DNA of 64,000 nt. Source: Spirochaetota bacterium. Its GTDB lineage: Bacteria > Spirochaetota > UBA4802 > JAFGDQ01. A program made the position numbers and the translations under genes. The notes under the pieces were generated by a model that was not told the DNA's origin, did not search any database, and saw only the letters and a list, made by a program, of their open reading frames with translations. Each line of letters opens with the position of its first letter. Position 1 is the first letter of the stretch. Shown here one piece after another: positions 1-64,000 of the stretch. The DNA is taken from NCBI GenBank assembly GCA_034190085.1, contig JAXHTS010000012.1, forward strand, positions 1 through 64,000, read 5' to 3'.

Positions 1-1
1 A

Positions 2-136
2 TCAGGAAGATTGAGGAAGCTCTCAGTCCTCTCCTTTGGGCTGAAAACCGCACATGAGGAGATTAGCATCAGGATTATTATTATTTCTAGTATGGGTGTA
101 ATTCTCTTAGTCAGCATATATTCCATTATATACTAA
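2..136 (+). CDS. C-terminal end of a membrane protein (partial)
   Basis: An open frame enters from the left window edge and stops with TAA at 134-136. The 44 visible residues end in a hydrophobic stretch of about 18 residues that reads as a final membrane helix. A clear intrinsic terminator overlaps the stop codon, which is the main reason for believing the frame is a real gene end. The family cannot be told from so short a piece. Confidence 0.45.
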   Translation, partial: SGRLRKLSVLSFGLKTAHEEISIRIIIISSMGVILLVSIYSIIY

Positions 137-165
137 AGCTCAAACCAATTGAGTAGCTTTTTTTA
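135..165 (+). terminator. Rho-independent terminator
   Basis: AAAGCT and CTCAA pair with TTGAG and AGCTTT around a short ACCAA loop, with one bulged T, and the stem runs into seven T's. It begins within the TAA of the preceding frame. A second, weaker hairpin (GAACCT at 217-222 with AGGTTC at 236-241, then a T run to 250) lies about 60 bases downstream. Confidence 0.75.
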
Positions 166-814
166 GATAGATACAAATTATTTTGTCTGATTTACTATTG
201 TAAATATTGTAAATTAGAACCTGTTTATTGCAGAAAGGTTCCATTTTTTTGTATTTATAGAGTTAAATGATTATGAAAAATCTCCTCCCAGAAGGGATCG
301 TAGGAACTAAAAATTTGTTGATTAAGGATTAAGCTTACCAAAAAAAGAGTGAGTTATGTTTTGATGAGAAAAAATGAGCTTACTGTTTCAACGATTTATT
401 GCTCCTTCTTAGAATTGGCTGCTGTATTGAGATATCATGACTCTTATCAAATTTTTGTTACATTTTCTTCTCTTTCCTTTTGTATTTCAAAAAAAATTTT
501 AAAACTACTAAAAATCATATAAATTCCATTGACCTTATTGATTATTATTCATATCAAACAAATCACAATATCATCGTATTTTTTCACAGAAAGGGATCTT
601 ATCAACCGGTGATGTCTTAAATTATCGAAAATATCATTTCTGATGTCATTCCACTGTATTCAGTGGGGGTAGGCTCTGCGAATGAAAGATTCTATAACCT
701 TCTGAAAACCAGAAGATTCCGGCACTCCGGCCGGAATGCCAAACGATATAATTTAATAATTCGATATATTCATACACTACAGATTAACCTCGGACTGACC
801 GGCGAGAAGATAAT
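166..814. other. Intergenic stretch without a gene
   Basis: No credible coding frame is visible in about 650 AT-rich bases. It holds the weak hairpin at 217-250, a small hairpin CTTCTG/CAGAAG at 699-715, and a near-perfect 20-base palindrome at 721-740 (GGCACTCCGG followed by CCGGAATGCC, one mismatch). The palindrome lies about 75 bases before the decayed regulator and could be an old operator or a mobile-element relic. Confidence 0.5.
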
Positions 815-3800
815 ATGAATCAACAAACTCAGATATTAAAATCAAAACTTACCCCACTACTGCCATCTAACGCAATAATGAGAGAGAGAGATTGCGTCCC
901 CTGCTTGATGAAATCCCGAATAAGAAAATTACTAATGTAGTTGCAGGAGCGGGTTTTGGCAAGACTACATTGATAGCTCAAGCTTGCATGTATTCCAAAG
1001 TTAATACAGTATGGTATCGGCTCGATAAATCAGATAAAAATTTTATAACCTTTCTTAGTTATTTGATTGCCGGAATAGGGAAGTATTTTCCCGAATTTGG
1101 GATTGAAACACATCAAAAAATAGAAGATTCTTAAATTTTGAATAGAGAACGTGAGGCAATCCTTACGGTTTTTTTTAGCGAGATAGAGAAGGTCCTAAGA
1201 AAAAACCTTATTATTGTACTTGATGATTATCACCTTATAAAGGATAGTCAGGAGATAAATGAATCCTTAGAATTTTTTCTTGAGAATCAACCTCTCGAGG
1301 TTCATCTTGTTATTATCAGCCGTAGCGACCCGGGTTTATCTCTCTCTAAATTCAGAGCAAGAAGAGAGGTGCTCGATATCAGAGAAGCTGATCTTAGCTT
1401 TACACTCCCAAAAGTCCAACAGTTCTATTTGCAGTTGTTTGATATCCCTTTACATGAAGAAAGCCTGAAGATACTTAACCAGAAGACAGATGGTTGGGTC
1501 TCAGGCTTAATCCTTTTTTATCATTCTTTAAAATGGAAAAATCCGAAGGAGATTGATGAATTATTATATAAACTCAAAGGATCGCAACGGATAATATCGG
1601 ACTATCTGGAAGAAAATGTTTATAAAATGCACTCGAATGAAATAAAGAATTTTATGATTAAAACCTCAATCCTATCCTGTATCAATGCAGTTTTTTGTAA
1701 TCAACTTCTGGGAATAAGCAATTTAGAGGATATTCTAAAATATATTGAAGAGGATCATCTCTTCACCCTCCCCTTTGATGAAGACAGAGTTTGGTATTAC
1801 TGTCATCATCTATTTCAGGACTTTCTGCACAGGCGACTTCATAATGAACTTATACGAGAGGAGGTCCTAAAGCTCCATAAAAATGCAGCAGTACTCTGGG
1901 AAAAGCAGGGAGAATACGAGAAGGCTCTTCGACATTGCATAAAGGGGAACATATAGAAGAGGCATGTAAGTTGCTGAGTATGATGGGTAGTGAAGAGCTT
2001 ATTAAAGAAGGCCGTTTGCAACTGATCAATTCATACATTGAAAGAATACCAGATAGCTTTCTAAAAAATGAACCCTAGATTAAATTAACTCAAACCCGGG
2101 TACTGGAATATTATTATAAGACAGATAGAGCAATACAGGCTTATAAAGTTGCTCTCAAAGTTTTTCGGAAACATGAGCCTCCAAAGGATATTGGCATGTG
2201 CCTGAAGGCCCTGGGATACAATTATTATCTTAATGGTGATTTTAAAAGCTCAGAAAAGAACCTCAAAGAATTGCTCGAGCATGTTAAAAATATTCCTCAC
2301 CTATATATTGATATTTTAGGATATTTAATACATATTTCATTTTTTTTAGGGAAGATGACTGTTGCAAATAAATACTCGGAAAAGGCATGGGCTTATATTA
2401 AATGGATTAAACAATAAGGAGTTAAATGCATGGATCTATTTCAATCAGGGTTGTATGTTTCTCCGTTCCGGTGATTTTATGAGAGCGCGAAAGTTGGGAG
2501 AACAGGCTAAAGAGATATATAAAAATATGCAGACCTATAACTTCCTTGCTTTAGATTATTTGTTGATTTCACATTCATGTTTCTATCTGGGTCTTTTTTC
2601 AGAAGGCATGGAGAATGCAACGAGAGGTGTAGAGCTGGTTAAAGAGAGGGAGTTGAAAAATATTAATTATGCCAATCTTCTGATGGTTTCATGTCTAAAC
2701 GCAGCGGCAATGGGAAAGATATCAGATGCGATAAAGTATGGCAATGAGAGTTTGAAAATTTTTCAGGATATGGGGGAACGGAGAGGCCAGGCACATACCT
2801 ATTACGCACTTTGCTATGCCTATGTAAAGTCCGGGAATCCCTTAGCAGCAGAGGAGTGCGCCAGGTCAGGTTTAAAGGCAATAAAGGGTCTGACATTGCC
2901 GTTAATCGAGGGATTGCTGAAATGGAGTTTAGTCAGGTTATTACTTGAAAAAAGGCTTTATAGAGATGCCCGGCCCCTGATGAATGAAGCCGAAAAACTT
3001 CTGAAGAATTCAAAGTTTGGCCTCAGTATGATATATTTCTCCTGGGCTCGGTTTTATTGGGAACAGAAAGAGAAGGGACATGCCCTGAATAAATTACAGG
3101 CAGGTCTCCAGCTCAGCAAGGCTAATCAATACGAAGCATGGATCGTTTCTGAAAAACACTGGATAATCCCTCTGCTTATTGAGATTTATGCTGCTGGGAA
3201 AATGAAAGATTATATAGAAGGGATATTTTCAAAGATTAGTTATCATGCTCTAAAGGAATTAGCCTTATTGCAAAATAACACAAACCCGCTAATAAAGAAA
3301 GCAACCTCAGACATCTCTGAATATATTAAAAGTGCGCCACCTCCTTCGATTACGGTCTTCAGTCTGGGGAAATTCCGTGTGTTCAGGGGAGAGGAAGAGA
3401 TACCCCCGGAGAGGTGGAAGAGTAAAAAAGCAAAGATGCTTTTTAAGTATCTCCTCTTCTCCCGCTCCCGGGGCTTTATATCGAGGGAGATATTGATGGA
3501 GTTGCTATGGCCTGAGGAAGATCCTGCAAAGTCGCGCAAGCGGCTCCATGATGCGCTTTATTCACTCCGAAAAACCATAGAACCGGAAATCACTAGAGGA
3601 GCTTTGTCCTCATATATCATGAGGGAGGAGGACTCATATCAGCTCAATCCTGGAGAGGAGGGGTGGGTTGATGTTGATGAATTCAGAAGTGAATTAAGAA
3701 TGGCCGTAAAGGAGGAGAAAAATACGGAACAGTCGATATTACATTACATGAAGGCCGAGGCTCTGTATCAGGGAAATTTTTTAGAAGAAGACCTCTTTGT

Positions 3801-4104
3801 TGAGTGGAGCATGAACGAGAGGGATAGCCTGAGAGAGAAATATATGAGATTATTAGAGAAAATCATTGGATACTATAATGAAAAAAGGGACTATACAAAA
3901 TGTATCGAATATGCCAATAAGTATCTGGATGTTGACAATTGCGAAGAAAATATATATCAACAGTTGATGAATTTTTATTCACTCACCGGCAATACAGCCA
4001 TGGTTAATAAGACCTTTGAGAGATGTAAAGAGAATATAAAGAAGGAACTTGATTATTCGTTAAGTGATGAGACTGTTGAATTGTATCGAGAATTGGTATT
4101 ATGA
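815..4104 (+). pseudogene. MalT-type ATP-dependent regulator with C-terminal BTAD domain, multiply broken
   Basis: The conceptual protein has an N-terminal STAND-type NTPase domain (Walker A GAGFGKTT, a VLDDYH Walker B-like segment), a long TPR-like middle, and a winged-helix plus bacterial transcriptional activator (BTAD) domain over about the last 240 residues. Such proteins are signal-sensing transcription activators. The ATG at 815 reads 24 residues, then an AG-dinucleotide run at 880-891 throws the frame; one AG fewer restores it. Further lesions are an in-frame TAA (1132-1134), a frameshift near 1945-1956, an in-frame TAG (2076-2078) and a frameshift near 2400-2415. The last 580 codons from about 2362 remain open and could make a BTAD-only fragment. 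The target genes are unknown. Confidence 0.85.
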
Positions 4105-4124
4105 ATATAAGCTAAATGAATTTA

Positions 4125-4153
4125 TAGTATCACGACATCAAATTATGATACTA
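4125..4153. repeat. Inverted repeat after the regulator pseudogene
   Basis: TAGTATCA (4125-4132) and TGATACTA (4146-4153) are perfect complements around a 13-base loop, 20 bases after the pseudogene stop. No T run follows, so a role as terminator is uncertain. It may instead be the edge of the mobile debris that follows. Confidence 0.5.
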
Positions 4154-4220
4154 CACAATCAATGAATGCCTTTCACGGAAATTCTCGGCCAATTCTTCTA
4201 ATTCTCTTCACCGGGCTCGA

Positions 4221-4296
4221 TGTAAACGACATTTGCCGTAGTGAAACGGAGGCAAATGTGCCGAAGGCCAAGGAGCGAAGCGACGCAGCGTTTACA
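4221..4296. repeat. 76-bp foldable dispersed repeat, copy 1
   Basis: The ends TGTAAACG and CGTTTACA are perfect inverted repeats. Inside, ACATTTGCC and GGCAAATGT form a second perfect 9-bp stem around a 13-base loop, followed by a GC-rich segment that includes GGAGCGAAGCGACG. A diverged copy with the same order of blocks lies at 30911-30989. The element sits within an IS630-like transposase relic. It resembles REP- or MITE-type non-autonomous repeats; no coding content is likely. Confidence 0.65.
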
Positions 4297-4403
4297 TCAT
4301 ATTGGATTTGCCGAAAAACTCACTACCAATTTAGACCAGCTTCGTCAGCATTATCCTGAAGCCGAATATATCGTTTTGATACAAGATAATCTGAATACCC
4401 ATA
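4297..4403 (+). mobile_element. IS630-family transposase fragment
   Basis: About 35 codons match the end of the DDE domain of IS630-type transposases: a phenylalanine-alanine-rich helix, HYPEAEYIVLI, then the hallmark QDNLNTH containing the second catalytic aspartate. Nothing upstream or downstream continues the protein. On its left it abuts the foldable repeat, and on its right it joins the broken RND gene read from the other strand, so it marks the insertion that destroyed that gene. Confidence 0.6.
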
Positions 4404-4404
4404 A

Positions 4405-4781
4405 TTACACCATACTTGTTTACTGAAAACATTCCAATCTTTCGTAGGTATTTTATTAATAGTCTGTACACCATCGATATTTTTTATAGCATTTGTTATT
4501 TTTCTAATTATTTTTATATTATCTTTGGTGAAGATATTATCCTCTTTAAAAACAATTGCTACCAAGTCTCCATTTCCATAAGTTTTTTTAAATTTCTGAT
4601 ATAGCTGGATAGCTGGATCATCATTCTCAAAAAAAACATCATAATTATTGTTTTGTTCCTGTTTTGTGAAATAATAGGATAGAAAAGTTGTTAGCATTGC
4701 TATTAAAAGAATAATAATATAATTATATTGTTGAATATTACAGCTAATGATATTAGTGATACTATTCACTTTATTTTTCAT
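4405..4781 (-). pseudogene. RND/MMPL-type transporter, N-terminal fragment
   Basis: About 125 residues match the start of RND superfamily exporters: a first membrane helix at residues 19-38, then a periplasmic segment with the block LYQKFKKTYGNGDLVAIVF. The intact RND protein beginning at 8491 has the same layout (YEKFQEEYGNDEFIYIIY), so the two are paralogues. Homology stops near 4405-4430, where IS630 debris begins, and the remaining 650 or so residues are missing. It is the last gene of the minus-strand set with the flavodoxin. It cannot make a working pump. Confidence 0.7.
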
Positions 4782-4823
4782 TTTTTATCCTTAAATAAAA
4801 TAGTAAAATGAGAAATGAAATAT

Positions 4824-5357
4824 CTATATCCCTCTAACAAGGTTAGCTATATTCTGTTTTATTTTGTCTAAATCTACTTCATTGGGTTTACCTCTGATAT
4901 CACCCATCCTACCTTTGGTACTCATTTCTACTGAGCCATGAAACTCGCTTAAAATATACCATTCATCCAGAATTTTAAAACCCAGATGATCGAAAAACTG
5001 ACCTACATATTTACCAACAGGAATTGCTTCGTTTATTCCTGTATGCGGGCCAGAATATGTACAAAAGATCAGAGCATACTTTCTAGGCATTTCCGGAGCT
5101 GCTAATTGTATGCGCCCCAATTTATGATACTCACTAAATTTGTTATTCAAAAATGATTGCATTGGTTTGGGAGGCAACCATTGGTATGAAGGACTACCGA
5201 CACAGACCAAATCATAATCCAAAAAATCGATTCCATCGGCTTCATCCGATTTCATCAGTTCAACATTCGCCCCTGCATCATCAAGCCCTTCTTTTATTGA
5301 CTTTGCTACCTTTTCAGTATTTCCACTATTAGACCAGTATATAACAATTGCTTTCAT
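4824..5357 (-). CDS. Flavodoxin-family protein
   Basis: A 177-residue flavodoxin-fold protein. The N-terminal strand is followed by an FMN phosphate-binding loop (SNSGNTEK, residues 9-16), and GSPSYQWLPP near residue 55 corresponds to a second FMN-contacting loop. It is probably a cytosolic one- or two-electron carrier. The ATG lies four bases after the stop of the Fe-S protein gene, with a purine-rich ribosome site inside that gene's end, so the two are co-translated. Pairing with a [4Fe-4S] protein suggests the two exchange electrons, but the partner reaction is unknown. Confidence 0.85.
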   Translation of the reverse strand: MKAIVIYWSNSGNTEKVAKSIKEGLDDAGANVELMKSDEADGIDFLDYDLVCVGSPSYQWLPPKPMQSFLNNKFSEYHKLGRIQLAAPEMPRKYALIFCTYSGPHTGINEAIPVGKYVGQFFDHLGFKILDEWYILSEFHGSVEMSTKGRMGDIRGKPNEVDLDKIKQNIANLVRGI

Positions 5358-5360
5358 CTG

Positions 5361-5840
5361 TTATTCCTTCCTTTCGTATTTTGGGCATCTTTCATAAGCT
5401 GCATCCCCTTTGCTGACAGCATCTGCAAATGCCATGCATGTGGGAAATCCGCATTCTTTACAATTCGATTTAGGGAGACACTTTAGGATTTCCAGTACAG
5501 GAATATATTCTTGTTTTTTATAATTAGGTGTGATCGATTCCTTATTTGATTCAATATCATTTATAAAGCCCTTTATATGATCGAAAAAGACAAGAGCTTG
5601 CTCTCGATTTTCAAAAACTCTTGCGATCACTTCATCTGCATATAACGCACAATCTATACCTTTTAATAAAAATTGAATATAGTGTGGGCTTTTATAATAT
5701 TTCGCTTTTTCAGCCACTGCATTGATGTAAGGGAAAAGTGAACTAACATCAGTATCCAGTTTAAAATGAGCGCGAAATACTGAAGTTCCGGGATGGCATC
5801 CTGGAGCTTCCATCGAAAAATTTGTATAATCTTTAATCAT
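5361..5840 (-). CDS. Small [4Fe-4S] protein, stand-alone sensor-like domain
   Basis: A 159-residue protein with a C-terminal PF04060-type Fe-S motif: Cys127, Cys130, Cys135 and Cys152 in a C-x2-C-x4-C-x16-C arrangement (NCKECGFPTC). The first 110 residues form a conserved domain shared with the LuxR-type regulator encoded just upstream (blocks LFPYINA, FENREQA, YIP-L-I). It lacks the DNA-binding part, so it could be a redox partner, a decoy or an electron carrier for the flavodoxin that follows. The operon order is regulator, this gene, flavodoxin. Confidence 0.8.
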   Translation of the reverse strand: MIKDYTNFSMEAPGCHPGTSVFRAHFKLDTDVSSLFPYINAVAEKAKYYKSPHYIQFLLKGIDCALYADEVIARVFENREQALVFFDHIKGFINDIESNKESITPNYKKQEYIPVLEILKCLPKSNCKECGFPTCMAFADAVSKGDAAYERCPKYERKE

Positions 5841-5915
5841 TTGAAAACCTCTTCCTTATTATTTATATTGCATTCACAATGTAATATAAATATATACTAT
5901 AGACAGAAACTTGAA

Positions 5916-5933
5916 ATCACCCATTTGGGGGAT
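5916..5933. promoter_or_regulatory. Candidate operator before the Fe-S/flavodoxin genes
   Basis: ATCACCC, a 4-base ATTT spacer and GGGGGAT form an 18-base inverted repeat with one mismatch, 76 bases before the start of the Fe-S protein gene and after the end of the regulator gene. AT-rich promoter-like sequence (TATAGT/TATATT on the minus strand) lies between it and the gene. The placement fits a site for the neighbouring LuxR-type regulator; this is inferred from position only. Confidence 0.35.
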
Positions 5934-5975
5934 ACGACATATTTTTTTATGATTTTTTTAGATAATCAGATAAAA

Positions 5976-6848
5976 TCAGAAGATTTCATGACGGATCGCC
6001 CAGACAGATGCCTGGGTTCGATCATTCACGCCAGTCTTGTTGAATATATGGAGCACATGGCTCTTTACGGTATGCGGGCTAATTGATAAGAGGGTAGAGA
6101 TTTCGGTATTTGTAAATCCTTCAGCCACGAGGCGAAGCACCTCAACCTCCCGTGCGGTCAGGTTAATTTGAGCTTTATTGTTTTTATTTCTTATTTTTTC
6201 AGTAATTCTTAAAACCTTTCCCTCCAGGCTTTCGATATATTCTTTCCGCTTCTTAAGCATATCCTTTCTTTTATTGGTATCAATATCAATGGCAATTGTT
6301 GAGATCAAATTACCATCATTATCAAAAAGAGGATACAGAGCTGTCTCTGTTATTGGGTTACTTAGTGCTTGGCATCTATCATGATCGACTTCTCCTTTAC
6401 TCAGGGCAGCGGCAAATGCAATGCACGTTAGGAATCCACATTCCTTACAATTTGTTCCCGGAAGCAACCTGAAGATATCAAGAATAGGAATATATCTCTT
6501 CCTTTTATAGTCCGGCTTGATAGAACTCCTCATTGAATAAAGCTCATTAAGAAAATCAATCAGACGCTTAATAAATTGGTGAGCCTGTTCTCGGTTCTCA
6601 AAAGAGCTGATTGCAACGTTATCCGGATAGAGAGCGCATAGACGTTCATTAAATATAAATCTTATATATATAGGTTTTTCATAATATTCAGCATCTTCAA
6701 TAATTGCGTTGATGTACGGGAATAACTGTGAAATATCATTATCCATCTTAAAATGGGCCACCCGCTTTAAGCTTTCGAGCAATGGACCACAGGGTAGCAG
6801 AGACAGGTCTTTATATCGCTTAATAAATATTTGATTAGTTATGGCCAT
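5976..6848 (-). CDS. LuxR-type transcription regulator with N-terminal [4Fe-4S] domain
   Basis: 290 residues in three parts. Residues 1-130 plus the Fe-S motif (Cys134, Cys137, Cys142, Cys159; C-x2-C-x4-C-x16-C) match the neighbouring small Fe-S protein. Residues about 163-190 (ALYPLFDNDGNLIST) read as a short PAS-like segment. Residues about 228-290 are a LuxR/FixJ-type helix-turn-helix (LTAREVEVLRLVAEG, then TVKSHVLHIF). There is no receiver domain, so the Fe-S cluster is the probable signal input, perhaps for oxygen, NO or redox state. It is transcribed in the same direction as its likely targets, the Fe-S protein and flavodoxin genes. An attC-like repeat lies just upstream. Confidence 0.85.
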   Translation of the reverse strand: MAITNQIFIKRYKDLSLLPCGPLLESLKRVAHFKMDNDISQLFPYINAIIEDAEYYEKPIYIRFIFNERLCALYPDNVAISSFENREQAHQFIKRLIDFLNELYSMRSSIKPDYKRKRYIPILDIFRLLPGTNCKECGFLTCIAFAAALSKGEVDHDRCQALSNPITETALYPLFDNDGNLISTIAIDIDTNKRKDMLKKRKEYIESLEGKVLRITEKIRNKNNKAQINLTAREVEVLRLVAEGFTNTEISTLLSISPHTVKSHVLHIFNKTGVNDRTQASVWAIRHEIF

Positions 6849-6909
6849 ATATTCTTATTCCTTACTCCATTGTGTTATGAAAGTTTTCGCCTTTTATTTA
6901 TTTTCAAGG

Positions 6910-7008
6910 AGTCACGGAAGGCGAGTATTCTTAAATTTGGCAAGAGCTTTTTGCATATAACTTCATTGCAAAGGGACTGGAATACTTTTCAATGAGCGTG
7001 TGATTATA
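6910..7008 (-). repeat. Cassette-type repeat A: attC-like hairpin plus conserved flank
   Basis: Read on the minus strand, TATAA (7004-7008) and TTATA (6956-6960) pair outside, and TCATTG and CAATGA pair inside around an unpaired loop, which is the architecture of an integron attC site ending in GTTATATGC. Beyond it the block TACTCGCCTTCCGTGACT (6910-6928 on the plus strand reads AGTCACGGAAGGCGAGTAT) recurs near 33.2 and 38.5 kb. The site separates the heptad-repeat gene (7032-7484) from the Fe-S regulator. Confidence 0.45.
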
Positions 7009-7031
7009 CCAGATATAGCAAAAATGGGTAT

Positions 7032-7484
7032 TTATAATAAACCGACTTTTTGTAAAATAGTTCTCATCTTTGTATTATCTTTTGCATATTCTTTTAGAAC
7101 TCTTTCCAGCATCTCTTCTCTTTCCCTAATTCTTGAATTCTCATTCTTTATAGGCGAGAGTGTTGTTCTTCTGTCCCAGATGGCAAAACCAATAGTAACT
7201 GCAACAATCCCTGCAAAGGCAGCAACCATTCCAATAAAAATATTTATCAACTCATTAAAACGCTTATCAATAGACTCGAAACGTTTATCAACAGACTCAA
7301 AGCGCTTATCAACAGATTCTTTAAATTCTTTTAAGGTTGTTTCTATTTTAATTAACCTATCTCTATCCTCAAGTGTAAAAGGGATATCTTTTGCTATTGC
7401 ATAATCAAAGGAGATAAATATATTTAATATACAAGTAACCGCTAAGAGTATCTTTACAACCTTATTTAACATATGATTCACCAT
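7032..7484 (-). CDS. Exported or membrane protein with heptad (VDKRFES) repeats
   Basis: 150 residues: a basic, hydrophobic N-terminal signal segment (residues 8-25), a charged coiled coil, a membrane helix (about residues 87-105, MVAAFAGIVAVTIGFAIW) and a charged C-terminal tail. The coiled coil has three successive 7-residue repeats of the type VDKRFES, encoded by three nearly identical 21-bp DNA units (plus-strand 7258-7320). Similar short repeat proteins are scattered through bacterial genomes, and Bdr proteins of Borrelia have a comparable layout. Function is unknown. The repeat tract could change copy number. Confidence 0.7.
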   Translation of the reverse strand: MVNHMLNKVVKILLAVTCILNIFISFDYAIAKDIPFTLEDRDRLIKIETTLKEFKESVDKRFESVDKRFESIDKRFNELINIFIGMVAAFAGIVAVTIGFAIWDRRTTLSPIKNENSRIREREEMLERVLKEYAKDNTKMRTILQKVGLL

Positions 7485-7906
7485 TTATTCAATATTATCT
7501 AAAAATATGGCCTATTATTCAAGGCGTATTATAAGTAATAATAGATTTGCTGTCTATCTATTTTTCACTAATTCAGTACTACTGACAATATAATGAATAG
7601 ATACTCGAAATCCTTGATTTGCCAGAAGGAGAGAAGGTTACTCTACTCATATTTACCAGCACATCTATTAATATTTTTCCCCTTATTGCCCAAAGAGATA
7701 ATAAATATCCTTCACATAAAATTCTGATCAATCCTAACTTTTTTGCATTTTTTTATTAACCTGTCATACTTTTTTTTATTTTCCCCTAAAATCGATTAGG
7801 AATCGATTAGAAATCGATTGGTGATTTGTATATTATCAATATTGAAATGCTTTTCATAAATTTGGGAATTGATCCCAGCGAGAATAAAAGAGGAGGTTTG
7901 TTAATT
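7485..7906. other. Intergenic region before the DUF6125/RND genes
   Basis: About 420 AT-rich bases without a convincing gene. The right part carries the three phased AATCGATT sites described separately. A coding frame can be drawn from 7826, but it lacks a ribosome site and the strong site lies just before 7907. Confidence 0.5.
7790..7819. promoter_or_regulatory. Three phased AATCGATT palindromes (candidate operator)
   Basis: AATCGATT, itself an 8-base perfect palindrome, occurs at 7790-7797, 7801-7808 and 7812-7819, with an exact 11-base period that puts all three on the same face of the DNA helix. They lie about 90 bases before the ATG of the DUF6125-like gene. Such an iterated array is typical of a cooperative repressor or activator site; the regulator is unknown. 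Confidence 0.55.
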
Positions 7907-8410
7907 ATGTGCACAAAACAAGTAAGCCTTACAACTGAACAGAGAGAAAAAATTCTTAAGAACTTGTTGGTACTATTGGATGGGAGATGGTTTCTAAAAT
8001 CTATGGTCGAATATGATTTTAACGGTGCCACAAAAGTAAATCTGGCAGTAGCCAAATCCATTGGGAAAACAGAAATGAAGCTATTGAAGGAGGAGACTGG
8101 ATGTGGAGAAATCAAGAATATTGAGGATTTTAAAGCAATTATGGACCTTCTATTCGATATCACTGTACCTGATATGCAGAAGTATGAGTTTGAAATCGTC
8201 GATCAAAATACTTTCAGATCCTACTTCTATGAATGTCATGTTCATAAAATGACGAGTGAAGCAGGAACTAAGGACATTCATCAATGTGCGGGTAAAATAA
8301 AAGCTCAGGGATGGCTTGAAGGCCTGGGTATTGATGGAGAAGTGATAGCGGAGAAGAATACGAACAACTGCAATGGATCTTGTGAAACCTTTGTGAAATT
8401 TAAATGGTGA
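7907..8410 (+). CDS. DUF6125-like protein
   Basis: 167 residues when read from ATG 7907, which is chosen because AGAGGAGG stands 10 bases upstream. The sequence has the DGRWFL block near residue 24 and a C-terminal cysteine-rich half (ECHVHK, HQCAGKIKAQGW, NNCNGSC) typical of a family of small uncharacterised cytosolic proteins (DUF6125). Several spaced cysteines and histidines could bind a metal. It is followed by an RND exporter after 80 bases. A 23-codon relic of a second copy stands after the exporter (10907-10975). Biochemical role unknown. Confidence 0.6.
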   Translation: MCTKQVSLTTEQREKILKNLLVLLDGRWFLKSMVEYDFNGATKVNLAVAKSIGKTEMKLLKEETGCGEIKNIEDFKAIMDLLFDITVPDMQKYEFEIVDQNTFRSYFYECHVHKMTSEAGTKDIHQCAGKIKAQGWLEGLGIDGEVIAEKNTNNCNGSCETFVKFKW

Positions 8411-8490
8411 AATAAGCATATATAGATATTGGGTTATCCATGTAACTCTTGTATACTCAATATATATATAGAGAAGACGAAGGTAAGATC

Positions 8491-10869
8491 ATGAGTAAAA
8501 AAGCTAAGTATATAGAGCTATTTAATGAGAGATTTATTATATTCTCTGAATGGGTAATTGATCATCGCTTAATAGTTATTATAATTTGTCTTATAATGGT
8601 GATAGGGTCAGTTGTATTATCATTTAATTTACGGATAGACACATCTTTAAAAGCATATTTTCAAGCTGATGATCTATCATTTGTCTATTACGAGAAATTT
8701 CAGGAAGAATATGGTAATGACGAGTTTATATATATAATATATAGAGCCAAGCATGGGATATTTGATTTAGGGGAGTTGAGTAAAATTAAAAGACTAATTG
8801 AGGATATTGAGAAAGTACCATATGTTGAAAGGGTTAATGCAGTTACCAATATTGAGTTTATAGAAGGCAACAATGTTGGAGATATTAAGGTTTATGATTT
8901 AATGGAAGATTTTCCATCCAGCCAAAAAGAAGCAGATTTGCTCAAACAAAAACTTCTCGATAAGCCATTATATGTCAATGCATATGTCACAAGTAACGCG
9001 GATTTTGCAGCTATTCTTTGTGAATTTGAAGATAAACCTGAGGATGATCCTGCATACCATGTAAAAATCGGAAGGGAATTGAGTAGTATACTATCTAAAC
9101 CGGATTATGATGATTTTGAATTCTGGCCTGTCGGGTCTCCTATTATCAATTATGAATTTCATAGAGTCATGAGAGAAGAGAGACCTGCTACCACAATGCT
9201 TTCTTTTGCTGTAATTGTTATTCTGTTGTTTGTACTTTTTCGTCAGGTGAAGGCTATCATTGGACCTGTATTGGTTATAGCTTCAGCATTATGTATAGTT
9301 TTAGGTTTTATGGGACTAAATGATTTCCCAATAACAGTACTATTTGGTATGGTTATACCTCTTTTGCTTGCAGTTGGAGTTGCAGACTCTGTTCATATAA
9401 TGAGTGAATATAGAAATAATCTAATAGCTGGATATGACAATCGAACTTCCATCCTTAATTCAATAAGAATGTTATGGTTTCCATGTCTATTTACCTCCCT
9501 CACGACTGCCGTAGGCTTTTTTTCTATAACGACATCTCCCATCCGTGCCATTCGTGATTATGGTTGGTTTATTTTCGTCGGTGTTATAGCTGCGTTTATA
9601 ATGTCTTTTACAATTTTGTTGGTGATTATTTCATTTTTCGGAGAAAGATCTGAAAAGAAAATACAAAGAATTACAAATACTTCGAGTCATGGATATCTAG
9701 ATCGAATATTGATGTATATAGCACATATTAACAAGAAAAATTTCGTAATAGTCTTAATAGTCTCTGCTATTATTAGTATAATTGCTATCTATGGTATAAC
9801 TAAACTTCAGGTCAACTCATCATGGTTAGAATTATTGGGTGATAATATGAAAGTGGTTCGGGACTATAAATTTATAGATAAAATCATGGGTGGATCAGAT
9901 AATTTTGAAATTCTACTCCACTCCAACAAAAAGGAAGGAGTAAAAACGTATGAATTTATTCAAACGCTGGAAAAGATCCAGAACTTTGCAGATTCAAAGA
10001 AACATCTTGTAAAGAAGACCACTTCTGTAGTGGATATTATAAAAGATGTCAATCGAGCTTTGCATAATAATGATAAGACATTTTACAAGATTCCCTCTTC
10101 AGATGATGAGGTTTCTCAGTACATATTGCTCTATGAGATTTCCGGAGGTGAAGAATTAGAAAAACTTGTATCCGCAGATATTGCTACAGCCAGACTTACT
10201 ATTTATGTGAAAGCTACTGAGTCAACAAATGCTAAAAGTTTTTATGATGATTTAGTGGAATTTATTGAATCAGTTAAACCGTCAAGTTACAGCTACAATG
10301 TTACTGGAGGTTCTTTTTTACAACTCGAGACAATGCGCTATATTGGAAATACAGCGAGGAATTCTTTTATGATTGCCTTTGCTATTATCTCAGTACTGAT
10401 GATATTTATTTTCCTATCTGTAAAGGTAGGATTTATCTCATTGATTCCAAATATATTCCCAATTCTAATTACCCTTGGTTTTATGGGTATAGCCGGGATT
10501 TGGCTTGATTATGGTAGGTCATTCCTTGCCAGTATAGCAATTAGCATTTCAGTCGATGACACAATACACCTCATTTCACGTTATAAAATGGAATTTGATC
10601 GATTAGGGAATTATGAAAAGGCACTGGATATTGCAATAAAAGATGTGGGACATGCTATTACTCTAACTACAATCATCCTAGTTAGTGGCTTTATTATTTT
10701 ATCGTTTTCCCAAATCGATAATACTAAATATTTTGGCATGTTAACATCAATGTGTATTTTCCTCGCCTTGTTGGCAGATTTCTTTGTAACTCCAGCTTTA
10801 ATACTTCTAATTAAGCCATTTGGAAAAGAATTTAATCCGGTTGCAGAAGACGAGCATGAGAGCACTTGA
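8491..10869 (+). CDS. RND superfamily exporter (MMPL type)
   Basis: 792 residues from ATG 8491; an upstream frame from 8449 adds 14 unlikely residues. The layout is the RND duplication: membrane helix 1, a periplasmic loop, helices 2-6 (from about residue 220), helix 7, a second large loop, and helices 8-12 (from about residue 625). Conserved pore-helix segments include GVADSVHIMSEYR and SVDDTIHLISRY, the paired D-x-H-L/M motifs of the COG1033 group. It is short for tripartite HAE-RND pumps and fits exporters of lipids or hydrophobic compounds. It is cotranscribed with the DUF6125-like gene and stands before the dehydratase genes. Substrate unknown. Confidence 0.85.
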   Translation: MSKKAKYIELFNERFIIFSEWVIDHRLIVIIICLIMVIGSVVLSFNLRIDTSLKAYFQADDLSFVYYEKFQEEYGNDEFIYIIYRAKHGIFDLGELSKIKRLIEDIEKVPYVERVNAVTNIEFIEGNNVGDIKVYDLMEDFPSSQKEADLLKQKLLDKPLYVNAYVTSNADFAAILCEFEDKPEDDPAYHVKIGRELSSILSKPDYDDFEFWPVGSPIINYEFHRVMREERPATTMLSFAVIVILLFVLFRQVKAIIGPVLVIASALCIVLGFMGLNDFPITVLFGMVIPLLLAVGVADSVHIMSEYRNNLIAGYDNRTSILNSIRMLWFPCLFTSLTTAVGFFSITTSPIRAIRDYGWFIFVGVIAAFIMSFTILLVIISFFGERSEKKIQRITNTSSHGYLDRILMYIAHINKKNFVIVLIVSAIISIIAIYGITKLQVNSSWLELLGDNMKVVRDYKFIDKIMGGSDNFEILLHSNKKEGVKTYEFIQTLEKIQNFADSKKHLVKKTTSVVDIIKDVNRALHNNDKTFYKIPSSDDEVSQYILLYEISGGEELEKLVSADIATARLTIYVKATESTNAKSFYDDLVEFIESVKPSSYSYNVTGGSFLQLETMRYIGNTARNSFMIAFAIISVLMIFIFLSVKVGFISLIPNIFPILITLGFMGIAGIWLDYGRSFLASIAISISVDDTIHLISRYKMEFDRLGNYEKALDIAIKDVGHAITLTTIILVSGFIILSFSQIDNTKYFGMLTSMCIFLALLADFFVTPALILLIKPFGKEFNPVAEDEHEST

Positions 10870-10906
10870 TCAAATAGAAAAGTAATAACATGGAGGCTTG
10901 CAGGTT

Positions 10907-10975
10907 ATGAATACAAAACAAGCTAATCTTTCATTCGATCAAAAGCAAAAAATCTGCAAAGCATCTGTATGTTAG
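10907..10975 (+). pseudogene. 23-codon relic of a second DUF6125-like gene
   Basis: A GGAGG site (10892-10896) precedes ATG 10907. The first codons read MNTKQANLSFDQKQKICKA before a TAG, and align with MCTKQVSLTTEQREKILKN at the start of the gene at 7907, with about half the residues identical and a similar leader. The rest of the gene is gone. It shows that the DUF6125/RND unit was once duplicated in tandem here. Confidence 0.55.
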
Positions 10976-11030
10976 ATGATTAAGTAGTAGTGTTGTCATG
11001 CACAAGGATAAAACTAAGGAGAGAGTAATC

Positions 11031-12092
11031 ATGAACATAGACAAAGAAAATGCTAAACCCCAGATTGGCTGGTTCTGCTCATACGTCCCTGAAGAGCTAA
11101 TAATCGCAGCGGGTCTGGAACCCGTGCGTCTACAGGGGCAGGTTGAAACAATTAAGGAGGCGGATTCATATCTGTTTTCAAATTTCTGCCCATACATTAA
11201 ACATATTCTGGATACCGGTCTCAGGGGAAAATTTAGTAACTTAGAGGGAATCATCTTCGCTAACTCATGCGATGGGATGCGACGGCTGTATGACCTGTGG
11301 ACACAATACGTTGAGACACCCTTCTCATACATGTTAGAGATTCCGAAGAATCGAGATGGGAATGGAATAGAATACCTTTCAGACCAGCTTCTTGATCTGA
11401 AAGGGAGGTTGGAGGAGGTCTTTGCGGTCAATATTTCCAACGACAAATTGGATAAAGCCATATCTATAATGAATGACCACAAGGAAACGATTATGGAGAT
11501 ATTCGAAAAGCAGAAAGAGGTTCCGTCGCCTCATAAAGGGAGCAAACTCATGGCCCTATGCCTGGACGAGACAACTGGGCTGAAGGAAGAAGGAACAATA
11601 AAACTGAGAGAATTTATAGAACAATCAATTAACTCAAGTAATCCAGAGGATAAGCTTACACGGATACTGGTTTTAGGAAACGAGGGTGGCAAACTAACTC
11701 TTTTTAACCTGATAGAAGATGCGGGGGCATCTGTCGTTGCATTTGATACGTGTTATGGCCTGAAGCATTACTCAGATCTTGTTGAAAAAGATCGTGATCC
11801 GATTAAAAGCCTGGCGCGGAGATATTTGCTCAAACCACCATGTTACAGGATGCCGGGTTTTGACACAAGAACAGAGCGTCTAAAAAAACTTTGTCAGGAT
11901 TATTCAATTGATGGAATTATATATAGCTATATCAAGTTCTGTGATTACGGTCAATATGAGGCTCCAGAGATTGAAAGATTTTCGAAGAATAGCCAGCTAC
12001 CGCTTCTGGAGCTTGAGAATGATTATATCATATCTGACACAGGCCGAATAAGGACAAGAGTGGAAGCATTCGTGGAGATGATTAGAGATTAA
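11031..12092 (+). CDS. 2-hydroxyacyl-CoA dehydratase / benzoyl-CoA reductase-type subunit (D component)
   Basis: 353 residues from ATG 11031, preceded by AAGGAGAG. It matches the HgdB/FldB/BadD family: PQIGWFCSYVPEELI near the start, NSCDGMRRLYDLW with a likely cluster ligand around residue 80, and a C-terminal IDGIIYSYIKFCDYGQYE with a further cysteine. These proteins form [4Fe-4S] heterodimers that remove water from 2-hydroxyacyl-CoA or reduce aromatic acyl-CoA using very low-potential electrons from an ATP-driven activase. The partner subunit and activase follow directly. The substrate cannot be read from the sequence. Confidence 0.85.
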   Translation: MNIDKENAKPQIGWFCSYVPEELIIAAGLEPVRLQGQVETIKEADSYLFSNFCPYIKHILDTGLRGKFSNLEGIIFANSCDGMRRLYDLWTQYVETPFSYMLEIPKNRDGNGIEYLSDQLLDLKGRLEEVFAVNISNDKLDKAISIMNDHKETIMEIFEKQKEVPSPHKGSKLMALCLDETTGLKEEGTIKLREFIEQSINSSNPEDKLTRILVLGNEGGKLTLFNLIEDAGASVVAFDTCYGLKHYSDLVEKDRDPIKSLARRYLLKPPCYRMPGFDTRTERLKKLCQDYSIDGIIYSYIKFCDYGQYEAPEIERFSKNSQLPLLELENDYIISDTGRIRTRVEAFVEMIRD

Positions 12093-12143
12093 TTCAGCCC
12101 AACGATTTTAAAAGGTCTATTAAGGCAGGAGGAGTAAAAAAAA

Positions 12144-13355
12144 ATGGAAACCAGTTTTCAAAATATGATTACAAACCTGGAACAGAGGTTAAAGGAAAGA
12201 CCTCGTGGTTTTGATTATTTTGCCAAAGAGATGTTCTCTACATTCCTGAGCGCATTTGATAAAGACAGACGAGTTGTCTATGTATCAGCATATGCATTCC
12301 CCATGGAGCTTCTGTGGGCCTTTGATGTGGTTCCCTTTGATTTTGAAATGGCCTGCAACAACCTTCCAATTGTAATGCAGGGGGAAGGTTCATCAATTAT
12401 GGTCAAGTCGGAAAATGTGGGTTATTCCAGAAACATATGTTCCTTTGATAGAGTGATAATCGGCTGCATGTATCAAGACATGCTTCCGAAAGGAGATCTT
12501 TATATTACATCAAGCTATTATTGCCACGGAAAAGCAAAAAGGAATGAGGTAGTAGCGAAGCATCATGGTAAGGGAAGCATACTATTTGACGTGCCGAACG
12601 AAATCAGTCCATCCTCAATAAAATACGTTACTTCGCAATTGAAGGAGATAGCATCTATGCTGGAGAATATAACCAGTAAAAAGTTAGATATGGATAGGTT
12701 GAAGGAAGCTATCCGTTGGTCAAATCGCGCAAGGTCATCCTCACAGGATGTTAATGAGCTTATGAAGACAAAACCCTGTCCCTGGGATGGATATCTGGCT
12801 TGTATGGTGGGACTTGGTGGATCCATATTTCAAGGATCTCCCATCAGGGATGAAATCAATCAAATGCTCATTCGGGAAATGAGGGATAGGATCGACAATG
12901 GGAAGTTGTTTTCGGAAAGCCATAGAGTTCTCTGGTTTCCCTGGGTGCCGGCTCAAACCACTAATATATTCACAACCCTGAAAGAGAACCATGTAAGTGT
13001 GCCAACAGCAGAAGCGACCATGGTCTGGTGGTCTGAGATTGATGAGAGCAATCCATTTGAAGCGCTCGCGTTTAAATCGCTTCAGAATCCTCATGTGGGA
13101 AGGGCTGAAAGAAGGGTCGAAAATATCATACGTCTTGCAGAGGAGTATATAGTAGATGGCGCAATCCATTTCACAACTCCGGCCTGCTATCATGAAAATG
13201 GCTCATTGCGTCTTATTAGTGATGCCCTCAAAAATAAGAGCGTCCCACTCTTGAACCTTGATGGCGACATGTCGGATGAACGGAATTACTTTCCGGAACA
13301 GACTTTGAACAAACTCTCTACGTTTATTGAAATGCTCAAAAGCCATAGTGATTAA
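12144..13355 (+). CDS. 2-hydroxyacyl-CoA dehydratase / benzoyl-CoA reductase-type subunit, second
   Basis: 403 residues, preceded by GGAGGAG. It belongs to the HgdA/BadE/BcrB side of the family: an N-terminal VVYVSAYAFPMELLWAF segment, cysteines in ICSFDRVIIGC and SYYCHGKAKR that stand where the family carries cluster or active-site ligands, and a C-terminal HFTTPACYHENG with LLNLDGDMSDERN. The histidine after the cysteine in CHGKAKR replaces the usual aspartate of CDGKAKR. With the preceding gene it should make a heterodimer with [4Fe-4S] clusters. Confidence 0.85.
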   Translation: METSFQNMITNLEQRLKERPRGFDYFAKEMFSTFLSAFDKDRRVVYVSAYAFPMELLWAFDVVPFDFEMACNNLPIVMQGEGSSIMVKSENVGYSRNICSFDRVIIGCMYQDMLPKGDLYITSSYYCHGKAKRNEVVAKHHGKGSILFDVPNEISPSSIKYVTSQLKEIASMLENITSKKLDMDRLKEAIRWSNRARSSSQDVNELMKTKPCPWDGYLACMVGLGGSIFQGSPIRDEINQMLIREMRDRIDNGKLFSESHRVLWFPWVPAQTTNIFTTLKENHVSVPTAEATMVWWSEIDESNPFEALAFKSLQNPHVGRAERRVENIIRLAEEYIVDGAIHFTTPACYHENGSLRLISDALKNKSVPLLNLDGDMSDERNYFPEQTLNKLSTFIEMLKSHSD

Positions 13356-13427
13356 GTTAGCAATGGGTTTAAAGTATAACAGGCAACTCGAAACTCATTA
13401 TATACAGAAGAGTTTCAAATTAGGGAT

Positions 13428-14204
13428 ATGAAAATGATTACAGTAGGCATAGATGTTGGTTCTATAACTACCAAGGCAGCAGTTATTAGAGATGGAGAGA
13501 TTCTCTCCACAAAGGTTATTATGACAGGATACAACGCCCAAAAGGCAGGAGAAAATGTGTGCGAAGGGATTCTATCCGAACTGGAATTTCAATCTTCGTC
13601 AATAGAATGTGTTGTGGCAACTGGTTACGGTAGAAATAGTGTGACATTTTCAGAAAGAGTTGTAACCGAGATAACCTGTCATGCAACGGGAGCGCATTAT
13701 CTTAATCCAAAAATTCGTACAATAATTGATATCGGAGGACAGGACTCTAAGGCAATGATTATAGATGCCAGAGGTAGTGTAAAGGACTTTGTCATGAATG
13801 ATAAATGCGCTGCCGGCTCCGGTAGATTCCTGGAAGTGATAGCAAGAGCGCTTGAGGTAGACCTTAAAGACTTTTGCGATCTATCCATCCTAGCAGATAA
13901 TCCCGCAGCAATTAGCAACATTTGTACGGTTTTTGCGGAATCAGAGGTGATATCATTCCTCTCAAAGGGTGCACAAAGAGAGGATATAATAGCGGGAATA
14001 CACGAATCAGTTGCAGCAAGGATTGCTTCTATGGCGAATCGTATTGGTTTGAAAGCCCCTATAATGATGACCGGAGGTGTGGCAAAGAATAAGGGTCTTG
14101 TGAAAGCGGTTGAGAATAAAATTGGTGAATCCATTGAGGTGTCTAAATATGCCCAAGTAACCGGAGCTATTGGCGTGGCTTTAATCGGGATGATAAGCAA
14201 ATAA
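13428..14204 (+). CDS. ATP-dependent activase of the dehydratase (HgdC/BadF type)
   Basis: 258 residues, the usual length of the activator. ASKHA-fold motifs are complete: GIDVGSITTKAA (phosphate 1), DIGGQDSKA (phosphate 2), NDKCAAGSGRF with one cluster cysteine and CTVFAESEVISFLSKG with the other, then TGGVAKN (adenosine motif). The homodimer holds one [4Fe-4S] cluster between subunits and couples ATP hydrolysis to electron injection into the dehydratase. It is the third gene of the plus-strand run, 72 bases after the second subunit. Confident family, unknown substrate. Confidence 0.92.
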   Translation: MKMITVGIDVGSITTKAAVIRDGEILSTKVIMTGYNAQKAGENVCEGILSELEFQSSSIECVVATGYGRNSVTFSERVVTEITCHATGAHYLNPKIRTIIDIGGQDSKAMIIDARGSVKDFVMNDKCAAGSGRFLEVIARALEVDLKDFCDLSILADNPAAISNICTVFAESEVISFLSKGAQREDIIAGIHESVAARIASMANRIGLKAPIMMTGGVAKNKGLVKAVENKIGESIEVSKYAQVTGAIGVALIGMISK

Positions 14205-14531
14205 TCGCGAGATGGTTCAAATGAGGAGGACTTTTCATGAAGACCATCAACTTCATAGCATGTCAATTAGAACCTATCTCAAAAATGCTCTGAGAAAGTT
14301 AATTATGCAACTAATTAATACCATACCATGGTAATTTTGAACATAATATTCATAGCGAATAACAAGCCTATGAAATTTTAAACCAAGCAAAAAGCTGTTC
14401 TATTTTAACTACGACAATACTGCCAAATCCCCTTTTATGATTCCTGCAGGTATGGAATTTTATACTCGAAATTTTGGACTTATTCGTTTTTTTATATCTC
14501 TTACATATCTTGATATTAATATATCCTTCTC
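14205..14531. other. Intergenic stretch with a possible truncated reading frame
   Basis: A strong ribosome site (GAGGAGG at about 14223) precedes an ATG at 14237, but the frame stops after 18 codons (MKTINFIACQLEPISKML). This may be the beginning of a lost fourth gene of the dehydratase run. The rest of the 330 bases shows no gene and no clear terminator. Confidence 0.35.
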
Positions 14532-15365
14532 CTATTCCTCCTTCCATACCCGTTTACTACGCGCTATCTTTTTCCTAACTGTCTGCCAGGTATGAGTTGT
14601 TAGAAAAGAGGTCTTCCAATTTTGTAACATCATATTTAGCATCTCATAGGGTATTGTTAGGGTTAACTCATCTGTTTTAAAATACCTTCTAGCAGAGGGA
14701 TCCCAACCACCAAGTACTGCTTTGTTCTGACCATTGGACAAATATCGTAATGGCCATGTGATCAGATTAGCACATCCTGCGCCCCATGGTGACTGGACAA
14801 CCTCTGGATCATTTGTAACAAAGCTCGCTAATTGATGAAGACCTCCCAATACTTCCGGACGACAAAAGAAGATGATAAGTTCAGGTGTTTCATTGGATTC
14901 AAACATGCTCAAGGGTTTAAATACACAATACCTTGCTGATGCTTGTATAGGATCGATATAATCGAATATTCGACGCAGTTCATCTGGTGATGATACATAC
15001 AGCTCCCCACCAATAACACCTGGAATTCCGGATGAAACAAAATGAATTGCAGTCTCAGTTTGGGGTTTCATATAGCCTAGGAAGAAAGCCCCTCCCGCAC
15101 ATCCGAATCTCTCCCAATCAAACCATGCAGCAGTATTCCTCTTCCGGGCCTTCCATATTTTAGCGATAATACAGGAAAAATTTCTAAAAACTTCCATCCA
15201 GTCAATCTCGTTTCGATCTTCCTTTTCTTTCGTGGGCAGGTCTCCTGGCTCTGGAGAGAAACCATCAATGGGACGAACATCTGTGTAGAATACGCCCATA
15301 GGTTCTTCATTTAATCCAAGTACATCTAGAAAATCCGGCATACCCTCTTTTACTTCATTATCCAT
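14532..15365 (-). CDS. DUF169-family protein
   Basis: 277 residues. The central CAGGAFFLGY near residue 90, the paired HFVSSGIPGVIGGE and YCVFKPL segments, and the SPWGAGCANLITWPL block near residue 195 are typical of DUF169, a family common in anaerobes and methanogens. Several conserved cysteines could bind a metal or cluster, but no reaction is established. It is encoded alone on the minus strand, 130 bases before an Old-Yellow-Enzyme gene read in the same direction. The neighbourhood suggests use in anaerobic acyl-CoA or aromatic metabolism. Confidence 0.75.
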   Translation of the reverse strand: MDNEVKEGMPDFLDVLGLNEEPMGVFYTDVRPIDGFSPEPGDLPTKEKEDRNEIDWMEVFRNFSCIIAKIWKARKRNTAAWFDWERFGCAGGAFFLGYMKPQTETAIHFVSSGIPGVIGGELYVSSPDELRRIFDYIDPIQASARYCVFKPLSMFESNETPELIIFFCRPEVLGGLHQLASFVTNDPEVVQSPWGAGCANLITWPLRYLSNGQNKAVLGGWDPSARRYFKTDELTLTIPYEMLNMMLQNWKTSFLTTHTWQTVRKKIARSKRVWKEE

Positions 15366-15492
15366 TAGCTACTCCTTAAACTATATTTTTCATATCACAA
15401 GGTCACAAAGGATCAATATGACACTCATCATGTGATAATGAATGTATATCTCCACCATAAAAAGATATAATATAAAAGTATTGGGAGCCCAT

Positions 15493-16674
15493 CTAGGAAA
15501 ATGATTTTGAATTATAGCATTTCATTGGATTATAATGAGAAGCGATCTCTAATGTACAACGATTACAATTTGTACAGGATATGCTATATCCATCATCCTT
15601 TTTCAATAAATTGACAAGATTCGGCTGACGAATAAATGGCCTGCACATTGAAATATAATCCGCTTGTCCATCCCTTAAAGCCCTCTCCATTGTTTCGCGG
15701 TGCCGCATCCCACCCACTGCAATAACAGGCACATCAACATGCTTTTTGATTTCAGCAGCATAGGTTAAAAAGTAAGACTCCTCAAAACTCGATTCTTTAC
15801 GTATTGATCCCTTCAATAAGTGAATCAGGATGCGTTCAATAATGTTACGATCACGAAGGGCAATATCAATGGGCAAATCACCCCTTATAATATGCAATCC
15901 CCTTTCAGCTATCCCGCCACTTACCTCAATCGCATTTATACCAATCTCATCGAGTTTCATGCAAATACCAATACACTGTACCAGTGTTACCCCACCTTTA
16001 GTAAAATCATCAGCATTCAGTTTTATTAAGATTGGATAGTCTGTGCCAACCTTCGATCGAATCCGATGATAAACAGCAATTAGAAATCGCATACGATTCT
16101 CAAGCGATCCACCCCATCTATCACTACGCCTGTTAGTATAACCAGAAAGGAACTGATTAATCAAATATCCATGGGCAGCATGTATCTGCACACCATCATA
16201 TCCTGCTTCCTTAACCCGACGAGCAGCTTCACCAAAACATTCAATCGTTTCCTCTATCTCATTCTCACTCATCTCACGTGGTTTAACAAAGGTAAGTCTA
16301 TAACGAACTGGAGACGGCGCAATAGTCTTGATTCCCAAAACCTTTGAATCACACTGACGACCTCCATGATTCAACTGAGCTACTATTTTCGCCCCATGTT
16401 GATGTACCATCTGGGTAACCTTGCTGAGATCATCTATCATCTCATCCTTATCTATAACTAACATTCTAGGTATGGCTTTTCCTATAGCATTTATATACAT
16501 ATTACCGCTAATTATTAAACCCACCCCACCTTTTGCTAATCGCTCATAGGCCCGGAGATACTCTTCTGTAATACGACCATCATCAGAAGCCAGACATTCT
16601 GCTGTTGCTGAGCGCACAAACCGGTTACTGATGCTCAATATTCCTATTCTTCCTTCAGTAAATAAAACAGACAT
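15493..16674 (-). CDS. NADH:flavin oxidoreductase, Old Yellow Enzyme family
   Basis: 393 residues forming one FMN-binding TIM barrel: AQLNHGGRQ near residue 100, HAAHGYLINQFLSGYTNRR (active-site His and substrate loop) near 185, RWGGSLENR, and VIAVGGMR with ISMCRPF for phosphate binding. A C-terminal CTNCNRC motif near residue 370 hints at a cysteine cluster as in the 2,4-dienoyl-CoA reductase type, but the second dinucleotide-binding half of that enzyme is absent. It probably reduces an activated C=C bond of an enoyl compound. Neighbouring acyl-CoA dehydrogenases support a role in acyl-CoA breakdown. Confidence 0.85.
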   Translation of the reverse strand: MSVLFTEGRIGILSISNRFVRSATAECLASDDGRITEEYLRAYERLAKGGVGLIISGNMYINAIGKAIPRMLVIDKDEMIDDLSKVTQMVHQHGAKIVAQLNHGGRQCDSKVLGIKTIAPSPVRYRLTFVKPREMSENEIEETIECFGEAARRVKEAGYDGVQIHAAHGYLINQFLSGYTNRRSDRWGGSLENRMRFLIAVYHRIRSKVGTDYPILIKLNADDFTKGGVTLVQCIGICMKLDEIGINAIEVSGGIAERGLHIIRGDLPIDIALRDRNIIERILIHLLKGSIRKESSFEESYFLTYAAEIKKHVDVPVIAVGGMRHRETMERALRDGQADYISMCRPFIRQPNLVNLLKKDDGYSISCTNCNRCTLEIASHYNPMKCYNSKSFS

Positions 16675-16987
16675 TATTATCCCTCTCTATTATGCTTAGA
16701 AAAATCGAAGGCTAAGCAATACTATTGAAACTTATACCTAATATATTAAATTCATTATTATAATCACTCAGTTAATTTTATTTTAAGGAAGGATTTAATA
16801 TTGATTTAAAAGAAGTCAATTGAAATATCATTTTACGAAAAGCCACCCTTGGTTGAATTATGTCTATAGAGGTTATGGATTACGTGGTATTATATTGACT
16901 TTCAGGTTCAAATTCATTATCATTCCCCCTCCCTCCTAAGGGAGAGAGAATGATATCTGATATTACTTTTAAGCGGCTGTAAAAATA
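16675..16987. other. Intergenic gap with one strong hairpin
   Basis: About 310 AT-rich bases without a gene between the reductase and the acyl-CoA dehydrogenase pair. The only structure is the hairpin at 16921-16952. Confidence 0.6.
16921..16952 (-). terminator. Hairpin after the acyl-CoA dehydrogenase genes
   Basis: CATTC and CTCCCT pair with AGGGAG and GAATG around CCTA, giving a long GC-rich stem with small mismatches. It lies 36 bases past the end of the dehydrogenase pair. No T run follows, so it may act as an RNA-stabilising 3' hairpin rather than an intrinsic terminator. Confidence 0.5.
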
Positions 16988-18151
16988 TTATGCCCACATT
17001 TTCAGGAATTGAAGTTCCGACTTCTCTAATTCACTTGCAACCCTTTCTCTATGCAGGTCAGATCCACCTAAATCAAATTCATAGGACTTTGTGCGTACAT
17101 GATAAAGTCCTATATCCATTTCGTCAGTGAATCCAATAGCTCCATGAATTGAAACACCATCAAGACAAACTCGCTGATAAGCCTTGTTTGCCTTTGTCTT
17201 AGCCATTGAATTGAGCATCTTTGATGGAGAACCATCATTTATATGACTGGCTGCCTCATAAACAAGATATTTCAATCCCTCCACTTCAATAAGCATATTT
17301 ACTAATCTATGCTGTATAGCCTGATATGCACCAATAGGATTATCAAACTGAATCCTTTCCTTAGCATACTGATTTGACAACTCAAGCACAGCCTCAGCTC
17401 CACCTGACATCTCAGCACATTTCAGAACTGTTGCATTCTGAAGAATATATTCAACAACATCCCATCCTTTGTCCTTCTCTCCCAGTATATTGCTCTTAGG
17501 GACCTTGACGTTATTAAATATTACCTCACAGCGTTTATCATTTGCAGCTGTTGGCATTATATTTACATTTAAGCCAGAGCTTTTTGCGTCCACAATGAAT
17601 ATTGTTATCCCTTGTTCAGGGTTTTGTTGCTTGCTTGTCCGCGCTGCCACAAGATACTTATCCGCTACATGCGCATAGGAGATAAAAAGCTTCGTACCAT
17701 TAAGCACATACTCATCACCCTGCTCAGTAGCGCTAAGCTCAACATCTGATGCCTCATAATTTGCTAAAGTCTCAGTCAGAGCGAAAGTCCATATCTCACC
17801 CTCTACTCCTATCTTTGGAAGAATATCCTCCTTTTGTTCCTTAGTTCCAAACTCTGCTATTGGCATAGCACAGAGGGCTACTGTCGAAAAAAAGGGAGCA
17901 GGAAGAATATTTCTGCCCATCTCCTCTAATATAACCAATAAATCAAGATACTCCCCACCTGTTCCATCATACTCTTCTGGCAAGACAATTCCCATCCATC
18001 CCAATTCAACCATCTTTTTCCACACTTCCGGATCATATCCCTTCTCATCACTCCGCAACTCTCGTATCCTCTCTTTAGGACATTCATTCTCCAAGAACTT
18101 CCTTACTGTCTCTCTTATCATCTCTTGATCTTTTGAAAAACTATAATCCAT
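16988..18151 (-). CDS. Acyl-CoA dehydrogenase family protein (small partner)
   Basis: 387 residues with the acyl-CoA dehydrogenase N-terminal helices, a middle FAD-contacting segment (WTFALTE) and a helical C-terminal domain ending SYEFDLGGSDLHRERVA. The usual GTT-x-x-Q FAD/ADP motif of the C-terminal half is missing and replaced by GGSDLHR. Loss of one half of the cofactor site is a feature of heteromeric acyl-CoA dehydrogenases such as those acting on sterol or branched side chains. Its gene follows the partner dehydrogenase after 14 bases, so a heteromeric enzyme is likely. Confidence 0.85.
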   Translation of the reverse strand: MDYSFSKDQEMIRETVRKFLENECPKERIRELRSDEKGYDPEVWKKMVELGWMGIVLPEEYDGTGGEYLDLLVILEEMGRNILPAPFFSTVALCAMPIAEFGTKEQKEDILPKIGVEGEIWTFALTETLANYEASDVELSATEQGDEYVLNGTKLFISYAHVADKYLVAARTSKQQNPEQGITIFIVDAKSSGLNVNIMPTAANDKRCEVIFNNVKVPKSNILGEKDKGWDVVEYILQNATVLKCAEMSGGAEAVLELSNQYAKERIQFDNPIGAYQAIQHRLVNMLIEVEGLKYLVYEAASHINDGSPSKMLNSMAKTKANKAYQRVCLDGVSIHGAIGFTDEMDIGLYHVRTKSYEFDLGGSDLHRERVASELEKSELQFLKMWA

Positions 18152-18165
18152 TTTATTACCCCCTT

Positions 18166-19365
18166 TTAGTATGACTTGGGCAACTCAAGCCCAAACTGAC
18201 CAACTATATTTCTCTGAGTATCAGTAGTTCCAGCAGCTATTGCTATTCCTGGAAACATCCAATAACTCTTCTCTATTCGTGCTCTATTGATAGCCCATGC
18301 TGATTTGTTATCCAATGGATCTATTTGAGAATAAGCACCTATGACCTCACTTCCAATTATTGATAACTTTTCCATTAACATATCGGTCAATGCCTTATCT
18401 CTGGAAGGTTCTGTAATCGGAATATTCCCCTGTGTCATAACCCAAATTGTTTGATATGCGAGCATCTTCAATGACTCAATCTCAGTTGTAATATCAGCTA
18501 ATTTCTGACGAACCTGCTGTTTTTGCAGCAGGTCTTTCTCTCTGGCAAAGTGAATTAATTCATCCAATATCCTCTTACAGGCGCCATATGCCCCAATAGC
18601 AACACTGCCTCTCTCATACATTAGCGATTGCATCAATTGATACCAACCCCTATTCTCTTGCCCAACAAGATTCTCCGCAGGCACTCTTACATTATCAAAA
18701 AATACTTCATTGAATATATGATAACCAACATAATTGATGATAGGCCTAACAGTAACCCCAGGACTCTTCATATCAACAATGATAATACTAATTCCATGAT
18801 GCTTTTTTTTGGCATTTGCGTCAGTTTTTACAGCAAGCCAACACCATCTTGACCTGTGGGCAGCGCTTGTCCACACCTTCTGCCCGTTAATAATATATTC
18901 ATCCCCCTTTCTCTCTGCACGAGTTCGGATATTTGCAAAATCACTTCCAGCATCGGGCTCGCTATAACCTGTGCACCAAACGCCATCAGGATCGCCTGCT
19001 GCAATGAGTGGCATGTACTTCTTCTTCTGCTCCTCTGAACCAAACATAATCAGGGATGGTCCAACCCAACCTACCCCACTTACACCCATCATAGTACCGG
19101 GAATCCTCCAATATCCCACCTCTTCAGCATAGACCACCTGCTCCCAAAGAGAAGCTCCCATCCCACCATATTCCTTGGGCCAATTGATAGTAAGCCATCC
19201 CTTTTTTGCAAGCTTTTGTGCTATTGACATAGCAAAATCCCAATCATCATCATCATGCTCATCCTCAAAAGCGCCACCGCTAAAGCCTGGAGGCAACTCA
19301 TTTTTCACAAACTCTCGAATTTCCGCCCTTAACTTTTCTTCCTTTTCGTTAAACTGAAAATTCAT
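18166..19365 (-). CDS. Acyl-CoA dehydrogenase (FAD-binding partner)
   Basis: 399 residues. Motifs include WCTGYSEPDAGSDFA near residue 130 (FAD/substrate-binding strand), KVWTSAAHRSRWCWLAVKT, and the C-terminal AAGTTDTQRNIVGQFGL that holds the adenine moiety of FAD. It should oxidise an acyl-CoA to the enoyl-CoA and pass electrons to electron-transfer flavoprotein. It is first in a two-gene minus-strand operon with the second dehydrogenase. Substrate unknown; family certain. Confidence 0.88.
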   Translation of the reverse strand: MNFQFNEKEEKLRAEIREFVKNELPPGFSGGAFEDEHDDDDWDFAMSIAQKLAKKGWLTINWPKEYGGMGASLWEQVVYAEEVGYWRIPGTMMGVSGVGWVGPSLIMFGSEEQKKKYMPLIAAGDPDGVWCTGYSEPDAGSDFANIRTRAERKGDEYIINGQKVWTSAAHRSRWCWLAVKTDANAKKKHHGISIIIVDMKSPGVTVRPIINYVGYHIFNEVFFDNVRVPAENLVGQENRGWYQLMQSLMYERGSVAIGAYGACKRILDELIHFAREKDLLQKQQVRQKLADITTEIESLKMLAYQTIWVMTQGNIPITEPSRDKALTDMLMEKLSIIGSEVIGAYSQIDPLDNKSAWAINRARIEKSYWMFPGIAIAAGTTDTQRNIVGQFGLELPKSY

Positions 19366-19579
19366 TATACTTTATACCCCCTTTCTTAAATATTAAATAA
19401 TCATTCCGTGGATTATTTCGATGTAGTAAATATTTATTAAAAATCCATCTATCAGGATCATTATCCATCAAAAATTAATGATTTTAATTATTGATGATTC
19501 TCAATACAATAGAAGATGAGATCCTTAGGGATTAAATTAGAAACATCCATTTAAAAAGCAACAACAATTTATCACTTAA

Positions 19580-20923
19580 TCATATAGAAAATCCCAACTC
19601 TTTGGCAAACATAGAGAGATCTCCACTTGCTGATTTATAATGAATAATATGCAGTCTCTCCTTTGCCCTTGTCAGCGCAACATAGAGGAGCCGCCGCTCC
19701 TCTTCAAGGTCAGAAGAAGCATCAGGTATAATATCATCCGATATCCCAGCTATAATAACCGTATCAAATTCCAATCCCTTTGAGGAATGCATGGTCAACA
19801 ATTCCACTCTATCTGATTTTAATAATTCATTTTCCTGTATATTATCCCTGATATACCCCCCCTGCCAGTTATTTCTGTACAGAATAGCTATCTTTGATGA
19901 TACAATCTCAGTAGGGACTAAAATACTCTGTATAATTTCAAGCTCCCCTCTCAAGTCCTCAACATAATAATCTTTTACAACCCCACCCCTCCCCTTGAAG
20001 GATCTAAGTCTCTTATTTGTCCTATGCCTATTATTCTTGATAAATCTATTCGACAGATCAACAATCTCTCTTCTTGATCGATAATTGATGCTTAATTTAT
20101 GAATCTCTGAATAAGAGAAATACCTCTTCATCTTTATTATATAGTCAACCTTAGATCCCCTGAATCCATAGATCGACTGCCAGTCATCTCCCACAAGGAA
20201 AAGATTAGACCTTTCATTATGCATTAGGAGTTTTATTAACCTGAAATTATCCTCAGATGTATCCTGAAATTCATCAATTAGAATATATTTATATTTATCA
20301 ATTGTGTTATTTCTGATACCTTCATTATTAGATAGGATATCGATTGTATATCCCATCATATCTCTAAAATCTATTATATCTCTTGATCTCTTATAGTCAT
20401 TGATTCTATTATTAACATCCCTGATCCGGCTGATGATGCCTAGATGGTTCAGTCTGATTAAAGTCTTTTGATCAAGTTTGTCAATTGTCTCCAATAATCC
20501 GCTGACTACCTTGATAGGCAATCCAAGGAACTGATCAATGGAGTCCTGTAAAAGGTCAAATTTTAGTGATTCAACACCCTCTTGATCGAGAATAGATGGG
20601 AATTGACTAAACCCATAGGATTTCAGAAATATATCGTTATTATCTTTAAGAAAAGCCAAACAGAAGGAGTGAAATGTGCCGGATGTTATATCAATCACCC
20701 CTACACCAAGAGAGGTTCTTAACCTATGCTTAATCTCTTCAGCGGCCTTTCTGTTAAATGTTAAAATTAATATATTCTCAGGTTCAGCCCTGCCGCTATC
20801 TATTATATTCTTTATCCTTTCAACTATTATTCTGGTCTTTCCTGTGCCTGCCCCAGCAATGACGAGAGTAACCCCGTCCCGTGGTATAGACGCCCTACGT
20901 TGCTCTCTGTTTAAATCGCTCAT
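19580..20923 (-). CDS. Compact UvrD/Rep-type superfamily 1 helicase
   Basis: 447 residues, much shorter than the 650-750 of UvrD, Rep or PcrA. The full set of SF1 motifs is present: AGAGTGKT (Walker A, residue 24 on), DEFQDT (Walker B), GDDWQSIYGFRGS (motif III), NYRSRREIV (motif IV), TMHSSKGLEFD (motif V) and EERRLLYVALTRAKE (motif VI). The accessory 1B/2B domains look reduced. It is probably an ATP-dependent 3'-5' DNA translocase for repair or for removing protein from DNA. The following queH gene lies on the same strand, 31 bases before it. Confidence 0.85.
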   Translation of the reverse strand: MSDLNREQRRASIPRDGVTLVIAGAGTGKTRIIVERIKNIIDSGRAEPENILILTFNRKAAEEIKHRLRTSLGVGVIDITSGTFHSFCLAFLKDNNDIFLKSYGFSQFPSILDQEGVESLKFDLLQDSIDQFLGLPIKVVSGLLETIDKLDQKTLIRLNHLGIISRIRDVNNRINDYKRSRDIIDFRDMMGYTIDILSNNEGIRNNTIDKYKYILIDEFQDTSEDNFRLIKLLMHNERSNLFLVGDDWQSIYGFRGSKVDYIIKMKRYFSYSEIHKLSINYRSRREIVDLSNRFIKNNRHRTNKRLRSFKGRGGVVKDYYVEDLRGELEIIQSILVPTEIVSSKIAILYRNNWQGGYIRDNIQENELLKSDRVELLTMHSSKGLEFDTVIIAGISDDIIPDASSDLEEERRLLYVALTRAKERLHIIHYKSASGDLSMFAKELGFSI

Positions 20924-20954
20924 CTATCCCCTATAGATAGTGAAAAAGGCCACC

Positions 20955-21542
20955 CTATACTTGCCTATTGCAAATAGACTTCTGATACCATAGTGAGTTC
21001 TTACCCCTCTCCATCTTCGAATAAATACACCCACAATAGTTTTGCCTATAAAATCCATACTTCTTTGAAATCTCCATGGCTTTTTTATATCCACTCCCCT
21101 TTTTAAAATTAGCCTCAAAAAATTCTATTCCATATTTTTGCGCCAACTCCTTGCCAATCCTGTTTATTACATCAGCATCCTTATGTGGACTTATTGACAG
21201 GACTGTTCCGACCATGGATATCTGTTTTTTTTGGGCAAAACGAAATGTTCCTTCAAGTCTGATCCTGTAGCATTCCCAGCATCGTTCAGACCTCTCACCA
21301 AGAAATCTATATCCCCTTATGGAGGTGGTCCATCTTTTATTGTCATACTCACCAATATATATTTCAAAATCCTTTATCCTAGAAAAACGCCTAAGCTCCT
21401 CCAATCTTTTATTATATTCGAATTCCGGCGCTATATTAGGATTATAAAAAAATGAGATGATATCAAAGGATGGCAGCAACTCTTTATACACATTACCAAA
21501 ACATGGAGCGCAACAGGTATGTATTAGAATACTATTTTTCAT
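20955..21542 (-). CDS. queH: Epoxyqueuosine reductase QueH
   Basis: 195 residues of the QueH (DUF208) family, the non-cobalamin enzyme that reduces epoxyqueuosine to queuosine in tRNA. The N-terminal HTCCAPC (residues 8-14), the middle SERCWECYRIRL and the C-terminal YRQNYCGCIYS supply the cysteines that hold the [4Fe-4S] cluster and nearby metal. Length is normal. It is upstream of the helicase gene on the same strand and may be cotranscribed with it. Confidence 0.9.
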   Translation of the reverse strand: MKNSILIHTCCAPCFGNVYKELLPSFDIISFFYNPNIAPEFEYNKRLEELRRFSRIKDFEIYIGEYDNKRWTTSIRGYRFLGERSERCWECYRIRLEGTFRFAQKKQISMVGTVLSISPHKDADVINRIGKELAQKYGIEFFEANFKKGSGYKKAMEISKKYGFYRQNYCGCIYSKMERGKNSLWYQKSICNRQV

Positions 21543-21866
21543 GAGTTATCCAACCTACGAAGCCGATTTCTCTTCACATTTTATTGCATATCGTATTTCA
21601 AAGGGCTATTTATATTACATTTTGCTCTTAGAACTTCTTCCCAACATCCATACGGACTATAAGAATAATAATTTTTACTTAATCAACAATAAATTTTACA
21701 AATGCTAAAAGAGTAAAGATAAAATGCAATAATAGGGTAGATCTTCCACGATTTAATATAATGAAATGAAAAACATAATAAAACTTCATTTTATCTTTGA
21801 CAAATGTCATTGATCACTGATTAACCAACAATATATTTTACTTCTATAAAAAGTGAATGTATTCCT

Positions 21867-21919
21867 TTTTGACTCATCATACCGCCTTAAAAATGGGGGT
21901 ACGCTTCCTTGAGTCAAAA
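21867..21919. repeat. Nested inverted repeat in the murA leader region
   Basis: TTTTGACTCA (21867-21876) and TGAGTCAAAA (21910-21919) are perfect 10-base complements. Inside, TACCGCC and GGGGGTA pair with one mismatch around TTAAAAAT. It lies between the divergent queH and murA genes, just before the murA promoter candidate. It could be a cruciform, an operator or a terminator for leftward transcription. Confidence 0.5.
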
Positions 21920-21931
21920 TGACAATTTATC

Positions 21932-21960
21932 TTGTTAATTGTGGCAATTCTCGATAAATA
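21932..21960 (+). promoter_or_regulatory. Sigma70-like promoter for murA
   Basis: TTGTTA (21932-21937) and TAAATA (21955-21960) are separated by exactly 17 bases and lie 70 bases before the murA ATG. The match to the consensus is moderate and the surroundings are AT-rich, so this is the best candidate rather than a certain promoter. Confidence 0.4.
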
Positions 21961-22029
21961 TATAAGATATATAATTTAGTCTATAATGAAAAAATCTTAA
22001 ACTACTCTCTAAAGCAGGAGTGAAAGAGA

Positions 22030-23298
22030 ATGGATATATATAAAATTTGTGGAGGCAAGAGTTTAAAGGGAGAGGTCTCAATATCTGGAGCGAAAAATGC
22101 AGCCCTTCCGATAATAGTAGCTAGCCTTCTTGCTGATGGTGAGACTGTACTTAAGAATATTCCATATCTGGTTGATGTAAAAACCATTCTAGAGGTTATG
22201 GAATACCTTGGTGTAGAATCAGAACTCAATCACGAAAAAAATACATTAAAGATAAGAGTCAATAGACTAACAAATGCCGAGATACCCTATGACCTTGTGA
22301 AGACAATGAGAGCATCGATATATGTTATGGGGCCATTATTAGCAAGACTCGGTGAGGTGGATATTTCTCTTCCAGGAGGATGTGCTATAGGGGAGAGGCC
22401 AATAGATATCCATCTTGCTGGATTCGAATCTCTGGGCGCACAAATTGATATTGAACATGGATACATTAAGGCAAGAGCCAAGAGGTTGAAGGGAGCCAAG
22501 TTTATTATGAGAAATGTATCAGTAGGCGCAACAGCAAATATTATAATGAGTTCGGTTCTGGCAAAGGGAGAGACAATTCTCGAAAACTGTGCAATAGAAC
22601 CGGATATCGTTGATCTTGGCAATTTTCTCATTAAGATGGGAGCTCAAATTGATGGTCTTGGCACAGACAGACTCATTATCAGGGGGGTTAAAAGCCTTAA
22701 GCCTGTCACCTACTCAATAATACCTGACAGGATAGAGTCTGGCACTTATTTACTTGCAGGCGCAATTACAAGGGGAGATGTTAAGATTACCAGGATGAGA
22801 CCTGATCATATTACTTCTCTTCTTAATATTCTCTCTGAGATGGGCTTCCAAATTGAGCAGGGTACAAATTGGATAAGGATTAGGCCTTCTGATACACTAA
22901 ATGGCGCGGTTATAAGGACATTGCCCTATCCAGGATTCCCAACAGATCTGCAGGCTCCCATACTATCCCTCATGTGCACTATTCCGGGAATAAGCGTAAT
23001 AATTGAAACGATCTTTGATAAAAGGTTTACTCACATCGGTGAACTTCGAAGAATGGGGGCTGATATTACAACAGAAGGTAATGTTATAATCGTAAAGGGT
23101 GTGGAGGAATTGACCTCAGCTACAGTTATGATGTCGGATCTCAGGGCAGGCGCAGCCCTTATTCTTGCCGCACTATCCTCTGAGGGTGAAACAGAAATAA
23201 GAAGAATTTATCATTCAGATAGGGGTTATGAAAAATTAACAGAAAAGTTATCATCCCTTGGCGCCGATATTATAAGAGAAAAAGGAGGAAAGCCTTAA
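22030..23298 (+). CDS. murA: UDP-N-acetylglucosamine 1-carboxyvinyltransferase MurA
   Basis: 422 residues, normal length. It transfers the enolpyruvyl group of PEP to UDP-GlcNAc, the first committed step of peptidoglycan synthesis. [10 protein letters not shown] (residues 18-27) binds substrate, and the catalytic loop reads [12 protein letters not shown], so the active-site cysteine is present and the enzyme should be fosfomycin-sensitive, unlike the Asp variants of some spirochaetes. GGAG is five bases before ATG 22030's leader. Its TAA overlaps the ATG of the flagellar gene, which couples their translation. Confidence 0.95.
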
Positions 23299-24134
23299 TG
23301 ATTAGGGGTTTATACACAGGCGCTAATGGAATGATATCTCAGCAGGCCAGGATGGATGTTGTTTCCAATAATCTTGCCAATGTTGATAAGACAGCCTATA
23401 AGAGGGACATCACCATCTTTAAGGCATTCCCTGATATGATAATCAGACGGACAAATGATGATGGTCTTGGAATAGTACCCGCTGGCTCTTATGATACAAT
23501 GCCCTTTGTTGGAAAACTTGGAACAGGGGTTGAGGTAAACGAGGTCTACACTCAATTTGGGCAGGCGCCCCTAAATAGGACTGAAAATTCCTTTGACCTC
23601 GCCCTTGATGGAAAGGGATTCTTTTCCGTTCTCACTGAAAGGGGCGAAAGATATACAAGAAACGGCGCTTTTACAATCAATAAGGATGGCCTACTCGTCA
23701 CTCATAATGGAAATCCCGTGATAGGAGAGAATGGACTTATAATAATCCAAAAAAATAACTTTATCATCAATGAAAAGGGGGAGGTGATCGTAAACATGGC
23801 CCTTTCCTCAGATCCCCGTGATGTAGTTGGTATTGATAACAATAATTGGGAAGAGCCAGTAGTAATTGATAGATTAAAAATCGTGGATTTTGAGAACATC
23901 AGAGAGATAAAAAAAGAAGGGGATTCTTTATATAGAGAAACAGAATACTCAGGACCACCTCATCAACTTGTAAGCGCAAAGGTCCTTCAGGGATTTCTGG
24001 AGAAGTCAAATGTCAATGTTGTGAGGGAAATGGTTGATATGATAGAGGTACAGAGGAGCTACGAGGCAAATCAAAAGAGTATTCTATCCCATAATGAGGC
24101 CTTGGGTAAGCTTATCAATGAGGTTGCGCGCTAA
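23298..24134 (+). CDS. Flagellar basal-body rod / hook-basal-body protein (FlgF/FlgG family)
   Basis: 278 residues. The N-terminal helix [12 protein letters not shown] followed by [18 protein letters not shown] is the flagellar rod N-domain, a central D1 segment contains LDGKGFFSV, and the C-terminal [20 protein letters not shown] followed by [10 protein letters not shown] is the rod/hook C-domain. The length suits FlgF or FlgG; sequence alone does not separate them. Usually a second gene of the same family follows directly, but here the next gene is an unrelated exported protein. Translation is coupled to murA by an ATG/TAA overlap. It supports a flagellated spirochaete. Confidence 0.88.
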
Positions 24135-24495
24135 TATTAGCATAGGGGTTAGGATCTACAAATTTATCTCTGTTTTGTTTTTTATCATTTACATCAAAAC
24201 AACACCTGATATCCAAATCTTCCACAAAATCACCGATCTCTAATACCGCATTCAACTTACCTTACAGGAATCACAAATAACCCCGGTCTGAAATTATATA
24301 CATTGAATATTTATCAAATAGATGATGGAATGAGCTAATCCGCAAAATATCCGACTCCTGAGTATAGACCTTTTTTCTTGACAAAGAAATAAGAATATTT
24401 ATATAATTCACCAATATCCCAAGTAACATGATTAGGTATTTTCTTCATCATTATCTTTTTGAGTAGAAGTGTGTTGTTGATCCATTATATATATA
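24135..24495. other. Intergenic region with a possible minus-strand relic
   Basis: No intact gene is visible in 360 bases. On the minus strand a frame beginning near 24485 (MDQQHTSTQKDNDEE) would join, after a one-base shift near 24430, a frame reading IPNHVTWDIGELYKYSYFF and ending in TAG near 24335. Together this could be a small decayed protein of about 50 residues. It is not recognised. Confidence 0.3.
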
Positions 24496-25368
24496 ATGAA
24501 ATTATTACTATCATGCATCTCAACTTCCTTTAAGCTATTCGATATTATACGCTTATACCCATATATCTTATTAATTCTAATTCTATTTTTTACAATATCC
24601 TGCCCGAATGTAGGTTACTCACAAAGGACAAAGACAAGCATTAAAGCTGGAGAACAGAGAAAAGCCGAAAAGGGCTTAAAGGACAACAGATATTTCTTTT
24701 ATTTTATTGATTCTTCTATTACCAACCTAGGAACAGAAGAGGAGAAAAGGCTCTTCAAAGAGGCTATCCAGAGGGATATTATAGCCCAACTTCTATATAT
24801 GAAATTCCTATTCAAAGAATCCTTTAATGAAATCAGGAAAGCCCAAAGTATCCTCATCAATCTCTATAGAATAACCCTGAAAAGGGATATATCAATTACA
24901 AGGAATCTCCTAAATGGCTTTGCACCAATGTCAATTGAATCGAATAATAACAAGGCTATCCACTATCTCAGATTGGGATATAGGGATATGAGGGTTTCCG
25001 AAATCTATTTAGGAATGGCGGACAACTACAGAGAGAGCCTTTACTCCATGCGTCTTTATAAATACGTAAAAGCCATTAAAAAGGCTAAACACGGCAAAAG
25101 ATATGCTTTCCTGTCCATGATCGAGTGCAAATCACTCCAAGAAGGGAGAAAAGCAATTGCACAACCAAGCTATGAGAATATCGAAAAGATAATAATGAAA
25201 CTAGCTCCTCCTGAAAAGGTAGAGTATTATAGACTAATACATCAGGATAATTACTATATTTCAAAAGATGATAAATCCTTTTTCGATCTAGTATGGGAAA
25301 ACCCAGTTATACATGAGATACAGGATTATCAGAGATATTTAGATGAAGTCGAAATAGCCGATGAATAA
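24496..25368 (+). CDS. Exported protein, unknown function
   Basis: 290 residues with a long N-terminal hydrophobic segment (about residues 20-36) ending FTISC at residue 36, which could be a relaxed spirochaetal lipobox. The mature part is mostly helical and lysine/arginine-rich (NEIRKAQSILINLYRIT, YLRLGYRDMRVSEIYLGMA). It stands between the flagellar gene and a lytic transglycosylase lipoprotein, all in one direction. That suggests an envelope role, but no family was recognised. Confidence 0.65.
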   Translation: MKLLLSCISTSFKLFDIIRLYPYILLILILFFTISCPNVGYSQRTKTSIKAGEQRKAEKGLKDNRYFFYFIDSSITNLGTEEEKRLFKEAIQRDIIAQLLYMKFLFKESFNEIRKAQSILINLYRITLKRDISITRNLLNGFAPMSIESNNNKAIHYLRLGYRDMRVSEIYLGMADNYRESLYSMRLYKYVKAIKKAKHGKRYAFLSMIECKSLQEGRKAIAQPSYENIEKIIMKLAPPEKVEYYRLIHQDNYYISKDDKSFFDLVWENPVIHEIQDYQRYLDEVEIADE

Positions 25369-25486
25369 TAGTATACTATTAGTACTCTACATCAATCAAC
25401 TTTAAATCTCAGAATTTGTCATTTAGACTGAATTTATCTATACTTGGAATCATAGATATATCACTCAATGTAAGGAGAACATAAAC

Positions 25487-27805
25487 TTGAAAAAGCTTAG
25501 CCTTATCATATTATTATCCTTCATAATAACATGTTCAAATAAACAGATAAAGGGTAAAGACCTATCTAAACTCGGTTTTTATTCATCACCCGCTAATATA
25601 ATAAACAAATTAAAGGATGGGAAAGAGAATTATAGGGAACATTTTATGTTAGGGATTGCATACCAAAAAAATGGCAATCACAAAAAGGCAATACTACACT
25701 ATGCAAATAGTTGCTTCAAATACAGGCGTAAAATGAAATTGAAACTCTATCCCTTTCCGGTTTATAAATTCGTTAGAGGGTTTTTTCATTTCAAATCCGA
25801 ATATTATGATAATTCTATTTATGAGATCGCTTCACTTTTTTACTTATACAGAGAGTATGAGTATGTAGTAAAATTCATAAATCTCATTAGAGACAAGGGA
25901 ACAGCCGTTTATAGAGATGGAATCATATTAAAGGCTAGGGCCCTTGTGGAACTGAAGAAATCCAAGGAGGCTATTACAAATCTCAACAAAATACTGAAGG
26001 GCTATGAAGATACTAACTCAAAATCAGCGATTCATATTAGGATCGCGTCAATATATGAGAGGGAAGAAGATTGCAGCAGCGCATTACAGGAATATCTTAA
26101 GATTATCAAACTAAATCAGAAGAGCTGGCAATCAGAAATAGCATCCTCAAGGATAATAGAGACATATGATGGATGTGATTATAATCTCAACCATAAGGAG
26201 AGGACACTCCTATCAACATCCCTTTATAACAATTCAAGATATAAAGAATCAATTAAGATTATTGAGGATATGCAGGCGAAAGCTATAGGGACTCAATTGG
26301 AAATGGAAGTAAATGAGTTGTTAATCAAATCCTATGTCAGAATACGGGAGATCGGCAAGGCTAATTTATTGATTAACAAATACAAAAAGACCTCAGCACT
26401 CTATTACAAATTACTGAAAATTAAGGCTGATGAGTTGTGGGATGCGAGAAGAAAACATAATGCTGTAAAGGTATATAAGAAGCTATTATCCAATAATATC
26501 GAAAGTATACCCAGGGATGCATTGAAGAGGGTTGCGCTATTCATGCAGGATCGTAGGGTATCTGGCTTTACCAGATACTTGAAGGAATATATCAGAAAAT
26601 ACCCGAATAATAGAATATCAGAATATTTTCTATGGCTATTAGCAAAAGAGAGGATAAGGAGATCTGAATTCAAAGCGGCCATGGGTTATTTGGAAAGAGC
26701 AATAACAAAATTCCCTGACGGGGCATATTCTGGCAGAAATAGATTTTGGCTATATAAGATTTTGATCCGTGAGAAGAGGCATAGGGATGCTGCGACAATA
26801 ATTAAAGACCTCGTTGTCAGAAACCCTGATTCATCATATACATGGACACTTATAGAACGAATCAATAAAAAATACTCAATTCAAAAATTAGAGGAATCAT
26901 TCAGTTCATCTATAGAATCAAAAAATGTTGATAATTCCCTCTATTATCATACCCTACTCTTTTTTATAGAAAGAGATTTGGGGAAAAGGGATAGCAGAAT
27001 AAAATCACTCGACTTTGCAGGGATCAGGGCTTATAGCGATTTAGAAAATGATATAAAGGAATTGAAAATCAATTCAAAATACAATAAAATCATAAGGGGT
27101 CTGGACAAATATTTCGCTATTGGAAATATTGAAGGAATAAATAGGGATATCGGTATAATCCCTGATGATGAGGAATCTGATATTGATAAAAAAATTGCGC
27201 TCGCCCATTATGGAGATTTATATAATAACCATTACTTAGCCTTAGCCTCAACAGCGGCGTTGCTTAAACACAAAAATCTAAAAGAAAATTTTGCCATCCT
27301 TCCTGTTGGTTCAATTAAAAAACTCCTTCCTAGGGCATTTATAAATATTGTAGAGGAATCGAGTGCAAAAAAAAATCTTGAGAAGGAGGTAGTCTATGCG
27401 ATGATGAAGGCTGAATCTGCCTTTAACCATAGGGCTGTCTCCTCAGCAGGGGCTGTAGGATTGATGCAAATCATGCCTAACACTGCAAAGGGAATAGCTA
27501 GGGATCTAAAAGTAGATAATTATGATCTTACGGATCCATTAACATCAATAATCTTCGGCACACAATATCTGCATTGGTTGGAGTATTATTTTAAAAGTAG
27601 TTATCGGGACAGCTTTGAAATGATTGTTGCTGGTTATAATGCAGGCGCAGGCAATGTAAAGAAGTGGCAGAAATCCCAAGAATATGAGGATATAGATTAT
27701 TTTGTTGAATTCATCCCCTTTGATGAAACGAGGGGTTATGTATTAAAAACCCGAAGATTTTTTATTCAATATAAACTTATTATGCCTATTATGACTGTAT
27801 ATTAA
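25487..27805 (+). CDS. Lipoprotein lytic transglycosylase with TPR domain (Slt-like)
   Basis: 772 residues; start TTG 25487 is chosen because AAGGAGAA lies 8 bases upstream. The signal peptide ends LLSFIITC, a likely lipobox with Cys16. Residues about 50-560 form tetratricopeptide-like helical repeats. Residues about 630-760 are an SLT domain: catalytic Glu in MMKAESAFNHRAVS, then GAVGLMQIMPNTAKG, AGYNAGAGNVKKW and the closing RGYVLKTRRFFIQYK. It should cleave peptidoglycan glycan strands from the periplasmic face. A FecR-domain gene follows after 30 bases and probably belongs to the same operon. Confidence 0.9.
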   Translation: MKKLSLIILLSFIITCSNKQIKGKDLSKLGFYSSPANIINKLKDGKENYREHFMLGIAYQKNGNHKKAILHYANSCFKYRRKMKLKLYPFPVYKFVRGFFHFKSEYYDNSIYEIASLFYLYREYEYVVKFINLIRDKGTAVYRDGIILKARALVELKKSKEAITNLNKILKGYEDTNSKSAIHIRIASIYEREEDCSSALQEYLKIIKLNQKSWQSEIASSRIIETYDGCDYNLNHKERTLLSTSLYNNSRYKESIKIIEDMQAKAIGTQLEMEVNELLIKSYVRIREIGKANLLINKYKKTSALYYKLLKIKADELWDARRKHNAVKVYKKLLSNNIESIPRDALKRVALFMQDRRVSGFTRYLKEYIRKYPNNRISEYFLWLLAKERIRRSEFKAAMGYLERAITKFPDGAYSGRNRFWLYKILIREKRHRDAATIIKDLVVRNPDSSYTWTLIERINKKYSIQKLEESFSSSIESKNVDNSLYYHTLLFFIERDLGKRDSRIKSLDFAGIRAYSDLENDIKELKINSKYNKIIRGLDKYFAIGNIEGINRDIGIIPDDEESDIDKKIALAHYGDLYNNHYLALASTAALLKHKNLKENFAILPVGSIKKLLPRAFINIVEESSAKKNLEKEVVYAMMKAESAFNHRAVSSAGAVGLMQIMPNTAKGIARDLKVDNYDLTDPLTSIIFGTQYLHWLEYYFKSSYRDSFEMIVAGYNAGAGNVKKWQKSQEYEDIDYFVEFIPFDETRGYVLKTRRFFIQYKLIMPIMTVY

Positions 27806-27834
27806 AGAATACAATAGAATATAATGGGGGGATA

Positions 27835-28524
27835 ATGATGAGATCCGCAATTGTAATTCTGATATTAGTTATGTGCCTGGATTTGAGAGCTGAAACCGGT
27901 TTGGGGAAAATCATTCAGATTACTGGTGATGTTGATATCACCTCACTTTCTACAAGAAGAAGGTTAACACCTAAAGTTGGAATAGAAATTAACAAAAATT
28001 ACAAAATTCGAACAGGTAAAAGAGCATTTATTGAGATCCTATTAAATAATGGAACAAAAGTATTCATTAAGGAAGTCTCAGTCTTGAATATAAATGCAGT
28101 AAAAATGACAGAAAACGAAGCTCCAACAAGAATAAAAATGTTAACAGGCAAGGTTCGAATTAGGGTAAAAAAATCCTTTAGGAGCAGAACGCTAATTCTT
28201 ACAACACCCACATCCATTGTAGGCGTATCCGGAACAGATTTTGGAGTTATTACCAGTAAGCACGAGACCAAGGTCATAGCATTTGAGGGAGCGATTCACA
28301 TAGCCAGCTCCAATCGCAATATTATAAAAGCTATTAAATTATCTCCCAGGGAGGAATCCCGTATACTTTATAACAAACCACCTGAGGAGCCTGTTGTTGT
28401 GCCTCCAGAGATACTGAGATCCTGGCTTGATTATTATGAAGTGGTTGATAATAAAAAAATTGTTATAAAGGGGGAAGAGGAGAAGGGCCTAATTGACAGG
28501 ATTCTAAGGAAAAGAGGGTTCTAA
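27835..28524 (+). CDS. FecR-domain exported protein
   Basis: 229 residues with a signal peptide (residues 1-19, ending LRAE). A FecR-type beta domain follows: GKIIQITGDVDI, NYKIRTGKRAFIEILLNNGT, KMLTGKVRIRV, and the hallmark TPTSIVGVSGTDFGVI near residue 130. In spirochaetes such proteins are mostly periplasmic and not linked to a FecI sigma factor, and none is present here. The spacing of 29 bases to the transglycosylase gene, with a GGGGG-rich ribosome site, suggests cotranscription. Confidence 0.85.
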   Translation: MMRSAIVILILVMCLDLRAETGLGKIIQITGDVDITSLSTRRRLTPKVGIEINKNYKIRTGKRAFIEILLNNGTKVFIKEVSVLNINAVKMTENEAPTRIKMLTGKVRIRVKKSFRSRTLILTTPTSIVGVSGTDFGVITSKHETKVIAFEGAIHIASSNRNIIKAIKLSPREESRILYNKPPEEPVVVPPEILRSWLDYYEVVDNKKIVIKGEEEKGLIDRILRKRGF

Positions 28525-28705
28525 AATAATCCATCAATAGATTGATCTTCAACGGCACAGAATTAAGCATTAAACCGACTAATTCTCCCCTCTATAATCA
28601 TCCATCTTATCTATCCAAATTATTATACCCAATAGAAAGCTCTGGTATACTATTTCCTATTCAGTTATGTAAATCAGTAATATGATAGATCATCAAACAA
28701 TAAAA

Positions 28706-29368
28706 TTAATTCTCTTTCTCCTTAGAAATATATACTTTATTATGATTATCTAATATATCCTTCTTAAATCTCTCTGGCAGAGGGACTTCAAGTATCTCAT
28801 ATAACTCGAAGCACTTACTCTTTGCTCTTCGATAATAGGTGATTGCATCGATTGGTCTTGACCTTACATAGTAATCATTAGCCTTATTTATTCCAAATGA
28901 TGCTCCTCTCACTGCTGCAGTAGCAGTAGGATTCGGTTTCTCCCCCTTTAACGAGTTTTTTATATTATACTTAACATTCATTTTAATTATCTCGGAATGC
29001 AGTCTTTCAGTTTCATCTTTATATGTTTTAGCTAGCTTAGCAGCTACCCCATCTATATCTTTTCCGTTCTTTGTAAACAAATTTGCAGATTCCACTAATT
29101 TATTCTGGAAATACAGCGCGCTCGCTTCTGCAAAGGCATCTACAAGTTTATCGAACTCTTCCTTCCCTCCGCCATAGTTCATAATTGAGGTATGCATTAG
29201 TTTAATCTTCTTGAAGTTGTCATAGCTCAATCTCATTATTACCGAAATTGGCTTATATAGGGGATTGAATTCCCTATTAGTTGTTTCAATCTGAGCATGG
29301 CTTTTAAGTGGGATAAAGATAACAGTGATAAAAAATAAAAGTACAATAAATCGAAATCCTTTTATCAT
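28706..29368 (-). CDS. Exported helical protein, unknown function
   Basis: 220 residues when read from ATG 29368, preferred over an upstream start at 29416 because AAGGAG stands before it and the signal peptide then begins at residue 1 (MIKGFRFIVLLFF, cleavage after SHAQ). The mature protein is lysine-rich and alpha-helical (EEFDKLVDAFAEASALYFQ), with a SYDNFKKIKLMHTSIMNYG block. The last third reads ANDYYVRSRPIDAITYYRRA, which has a TPR-like flavour. It is likely periplasmic; not recognised. Confidence 0.65.
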   Translation of the reverse strand: MIKGFRFIVLLFFITVIFIPLKSHAQIETTNREFNPLYKPISVIMRLSYDNFKKIKLMHTSIMNYGGGKEEFDKLVDAFAEASALYFQNKLVESANLFTKNGKDIDGVAAKLAKTYKDETERLHSEIIKMNVKYNIKNSLKGEKPNPTATAAVRGASFGINKANDYYVRSRPIDAITYYRRAKSKCFELYEILEVPLPERFKKDILDNHNKVYISKEKEN

Positions 29369-29416
29369 AGCAAACTCCTTTATAAAACAATCCTTCCATT
29401 GATTATTTTGCAGCAC

Positions 29417-29816
29417 CCTTTTGTCTATTCCAAAAACTACATCCCAGTAATCCTTTGAAATACCGATGCTGTAAAAATAAAAGGTATTATCATTATTTAC
29501 ATTTTCGGTTATTATATCTAAATTATGTTGGAAAAATTTATTAAGTCAAGTAAATTTGTCCCGTTTTTTCTCACTGGAGCAAGTTTATATGGAATATATC
29601 TATCTTGTATCTGTTTTTAACCACATTCCTATCTTAATAAGCTACTCCGCTTATTGATTATATCATGTTTAATTACCTGATACTAAATAGATTCAATCCC
29701 TTACCAATGATCAAATCGTGAGGGAATATTTTTAGCATAGGATATAATAAAGCTTTAGATAATAACAGAATATAATGCTTGAATTTATTATACTGATTAT
29801 TTAAGGGTACATCATT
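29417..29816. other. Intergenic region, nothing recognised
   Basis: About 400 AT-rich bases between divergent genes. Promoters for both directions must lie here, but no box pair stands out from the AT background. Confidence 0.4.
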
Positions 29817-30902
29817 ATGGAATACAAGACTGCAATAATTAAATCAGTGAGTTCAAATAACATTTATAATAAAAAAATCTGCGGTTTATATCCGCTTGAA
29901 AGGAATATTCGTATTTTATTCTCCATAGGCTTTGATAAAATATATCTAGATCTTTCAGTTGAGGAAAATAATTTTTATACAAAAAAAATAGAAAGACATC
30001 TTAAGGGATTGAAGGATATTATAGTAAAGGAAAAGAGGGATACAGAATTTACTCCTGAATATCTGATAATTCCTTCAACCTTATTTACGCAATCCAGTTA
30101 TTTTTCTAATCTTAAAAAATTTTTTATCAAAAAGAAAAATATTATTACTCCAATATTAAATGATGATCAATTTTTATTATTAAATAAAATTGACTATAAT
30201 AAAGCAATAAAGCTAATAAAAAAAAATATAATTGAAAATACGGATGGTTATATCGCCAAAAAAATCAATAAAAAGATATCCCTTCCAATAAGCCTTTTGC
30301 TGACCAAAACAAGAATTCATCCAAACATTTTGACAATCATTAATATGCTTATTGGTATAATGAGCGCCGCTCTTCTACTATTTAATACCTACTGGCATAT
30401 CGTATTAGGAGGAGCCTTTTTCCAACTTGCCTCAGTAATGGATGGTGTAGATGGCGAGGTTGCGAAATTCACATATAAGACAACAAAGATTGGAGGATGG
30501 CTTGATACAATAAGCGATAACCTAACCCTCTTATTGTTCCTTACTGCCACATCCTATTTGAGTATTATCAACAAAGGGGGATTAATTACTAGCATATATA
30601 TAGTCATTATCTTTTTATGCTTCTCAACCATGCTGATAATTATGATCAAATACCTAAAACAGCATAGCAAATCTGCCTCACTCCTTGCCTATGATAAAGA
30701 ATTCCTACAAAAACTTCCACACAGCGACCCACTTGTTGCTTTTATTCATAATTTGAAATATATGTGGAGAAAGGAATTTTTCGCGCTGTTCTTTTTCTTA
30801 ATCTGTCTGACGGGGAAGATACATATTATAATTATCTCTACTGCTATCGCCCTTTCACTTGGAACATTTGCGCTTATTAGTATGAATATTAAATACCTGT
30901 AA
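29817..30902 (+). CDS. CDP-alcohol phosphatidyltransferase with degenerate nucleotidyltransferase N-domain
   Basis: 361 residues. The C-terminal half has the CDP-alcohol phosphotransferase signature, MDGVDGEVAKFTYKTTK followed by GGWLD-x3-D (about residues 208-235), with its metal-binding aspartates and about six membrane helices. The N-terminal 150 residues read like a worn sugar-nucleotidyltransferase (KICGLYPLERNIRILFSIGF resembles the substrate-loop region) but lack the G-x-G-T-R/K loop. The architecture recalls the fused inositol-phosphate cytidylyltransferase / DIPP synthase of thermophiles. It likely makes a phosphodiester lipid or solute at the inner membrane. Confidence 0.8.
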   Translation: MEYKTAIIKSVSSNNIYNKKICGLYPLERNIRILFSIGFDKIYLDLSVEENNFYTKKIERHLKGLKDIIVKEKRDTEFTPEYLIIPSTLFTQSSYFSNLKKFFIKKKNIITPILNDDQFLLLNKIDYNKAIKLIKKNIIENTDGYIAKKINKKISLPISLLLTKTRIHPNILTIINMLIGIMSAALLLFNTYWHIVLGGAFFQLASVMDGVDGEVAKFTYKTTKIGGWLDTISDNLTLLLFLTATSYLSIINKGGLITSIYIVIIFLCFSTMLIIMIKYLKQHSKSASLLAYDKEFLQKLPHSDPLVAFIHNLKYMWRKEFFALFFFLICLTGKIHIIIISTAIALSLGTFALISMNIKYL

Positions 30903-31351
30903 CAGGATCAGTATAAACGACCTTTACTGTAATGAAAACTGAAACAAATGTGCTGAGAGCCAAGGAGAAGAGCAACGCAATGTTCATACCGTGTGATATA
31001 GGCTATGCCACTTCTGTATATTTTATATCAACTGAAACTGGGATGCTGAGCTTGATATTATTCAACAAGGATTTAATTCATTAGTTTGCGAAGCTAAGGA
31101 TGACAAATCTATTGCAAATAATTATTATACACCATAGCCTTAATTATCATAAATTTTATTAATTTTTAAAAGTCAATTATCAATTCTAAACACTTTTGTA
31201 GATCATTCCACCATGGTCGATGACCAGCATTTTAAATTATCTCGATAGAAGCATTGTTCATTTGATTGACTTTCGGGTAGTAATTGGAAATTCTGCTTAT
31301 TGTAATTTCTGACAATCATCAATCAAAGGTTGATAAGAGAGAATAATCAAA
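30903..31351. other. Intergenic region with a dispersed repeat copy
   Basis: About 450 bases without a gene. It contains the second copy of the foldable 76-bp repeat at 30911-30989 immediately after the phosphatidyltransferase stop; the remainder is AT-rich and unremarkable. Confidence 0.5.
30911..30989. repeat. 76-bp foldable dispersed repeat, copy 2 (decayed)
   Basis: It matches copy 1 (4221-4296) block by block: ATAAACGAC, TGTAATGAAA, CAAATGTG, AGCCAAGGAG and CAACGCA. Roughly 70 percent of positions agree by eye, and most changes are transitions. The outer ends GTATAAAC and GTTCATAC still pair with one mismatch, while the inner stem is mostly lost. Confidence 0.6.
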
Positions 31352-31654
31352 GTGAAAACTGATATTTATTATTTTAGCAGCACTAAATATTCATTAACAA
31401 TAGCAAAAAAACAAACAGCGGTATGGAAGGATCAAATTAAACTCCTTGATGCTTCATTCAAGGTTGATGACAATAGTAATGGATGTGGAATTTGCAAACA
31501 GATATGCCCTATAAATAATACAACTCTCGAAGATGGCAGGCTTGTATGGCATCATAATTGTCAATTCTGTTTGGTTGTTTGCAGTGATATCCCCAAAAAA
31601 ACCGATTCAATATGGGAAAAAGGCCATTGGTGTAAAACGATGACATCACCCTGA
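31352..31654 (+). pseudogene. EFR1-type flavodoxin/ferredoxin, internally deleted
   Basis: A 100-codon frame joins the very start of a flavodoxin-like domain (IYYFSSTKYSLTIAKK) directly to a bacterial-ferredoxin part (GCGICKQICP, then HNCQFCLVVC). The roughly 150 residues normally between them in EFR1-family proteins are missing, and the second cluster motif is incomplete. The start is GTG 31352. It appears to be a deletion derivative of a protein like the one that follows. Confidence 0.6.
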
Positions 31655-31704
31655 TGTTACGGTAAAGGATATGAAAAAAAAAAAGAAAGATTTATTCTTG
31701 ATCG

Positions 31705-32819
31705 ATGAACCAAAAAAATATCTTTAATGTAAAGATCTATTTTTTGAGTGGCACAGGCAATTCCTATCGTGTTTCAACCTGGATTGAAAATATTTCCAAT
31801 AAATATAACATTGATGCACGTATTTATCCAGTTGAAAAAATAATGGATGCAACTACGATTGAAGATGGGAATGATAGCCTGATTGGTATTATCTTCCCTA
31901 CCCATGGATTTACTGCACCTTTGCAAATTTTGAAATTTTCATTGAAACTCCCCCGAAGGAAACAGACAAATGCATTTTGTATTGCTACGAGAGCAGGATT
32001 AAAATTTTGAAAAGTCTTTACACCTGGGATAAGTGGGAGCGCAACATTTATTATTACTCTCATTCTAACAATCAAAGGCTATAAAGTTCGTGGATTGAAA
32101 AGCGTTGACATGCCGTCAAACTGGTTCATTCTTCATCCAATACAGGGATTAGAAAGCCAAAAGGCCATAATCAAAAGGAGCGAAACTAATGTTGCCAATT
32201 TTGCGACAACCATACTCTCAGGCAACAGCGTTTTGTTCACGCTGAATAATATATATGAATTGATAATGGGGGCTGTCCTTTTTCAGATTTCAATTGGATA
32301 CCTACTTATAGGTAGATTCTCATTTGCAAAGCTTATCTTTGCAAATGAGAACTGTAATGGATGTGAAATATGTAAAAAAAATTGTTTTGTCAATGCCATA
32401 AAGTTACATGGAAAGACAAAGAAGATGCCTTTCTGGAAATATAACTGTGAAAGCTGTATGAGATGCGCTTCCCTCTGTCCCTAAAATGCTATTGAAGCAG
32501 GCATTCATGGGGAGTGATTCTTTATATAATATCAACAATCCCAGTTTCAACATTTCTTTTTTCATACCTTGGGAACCTTATCCAATGGATTGAGTTCTCC
32601 AAAAGTCACTGGTTTGGTAATAATATAAACCTTGTATATTTTTATGCTGTTATTTTTTTTTCATACTATATTTTTCATGCACTATTACGAATACCAGTTG
32701 TCAACTGGTTCTTTACTCATACAACATTCACTCACTTCAGTTACTGGGGCCGTTACAAAGAACCAGAAACAGACCTCAGGCAAATAACAACTCATAATAA
32801 CACAATGGACAATGTCTAA
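31705..32819 (+). pseudogene. EFR1-type flavodoxin/ferredoxin membrane protein, broken
   Basis: The conceptual protein has an N-terminal flavodoxin domain (IYFLSGTGNSYRVSTWIEN), a middle region with two four-cysteine motifs (CNGCEICKKNC and CESCMRCASLC) for two [4Fe-4S] clusters, and a C-terminal membrane part with a HTTFTHFSYWGRYKEPE tail. It is interrupted by TGA at 32008-32010, TAA at 32482-32484 and a frameshift near 32500. Such proteins are thought to move electrons between flavin and Fe-S centres at the membrane. No longer functional as a whole. Confidence 0.7.
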
Positions 32820-32842
32820 ATCGAAAATATATTCACCTTTTT

Positions 32843-33085
32843 CTAAAGAAATTCAGCAAGGCCCAGTATCTCCTCACTAATATCCGAGACTTGCTCGCTT
32901 CCTGATGCATCGGGCTGAGCCAGTTCATTCATGCTAGTAATCGACTGTATATCTGATACAACGAGCTTTTGCTCACTAGCGGCACCTTTAACGCTATCTG
33001 ACATTTTCATCACCTGGTTTGTTACTTTATTTACAGAATTATTTGTTTCAAGCTGCTTCTCCCAAAAAGCATATATATATTAGTC
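32843..33085 (-). pseudogene. Methyl-accepting chemotaxis protein, C-terminal fragment
   Basis: About 80 codons on the minus strand end with TAG at 32843-32845. They match the end of a chemoreceptor signalling domain: VKGAASEQKLVVSDI, then a drifted SMNELAQPDASGSEQV and SEEILGLAEFL. The repeating small-residue and glutamine pattern is typical of the adaptation helix. The start and the conserved hairpin tip are missing. It lies just downstream, on the same strand, of cassette-type repeat B. Confidence 0.55.
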
Positions 33086-33194
33086 ATCATTTCATTTTAT
33101 TTATACAGAAGCTGGATAACACCATATGATAATAATCCCTTGTGAACGGCAATCCTCTGTATCAGTATAGCTATCACTATTTTATATTTTTTAC

Positions 33195-33287
33195 GAGTCA
33201 CGGAAGACGAGTATATTTTTCGGATGTGAGATTGCCTATAACGATATTATGAGAAACAACTTAGTTGAGGCTATGCTATGTTAATAG
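33195..33287 (-). repeat. Cassette-type repeat B: attC-like hairpin plus conserved flank
   Basis: On the plus strand GAGTCACGGAAGACGAGTAT (33195-33214) is followed, after 21 bases, by CTATAAC (33236-33242) and 37 bases later by GTTAATAG (33280-33287). The outer arms pair with one bulged base and an inner CAACT/AGTTG palindrome lies between them. Read on the minus strand the site ends GTTATAGGCAA. Homology to repeat C extends well beyond the hairpin, into GATACAGAGGATT at about 33150. Confidence 0.5.
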
Positions 33288-33445
33288 CTTCTGAAGAAAT
33301 TTGAAAAGATGATCACCGTTAAAACTGGGGCGCTTGAATAATCCCATTATAACTACTCAATCTCTTGGGAGTATCAAATTGATACCAAACCTGAATAGTG
33401 GTGTAATACATAATATCAATTCAAGATTTTTTTGAAACCAAATCT

Positions 33446-33730
33446 TTGAAATATAATATAGTAACAGCCATTACTATAATAGCTGACAAAGCAATCATTG
33501 ATAAATTCCCCAATTCAAACCATTTCATATCATATTTAGAGAGCGCTCCTGGAATTGATTGTTCAAAAAAGCCTTTGAAGGTAACAAAGACAACCAAATT
33601 TAGACGAAAGCTTTCAGTTACATTACTTTCACAATCGTTGAATCATTTTCGAGATTTTAATCCCAAGCTTAGACATAAGGTCGTTTGGCCTTTTCCCGCT
33701 TACTTCTCTCATCTTTGTGATTTTATTTGA
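33446..33730 (+). mobile_element. IS110-family transposase, C-terminal fragment
   Basis: A 94-codon frame resembles the C-terminal (transposase_20) part of IS110/IS1111 transposases: FPNSNHFISYLESAPGID, KFRRKLSVTLLSQSLNHF and NPKL. The expected ending is lost after NPKLR, probably by a frameshift. The N-terminal RuvC-like domain is absent, so it is a relic. Confidence 0.55.
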
Positions 33731-33846
33731 TTCCCTGGTGATATTTGTGATAGATTATCAATTCTTGTTGATTTCTTTTAGGAGTCGGCTATTGTTGCTC
33801 CTATCAAATAACAATATATAAACTGATCTATCGAAGGAGGTCTATT

Positions 33847-34293
33847 ATGGCTGAAGAACTTGAGCAGGTGAGTGTTGATTTGACTAATGATAAAGTTCAA
33901 TTCACTGGCATCTCACAATCCAATCCTGACAACCCAATTATCTTCGATTTTTTCCCTCCCATTGGTGATGGACAAGGTTTCAATGGTCTTGAACTATTGC
34001 TAATGAGTTTTGCAGGATGCAGTGGCACAACTATTGTGTGTTTGCTGAGGGATATGGGTAAGAATGTATCTGGCTTGAAAATAAATGCAAAGGGTATAAG
34101 GCGAAATCAGCTCCCAATCAAATTTGAAAAAATACTTCTCGAATTTATTTTAACCTCCGATGATACGCAGGACAAGGACATTCAAAAAGCAATTCAACTG
34201 GCTGAAGAATCTGTATGCCCTGTGTGGCAAGTGATGAAGAACAATGTTGATGTAACAACCGAATACAGGCTTACCGCTTCACAAGAGAGGTAA
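33847..34293 (+). CDS. OsmC-family peroxide-reductase-like protein
   Basis: 148 residues, normal for OsmC/Ohr-type proteins. The two conserved cysteines are in SFAGCSGTTIVCLLR (about residue 59) and EESVCPVWQVM (about residue 124), the pair that reduces organic hydroperoxides in the family. AAGGAGG stands 8 bases before the ATG. It is one of the few intact genes in this decayed stretch and points to oxidative-stress defence. Confidence 0.85.
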   Translation: MAEELEQVSVDLTNDKVQFTGISQSNPDNPIIFDFFPPIGDGQGFNGLELLLMSFAGCSGTTIVCLLRDMGKNVSGLKINAKGIRRNQLPIKFEKILLEFILTSDDTQDKDIQKAIQLAEESVCPVWQVMKNNVDVTTEYRLTASQER

Positions 34294-34487
34294 GCAGAGA
34301 ACAGAATTATGACTTAATCAAAGAGAGCATTGACTGATAAAAGAAATTCTTAATTGGCTGTGGGTTATGGCAAATTCATCTATGGCATATTTCATGATCC
34401 ATAAAACCGATTAAATATTGACATAACTTTTTTATAATTATTCAGTAAGTAAATCCTATCAATTAAATTAATAGGGAGGCTCATATT

Positions 34488-35557
34488 ATGAAAGTATTAG
34501 CCCTTAATTCAAGTGCACGATCAGAGGGTGAGAGCAAGACTAAGTTAATGCTTAATCACCTAGTTAATGGAATGCTGGGGGCAGGAGCTGACGTTGATGT
34601 TGTAAACCTTGCGGGAAAAGAAATTAAAAAACTGTGTGGGATGCTATACATGTATGACTAAAAACCCTAGGAAATGTGTGCTCAAGGACGACATGACAGG
34701 GGATCTCTTCCCAAAATGGCTGGAATCCGACCTGGTTATATATGCCACACCTCTATTTCATCACACTGTCAATGCAATCATGAAGACCTTTATAGAGAGA
34801 ACTTTTCCCATTTACGAACCCTTCATCCTAGAAAGGAAAGGACGCTGGGTTCACCCCCTTCGAAGGAAGCACCCTGCGGCTGTGGTTCTTTCTGTATGCG
34901 GTTTCCCTGAAAGGTCCGCCTTTGGTAGCTTGATGCATTATGCGAAATTTCTTTTTGAAGATCAGGAAGAAGGGAGACTATGGGCTGAAATCTACCGGCC
35001 TGGTGCCGAATTTATGTACGCAAACATAGATAAACAAAAAGATATACTCGACGCCACCACTCAAGCTGGAAAGGAACCCGTGGAGACTTACAGGATTTCC
35101 CCGGAAACACTGGCACGTATAGAACAGCCACTATCTGATAATACTTCTGATTTTGTAAAAATTGCAAATTGCATGTGGGGGAGCTGCATTGCCGAAGGGA
35201 TAACCAAGAAAAAATTTGCAAAAAAAGGCATGATGCCCAGGCCCGATTCAGTCGAAACTTTTTTGCTCCTAATGCCAATGGGATTTAATCCTGAAGCTGC
35301 GGGTGATACAAAAGCGACATTGCAGTTTGAATTTACAGGCAGGGTGGAAGACGTATGTCATCTCATAATCTCAGATGGAACGATCAAAGCAAAGGAAGGG
35401 AAATCAGACAAACCAGACCTAATAATAAAAAGCCCTTTTGATATGTGGATGGATATCGTAACCGACAGCAGACGGCACAGAGATGTTTATAGCAGGGAAA
35501 TATGAAGTGGAGGGGAACACAGAATTCCTAGAGATGGGAAAATTTTTTAAAAAATAG
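34488..35557 (+). pseudogene. Flavodoxin-like / SCP2 sterol-binding fusion, two frameshifts
   Basis: GGGAGG (34474-34479) precedes ATG 34488, which reads a flavodoxin-type start (MKVLALNSSARSEGESKTK). A run of six A's near 34635 shifts the frame; with five, KNCVGCYTCMTK follows and the NADPH-reductase-like domain continues (ATPLFHHTVNAIMKTFIERT). Residues about 250 onward form an SCP2 sterol-carrier domain (LQFEFTGRVEDVCHLIISDG). A second one-base shift near 35470 cuts its end; corrected, it closes MFIAGKYEVEGNTEF and stops at 35557. Both lesions are simple indels, so sequencing error cannot be excluded. A TTG-started 298-residue frame from 34609 remains open. Confidence 0.7.
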
Positions 35558-35743
35558 GAAGCGAATTAGCCTGTTTGTGTATTCAGATACTTTCATAGAT
35601 ATATCCCTTTGGGCATAGAAGCGGTCATTTAAGGCAGATAGATATTCCATGGAAATTACCCTACCTAATGACATTGCCATCGGCGTGAGGTTTGACATCT
35701 AATGTACGAAAAGCTATTCACAAGAATTATAGGTTCGTCTCTA

Positions 35744-35971
35744 CTACTGCAACTGAATATCCAGTTCTTTGCTTATCGATAGAGATAATTTTAGAAACGA
35801 ATCTCTCGTAGCACTGATCCAATCTGATAAAACCATTTTATTTTGAGTTACAGGTTCATGAATCTCAATCGTATCATCTGACGGTATCATCCCAAGAAGC
35901 CTGGATAATTCTGCAATCTCTGTTATGATTTTTGTTTTCTCACCTTTAAATTTTTCCTGTGGGTGGTTCAT
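35744..35971 (-). CDS. Small protein, unknown function
   Basis: 75 residues, preceded by an excellent ribosome site (AGGAGG 9 bases before the ATG) that lies in the end of the preceding gene. The sequence is mildly acidic with two amphipathic helices (TKIITEIAELSRLLGMI and TRDSFLKLSLSISKELD) around DTIEIHEPVTQNK. No family is recognised. It is downstream of the 71-residue gene, with translational coupling, in the attC-like cassette region. Confidence 0.55.
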   Translation of the reverse strand: MNHPQEKFKGEKTKIITEIAELSRLLGMIPSDDTIEIHEPVTQNKMVLSDWISATRDSFLKLSLSISKELDIQLQ

Positions 35972-35978
35972 TCCACTT

Positions 35979-36194
35979 TTACCTCCTTTTATTATTTATA
36001 ACCGGCAGTTTTTTCTTCAATTCATCAGCACAAAGAGAGTGATTAACTGCCATTATAGAGCACAGCGAATTACAGTCAGGTGAGGCAATGTAAGCCGGAC
36101 TCATCCCTGCATTGCTGTGTTTGAAGTAATTCCTGTAGCTTAACAAAAAAATCATTTCGCACCTTTTACATATGAAATGCTTCTCTATAATCAA
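35979..36194 (-). CDS. Small cysteine-containing protein, unknown function
   Basis: 71 residues from TTG 36194, with CKRCEM at residues 9-14 and two further cysteines (PDCNSLC), which could form a zinc site. The end of the frame carries the AGGAGG of the next gene, so the two are a coupled pair. Not recognised; moderate confidence that it is translated. Confidence 0.4.
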   Translation of the reverse strand: MIIEKHFICKRCEMIFLLSYRNYFKHSNAGMSPAYIASPDCNSLCSIMAVNHSLCADELKKKLPVINNKRR

Positions 36195-36280
36195 CTATAT
36201 TTGTCTTTACGCTTAAACCTTTTTGATTGAACCTGTAGCGCATAGGAATTGATCTGTTTTTTCCGAAATCACTTTTTTTG

Positions 36281-36309
36281 CCGCGACCCTCTTGAACGTC
36301 TCGTTATAC
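36281..36309 (-). repeat. attC-like left arm after the DUF3795 gene
   Basis: Eleven bases after the stop of the minus-strand gene, the minus strand reads TATAACGAGACGTTCAAGAG followed by GGTCGCGG. This is a very typical beginning of a long integron attC site (R'' and L'' boxes directly after the cassette gene). No complementary right arm is visible within the next 100 bases, so the site is truncated or diverged. Confidence 0.45.
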
Positions 36310-36319
36310 TCAGCTTTAA

Positions 36320-36841
36320 TTATAGGTTCTTCAAAACCTGCTCGATCGCCTGCTTGTGTTTTGCTACGTAATCGCAACTCGGTTCTTCGTCACACTTTCT
36401 ACATTTTAGATCATACGCGGAATTAATGCTCCGGCACTGGGGACAGGTGTAGTTTTCTTTAATTTCCTTTAGCCAGTGTTGATAACCGATATTCTTAATC
36501 CGCTCCAGGTCGTCCCAAAGCTCTATCCGATGAGGTCTCTCAGATTGAAACTGTTTCAAATCATTGCATGGATACTCCACACATTTAAAACAAAAATCGA
36601 TTCCTCGTTCAGCAGCGCAGGCGGACATTTTGCATGTCTCGCAATAAGGTCCTCTCTTGGACGACCGGCATCCATAACACTTCATAACTTCCTCTGAAAG
36701 CTGAAAACGTGCTGCCAGTTCCTTAAGTCTTATCGGGTCTTCCATCGTGGCAATGAACAATGTGCATGCCTCGCAGTAAAGGCCACATACAGCAGCTAAA
36801 CTCTTATCTAACTCTCCTGAGTGATTTTCTTTTTTTTGCAT
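36320..36841 (-). CDS. DUF3795-family cysteine-rich protein
   Basis: 173 residues. The N-terminal GLYCEACTLFIATMEDP, the CYGCRSSKRGPYCETCKMSAC block (residues about 58-80), FCFKCVEYPCNDLKQF and a C-terminal zinc ribbon (YTCPQCRSINSAYDLKCRKC) give about 16 cysteines. DUF3795 proteins are small metal-binding proteins of unknown role found in anaerobes. Followed by an attC-like arm and preceded by an attC-like site, so it has the outline of a gene cassette. Confidence 0.8.
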   Translation of the reverse strand: MQKKENHSGELDKSLAAVCGLYCEACTLFIATMEDPIRLKELAARFQLSEEVMKCYGCRSSKRGPYCETCKMSACAAERGIDFCFKCVEYPCNDLKQFQSERPHRIELWDDLERIKNIGYQHWLKEIKENYTCPQCRSINSAYDLKCRKCDEEPSCDYVAKHKQAIEQVLKNL

Positions 36842-36890
36842 GACTGTTCCCCATCTTTAATTTTAATTGATCTATTATTTGCCTTTAGCA

Positions 36891-36962
36891 CCAAAACGTT
36901 CAAGCTCACCAGTGATTAGGAAGTACTACAAAATCAGTGTCCGGTGCAGCGCCCTGTTCGGC
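36891..36962 (-). repeat. attC-like recombination site after the acyltransferase gene
   Basis: On the minus strand: GCCGAACAGGGCGCTGCACC, then CACTGATT, a 14-base loop, AATCACTGGTGAGCTTGAAC and GTTTTGG. The motifs GCGCTGCACCGGAC and GGTGAGCTTGAACGTT are hallmark left and right arms of 60-80 bp attC sites, and CTGCACC against GGTGAG shows the expected extra-helical base. The site lies 25 bases past the stop of the gene at 36987. The R' core (GTTTTGG rather than GTTRRRY) is diverged. Confidence 0.6.
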
Positions 36963-36986
36963 AAGGTCTATCTTCCCATATCCGGC

Positions 36987-38231
36987 TTAAATAACCTTCG
37001 CTACTACTGATATGCGTCGAATAGCGGCAACCGACCCCCAACTGAGAATCAATGTGCCTATGAACACCATCATTCCCTTAATGCTGGGAGCAAGGGCGCT
37101 TCGCAACAACAAGTACTGAAGCCAGGTTACAAAAACGTAGTGAACAACATAGATTCCGTATGAGTTTTCGCTCAAGCTGTCCAAAACACCCACTCGCTGT
37201 TTTACAAACCGAAGAAAGAGTCCAATCATCCCGAATACAGTGGTCCCGCAGCAGACTACGAAAGCAATCTCACTGAAAATGGTTCGCTCTATATCAGATA
37301 CAACTACGAGCATGATGATAAACACAATGAAAGAGATCAGGCCCATAGTTAACCACACCCACCAACGCTTGGCGAGCACGCCATCAGATCTGAACGCGCT
37401 GCGGTCAAATCCGCATGCCCCAACCGTGGTGCCCGCAAGGAAGTACACAAGATAGAGCAATATTCGGCTAGCCTGTGCATTAAAGGGCCCGATTCCAATC
37501 CACTCCAACGGTCCGTAAATGATTGCAATAGGCAGATACGCGGCTATTGAGATTCCAAACAATGCACCAAAAAACGCTAAGGGGTGATCAAGGATGATAG
37601 TCAATCGCCCTCTGATGAGACCTCCTGGGTAAGGAGCAACTCGGTACATAAGGGTAGCCAGGCAGTTGAAAGCCAGCAGCAGCCATAAAAACCAAAGGGG
37701 ACCAGCGGTCCTGAAGCCGGATCGGACCATTCCGAACCAGAATGCGCTATAGCTGAGGTCTGCTCCGGTAATCAGTCCTATTTGAAGCTGCGCCGGGTAG
37801 TAGGCCAGGGGAATCAGGAACAAAACACCGATGACAAAGGGAAGACCGAGCCCTGTCAGGCGATCTCTAAGGAATTTCCGGGCGCCCTTTCTCGCTAAAC
37901 TCTGCCAGACAAACATGCCGGAGATCAAGAACAGCAACGGCATGAAGAACGTTTCGTTAAACGCCACAATCAAATCAAATCCGATCCACCGCTGCTCGTT
38001 TACAACCGGATTGGAATTCGCGATCGGGTTCTCAAAATTGATGAAAGCGTATTTGGTGTAGGCGAGAATCGCGTGCTGGAACAGCACAAGAGTAACTACA
38101 AACGCGCGTAGATAGTCGAACTCGACCTTCCGCCCAGATACTTCTGTCAAATCGAATGTTGCGCTTGCTTCATCCTGCTTGTACTCAACCGCACGAATCA
38201 TCATAACAGTAGACCTTCCAACCGAGTCCAT
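36987..38231 (-). CDS. Membrane acyltransferase (acyltransferase_3 family), higher GC
   Basis: 414 residues with about ten membrane helices. The first helix after EFDYLRAFVVTLVLFQHAIL carries the catalytic-type histidine of the acyltransferase_3 / OpgC group, and PLLFLISGMFVWQSLARKG with a final SENSYGIYVVHYVF are typical blocks. Such proteins O-acylate sugars or glucans. Base composition is near 50 percent GC, clearly above its surroundings, and codons rich in G/C third positions support recent transfer. It is followed by an attC-like site, so it may be an integron cassette. Confidence 0.8.
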   Translation of the reverse strand: MDSVGRSTVMMIRAVEYKQDEASATFDLTEVSGRKVEFDYLRAFVVTLVLFQHAILAYTKYAFINFENPIANSNPVVNEQRWIGFDLIVAFNETFFMPLLFLISGMFVWQSLARKGARKFLRDRLTGLGLPFVIGVLFLIPLAYYPAQLQIGLITGADLSYSAFWFGMVRSGFRTAGPLWFLWLLLAFNCLATLMYRVAPYPGGLIRGRLTIILDHPLAFFGALFGISIAAYLPIAIIYGPLEWIGIGPFNAQASRILLYLVYFLAGTTVGACGFDRSAFRSDGVLAKRWWVWLTMGLISFIVFIIMLVVVSDIERTIFSEIAFVVCCGTTVFGMIGLFLRFVKQRVGVLDSLSENSYGIYVVHYVFVTWLQYLLLRSALAPSIKGMMVFIGTLILSWGSVAAIRRISVVAKVI

Positions 38232-38511
38232 ATATTTACGCTTTAAAGCGAATTACCCGATGGTGCACGACCTAATTTTGCCAAATAAGTTAGTATATTA
38301 TTTTCTGTGTAACTAAAGATTTATATAATTATTAGCGTAGATTTTTCTAAATATTCACATGTATGTCAACTAATTTTATCTGCATAACACGCTGCAGATT
38401 ACAATCCGCAGTGCGATGGCACAGTGCGAAACGTCCGTGTCATCACAATAATAACAATCTATAGGAATAATCCTTTGTATCGGTAAAGATATAATTTTTT
38501 TATTATTAGCT

Positions 38512-38606
38512 AGTCAAGGAAGACGTGTATTTGTTTCGGGGGTAGCATTGCGTATAACAATTAAATATGAGCAGGAGTTATCCAAAGAATTGCGTATTAT
38601 GTTATA
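38512..38606 (-). repeat. Cassette-type repeat C: attC-like hairpin plus conserved flank
   Basis: TATAAC (38553-38558) and GTTATA (38601-38606) are perfect complements. CAATT and AATTG form a second stem inside, leaving a loop of 25 bases: the R''-L''-L'-R' layout of attC. On the minus strand it ends GTTATACGCAATGC and continues into ACACGTCTTCCTTGACTA, the block shared with repeats A and B. Confidence 0.5.
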
Positions 38607-38636
38607 TGTATCGCTTCAATTAAATCTGGGAATTTT
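38602..38636. repeat. Short dispersed repeat, copy 1
   Basis: GTATCGCTTCAATTAAATC and GGGAATTTT match 45510-45547, where GTATCGCTTCAATGAAAACG precedes GGGAATTTT and a transposase fragment. It is probably the end of an insertion sequence left behind. Confidence 0.45.
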
Positions 38637-38733
38637 AAGAATATATGAATCCAATATAATAATATTTAAATATTTATAAAAATATCTACCCTAATAATAG
38701 AAAGGAACAACATTATTGAAATCCCTGTAATAT

Positions 38734-39045
38734 TCATTGCTCTTGATTTTTATGCTCCAATTTTTTCCCAGACTGCATTCTCTCTAACAGCATATCTATC
38801 TCATCTTGATCCAACCACTCATCAACATGTTGAGGATTAGAATCAGTATCTACATAAAACAGTTGAAGTGCCATAACTAATTCTTCTTTAGATATTACGC
38901 CTTGTGTAACTAATATTTCACCTATCAGCCTTTGAGAATTATCTTTCTGAAGTTTAACCGCTTCATCTAAATCCTTCTTTGTAATTATCCCATTCTCTAT
39001 CATAAATTCGCCGATCTTATAATCTCTTTCAGTATCCTTATTCAT
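38734..39045 (-). CDS. Stand-alone MshEN/GspE N-terminal-like domain protein
   Basis: 103 residues carrying two tandem motifs, KIGEFMIENGIITKKDLDEA and RLIGEILVTQGVISKEELVM, that match the GspE/PilB N-terminal (MshEN) repeat, a fold that binds cyclic di-GMP in some ATPases. There is no ATPase domain; a short charged tail follows. It might act as a free c-di-GMP or partner-binding module. A pseudo-receiver gene follows upstream on the same strand and a PilZ gene occurs at 53.4 kb. Confidence 0.6.
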   Translation of the reverse strand: MNKDTERDYKIGEFMIENGIITKKDLDEAVKLQKDNSQRLIGEILVTQGVISKEELVMALQLFYVDTDSNPQHVDEWLDQDEIDMLLERMQSGKKLEHKNQEQ

Positions 39046-39524
39046 AATTATTACTCCCTATCTCTGAATCATTAGCAATAATTTTGTCATTACTATTAAG
39101 TGAAATAAATATCAATGTATCCTCAATATGAATGTTGCTATTTCATCAGGCTTCTTTAGGAGATATTTCAGCTTAATTACTTCTATTTATTTTTCCAAGC
39201 TTTTATGAGAAGGGAAAAGGATTACTTCAACAACCCAGCATCAACGAATTTCAACCACTTGTGAGAATTACTTTGTCCCTCCATGATAATCGAATTCAGT
39301 ATTGAAAGATCCTCCTACAAATACAGGTTCACTTAATAATTCAATCTCTTCAATTTATAAAAATCTCAATCCAGATAAATCTTTTAAGTAAAGAGAATAT
39401 TATCTATATAATTTTATACTTCATAAATAACAAAATGTCAACATTTAAATGATTCTTCTATATTATTATAGATGGGATATTAATAGACTAAAAAATAACA
39501 TTAACAATGTTCACTGATTATCTT
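39046..39524. other. Intergenic region, nothing recognised
   Basis: About 480 AT-rich bases with no open frame of note and no clear hairpin. Confidence 0.45.
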
Positions 39525-40511
39525 TTAAAAACTCACACCAATGGGCGTTTTGATTATATCTTTTATTACCAACCATCTTAAACCATCTGCTTTGATTAAA
39601 GTATCATTGATAGAATTCATAATACCCTTTATTCTCATCATCCGGTCTTCTTCAAGAATATTATCCATTGAAAATATATCATCAATCAGAGAATAGTGTA
39701 TACTCTTCAATGATCCTTTATTGAATTGAACTAAAATGTCATTCCCAACAGATTCATTAAACATACCAACAATGTGTGAAAGCTCCCTTCGGAAGAATAA
39801 ATCTATAAGATAACTATAGAGTTCATCTGAAGATAGAATAACCTTTGCTAAGCGATTTAAACCTGAGATAAGTTCATGAACAAAAAGACCCTCTATGGAA
39901 TCCTTGTAGGGAATAATTGGAACCTGATTAATACCCGCTGATGCATATGATCTCTTAATAAAATAATTGATATCAAAATCCTTAACGCCAAGACTAACTA
40001 ACACTAATTGGATATTACCTTCACCTAAAGCATCAAAAAATTCATCAATATTGCTTGAAACAATCGGCTTATAATGAAATCTTTTAAGTATGGTTATTAA
40101 AATATTATTTCTAGCTATGGAATCATCGAGAATTAGTATTTTTCCTTTGCAGGAATGAGTATTCCTATCTATAATATCAATATAACTAACAATTCTCCTA
40201 ACCTCAGGAGATATAATAAGATCCGCTATACCATTATTAATTAAAAAATTCCTTATCCTATCAGTAACCTGATAAACTAAACCAATGATTCGCACTGGAA
40301 TAGTGTTTAGAGCATTTACGACATTTATTAACTCTTCAATATTCTCATCAACAATCTCAATAATAGCGCAATCAACGGATGATATATTATCAGATTTTAT
40401 AATTTCATCCAACGAATGTAGCTGCCCTATATCCTTTACAATAAATCCAACATTGTGCAATTCCTCACCAAGTATATTGTTGCTGTGTGTCCTTAATAAA
40501 ATCTCTTTCAT
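39525..40511 (-). CDS. Protein with two degenerate receiver-like domains
   Basis: 328 residues. Residues about 123-215 look like a CheY-type receiver (KILILDDSIARNNILITILK, with the paired acidic residues), but the strand that should hold the phosphorylated aspartate reads LVLVSLGVKD, with serine there. Residues 1-115 look like an even more diverged receiver. A helical C-terminal region follows. It is therefore probably a non-phosphorylated pseudo-receiver signalling protein. Function unknown. Confidence 0.6.
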   Translation of the reverse strand: MKEILLRTHSNNILGEELHNVGFIVKDIGQLHSLDEIIKSDNISSVDCAIIEIVDENIEELINVVNALNTIPVRIIGLVYQVTDRIRNFLINNGIADLIISPEVRRIVSYIDIIDRNTHSCKGKILILDDSIARNNILITILKRFHYKPIVSSNIDEFFDALGEGNIQLVLVSLGVKDFDINYFIKRSYASAGINQVPIIPYKDSIEGLFVHELISGLNRLAKVILSSDELYSYLIDLFFRRELSHIVGMFNESVGNDILVQFNKGSLKSIHYSLIDDIFSMDNILEEDRMMRIKGIMNSINDTLIKADGLRWLVIKDIIKTPIGVSF

Positions 40512-40684
40512 GATATTCGCCTTAAAATATTAAGTCTCATATGCATTATATAATGTCAATCCGGATTCTCAATGTTATATATAATATCATAAATTCACAA
40601 TCACTTGTTTTTACCATTAACTAATCTTACTGCTGGTAATGGATAAGGTTGAGAAGTAATCAATAGGGCAATTATGGTATACTA

Positions 40685-41074
40685 TCAAGCAAATTCACTT
40701 ATTACATTTTTATCCGTTAGAATGAAAATATATATTATCTCAAAAGAGGCGATAATAGCTCTTGCTATAACAAGTCCATAATCAATTATACTGCCATGAT
40801 ATCCCTCTATTAGGATATTTATAAAAAAGGGAATAGAATAAGCGAGATGAATATCCATTAGAAACAATTGAACCTTTCTGCTTATTTCTGACATAAAATA
40901 TAAACCTATTATATGAATAGACAATAGAATCGCTAACAGGATTCCCAATACTATAAATAATGAGTTATTGTATATGGCTAGAAAAGCAAACATTAAATAG
41001 ATAATCTCAAAGAAGTATAAAATATTAAAATACGATACAAATAGGTGAACTCTTTTATTTTTCATTTTTTCCAC
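40685..41074 (-). CDS. Small membrane protein, unknown
   Basis: 129 residues with four predicted membrane helices (about residues 11-30, 33-55, 67-88 and 98-120) joined by short loops. No family recognised. The ATG follows a purine-rich site. It stands alone, divergent from the 6S-like RNA. Confidence 0.6.
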   Translation of the reverse strand: MEKMKNKRVHLFVSYFNILYFFEIIYLMFAFLAIYNNSLFIVLGILLAILLSIHIIGLYFMSEISRKVQLFLMDIHLAYSIPFFINILIEGYHGSIIDYGLVIARAIIASFEIIYIFILTDKNVISEFA

Positions 41075-41239
41075 TTCTCTAAATGTAATTGATACCCTTA
41101 TTACTTAAATAGGAGAAAGAAACTAGTATTTATCCATTTCATATAATTACTTGTTCTATTAAGCTCATATTATTATAAAGACAAGAATAATTTATTCCTT
41201 TAAGAGAATTAGCCGAAAAAAAAGAAAGTATTGTTTTTT

Positions 41240-41269
41240 TTGTTGCCCACATCTTAATAATAATATATA
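41240..41269 (+). promoter_or_regulatory. Promoter of the 6S-like RNA
   Basis: TTGTTG (41240-41245) and TATATA (41264-41269) are separated by 18 bases, and the -10 box ends six bases before the start of the long closing stem at 41276. The position is what a promoter for a structured RNA should have. Confidence 0.5.
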
Positions 41270-41275
41270 TCATGG

Positions 41276-41459
41276 TTTACCTGCGTTGCGCGTGATAGGT
41301 ATAAAATATTTTTGAGTCAACACCATCACAAATGGGATCTCAAATCTGAGAGTGGAAATCATGCTTCCAATGACGAAGAAGATGGAAGCCTTCATGCGGG
41401 AACCCACGTGTGTTTAAAGTACTTCAAAAATAATTACCTACACGGCAACAGCGGGTAAA
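41276..41459 (+). ncRNA. ssrS: 6S RNA (SsrS-like)
   Basis: About 184 nucleotides, the usual size. The two ends form a long closing helix: TTTACCTGC (41276-41284) with GCGGGTAAA (41451-41459), GTTGC and CGTG (41285-41294) with CACG and GCAAC (41441-41449), and AGGTA (41297-41301) with TACCT (41435-41439). Inside are the GAGTCAACACC segment, an apical stem GCTTCCA/TGGAAGC, and GGAACCCACGTGTGTTTAAAG, all of which resemble 6S RNAs of deltaproteobacteria as I remember them. 6S RNA binds the sigma70 RNA polymerase holoenzyme as a promoter mimic. Identification rests on structure and remembered motifs, not on a covariance search. Confidence 0.65.
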
Positions 41460-41489
41460 ATCTATTTCTAAACCTCGGATCTGGTTATA

Positions 41490-42314
41490 ATGAAGCAAGA
41501 AGATAACTATTACTCAAAATATCAAAGATATAGAGAGTTCTGGCAGAATAATATACAGGGGATTGAAGATATAATAGGAATTATCGAGAAACAACTCTTT
41601 CAATTAGAGAGACAGTATTCAGATTTCGATTCAGCATATGATGAGATCGTGAGTCAAATTGACATTTTATCCTCAATACATTCATGTTTTAACACAATGT
41701 CAGGGAAAGAGTATATTTTGAAGCTGAAATCCCTACTCAAGGAGTACAAAAAAAAATATTCTCATGATGGAATTAATTTTAATGCTTTATACCACCTCCA
41801 TTCAAAAATAGTTGAATTAACAGACAAGAGCATAAGTGAATTCCCTAAACTTGATCATAAAATATATCTTTATCGCAAAAAATATAGGGATATTAAAATC
41901 GATAAAAGCAGTAGACCGTTCAAATGGATCACTTTTTATAGAAATGGCTCATGGTTCATCATCCCCTACAAAGAGTTAAGTATTATTGAATCTAATAACT
42001 CTGAAGTTTTCACAAATTATGATTCAGATGAAAAATATATAAAAATAGACGACAGACTACTGAAAGTAGTTGACCTGTTCTCCAGATCGCAAGTATGGAG
42101 AGAAAAAAGTATAAATTACTTCCTAATAATCGATGTAATCAATCAAAATAAGGAAGTTAAATGCTTTGCGGCAAATAAAATTGGGAAAAATATTCTAGCG
42201 AGAAAAGACTTCATCAGCCAGAGGTTAAGGTCTTATAATAAAAAAAACAAAATATCCACAGGCTATGTTCACATTTTTGGGAAAAATCATATTTATATTG
42301 ACAAAATTGTATAA
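41490..42314 (+). CDS. Uncharacterised protein, possibly with a CheW-like domain
   Basis: 274 residues: an N-terminal helical half (residues 1-120, rich in charged coiled-coil-like helices) and a beta-rich C-terminal half (FKWITFYRNGSWFIIPYKEL, then LLKVVDLFSRSQVW and NYFLIIDVINQNKEVKCFA) whose strand order recalls CheW. The match is weak. The ATG lies 30 bases after the 6S-like RNA, and no close ribosome site is obvious. Confidence 0.5.
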   Translation: MKQEDNYYSKYQRYREFWQNNIQGIEDIIGIIEKQLFQLERQYSDFDSAYDEIVSQIDILSSIHSCFNTMSGKEYILKLKSLLKEYKKKYSHDGINFNALYHLHSKIVELTDKSISEFPKLDHKIYLYRKKYRDIKIDKSSRPFKWITFYRNGSWFIIPYKELSIIESNNSEVFTNYDSDEKYIKIDDRLLKVVDLFSRSQVWREKSINYFLIIDVINQNKEVKCFAANKIGKNILARKDFISQRLRSYNKKNKISTGYVHIFGKNHIYIDKIV

Positions 42315-42322
42315 TCCTTGGC

Positions 42323-42991
42323 TTACACAACATCATCAGCTTTGCCTAAAAAATAAAGTGATCTTATTTCTTCAGAACAGACCTTGCCCTCCTCAATTAT
42401 TTTTAGACAATCAGTGCTAATGTCAACACAACTACAAGATGGATACTTTCGACATAGTTCTTCCACTATAAGTATTAAATCTGCACGATCATTAAAGGCA
42501 TCTACAATATCCTTTCTTCTACAAAGTGTAATACCCCTTCCATTTAAAGCATCCATAAGTAACAATGGATCACCAATTAGATCAATCAATTCATGTAAAA
42601 ATCTAATTTTGGGGAATCTAACAGCTATTCGATTATCTTCATCATTATGAACATCATCCATCACATTTTTCAATAAAACAGTGACCTCCCCCGGCCATAT
42701 TCTATTTAAAAAATCATATTCAAATTTATTTATAGAAGCGATATTTCCAAGCATCTTGAATGATGAGATTAGTCTCACAAATTTTGTCTCAGCCCAATTT
42801 GTAATCTCTGAAAATCTTTGTCTCAGATCAGACATGCCCAAAGTGATTATTCCATAAACACTATCAGTTGGCATAACAACGATTTCTCTGTTCAATACTG
42901 AACGATATATCCTATCCATGGTCTCTTTACAGAGAGATCCATCCTTCCTGAGTTTTTTAATTGTGATTATCTCAGCCTTTTTTCGATGCAT
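42323..42991 (-). CDS. Sua5/YrdC/YciO-family protein
   Basis: 222 residues from ATG 42991; a longer frame from 43030 overlaps the DUF501 gene. PTDSVYGIIT (nucleotide/substrate-binding), RIWPGEVTVLLK and RIAVRFPKI are the YrdC-fold motifs of threonylcarbamoyl-AMP synthase (TsaC/Sua5), which starts t6A synthesis on tRNA. The sequence is unusually diverged after residue 130. The other t6A genes, tsaE and tsaB, are 12 kb away in this window. It could be a YciO-type paralogue rather than the main enzyme. Confidence 0.75.
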   Translation of the reverse strand: MHRKKAEIITIKKLRKDGSLCKETMDRIYRSVLNREIVVMPTDSVYGIITLGMSDLRQRFSEITNWAETKFVRLISSFKMLGNIASINKFEYDFLNRIWPGEVTVLLKNVMDDVHNDEDNRIAVRFPKIRFLHELIDLIGDPLLLMDALNGRGITLCRRKDIVDAFNDRADLILIVEELCRKYPSCSCVDISTDCLKIIEEGKVCSEEIRSLYFLGKADDVV

Positions 42992-43559
42992 CTTCACATA
43001 ACACCTCATCGCAACTACACTTTTCTTCAAGTAAACGAAAGGTTAATAATCCTGCTATGTTATCCTCACAAATCCTAAAATGGCTAAAATGCATATGCAG
43101 GCACTTTAGCATTGATATATTCCTTATTCCCCCAATTCCGGTATTGAACAAGTCAATCCTCTGTTGTGGGATGTTTTCTCCAATAAATTTATGGAAAATA
43201 GCGCTTCTTAAAAAATAAAAGTTAGCATGCGCCTTTTCCATTTTTGAAGTCAGTAAATTATCAGATAAAATAATTTCTGATATCCGTTGTATGCCACCTA
43301 CTGACTCTATTATATGGATTTTATCATTTAAATAAGGGCATGTCAACCACATTAAATTTGATAGAGCTTCATAATTCAGCTGCTCCTTCCCATTGATCAT
43401 CTTTTTTGGATTCAATAATATAATGAATGGAAATCCATGTCTACATCTCTCAATTATGCTTCCAATATGAACACTCTTACATTCCAACTGCCATTTAATT
43501 ATATTAATATCATTCTCATTATACTCCTGAAATATACAATATGAGCTATCTAAATTCAT
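42972..43559 (-). CDS. DUF501-family protein
   Basis: 195 residues. CRHGFPFIILLNPKK, LSNLMWLTCPYLNDKIHIIES and the C-terminal CLHMHFSHFRICEDNIAG match DUF501, in which conserved Cys and His residues may bind metal. Family function is unknown. In Actinobacteria the family sits after eno and divIC, and the same order is seen here on the minus strand: enolase, FtsB/DivIC-like, DUF501, Sua5-like. The end overlaps the start of the Sua5-like gene. Confidence 0.75.
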   Translation of the reverse strand: MNLDSSYCIFQEYNENDINIIKWQLECKSVHIGSIIERCRHGFPFIILLNPKKMINGKEQLNYEALSNLMWLTCPYLNDKIHIIESVGGIQRISEIILSDNLLTSKMEKAHANFYFLRSAIFHKFIGENIPQQRIDLFNTGIGGIRNISMLKCLHMHFSHFRICEDNIAGLLTFRLLEEKCSCDEVLCEDASKKG

Positions 43560-43652
43560 TTCTAAAAATAATTTCCTCCTAAATTTATCATCAAAGGTGC
43601 AATAAAAAACAAGTATATCACTTCAATAATCGTATCTGATCATCGCACTAAA

Positions 43653-43693
43653 GATGAAAAAGCCATCACCCACCCTTATCACGGAATGATGGC
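43653..43693 (-). terminator. Rho-independent terminator after the FtsB/DivIC-like gene
   Basis: On the minus strand GCCATCA pairs with TGATGGC around an 18-base loop and TTTTT follows immediately. It lies 34 bases after the FtsB/DivIC-like gene and before the DUF501 gene, so the enolase transcript probably ends here, at least partly. Confidence 0.65.
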
Positions 43694-43726
43694 ATTCAGT
43701 GTATTTACTCTTATATTATAAATAAG

Positions 43727-45434
<1,708 letters not shown>

Positions 45435-45509
45435 TTAAATATATTACTAAATACTAAACAAAATAACTTATTCATTATCCATTTTTTTAATAATTATTTC
45501 AAGCAAATT

Positions 45510-45547
45510 TTATATATTGTATCGCTTCAATGAAAACGGGAATTTTT
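45510..45547. repeat. Short dispersed repeat, copy 2
   Basis: GTATCGCTTCAATGAAAACG then GGGAATTTT matches 38602-38636. It sits just past the C-terminal end of a transposase relic and is probably an insertion-sequence terminus. Confidence 0.45.
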
Positions 45548-45557
45548 TCGCTAAAAA

Positions 45558-45680
45558 TTAAGCTGGTATTTCCTCTCTTAATAATCTGAATAATTCTACT
45601 AATTTACCCATCATATCTGTCATAAGACCCCAGTTCAATATATATCTTGAAAATCCGTCAAGCATGAATATCAAATGGTA
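45558..45680 (-). mobile_element. Transposase (integrase-core) fragment
   Basis: Forty codons read YHLIFMLDGFSRYILNWGLM, then a helix ending LLREEIPA and TAA. The LDGFSRYILNW segment is the first strand and second aspartate region of the rve integrase core as in IS3/IS481-type transposases. It directly abuts the stop of pldA. A relic only. Confidence 0.5.
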
Positions 45681-45681
45681 T

Positions 45682-46482
45682 TTAAATATATAGCATAAGT
45701 CCAATCCTGTATGCAGTTTCATTTTTATCGTATTCCAATTGGGATTCAGCATACCCATGATAAAATTGCAGGCATATAGCCGGGTGCGCTCCCAGTATGT
45801 TTAACCGAATTATAAAAAGAGCCTCCTGACCACCCTTTGAAAAGTCTGTTCCTTCAACTCCTCCTGCAAATATTCTGGTATACAATGCAATAGCCTCAAA
45901 TGATCCACTAAAAAGCCAGCCAGCCACTAGATCAGCCTCCCACCATCCCATATATTCCCTGATATTTCTGTTGGTTTTATCGAGTTGATACAACACATAT
46001 GGGTGAAATGTAAGTCGTAGGATATAATTTTTCCCCACTTTCCCCATAATTATTTTCAGGTAATTACTGTCATATGAACGTGAATCATATTCATCCTTCC
46101 CATTAGACTTGTGTTCATAGATACCAAGCTGAACTGAGTCTAATAGGCCCCAATCTATGGGTATATGATAAAATAGATGTGGATTAAAATTGATATCCCT
46201 AAATGGACGTGATTTTTCATGAATGTCCCAAAACATAAACTGATTATATCCAAAGAATAGATTAAATGATTCAATGAACTGGTACTTAAAACTCATCAGT
46301 ACCTTTGCATTTGGATGACCATCAACAAAGTACATCGGGATGTATGTTGATAGTGGAAATGTTTTATCCTTTTTAAATAGCATATCAGTATAACTTCCTG
46401 ATAAAATTTTTCCTGAAATAGTGGGTACTATAGCTAAAAGCATACATAAAACTAGAATAATTGTAATTTTTCTCATTTTCAT
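45682..46482 (-). CDS. pldA: Outer-membrane phospholipase A (PldA family)
   Basis: 266 residues with a signal peptide (residues 1-22, ISGK). The family motifs are YNQFMFWDIHEKSRPFRDIN (residues about 78-97) and YEHKSNGKDEYDSRSY, which holds the active-site His and Ser, and the closing FYHGYAESQLEYDKNET. The barrel should hydrolyse phospholipids that reach the outer leaflet, working as a calcium-bound dimer. The position equal to Asn156 of the E. coli enzyme is aspartate here, so the catalytic triad is altered. A transposase relic begins directly after the stop codon. Confidence 0.8.
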   Translation of the reverse strand: MKMRKITIILVLCMLLAIVPTISGKILSGSYTDMLFKKDKTFPLSTYIPMYFVDGHPNAKVLMSFKYQFIESFNLFFGYNQFMFWDIHEKSRPFRDINFNPHLFYHIPIDWGLLDSVQLGIYEHKSNGKDEYDSRSYDSNYLKIIMGKVGKNYILRLTFHPYVLYQLDKTNRNIREYMGWWEADLVAGWLFSGSFEAIALYTRIFAGGVEGTDFSKGGQEALFIIRLNILGAHPAICLQFYHGYAESQLEYDKNETAYRIGLMLYI

Positions 46483-46594
46483 AACCCATTGTTCTGATAG
46501 TATATTTAATATTATTTATAACAAACATTATGTAAAATCTTAACCATAATGGTTGTGTATTTTTTGGCAAAAAATTAAGACTTCCTGAAAAAGG

Positions 46595-48329
46595 GGGGTT
46601 GGTGGGAACAGGGCCAAATTTTTACATAATTTAATTGTAATACTATTTCTTTCCCCCATCACTACTTTATTAGCATTCATTAATACATAAATTAGTTTTA
46701 TTGTCATTATTAGAAATTCGAGCTTTACCTTCAGCAGACCCTTCAATCTAAATCTAGTAAAATTGCGATTATTTTTAATCTGTCCAAAAACCGGCTCAAT
46801 ACTGCCTGCTCTTTTAGAATATATTGCTTTCGCATTATCTCCAGACATCTTTTTCCTCATCTCTTGTCTATATACTACATAGCCATCGTCCTCTATTGTT
46901 CGATATCCGCGCCTTATGTCTTCCTTTGTGATTATGCAAACCTCTCTTTCATGACAGAACACATACTTCTTAAGCTTGCAGCCATATTGAGTATATTTCT
47001 TCCCATCCCTAATGAATTCCCTCATAAATTCCAAAGACTCTCTTGCAGGACAAACCCAGATATCATTATCTTCATCAAATTCAAAATTTTCCTTATGAAA
47101 TTTATTCTTCCCCAAATCGGTCTTCTCACTACGATTAAACATTGATATGTACGCATCAATATTCTCTTCTCCAAGGTCAATATTATCTTTAAGCTGTTCT
47201 ACCATCGGTTCCAATTGATATTGATCATTTTCATCTTGAGTTATATCTGCTGCCACAATTATTTGATTATTAGATATCGCCTGAACATTGTAACATTCCT
47301 AGGTAATACTATCACTTTGCATAACACGACAATCAGTATCTGTTATATTTAAAAACATATCTCCATCTGATGATCCATATTCATCAAGAAGAACTTCTAT
47401 GGAATCATATTCTGTCAGCAATTTATCTGTATCATCCAATTTCTGGATCACTATTCTATTCTTCTTATAAACAGCTTTACTCCCCTCTTGAAAAGAAACA
47501 TCTTCTTTGTCAACTAAAGAAAATCCTCTTTGATCATTATCGCCACTACCTTCAGCAGATGTATCTTCTTTGCATCAATATTGGCCATCCTTTAGGGCAT
47601 CCAGTCTCTTTATGATCTTCTCTCTATTCCTCTCTTCAATATCCTCATCCAATTCATCCTGCTCCTCCCATTCTCTTAAATATCTCTCAACGTGTTCAAC
47701 TATCTCCTTCTGCCTATTGATCCATTCAGACTTCTTTCGCGTCTTACTAAAACTCGCCTGTGCCTCAATCTTGCTACCGTCCAATGCAAATAAGCTATTA
47801 TTTCTTACAATCCCAGCATCCACGGCTAAGAATACTGATGATTCAAATAACTCTCTGATCGCCTCTCTATGCTTTATCCTGAAATCACATATTGTCCTGC
47901 GTTTTATTATATGACCACCCACTAAATATATAAAACGTAAATCAGTCCTCACTAATTCTGCTATCTTCACACTGCTGGTTATACCCTTATAAAATGCATA
48001 CAATAATATACTCAACTGATCCTGAGGAGAAAACTTCTTCCCTCCTTCCCTGCTGTAACTAGCTGTTATGGAACCTATATCTAATTTTTCTAATAAATCC
48101 TTGAATAGAAAAACTTCATCATCCTCACAAAGGCGATCTCCTACATAATGATTTAAAAAAAGTATCCCTTGATCACTCTGATTTTCTTTTATCCTTTTCA
48201 TTCCGTCATATCCCTTCAAAATATCCCAAATTTTAAGGATATTTTAAAAATAAATATTATTTTTAAAACAATATTTTATAAAGACAAAAACAAAATAACA
48301 AAATTAGCCCCAGTTCCCGCCAACCCTCA
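46595..48329 (-). mobile_element. IS1182-type insertion sequence, transposase with two nonsense codons
   Basis: A single minus-strand frame from 48219 to 46540 gives an IS1182-family (DDE) transposase: N-terminal DUF772-type domain (SPQDQLSILLYAFYKGITS, RRTICDFRIKH, FALDGSKIEAQAS), central DDE region and C-terminal SIEPVFGQIKNN plus FRLKGL. TGA at 47575-47577 and TAG at 47299-47301 interrupt it; the frame continues after both. Imperfect inverted repeats of about 24 bases flank it (GGGTTGGTGGGAAC near 46598 and its complement GTTCCCGCCAACCC near 48313). The last codons of the frame run through the inner repeat. Inactive unless stops are read through. Confidence 0.75.
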
Positions 48330-48444
48330 CGTGCCATCAATAAAAATAATACAACTTGCTTGACATACATTTTTTTTTGGGTATCAGTATACTTATATTC
48401 AAGTATTGAATATATGTTATTCACAACCAATATAGGAAAGTAGA

Positions 48445-49941
48445 ATGGAGAAAAAGAATTGCTGTTCCGGAGAAGAAATTTTTATTACTACAAATGGCCT
48501 TTCATACAATGACTTTATTATTCTTCCAGGATATATTGATTTCACACCGGATGAGGTTGATCTTGAATCAAATCTTACAAGAAATCTTAAAATTAAAAAG
48601 CCGCTTATTTCAAGCCCAATGGACACGGTTACTGAATCGAGGATGGCAATCAGTATGGCGCTTGTAGGTGGAATAGGGATTGTCCATTATAATAATACTA
48701 TTGAAGAACAGATAGAAGAGATCCATAAGGTGAAGAGATTCGAAAAGGGTTTTATAATGGACCCAATTGTATTATCCCCTGACAACACTATAGGAGACAT
48801 TGATAAGATAAAGGACAAATACGGTTTCTCCGGTATACCAATCACAGTTGATGGGAAACTCAATTCTAAATTAGTTGGGATTGTAACAAATAGGGATATC
48901 GACTTTGAGATTGACAAGAGAAGAAGGCTCTCTGAAGTAATGACAAGGGACCTGCTTACAGCAGACAAAAATATATCACTCTCAGAGGCAAATGAAATTC
49001 TGAAAAAATCCAAGAAGGGCAAACTTCCAATAATAGATGAGAATGGAAATCTTATTGCCTTGATGTGTAGAAATGATTTATTAACCAATAAAGAGTATCC
49101 CTTTGCATCAAAAGATGACCAAAAACAATTGATGGTTGGTGCTGCGATATCCACTAGAGATGAGTCAAGGGATAGATTGGATGAATTAGTGAAGGCCGGA
49201 ATAGATGTTGTTGTAATAGACTCAGCTCAGGGCAATTCGATTTATCAGATTGAATTGATTAAGTACATTAAGAAGAGATACCCCTCTCTTAATATAATCG
49301 GCGGGAATGTAGTCACTGAATATCAATGCGAGAGTTTAATAAAAGCAGGAGTTGATGCCCTAAGGGTTGGCATGGGAGCTGGTTCAATATGCACTACCCA
49401 AACCACAATGGCGGTGGGCAGAGCTCAAGCAACCGCTGTTTACAGATGCGCTAAATATGCGAAGGATTATGGGATACCGGTCATAGCTGATGGCGGGATA
49501 TCGAATATAGGGCATATTATCAAAGCTCTTGCTTTAGGGGCCTCGCTGGCAATGATGGGATCAATGTTTGCTGGTACTGAAGAAGCCCCAGGGGACTACT
49601 TCTATGAAGATGGTGTCAGACTAAAAAGATATAGAGGTATGGCCTCATTCGAGGCTATGGAAAAGGGTGGTGGGAAGAGATACTTTGTTGATGATGACAA
49701 CTTAAAGGTAGCCCAGGGAGTATCCGGAGCTGTCGTAGATAAGGGCTCGATACTCGAATATGTACCCTATTTGGTTCAAGGCCTTAAGCATTCATTTCAG
49801 GATATTGGTGCAAAAAATATTAAAAAATTACATCATATGCTCTATTCAGGAGATATAAGATTTGAACTCAGGTCCTTTTCAGCACAGAAAGAGGGTGGAA
49901 TACATGATATGCATTCATATAAAGAGTTAAAGTATATGTAG
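48445..49941 (+). CDS. guaB: Inosine-5'-monophosphate dehydrogenase
   Basis: 498 residues, full length. It oxidises IMP to XMP with NAD, the controlling step of GMP synthesis. A split TIM barrel carries two CBS domains (about residues 100-220). The catalytic cysteine lies in [11 protein letters not shown], with [14 protein letters not shown] for phosphate binding and [12 protein letters not shown] flap residues. The barrel and both CBS domains are intact. Promoter-like AT-rich sequence with TTGACA-like TTGACATAC lies near 48359. Confidence 0.96.
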
Positions 49942-50176
49942 TCACTTTTATTATTAACCTCAATGTAATCCCTATTTACTTGAAAGGTATCAAATCTTCG
50001 TAATACATTAAATATATTCCTCTGCTTGTAGTATAATGGAAGATGAATAACAAATTCTTCATTTTCCCCCACCTAAAAAGAATGATAATCTCAGTTTCTG
50101 GTAAGCTAATTTACTATTGAATACCTATTGCCCGTTTGATATAAGTGAAAACGTCTTCGGACTCTCAAATAAAAGT

Positions 50177-50776
50177 TTACTTCTCAAATTCAGCTTTAAT
50201 ATTAAATACTTTATAGAATTCTTTTGCCATTGCTTTAGCTACGGATTTTGGTGATTTAGCAGAATCACATTCATAAGTGACTATCATTAAGGTTACACCA
50301 TTTTGAATATCTATCAATTTTGCACTGGCAAAACTTGCATAATTTGTCGTCTTTGATGTTGGTGCTGGAGTCCAAATATATAATGTTAAACAGCTACAAC
50401 ACTGTTTCCAAGCTGGTGTACTTTTCTCATGGGTAGCAACTACTTTTACATTACCATATATTAATGCGTCTACTCCCTTCAACTTCCCAACAGCCAAATT
50501 TGGATTATCAATAATTCCAGCCATGGTCATATTCTGCTCTTTTAACAATTTTTCAAGAATTTGACGGTCTATAATTTCGAGATTTGTCCTCATTAGATAC
50601 ATTGATAAGCTATCTGCAATTGAGTCCCATGTTATTGCATCAGATGATTTTAGTGGGATTATAGCCACTCTTTTTATTTTGGAGATTGCTTGACGTTTAA
50701 TGATTGTACTATCTGCATGCACGCATGCACAGATATAAGCTGTAACACCTATAAGTAAGATTACAAATTTTCTCAT
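50177..50776 (-). CDS. CsgG-like lipoprotein
   Basis: 199 residues with a signal peptide ending TAYICAC, a plausible lipobox. RVAIIPLKSSD, DSLSMYLMRTNLEIIDR, LLKEQNMTMAGI and LKGVDALIYGNVKV follow the CsgG/LpoB-like fold, which builds outer-membrane secretion pores or regulates peptidoglycan enzymes. No curli genes are nearby. It is encoded alone; a peri-envelope role is inferred. Confidence 0.7.
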   Translation of the reverse strand: MRKFVILLIGVTAYICACVHADSTIIKRQAISKIKRVAIIPLKSSDAITWDSIADSLSMYLMRTNLEIIDRQILEKLLKEQNMTMAGIIDNPNLAVGKLKGVDALIYGNVKVVATHEKSTPAWKQCCSCLTLYIWTPAPTSKTTNYASFASAKLIDIQNGVTLMIVTYECDSAKSPKSVAKAMAKEFYKVFNIKAEFEK

Positions 50777-51619
50777 CTACCCTGCCTCCATAGGATATAT
50801 GCATATAATCAATAGAAATTATTCTTTCAAAAGGACTTGGTTTATCTGAAAATCCCACACTATAATAACAGGTTGGGAATCATATTGAAACTACATTACT
50901 ATAAAAAAATAAATGTATAAAAATTACAAGGATAAAACTTAGCTTTATAAAGAAGTGAATGTCCTTTCATATTTCAGTCCTGTAGTACATTTAACAAAGG
51001 AAATAACACTACACCTATGATATAACGAATAATTATTTCTGCAGTGACTGGAAAACAAGAAACGAAGCATACTCGACCATTATTATATTATCACTAAGAA
51101 AGATGTTGAGCGAAGAATTGTTGGCATGAATGGGCGGAGCAAGACTATGACAAATTTCATTCACCTGCAAATTCAATAATACAATTATATAATTTTTCAT
51201 GAAATTTATAGAAGAATACACAAAGGTAAGGATGTTACACTAAAATTTTATCTATGGATTACTATACAATTTAATATAACAAAACAATCAACGAATTCGT
51301 AATATAGCATTATCAAGCAGATCACTATAATATTTACATGTCTACTTATGAAGCTGTGTGGTGGGGATAAAAGGATGCTATATTGTGCTTCTCTAATATT
51401 GAAGAGAATGAAAAAAAATTATAAGGGATGAGGGTAATCATGTAATAATTGGGCTTGTGAATAATATAAAGCCAATATTAGCGTAATAACAAAACCTAAT
51501 TGACAGAAGTGTTAGTTAGAGTCAACGTAATAGATCACACTGCTCAAGTGGTTTCACTTAAGTAGAATAATCCCAGAGCATCATGGTTTACTAATTTTTC
51601 CTTAACACTAAGGGCATAT
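50777..51619. other. Long intergenic region, nothing recognised
   Basis: About 840 AT-rich bases between the CsgG-like gene and the amidohydrolase. Only short, low-quality frames are present. A slightly GC-richer patch at 51100-51150 (TTGAGCGAAG, GAATGGGCGGAGC) resembles no family seen. It may be a decayed gene. Confidence 0.4.
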
Positions 51620-52423
51620 ATGAAAGGAAGGCTTCCAATTTTAATTATCATTCCTCATGGCGGACAGAGAGTGCCTGATGAATTATCTGGTTTAGAGGTG
51701 ATCGATAGGTTTAATCTATTCATTGAATCCGATACCTGTGCAAATGAACTCTTTGCCTTTGAAAATGAGGTGATTTCAAAAATAGATACACAAATTTCAC
51801 GCCTCTTCGTAGATCTCGACAGAAGTCCTCTCTCTACTACTCAACGATCCTACGATGGTGTGTTAAAACGGGAAACCATTACTGGCAAGAAAATATATAG
51901 AGATGGAGTTTTCCCTGACGAAATAGCCATGACCAATATATTAAAGAGATACTACTTTCCCTTACACAAATCTATCGAAAGGATTATTAATAAAGGAGAG
52001 ATTAAATTTATTATTGATTGCCATACGATGTTGGCAGTTGGGGCAAAGAACTCAGTTGATTCAGGGAAGCCAAGACCACTAATTATTATAGAGAATATAG
52101 TTAAGCATAACGAGAAAGATATAAAGACATGCACAGATGAATTGGCTTTAGGATTCCTTGAATGTATGAAAACGTTCTTTTCTGAGGAAGACGCTACTGT
52201 TGCTGGAAGATTCAACCTGAATAATAATTTATTTAATCCCTATATATTGAAAAAATATGGTTTAGGGAGTATCCCAATGTTAAGATTTTCAATTTCAAGA
52301 TCGCTTTTCCTAAACGATACCTACTTTAGTTACGATTATTTAAGGATTGATGATATTAGGATATCTGAACTCAGGAAAATGATATGGAAGGGAATAGAGA
52401 AATTTTCTTATAAATATTTATAA
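51620..52423 (+). CDS. N-formylglutamate amidohydrolase family protein
   Basis: 267 residues. IIPHGGQRVPDEL near the N-terminus, the LFVDLDRSPLSTT block, YYFPLHKSIER and FIIDCHTMLAVG follow the FGase family, in which His and Asp/Glu bind zinc and N-formylglutamate (or another N-acyl amino acid) is hydrolysed. No histidine-degradation genes are near, so the substrate is open. It stands alone. Confidence 0.8.
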   Translation: MKGRLPILIIIPHGGQRVPDELSGLEVIDRFNLFIESDTCANELFAFENEVISKIDTQISRLFVDLDRSPLSTTQRSYDGVLKRETITGKKIYRDGVFPDEIAMTNILKRYYFPLHKSIERIINKGEIKFIIDCHTMLAVGAKNSVDSGKPRPLIIIENIVKHNEKDIKTCTDELALGFLECMKTFFSEEDATVAGRFNLNNNLFNPYILKKYGLGSIPMLRFSISRSLFLNDTYFSYDYLRIDDIRISELRKMIWKGIEKFSYKYL

Positions 52424-52807
52424 ATAGTATTATTAGCAGAACTCGGACCTGTAATCATACTTGTCCCTATACCCTTTAGTAATGATCGTTAGCTTACTAA
52501 TCTGTTAAGACTCATTGGGCGATGCTTGCATTAGGGATGATTTTACTTTTGCCTAAGAGCTTTTTCCTATATTATTTTGTATATTAGCTTGAGATGACAC
52601 AGACGTTATGAAGAGTAATTATTTAATTTGCCATATTTCTAGCAATATAATTAATTTTTACTTGCATGTATTGTTGATATATGTAGTATAGGTGACTATA
52701 TTGTTTTGAGAATATAGGTTCTATCAAATCCTAACAATCAGATTCATTTGATATATTAAGAGACTTAATTACATAAGTCAAAAAAAACAATTGAGGTGAA
52801 ATAATCA
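52424..52807. other. Intergenic region before the small charged protein
   Basis: About 380 bases without a gene. TTGCAT near 52662 and a downstream TATAGG-like box could be a promoter for the small gene; nothing else stands out. Confidence 0.35.
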
Positions 52808-52978
52808 ATGAACGGTAAATCATTAAAACAATTACAAGCTGAGGAAAAGAGAAAAAAAGAGAAGGTTGAAAAGCTCTCCGCTCAATTAAAAGAAGAGAAG
52901 GCATTACTTGCTCAACTTAAAAGAGACATCGCAGTCAAAAAGAAAGAAGAAGGGGGAGCAAAGAAGAGAAGTAGATGA
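52808..52978 (+). CDS. 56-residue lysine/glutamate-rich coiled-coil protein
   Basis: ATG 52808 follows TTGAGGTGA. The frame gives 56 residues (MNGKSLKQLQAEEKRKKEKV, then EKALLAQLKRDIAVKKKEEG and a GGAKKRSR tail), almost wholly a charged coiled coil with no hydrophobic core. A strong terminator 55 bases downstream supports a separate transcript. Comparable basic small proteins bind nucleic acid or ribosomes, but no family is recognised. The ORF is too short for routine gene calling. Confidence 0.55.
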   Translation: MNGKSLKQLQAEEKRKKEKVEKLSAQLKEEKALLAQLKRDIAVKKKEEGGAKKRSR

Positions 52979-53033
52979 CAAGGGCTTGTGCTACAACCTA
53001 ATAACCACCTACAGTTATATTTATAATCATTCT

Positions 53034-53058
53034 GGGGGGAGCTTACCCCCCATTTTTA
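53034..53058 (+). terminator. Rho-independent terminator of the small charged gene
   Basis: Six G's (53034-53039) pair with six C's (53046-53051) around AGCTTA, followed by ATTTTTA. It is the strongest intrinsic terminator in the window and lies 55 bases past the 56-residue gene. Confidence 0.8.
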
Positions 53059-53439
53059 TTCTATTATTTAAATTTGAGCCTACAAGGATTCAATTCTTAG
53101 ACATAAAATATCTCATTAGACTATAATAGTGAGGTTTTCATTAGTACTATGATTATGTAAACAAAATATATCTTAAGCATACCACATCCGCATCAAGAAT
53201 TGGTACTCCTCCTAATTTTTTTATTAAATTTTGTTAATTTCAAAGAAATCAAATATCTCCAATCTCTGGATAATAACGGGATAAATAATAATTACAGACT
53301 AGTCAATATTATGTATTATCTGTTATACCTCTTGTTGAATAAACTATACTTGACAGATCAATCGTTATCAAGTACAAAATAAATATTATCATATATAATG
53401 GCAATGAGTCATTTGTTACACACATGAGGAGAATTCATT
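53059..53439. other. Intergenic region before the PilZ gene
   Basis: About 380 AT-rich bases with no credible gene. TTGACA-like TTGACAG at 53350 and a TAAATA at 53378 may be the promoter of the PilZ gene, at rather long spacing. Confidence 0.35.
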
Positions 53440-53442
53440 TTG

Positions 53443-54609
53443 ATGGAAGTCAAGCATAGAAGAGAGAGAGATTTTGAGGATTTGAACAGCTATGATAATA
53501 TTCTTGAACTGTTGGGAGCTGACTTCAGAAATAGAGATTTTCACCTTAAGCATACTTTTGACAAGAGTGAGGTTCGGATAACGGAAATCCTGGATGACGG
53601 AAGCATTATGATCGTTACTGATCCTGATTTTATGCCTGAAGATAAGAATATCACTATATATGGGTTGTTGGACAGATATCTAGAATTAAATTTGGACCTG
53701 GAAGAGGTTCGGGGCCCAGGATATTTCAAATGTAAAATAGATAACATAAAAAGGGCAACCAGGGTAAGGAAAGATATAAGGTTTAAGGTTAATCCAGATG
53801 ATGTTGTTGCTACCAATTTCAAGGTCTCGAAACATACTATTGATATCACTAATTTCAAGATTCCAACCAGTATAAAAGTGATACTCGATCAATTCCAATC
53901 AAGGAATTCAAAACTATCGGATATAGTTAAGGTAGATATTCTTGAGTACGGAGAGATAATTTTTGATGAGGTTAAAAAGACGGGCAAAGCTCTATTCATA
54001 GAGGATACATCGAAACAAGAATCACACAAGGCATTAACAGAGGATTTCATTGATCTGTACAACCTTCTAGGAGATCAGCTTGAGACTTATATGAAAAAGA
54101 ATATTGAGAGAGGCTATAAATCTCTAATTATATGCCCAGTTATATATATTTCTGAAACAGAGGAGTCTTTACCTTTTGCATATATTCAGATTATATCAAA
54201 GGGAGATCTTTTTACGCTAGATAGAATGATTGAGATTAAAGAACTCTCATTTAATCTTGTTGATAGGATAAGAGATGCTAATACCATATTATTGCAGGTT
54301 CATCAGCAGATTATTGATATAAGCAGATCCGGGGCGAAGATCAAGATAAGCAATGAGAATCTGAAAAAATATCTCGTACATTCCAAGGGTTTTATTTTTG
54401 ATATAGTATTTAAGCTTCAGGCGCCTATTACGATTTATGCTGAGATTCGGTGTATTTTTCATGATAATGATAATAATATGTATATTGGTGTAGATTTTGA
54501 GGGTAATTCATCGCGAGAGGATGAGATGAAACGATTCAACTCTATATTAGAACCAATGATAAAGGATTATAAGAAAAGGCTTATAAAAGAGGTGAAGCAG
54601 AAAAGATAA
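53443..54609 (+). CDS. DUF1577 family protein with C-terminal PilZ domain
   Basis: 388 residues from ATG 53443, preceded by GAGGAG. The long N-terminal region (about residues 1-270, with VRGPGYFKCKIDNIKRATRVRKD in the middle) resembles the Leptospira-type DUF1577, and the C-terminal 110 residues carry PilZ features: DISRSGAKIKI and IYIGVDFEG-type (NNMYIGVDFEG) strands. The R-x3-R that would bind c-di-GMP appears in the middle as RATRVRKDIRF. It should respond to cyclic di-GMP. Family membership is the best lineage marker in the window. Confidence 0.75.
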   Translation: MEVKHRRERDFEDLNSYDNILELLGADFRNRDFHLKHTFDKSEVRITEILDDGSIMIVTDPDFMPEDKNITIYGLLDRYLELNLDLEEVRGPGYFKCKIDNIKRATRVRKDIRFKVNPDDVVATNFKVSKHTIDITNFKIPTSIKVILDQFQSRNSKLSDIVKVDILEYGEIIFDEVKKTGKALFIEDTSKQESHKALTEDFIDLYNLLGDQLETYMKKNIERGYKSLIICPVIYISETEESLPFAYIQIISKGDLFTLDRMIEIKELSFNLVDRIRDANTILLQVHQQIIDISRSGAKIKISNENLKKYLVHSKGFIFDIVFKLQAPITIYAEIRCIFHDNDNNMYIGVDFEGNSSREDEMKRFNSILEPMIKDYKKRLIKEVKQKR

Positions 54610-54661
54610 ATTCTTTGATCGATTCCAACACAATAAGGGCTTCTCACAATTTAGAAAGGGA

Positions 54662-55366
54662 TTACTGTCTGTTTTTGATGTGTTTAACAATTTCAGCATC
54701 TGATTTTCTCGTATATAAGGGGATTACACTGTTGATATCACTATACTGGGTGGGCGATTTGTGATATTGAATTTTTGTTAACTCGCATGCGATTTCTCCA
54801 GATGGTATAAAATTTGACATAAGCCTATGAATATTTATTCTGCTATTTATAAGGCTATAAAATTTTTCTGCACCATCCCCAACTAAATACGTCATATATT
54901 CATTAACAATGTTATCTATTAAAAAATCCATTTGGTAATCACCAGGTGGGATAATCTCATTAGGATGCAAGGGATTTTCACCTCTCCTGTACAAAGCCCC
55001 AAAGACCCTACCCTTTTTAGCATCAAAGGCTATTAGAATATTTTCATTTATACTCGCCTCTACTGAAGTGGCATAGATAAGATGAGTTTTAATACCTATA
55101 AGTGGAACCTCAAGCACTTGAGCTAACATCCTTGCTGTGCTTACTGCGATTCGTATACCAGTAAAGGATCCTGGTCCGATTCCAACACCGATAACATCTA
55201 TGTCGTTGATCGATATGCCTAAATCCTTTAATGTACAATCAATACTATCAAAAAGGCTTGTTGAGTGAGATACATCTATTGCTCTAGTTTTATCTGATGT
55301 CTTATCAATTGATGTAGCTGCTACTAATTCCACAGAGGTGGCAGTGTCAATCATCAGGATATTCAA
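54662..55366 (-). CDS. tsaB: tRNA threonylcarbamoyl adenosine modification protein TsaB
   Basis: 234 residues of the Kae1/TsaB ASKHA-fold family: ILMIDTATSVELVA at the start, GVGIGPGSFTGIRI near residue 60, which is the TsaB signature, and the CELTKIQYHK helix near the end. TsaB forms the TsaB-TsaD-TsaE complex that installs t6A on tRNA. It overlaps the end of tsaE by 20 bases on the same strand. Confidence 0.9.
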   Translation of the reverse strand: MNILMIDTATSVELVAATSIDKTSDKTRAIDVSHSTSLFDSIDCTLKDLGISINDIDVIGVGIGPGSFTGIRIAVSTARMLAQVLEVPLIGIKTHLIYATSVEASINENILIAFDAKKGRVFGALYRRGENPLHPNEIIPPGDYQMDFLIDNIVNEYMTYLVGDGAEKFYSLINSRINIHRLMSNFIPSGEIACELTKIQYHKSPTQYSDINSVIPLYTRKSDAEIVKHIKNRQ

Positions 55367-55772
55367 TTATTATTCTCCTAATATTATGCTTTATCCATTC
55401 AATACATATTTTTATCGCAGTATAGGGCAATCTATTTTCAGCCCTCTCCGCCCATTCTATTACAGATACCCCCCTCCCTTCCCAGTATTCCTCAAAGCTG
55501 AGCATGTCAAATTCAACATCATTCTCAATCCTATAGAGATCAAAATGATAAAGGGGAATCTCATTATTATATATTTCTAATAAAATAAAGGAAGGGCTTG
55601 TAATATCTTCATCAATTCCCAATCCCCTTGCTATACCCTTTGTAGTGATGGTTTTCCCGGTGCCTATCTCGCCATATAACGCATAGATATCACCTCTTTT
55701 GGCATTCCTGCCAATTCCCTCTGCCCATAGGAGAGTCTCTTCCTCTGAGTATGTAATAATCTCTCTTTTCAT
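55347..55772 (-). CDS. tsaE: tRNA threonylcarbamoyl adenosine modification ATPase TsaE
   Basis: 141 residues, normal size. Walker A GEIGTGKTITTKGIA (residues about 33-47), SPSFILLEIY, LYHFDLYRI and SVIEWAERAE are the complete TsaE set. It hydrolyses ATP to reset the TsaBD complex during t6A synthesis. Its end overlaps tsaB, so the pair is translationally coupled. Confidence 0.93.
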   Translation of the reverse strand: MKREIITYSEEETLLWAEGIGRNAKRGDIYALYGEIGTGKTITTKGIARGLGIDEDITSPSFILLEIYNNEIPLYHFDLYRIENDVEFDMLSFEEYWEGRGVSVIEWAERAENRLPYTAIKICIEWIKHNIRRIIIEYPDD

Positions 55773-56186
55773 ATTTACATTGTTATTGCTACTACTGTCT
55801 ATACATGTTAATTTTCCTTCATTGATATGGATTAGTTAAGACCTATTAGAATGTCAACTGAGAAACGTCTATTCATTAGTATCATTTCTATATTAATGTC
55901 TATATCAACTAGGCATATACATAAAGATGAGACTTTTGATATGTCTATTAGGCAATTCTTAGTATGACAAAAATGATTGAAAAATATACTAAAATAATAA
56001 ATAATATACAACATAACCTTTGCATTCAAACTGAGGATTTTTCCCCTTGATACATGGTAATACAGTACTTTTTATTAAATATGATATGTCTTAGGGATTC
56101 AAGCAATAGACTAAGGTCACCTTTAGGTGATTATCTATTTATGACTGACATAAAGGGAGAATAATTAATATGGAGGATATCTCATA

Positions 56187-56483
56187 ATGAAATACGGTAA
56201 TCGTTGGTACGATAAAAATCCTGAATTGTCAGAATTATTTGAGCAAATCAAGGAGTGCAATAAACGAAGGAGAGATGAAATACTACTCGATGTAAAAAAC
56301 ATAATTGTAGAATCAGACCCAGAATTGATCGATAGACATGTTATGGAGTTCTCGCTGGATCTAAAAAGAAGATGGTACGATAAGGATCCCATATCATGGA
56401 TGATAATAAATGGATTAAAATATGCAGATGATAAACTTATAGAACAAATTGTTGAATATTACAGGCAAAGGTTTAAGCAATAG
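56187..56483 (+). CDS. Small helical protein with duplicated RWYDK motif
   Basis: 98 residues, ATG preceded by ATGGAGGA. RWYDKNPELSELFEQI near residue 6 and RWYDKDPISWMIINGL near residue 61 form an internal repeat of about 55 residues, and both are followed by helix-rich charged stretches. No family recognised; it may be a lineage-specific protein. A long perfect hairpin follows. Confidence 0.6.
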   Translation: MKYGNRWYDKNPELSELFEQIKECNKRRRDEILLDVKNIIVESDPELIDRHVMEFSLDLKRRWYDKDPISWMIINGLKYADDKLIEQIVEYYRQRFKQ

Positions 56484-56505
56484 AATTAATACAAAGGCTG
56501 TTCAT

Positions 56506-56548
56506 CAGCTCATTGTCGAGGATACCGAGCGCCCTCGACAATGAGCTG
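56506..56548. terminator. 16-bp perfect inverted repeat between convergent genes
   Basis: CAGCTCATTGTCGAGG (56506-56521) and CCTCGACAATGAGCTG (56533-56548) pair perfectly around an 11-base loop. It lies after the stops of both the RWYDK protein gene and the AraC-type gene. Its place suits a bidirectional terminator, though no T run follows on either strand; it could also be a protein-binding palindrome. Confidence 0.6.
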
Positions 56549-56615
56549 CGGATTCAACAAACAGGGCATACTGCAAACATAGCATGCATCAGTATACTCC
56601 TCTGACGCGCTTTCA

Positions 56616-57611
56616 CTACATCGGCATAACCGGAATGCAGATATCAACGATATGTTTCTTCTCCGGATGCTCTTGTGGATTATTGTGATAGAGTTCGTAA
56701 CAGGGACGATCATCAGGCTGGTACCCGCTTTCAGGCAGCCAGCAACCATAAACGAAATCCCAGGCATCCTGATATTCCTCACTATGAATCTCGAATCGAG
56801 CAAAAGCATACTTGCCATCAGAAATAACCATCTTGCCAATTTCGCCATCAACAGGAGTATCATCAGGAACTGAGATGCAAACACTTGTCCTAAGCCTATT
56901 GTCATCTGTAATTTCCGGATTATCATGGTAAATGGATAATACTCTAGTCTCTGGAAAACGTAAAAGGCCCCTGGGGCCTGCCCACATAAAGAGTTTATTA
57001 AATAGTTTCTCAAATAGATCGCTATCTCCCTGATATGGGCCGATGTGACGGATATAAGCCACATGGAATTCTGGGACGTCTTTAACCTCGACCTTTATCT
57101 CTTCTTTATTTATCATTTCAAACCTCCATATCATATTTTGATTATCATCAATATAAATGGAGGAATTTAAAATGTCTTTCCTTATCCTGCTATGTGGTTG
57201 CCCCCTTTTGCTTTCTGTTTTGCAAATCTTGCGATGTTGTTGATATCCGCCAGCACGCCATTCACTTGCATTCATATCATAAATCTCTCTGAATAACCTA
57301 GCAAAAGTCGCAGATCCAGAGAAGCCGCAGTCAAAAGCAATATGAGTGATTGATTTTTTGGGATTATTGATAAGCTGATTAGCAGCTTTTTCAATGCGAG
57401 TCCTCTGTATATACTGATTTAGGGTCTCACCCATCATTGCCCGAAATATTCGATGAAAATGAAACCGGGAAAAATGTGCAATCCTCGCGAGATCCTCAAG
57501 AAGGAGTTCTTTATCAATATTCCTCTCTATGTAGTCAATTACTCGATTGATACGGAATGTATATTCATCACTGAGATATTTTTGTTTACTCTTCTTTTCC
57601 CTTGTGGTCAT
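56616..57611 (-). CDS. AraC-type regulator with C-terminal GyrI-like domain
   Basis: 331 residues: an AraC/XylS double helix-turn-helix (residues about 20-120; HFSRFHFHRIFRAMMGETLN, ITHIAFDCGFSGSATFARLF) and a GyrI/SbmC-like effector-binding domain (residues about 175-325; KVEVKDVPEFHVAYIRHIG, CYELYHNNPQEHPEKK). This Rob/BmrR-like layout senses small molecules or drugs. Base composition is somewhat GC-richer than its neighbours, hinting at acquisition. Likely targets are unknown. Confidence 0.88.
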   Translation of the reverse strand: MTTREKKSKQKYLSDEYTFRINRVIDYIERNIDKELLLEDLARIAHFSRFHFHRIFRAMMGETLNQYIQRTRIEKAANQLINNPKKSITHIAFDCGFSGSATFARLFREIYDMNASEWRAGGYQQHRKICKTESKRGQPHSRIRKDILNSSIYIDDNQNMIWRFEMINKEEIKVEVKDVPEFHVAYIRHIGPYQGDSDLFEKLFNKLFMWAGPRGLLRFPETRVLSIYHDNPEITDDNRLRTSVCISVPDDTPVDGEIGKMVISDGKYAFARFEIHSEEYQDAWDFVYGCWLPESGYQPDDRPCYELYHNNPQEHPEKKHIVDICIPVMPM

Positions 57612-57713
57612 TTTATTCTAAATCTTTTATTATGATAGTATTTTAACATATGTAATAAAACACTAACGCTATGATCAAGAAAAGAATACAGGATTAAACG
57701 ATTATGTTATCAG

Positions 57714-58478
57714 CTAATTAAATCTGATTGATTCAACAAATTCTGTCTGAATCCATCCCCTTTTGTTATCCTGAAGACAGACAAGTTTCCATCCATCCTC
57801 ATCCCTCTCAATATTAACGATCGTCCCAGAGTGAAGTTTAAAGAGAATCGTATCCCCAGCGTCAGGGCCTGATAACACATTAACCTCTTCACCAATAACA
57901 ACAGCACGATTATCCGTCTGAATAACATAATACTTACATGCGAAGGAGGTTCCTGAAATAATCCAGGTGACAAGGGATATTATCATGAGATAGTAGATCC
58001 ATTCTTGTTTATAAAACAAACGAAATATCAATATTGACCAGAATGCAATATTTATTATTACGAATATCCAGAATATCTCCTTAAGGGTTACAGAACGTAA
58101 CCAGAAGAATGTGGAACTGAAAAAACCCACCCTCTTTTCAATCATATCCCTTGCCTGTTGACGGACATATCTGAGATTATAATCAAGATCTGCATCCCTT
58201 GGCATAAGGAGTCGAGCCCTTTCATAATTGAGAATAGCATAGCCTAACTGATTCATACGAAAATAGGCATTACCCAGATTATAATAGAGATGACCATTGG
58301 TATGTTTTAAATTTATGGCCTTAGAATATCTTTCAACTGCATCACTATAGTTGCCTTCTTTATATAACTGATTAGCATTAATGATTAGGTCTTCAATCTC
58401 GCCATTCCTCTCACCTGCTAAGGTCAGAGATAACGCAACAATGAATATATGAACAATTATAAATAATAATCTTCTCAC
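57714..58478 (-). CDS. batE: BatE: TPR and SH3 domain membrane protein
   Basis: 254 residues: a signal peptide, TPR repeats (residues about 28-100), two membrane helices (about 128-170) and a bacterial SH3 domain at the end (VIGEEVNVLSGPDAGDTILF, GTIVNIERDEDGWKLV). This matches the BatE protein of Bacteroides/Leptospira Bat operons, linked to aerotolerance and oxidative stress in Leptospira. Start ATG overlaps the batD stop by four bases. Confidence 0.85.
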   Translation of the reverse strand: MRRLLFIIVHIFIVALSLTLAGERNGEIEDLIINANQLYKEGNYSDAVERYSKAINLKHTNGHLYYNLGNAYFRMNQLGYAILNYERARLLMPRDADLDYNLRYVRQQARDMIEKRVGFFSSTFFWLRSVTLKEIFWIFVIINIAFWSILIFRLFYKQEWIYYLMIISLVTWIISGTSFACKYYVIQTDNRAVVIGEEVNVLSGPDAGDTILFKLHSGTIVNIERDEDGWKLVCLQDNKRGWIQTEFVESIRFN

Positions 58479-60238
58479 CTGCTCTCCTTCTCAATTCTAT
58501 GAATAAGACTGTTTATTTCATTCGCTAGGTCGCAGGCATTATCACCCTGACCTGTATAAATCTTAGTTTCAAGATTAAATAGGATATCTTCCATCTGCTT
58601 TGCTGTCTCCCCAGAACAGCCCATGTACAATAGAATTCGGGAAGCGTCCTGATAAGTAAGCAAACCGAGTTCCAACCCAAAGCGGTGGTTCATATAATCC
58701 CTTAAGGCATCTGAAATAGAATTAGCGCTAACATGCTTCTCCCTGCATGTTTTGATTATTATGTCAGCTGCCTTAGCGGCTCTGGATTGGGCTAATCTTT
58801 GGGGTGTCCTCTTGCTATTCTTTAACCCTATGATTAGAGCAACATAAATAAGTGCAGGAAAAATCAATAAGAGAAACAAATGCCATTCTATGTTTGTATA
58901 GCTAAATGTGGATGATAGGTCCTTTATTGAACTGTGTATAGGAAAGATATCCCTACCCAACTCCTCAATCACCTCTTTTCTCTTCGCTTGAGTATAATCT
59001 GGCGACTCCCCCTTCCCTCCTTGAATAACCTGGCCAGGCAACACATTTAATAAATGGAAAGATGTTGTTATTCGCCTGTAAGTGTCACTCGTGGTATCGA
59101 AAAAGCTTAATGAAAAAGGAGGAATTTTATATTCTCCCTCTTCTTCAGGCACAACAGCCCACTTCATTATCTTGGTGCCCTCAATACCTTGCTTTCCAGG
59201 CTTAGTCGTTAAAATTGGTTGATCTGCATATATCTTAGCCTCATCTATTTCAGGGTTATGCAAATCAGGGATACGATTTACATTCCCCCACCCACTCAGC
59301 GTAACAGTAAGAGTAGCTGATTCCCCTGCTTTAATCTTGGAAGGCTCTAATGTTGATTTTATTCTAAAGCTGCCAACTAGACCGCTAAAATCAACGGGTT
59401 TTTCTTTTACTGGTAGGGGAAAGATATTTAACTTTACAGACTCGCTTGACGTTTCAATCACACGGCTCTCAGAAAATGGGGAAAACGGATCACTTGAAAA
59501 GAAGTCATCGAAAATACTGCCAGGTCTTTTTGATCTCCGCCTTAGTTGGATCATCTCCATACTCATCTTTGCAGGATCAATCACATAACTCCCAGCCTTA
59601 ACAGGAATTATAGAATACTTAACCTCTAAAACCTTATAACTCTTAGAATTATATTTTGCATTATACTCAACTGGTTTCCCGATCTGCTTAAAGGATATGT
59701 TTTCCACATCCGGAAGGGATAAAGAGACATTGGATACATTGACAAGATGATATAATTTTAATGTATATATCAACTGTTCTTCAATGTACCCCTTGTTTGA
59801 CGAAACACTGGCAACAAGAAATACAGGTCGATTAGTCTCGCCCTTCTGATTAAGGTTTTTTTTTACGGTTAGTTTTTTAACATTACTACGATAAGTATTG
59901 CCCTTCACCTTTGTTATAGCTGGGCCGATCTCGAATGCGCCAACTCTCTTAGGTTGAATAAAATAAGTATAATCTATGCTTGAGCTGAAACTGCCATTGA
60001 TGATCTCCATTCGGGTGGAGGTCCCGCCTTTCCTAACAATAAAGTTGTCCAGTCCATGAATTTTTGGGGTCTCTGCATCTCTAGTTCCTGAAACACTAAC
60101 AACCACTCGTATGGAATCGCTTGGATTGGCTTCATATTGTTCAATCTTTAATTCTATTGAGATATCCGCAAATAGAATGCAAGGAACTAGAATCAATAAT
60201 GCATGAATAATAACGAAAGCGTATCTCATCTTTACCAT
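58475..60238 (-). CDS. batD: BatD: membrane-anchored beta-domain protein
   Basis: 587 residues: a signal peptide, then several immunoglobulin-like oxygen-tolerance (PF13584) repeats with YTYFIQPKRVGAFEIGP and EQLIYTLKLYHL, a membrane helix near residue 450 (EWHLFLLLIFPALIYVALII) and a charged helical cytoplasmic tail. It is part of the Bat complex, probably a periplasmic scaffold. Its gene is separated from batC by about 210 bases. Confidence 0.85.
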   Translation of the reverse strand: MVKMRYAFVIIHALLILVPCILFADISIELKIEQYEANPSDSIRVVVSVSGTRDAETPKIHGLDNFIVRKGGTSTRMEIINGSFSSSIDYTYFIQPKRVGAFEIGPAITKVKGNTYRSNVKKLTVKKNLNQKGETNRPVFLVASVSSNKGYIEEQLIYTLKLYHLVNVSNVSLSLPDVENISFKQIGKPVEYNAKYNSKSYKVLEVKYSIIPVKAGSYVIDPAKMSMEMIQLRRRSKRPGSIFDDFFSSDPFSPFSESRVIETSSESVKLNIFPLPVKEKPVDFSGLVGSFRIKSTLEPSKIKAGESATLTVTLSGWGNVNRIPDLHNPEIDEAKIYADQPILTTKPGKQGIEGTKIMKWAVVPEEEGEYKIPPFSLSFFDTTSDTYRRITTSFHLLNVLPGQVIQGGKGESPDYTQAKRKEVIEELGRDIFPIHSSIKDLSSTFSYTNIEWHLFLLLIFPALIYVALIIGLKNSKRTPQRLAQSRAAKAADIIIKTCREKHVSANSISDALRDYMNHRFGLELGLLTYQDASRILLYMGCSGETAKQMEDILFNLETKIYTGQGDNACDLANEINSLIHRIEKESR

Positions 60239-60447
60239 AATGCCTACATATAAAAATTCTATCTAATAATCAGGTCTTGAACTATAATCCATTGGATGAA
60301 TTTTATCCTATTGGTGGAGTTAAAACCTCGTCATTATGTGAGGATCTCAGCATGATTTTTATGTAGCATAATTAAGAACAAAAGAATAATATCAATATCA
60401 TTCTATAATTTTGCACATCAAAATAATATAAGCAGATAAGGCTCAAT

Positions 60448-61260
60448 TTACCAGGATTTTCCTGATCTCACACCATTTTTCTTATCCTTTGGAACCTGAA
60501 ATTCTAAAATCTTTGTCCGATCTTCATTTATATTATCGAGCAGAGCCTCGGCCTTCTTTCTGTCAAGCAATGCCGCAGCCTCAGGTTCAGTCAATTCATC
60601 CTGCTCGTCTTTTTTCATTGGATCAGCAGAGCTTAATTTGCCAGAAAGATCCTGTTTGTCTCCCTTCTCATCACCTTTATCCCTCCCCTGGTCGTTGCCC
60701 TTCTTCTCCTCTGGTTTATCACGTCCCTTATCTTCCCCCTTCTCCTGATCCTGATCCGATCCCTTTTTGTCTCCATCCTTCTGCTCATTATCCTCCTGCC
60801 CATCCTTATTCTGATCCCTATTTTTTTCTGCTTCTGAGAGTTTGCGCAACGAAAGTTCTAAGTTATATTTTGCTTCATTGCTATTAGGATTGTAGACAAT
60901 AGCCATCTTATAAAACTCAATGGCTGAGGCGAAATCTCCCTGAACAAAGGCCGTGTTTCCGAGATTATAGGATGCTTTATAGCGCATATCATTATCCTGG
61001 GCCCTTCTCAAAACGCTGCTAAATGCCGAAAATGCCCCCTTATAATCTGAATTTTGAAAGGCTGCACAGCCTCTATTATAACGATAGCGGATATCCCTTG
61101 GATTGTCCATATCTGCTTTTTGGTAGGCCTTCTCCGCCTCTGAAAAACGTCTCTGCCTATAGAGTTCATCTGCATCCTCGGCTGTAAGAATAGAGGGATA
61201 AATGAGGGCAAAGAAGATAATTAACGATAATATTTTACAATTTTGGTATACGTCTAACAT
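60448..61260 (-). CDS. batC: BatC: TPR protein with acidic/basic low-complexity tail
   Basis: 270 residues with a signal peptide (residues 1-26), TPR motifs (residues about 30-125) and then about 75 residues made almost only of Lys, Asp, Glu, Gln, Gly and Asn (NRDQNKDGQEDNEQKDGDKK and similar), probably disordered. The end (NEDRTKILEFQVPKDKKNG) is conserved-looking. It overlaps the 3' end of batB by 26 bases. Confidence 0.8.
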   Translation of the reverse strand: MLDVYQNCKILSLIIFFALIYPSILTAEDADELYRQRRFSEAEKAYQKADMDNPRDIRYRYNRGCAAFQNSDYKGAFSAFSSVLRRAQDNDMRYKASYNLGNTAFVQGDFASAIEFYKMAIVYNPNSNEAKYNLELSLRKLSEAEKNRDQNKDGQEDNEQKDGDKKGSDQDQEKGEDKGRDKPEEKKGNDQGRDKGDEKGDKQDLSGKLSSADPMKKDEQDELTEPEAAALLDRKKAEALLDNINEDRTKILEFQVPKDKKNGVRSGKSW

Positions 61261-62239
61261 CTATAAAAGCCTCCATGAGCAAAAGGGCAAAGGCTGCAAA
61301 TAGAAAAATGGGGAACCGCTCTTCATAGACCTTTATCTTCCCGCTCTTAAGTGTAACTGCATCGGTCTTATATTTTATACCATCAAAATAAAGGATGTCC
61401 AGATCAAGATCACCCGCAACAGCTCGAACATAATCTCCGCCCGTTGTTGTAGCAATCCTTTTCAAGCTCTCCTCGTCAAGCTTAGAGAGAATAAGCTTAC
61501 CCTTCTTGTCCTTTTGAAATCCACCAGCGCCATCGCTTGATGGTATTGGGCCTCCTGAGGTATCGCCAATGCCAAAAACGAATATCTTCACCCCCTTGGC
61601 TTTAGCCTTTTCAGCCGCCCCTAATCCCTTACCCTCGTTGTCCTCGCCATCTGTTATGAGGAGTATCACCCTGTCGGTTTTGGCATTAATGTCAAATGAG
61701 GATATTGCCTCATCAATTGCTGCGCCTATATCAGTACCTGGAACTGGGATCAGACCGGGTTTAAGATCTGATAGAAACATCTGACAAGCCCCATAATCCA
61801 GCGTAAGCGGACACTGAATAAAGGCGGAACCGGAAAATGCCACAAGACCGATTCTATCACCCTGAACAACATTTATAAAATCCAATATCTCTCTCTTCGC
61901 TCGCTCAAGCCTACTTGGCTTGACATCCTCCACAAGCATACTAGGAGAGACATCCACCACTATCATTATGTCAACACCCTTCTGATTGACCTCCTGATAG
62001 TGACTTCCCCACCTAGGCCCAGACATAGCAACAATCATTAATCCCAGAGCAATAATGAGCAATAAATTCTTGAAAAAGTTTCTCCCCTTCCTCTCTTCAC
62101 CGGTTAGATTAACTAATAGGTTGCTCTCAGCAAAGTGAGCAAGTGAATTCCTCTTCTTCCGTGACTCATATATCAAAGCAAGAAGTGCTAAGGGAAGAAG
62201 CGTGAGAAGACTAAGCGCCCATAAATGATCAAACTTCAT
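61235..62239 (-). CDS. batB: BatB: von Willebrand factor A membrane protein
   Basis: 334 residues: two membrane helices near the N-terminus, a VWA domain (residues about 90-270) with the metal-ion-dependent adhesion site MIVVDVSPSM, GLVAFSGSAF and LITDGEDNEG, and a C-terminal membrane helix. The extracytoplasmic VWA faces bind partner proteins. It overlaps batA by four bases. Confidence 0.9.
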   Translation of the reverse strand: MKFDHLWALSLLTLLPLALLALIYESRKKRNSLAHFAESNLLVNLTGEERKGRNFFKNLLLIIALGLMIVAMSGPRWGSHYQEVNQKGVDIMIVVDVSPSMLVEDVKPSRLERAKREILDFINVVQGDRIGLVAFSGSAFIQCPLTLDYGACQMFLSDLKPGLIPVPGTDIGAAIDEAISSFDINAKTDRVILLITDGEDNEGKGLGAAEKAKAKGVKIFVFGIGDTSGGPIPSSDGAGGFQKDKKGKLILSKLDEESLKRIATTTGGDYVRAVAGDLDLDILYFDGIKYKTDAVTLKSGKIKVYEERFPIFLFAAFALLLMEAFIDVRRIPKL

Positions 62240-63231
62240 GGTATCACCCTCAGGAAGGTTGCCTTTAGAAAGATCTCCAGCCCTATTATAATCAAGGCAG
62301 GGATTAAGAAATAGAGATAAAGTTCCTGAAAATGAAAAAACTCCTTAACGTCAATCTCTGTTTTTTCGGCCTTGTCTATTATGTCATATATCCCTGAGAG
62401 TTCTTCACTATCAGCCGCCCTGAAGTATTGTCCCCCACCTATACTGGCCACCTTTTGTAATGTCTTCTCATCCAGGTCTACACTCTGATTGACAAAACGG
62501 GTCCCCAAAAATGTTTCAACTTTAAATGGCGCCGGCCCCTTACCACCAACCCCTATTGAATAAATCTTTACTCCAAAGGCCCTCAGGGCATCAGCAGCCT
62601 GTTCAGGGCTAATCTCGCCGGCATTGTTTCTGCCATCTGTAAGAAGAATCAATATCTTTGACTTCGCCTTTAAATCCTTAAGTCTTTTGCCTCCAATGGC
62701 AATAGCTGAACCTAAAGCAGTGCTATCTCCTGCCATTCCAATCTCCATCCCTTCTACAAGATTCAGCAAGAGTCCCTTATCCATGGTCAAGGGAGACTGT
62801 GTAAAGGCCTCCTGCCCAAACACAACAAGACCTATTCTATCATGCTCCCTCTTTTTAATAAAATCGGTTACTACCTTTTTAACAGCAACAAGTCTTGTGA
62901 CTCGCTCATCATTCAGTTTAAAATCATAAGCTCGCATGGAACCGGATGTATCCAGACACAACATGATGTCAACACCAGATGATCTAATATCCTTTGATAC
63001 ATTGTATAATTGGGGCCTGGCAAGTGCAAATACTAAAAGCACAAGACTTATCGTTCTCATGATAAGGGGCAATCTGCCAATAATATGACTATATTCTCCG
63101 GTAAGCTTAATAAGTCTCTTGGTAAGAGAATAGCTTAATGTAGAATTACCCTTCCAATATTTTAATACAGACCATAATGCTACGATGAGAAGAAGAAGTA
63201 GAAAGAGAGGGTAAGCGAGGGTAAACATCAT
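62236..63231 (-). CDS. batA: BatA: von Willebrand factor A membrane protein
   Basis: 331 residues of the same layout as BatB: N-terminal membrane helices, a VWA domain with MLCLDTSGSM, GLVVFGQEAF and LLTDGRNNAG, and a C-terminal membrane helix. BatA and BatB are paralogues and form the core of the Bat complex. It overlaps the upstream gene by four bases. Confidence 0.9.
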   Translation of the reverse strand: MMFTLAYPLFLLLLLIVALWSVLKYWKGNSTLSYSLTKRLIKLTGEYSHIIGRLPLIMRTISLVLLVFALARPQLYNVSKDIRSSGVDIMLCLDTSGSMRAYDFKLNDERVTRLVAVKKVVTDFIKKREHDRIGLVVFGQEAFTQSPLTMDKGLLLNLVEGMEIGMAGDSTALGSAIAIGGKRLKDLKAKSKILILLTDGRNNAGEISPEQAADALRAFGVKIYSIGVGGKGPAPFKVETFLGTRFVNQSVDLDEKTLQKVASIGGGQYFRAADSEELSGIYDIIDKAEKTEIDVKEFFHFQELYLYFLIPALIIIGLEIFLKATFLRVIP

Positions 63232-64000
63232 TTTGCTAATCCTGCATTTTCATTATCATGCTGTGCTACAGAGGGTGTTGGACTTGTATCTCGTATATAG
63301 GCTAAGGCTGTTTTTATATCTTCATCCTTTCTGTCTTGAGTAGGGATTACATCAGCAAATTTCACAAGGTCAGCCTCACGTAATAGTGGAATTATTTGCT
63401 TATCCCTATCCCTCTTTACCCGACGAGCTATCTCCTCTGTCGTAAATTCTACAGCTGGAAATCCCCGCAATCCTTCAAGGTAATAACGAAGAATTTCAGA
63501 GAACCTGAAATAGAACTCCTTGTAGTGACCCTTTTCAAATAGTTTCTCAGCCTGTAATTTTCTAATCTCATCTCTAGCAATAACATCAGGCGTTCTCTGA
63601 TCAATGATCTCATCAATCCCCCGCTGCCTCATTCTCCTCCATAGTATTATTCCAATAGCAGCAATAAGAACAATAGTGATACCGATAATCCATGGAAGAT
63701 ACTTCAACCATAGAGGAGTTATCGGCATAATACCAATTAGTGATTTTAACTGTGCATCAGCGGGTCGTTCTCCCAAATTAGATAATACCTCAAGCGATAC
63801 AGGATCACCGGTAATAATATTCTTTTCGCCCTCCTTGTCCTCAAAGGTGAGACTAAAGGGTCCAATTTCAAAGGACTCAGCGCGGTCAATCAATATCTTT
63901 AGCGCTACCCCCCCCTCTATCATATTGCGATCAATAATAGTATATTCATCCAATTCATCAATCTCTGATTCGCTTATCAGTTTGCTCTCCGGTGGAAGGG
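63228..64000 (-). CDS. DUF4381-like Bat operon protein (5' end outside window)
   Basis: At least 257 codons stay open to the right window edge, so the ATG-started 241-residue frame is not the real start. The visible part has an extracytoplasmic domain, one membrane helix (YLPWIIGITIVLIAAIGIIL) and a cytoplasmic FYFRFSEILRYYLEG-x6-VEFTTEEIARR segment typical of the DUF4381-like gene before batA. MoxR ATPase and DUF58 genes are expected further upstream. Confidence 0.8.
   Translation of the reverse strand, partial: LPPESKLISESEIDELDEYTIIDRNMIEGGVALKILIDRAESFEIGPFSLTFEDKEGEKNIITGDPVSLEVLSNLGERPADAQLKSLIGIMPITPLWLKYLPWIIGITIVLIAAIGIILWRRMRQRGIDEIIDQRTPDVIARDEIRKLQAEKLFEKGHYKEFYFRFSEILRYYLEGLRGFPAVEFTTEEIARRVKRDRDKQIIPLLREADLVKFADVIPTQDRKDEDIKTALAYIRDTSPTPSVAQHDNENAGLAK

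Follow-up and report, generated by a model that had tools for sequence, protein, structure and literature searches.

A single integron gene cassette outside any array in a Spirochaetota genome

In the window (the whole 64,000-nucleotide stretch of Spirochaetota DNA analysed here), a membrane acyltransferase gene and the attC site behind it form one 1,379-bp gene cassette lying outside any array, an element of the known kind called SALIN (single attC lacking integrase). The cassette has a single attC, model searches of the window and of the remainder of its 106-kb contig (C12) found no other, and the integron integrase gene intI of the same draft genome (96% complete, 86 contigs) is on a separate contig (C54), not next to the cassette with an attI as in a complete integron. 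The best reading, to which we give a probability of about 0.8, is that an integron integrase (IntI) inserted a free cassette at a secondary, attG-like chromosomal site. An initial annotation had already taken the region for a mobile gene cassette, a reading that the attC model scores and the presence of intI in the genome support; beyond it, the cassette stands alone at a secondary site, its 5' end can be identified (it extends upstream to 38275), and the genome holds further stray cassettes and an array.

The attC site and the ends of the cassette

The features, all on the minus strand, are the following:
36897..38275, minus: complete gene cassette (1,379 bp) with TTAGGT as its 5' end and the G of the attC cut as its 3' end; basis, attC model, start word and GC
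36987..38231, minus: acyltransferase family 3 gene (Acyl_transf_3), 414 aa, the cassette cargo; Pfam PF01757, E 1.7e-29
36891..36962, minus: attC recombination site, 3' half-box replaced by chromosomal sequence; basis, models R1 and R2
36956..36962, minus: R'' box GCCGAAC, one departure from the consensus RYYYAAC; basis, sequence and model alignment
36942..36950, minus: L'' box GCT(G)CACCG, extrahelical G at 36947; basis, folding and model alignment
36904..36911, minus: L' box TGGTGAGC (contains GGTGAGC); basis, folding and model alignment
36896..36897, minus: downstream junction, G (cassette, 36897) then TTTTGG (chromosome, from 36896); the R' consensus GTTRRRY is interrupted immediately past the G^TT cut
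38270..38275, minus: displaced R' half-box TTAGGT, marking the upstream end of the cassette 44 bp ahead of the ATG; the A at 38276 is chromosome

The identification of the site as an attC is very secure. Past the acyltransferase stop (36987), the minus strand carries GCGCTGCACCGGAC and GGTGAGCTTGAACGTT where the initial annotation had placed them, and the whole site reads GCCGAAC AGGGC GCT(G)CACCG GACACTGATTTTGTAGTACTTCCTAATCAC TGGTGAGC TTGAAC G^TTTTGG. The claimed attC-type arms and extra-helical base are both present: when L'' pairs with L' in DNA folding, one G (36947) is left extrahelical, at the covariance model's bulge column as well, and the inner stem is ACTGATT/AATCACT. The triplets AAC and GTT lie at 36958-36956 and 36897-36895, and the covariance match spans the full model length. 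Hairpin energy was unremarkable against shuffles (z -0.3 to +0.4) and does not by itself set the site apart, so that a sequence-plus-structure model is needed, and it is on such a model that the attC case rests.

Two home-made covariance models with short calibration were used, and the window attC was in the training set of neither: R1, built from 17 attC sites (four of them from class 1 integron plasmids, the other 13 from arrays of cassettes in IMG/VR contigs), in whose training alignment the L-box pairs covary, and R2, a trimmed model of 23 sites that includes the attC sites found on three other contigs of this genome (C83, C19, and C65). Scored in this way, as had been proposed, the site lies far above background. 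R1 gave 32.4 bits (E 1.2e-6 in the window search, 8.2e-5 across the 4.27-Mb genome) against 9.7 bits for the runner-up window site, and R2 gave 34.3 bits (E 3.1e-7 in the window, 2.1e-5 genome-wide). Across the phylum, R2 has matches at E <= 0.01 in 11 of 149 genomes, several of them grouped in arrays; among the R2 matches listed, those in the window's genome fall on four contigs, R2 being partly trained on that genome, and three related genomes (G001-G003) gave zero matches. The exact pattern of the window attC occurs nowhere in the genome collection searched, and BLAST of the site against plasmids gave short chance matches only. Identical or near-identical arms with a proper GTTAGRY-type box occur on L049, L050, and similar contigs.

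The site is not a complete classical attC: arms and stem stood up, but the 3' half-box did not, being GTTTTGG instead of a GTTRRRY that pairs with R''. An interrupted R' box is what insertion outside an array predicts, with the half-box TTAGGT at 38275, since a cassette integrated alone should begin, upstream, with the remaining half of R' (TTRRRY). The chance expectation per 50 bp of this sequence is about 0.012 for TTAGGY and 0.24 for the looser TTRRRY. The start word is not the exact complement of the window R'' (TTCGGC expected), so the 5' end is placed by consensus, the word being typical of cassettes, and by position. The base preceding the upstream cut is A, not G. Taken together, the cassette ends appear consistent with attG insertion.

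The cassette consists of the 414-aa reading frame, a leader of 44 bp, and the attC on the same strand 24 bp past the stop. Acyl_transf_3 proteins generally acylate surface or membrane carbohydrates. As the initial annotation had noted, the GC content of the gene differs from its surroundings: the cassette is at 0.49, compared with 0.36 for the window and 0.40 and 0.29 for the 3-kb flanks. By its GC the acyltransferase appears foreign, and its only close relative found is in a Desulfococcaceae MAG, at 70% protein identity (among 84,980 species genomes, in a scan that reaches close relatives only). At the DNA level the match is 78% and runs on for about 20 nt beyond the stop; no attC was found beside this homologue. 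The window also contains a 6S RNA at 41275-41461 on the plus strand (Rfam RF00013, 77.3 bits), an ordinary housekeeping RNA.

The integrase and other cassettes of the genome

The suggestion that intI might be found elsewhere on the chromosome led to contig C54, where a profile search identifies an IntI at 409.9 bits against a family cut-off of 265. The protein (C54:63773-65409; L009:13774-15410) is 410 aa long with an N-terminal extension, has the IntI patch LPHALERKYPNA..W and the conserved tyrosine-recombinase residues, and is 47% identical to IntI1. IntI-like matches on C22, C23, and C71 were below the family cut-off and were not accepted. The sequence examined next to intI on C54, and likewise in G001, contained no attC. 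A divergent nucleotidyltransferase-like reading frame follows the C54 IntI at the contig end and might be the first cassette past attI (AAG^TTAGCT). In G001, long inverted-repeat elements with ACATGGATGT-like loops adjoin IntI (G001:C20; L044:1784-1965, 4262-4385).

Elsewhere in the genome, R1 matches attC sites on C83, C19, and C65 (two); further half-site pattern matches scored at chance level. Two of these contigs carry lone cassettes. The C83 cassette (C83:62950-63790; L067:4951-5791) holds an Abi_alpha gene (Pfam; PADLOC PDC-S47), a phage-defence candidate, and ends in A^TTATGC and AAGCG^GTATAT. It sits between pyrG and kdsA, and in G003, a genome of the same taxonomic order, the pyrG-kdsA gap is about 20 bp; this adjacency appears from the sequence to be the empty arrangement for the C83 cassette. 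The C19 cassette (C19:129456-132108; L068:4457-7109) holds the gene of an 831-aa Roc-COR GTPase and ends in G^TTATAC and GTCG^TTTTAC. Each of these two cassettes has a start word exactly complementary to its own R'' (TTATGC in C83; TTATAC in C19, with R'' GTATAAC).

C65 (L069:1-3740) carries a short array at the contig end with at least two attC sites and with DUF302, Phd/PIN, and PIN_3/HicB-like genes, including two toxin-antitoxin-like pairs. An extra hairpin at about 1606-1666 (AGATAAC...GTTATGT, z -6.0) looks like a divergent attC missed by the models. C54 in turn ends just past intI, so a single integron may be split between C54 and C65. Repeats containing GAGCTTGAACATT on C10 were considered as an attC array and rejected, since they lack R boxes and are tandem repeats of 69-71 bp lying between giant paralogous genes. 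The two sets (L021:1845-2139, 7642-7917) have units of 69 and 71 bp, each hairpin-capable, and the flanking paralogues are about 1,600 aa.

Probable insertion outside an array and alternative origins

Insertion by IntI would start from a free circular cassette made up of the acyltransferase gene and its attC. The genome's own integrase, or a similar one, would have inserted it in a single event into a non-integron site, with its attC cut (G^TT) joined to a secondary, attG-like site that lies between genes, next to a DUF3795 gene. The products of such a joining would be TTAGGT at the upstream end and G/TTTTGG at the downstream end. Expression of the acyltransferase could then come from its own or a neighbouring promoter. 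With the outer R pairing lost, though AAC and GTT still match, re-excision of this cassette is probably weaker than from an array. In favor of insertion, the cut point is where R' breaks off, the remainder of R' lies upstream of the gene, and the C83 and C19 cassettes have the same layout.

Without the cassette, the flanks would join as GGCAAAA/TTTTGGTGC (in longer form, a predicted empty site of CTTATTTGGCAAAA/TTTTGGTGCTAAAGG); a joined-flank search of 18 relatives found no empty counterpart of the window locus. Centred on the reconstructed junction (38276/36896) is a perfect 10-bp palindrome, CAAAA/TTTTG, of a sort found at 0.14% of window positions, the meaning of which is suggestive only. 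The C83 and C19 junctions are without a palindrome of this type.

The window attC could instead be the last survivor of a local integron array that has decayed (a collapsed CALIN). Treponema phagedenis is an example of how a spirochaete integron can lose intI yet retain attC sites (PMC3607928), and the single departure of the R'' box from consensus would fit such decay. However, the contig has no other attC or intI remnant and the sister loci have clean ends, which makes local decay less likely; also against it are the position of the R' break, which coincides precisely with the cut point and has its matching half-box upstream, and the C83 cassette, which shares this layout and whose site is empty in G003. 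We consider this origin unlikely. It is quite improbable that the acyltransferase arrived, already within its cassette, inside a larger horizontally acquired segment carried by another mobile element: GC is somewhat raised in the flank at 34-37 kb (0.40-0.46, compared with about 0.29 at 38.5-41 kb), but the upstream GC step falls at the cassette end, inverted repeats bounding a bigger unit were not found nearby, and the reading frames around the site include no integrase or transposase. A chance hairpin such as a terminator mimicking attC, which the ordinary folding energy would allow, is very hard to credit given the genome-wide E value from a model (R1) that never saw the site, the lack of matches in G001-G003, and the correct orientation to the gene with a cassette end on its opposite side.

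Single cassettes at separate places in the chromosome account for at least three of the attC loci that can be detected, and one of these has its phage-defence-like gene between pyrG and kdsA. That insertion outside arrays is a main cassette route in this lineage is, in our estimate, an even proposition. If it is, the genome would keep a record of several natural insertions at secondary sites whose targets can still be read.

Comparison with known integron systems

The kind of element described here is already known as a SALIN; what can be read here are the ends of the strays. The ends of three singletons can be read in the one genome, and for one of them a relative has the empty counterpart, so the strays supply natural targets of probable secondary-site insertion. 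They would also be cases in which an integron has passed genes, a defence-like one among them, to places beyond its array. Single attC sites are omitted by default in IntegronFinder 2.0, which requires two and thereby limits false positives (PMC9024848). For elements with attC and no neighbouring intI (PMC9024848; PMC8618304), the closest likeness is C65, which may be one of them or part of a whole integron; the window locus differs in having a single attC where that default asks for two.

Treponema was the only spirochaete clade with reported integrons in 2013 (PMC3607928), and Spirochaetota is now among the listed integron phyla (PMC8618304). The Treponema chromosomal integrons share with the window site an attC with an L box and a protruding base, reported in a spirochaete, but their attC sites are in arrays adjoining intI, whereas here the attC is alone and intI is on another contig (PMC3607928). 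Cassette insertion at attG or secondary sites has been described by Loot et al. (2024, Nat Microbiol, doi 10.1038/s41564-023-01548-y), as cited in PMC12901181 and PMC12444791. As presented there, it resembles the window locus in that the chromosomal site joined to the attC cut point belongs to neither the attI nor the attC class; that work is experimental, whereas the present case rests on the sequence of a single genome, with IntI as the probable enzyme. Closest in form are the 115 orphan cassettes scattered over 41 Shewanella genomes (PMC9229058; the term is also used in PMC12690207), each with one cassette and one attC away from any integron, in genomes that may also carry intI. In contrast to these, the host here is outside the Proteobacteria, the ends of the cassette are delimited, and one sister locus has an empty counterpart.
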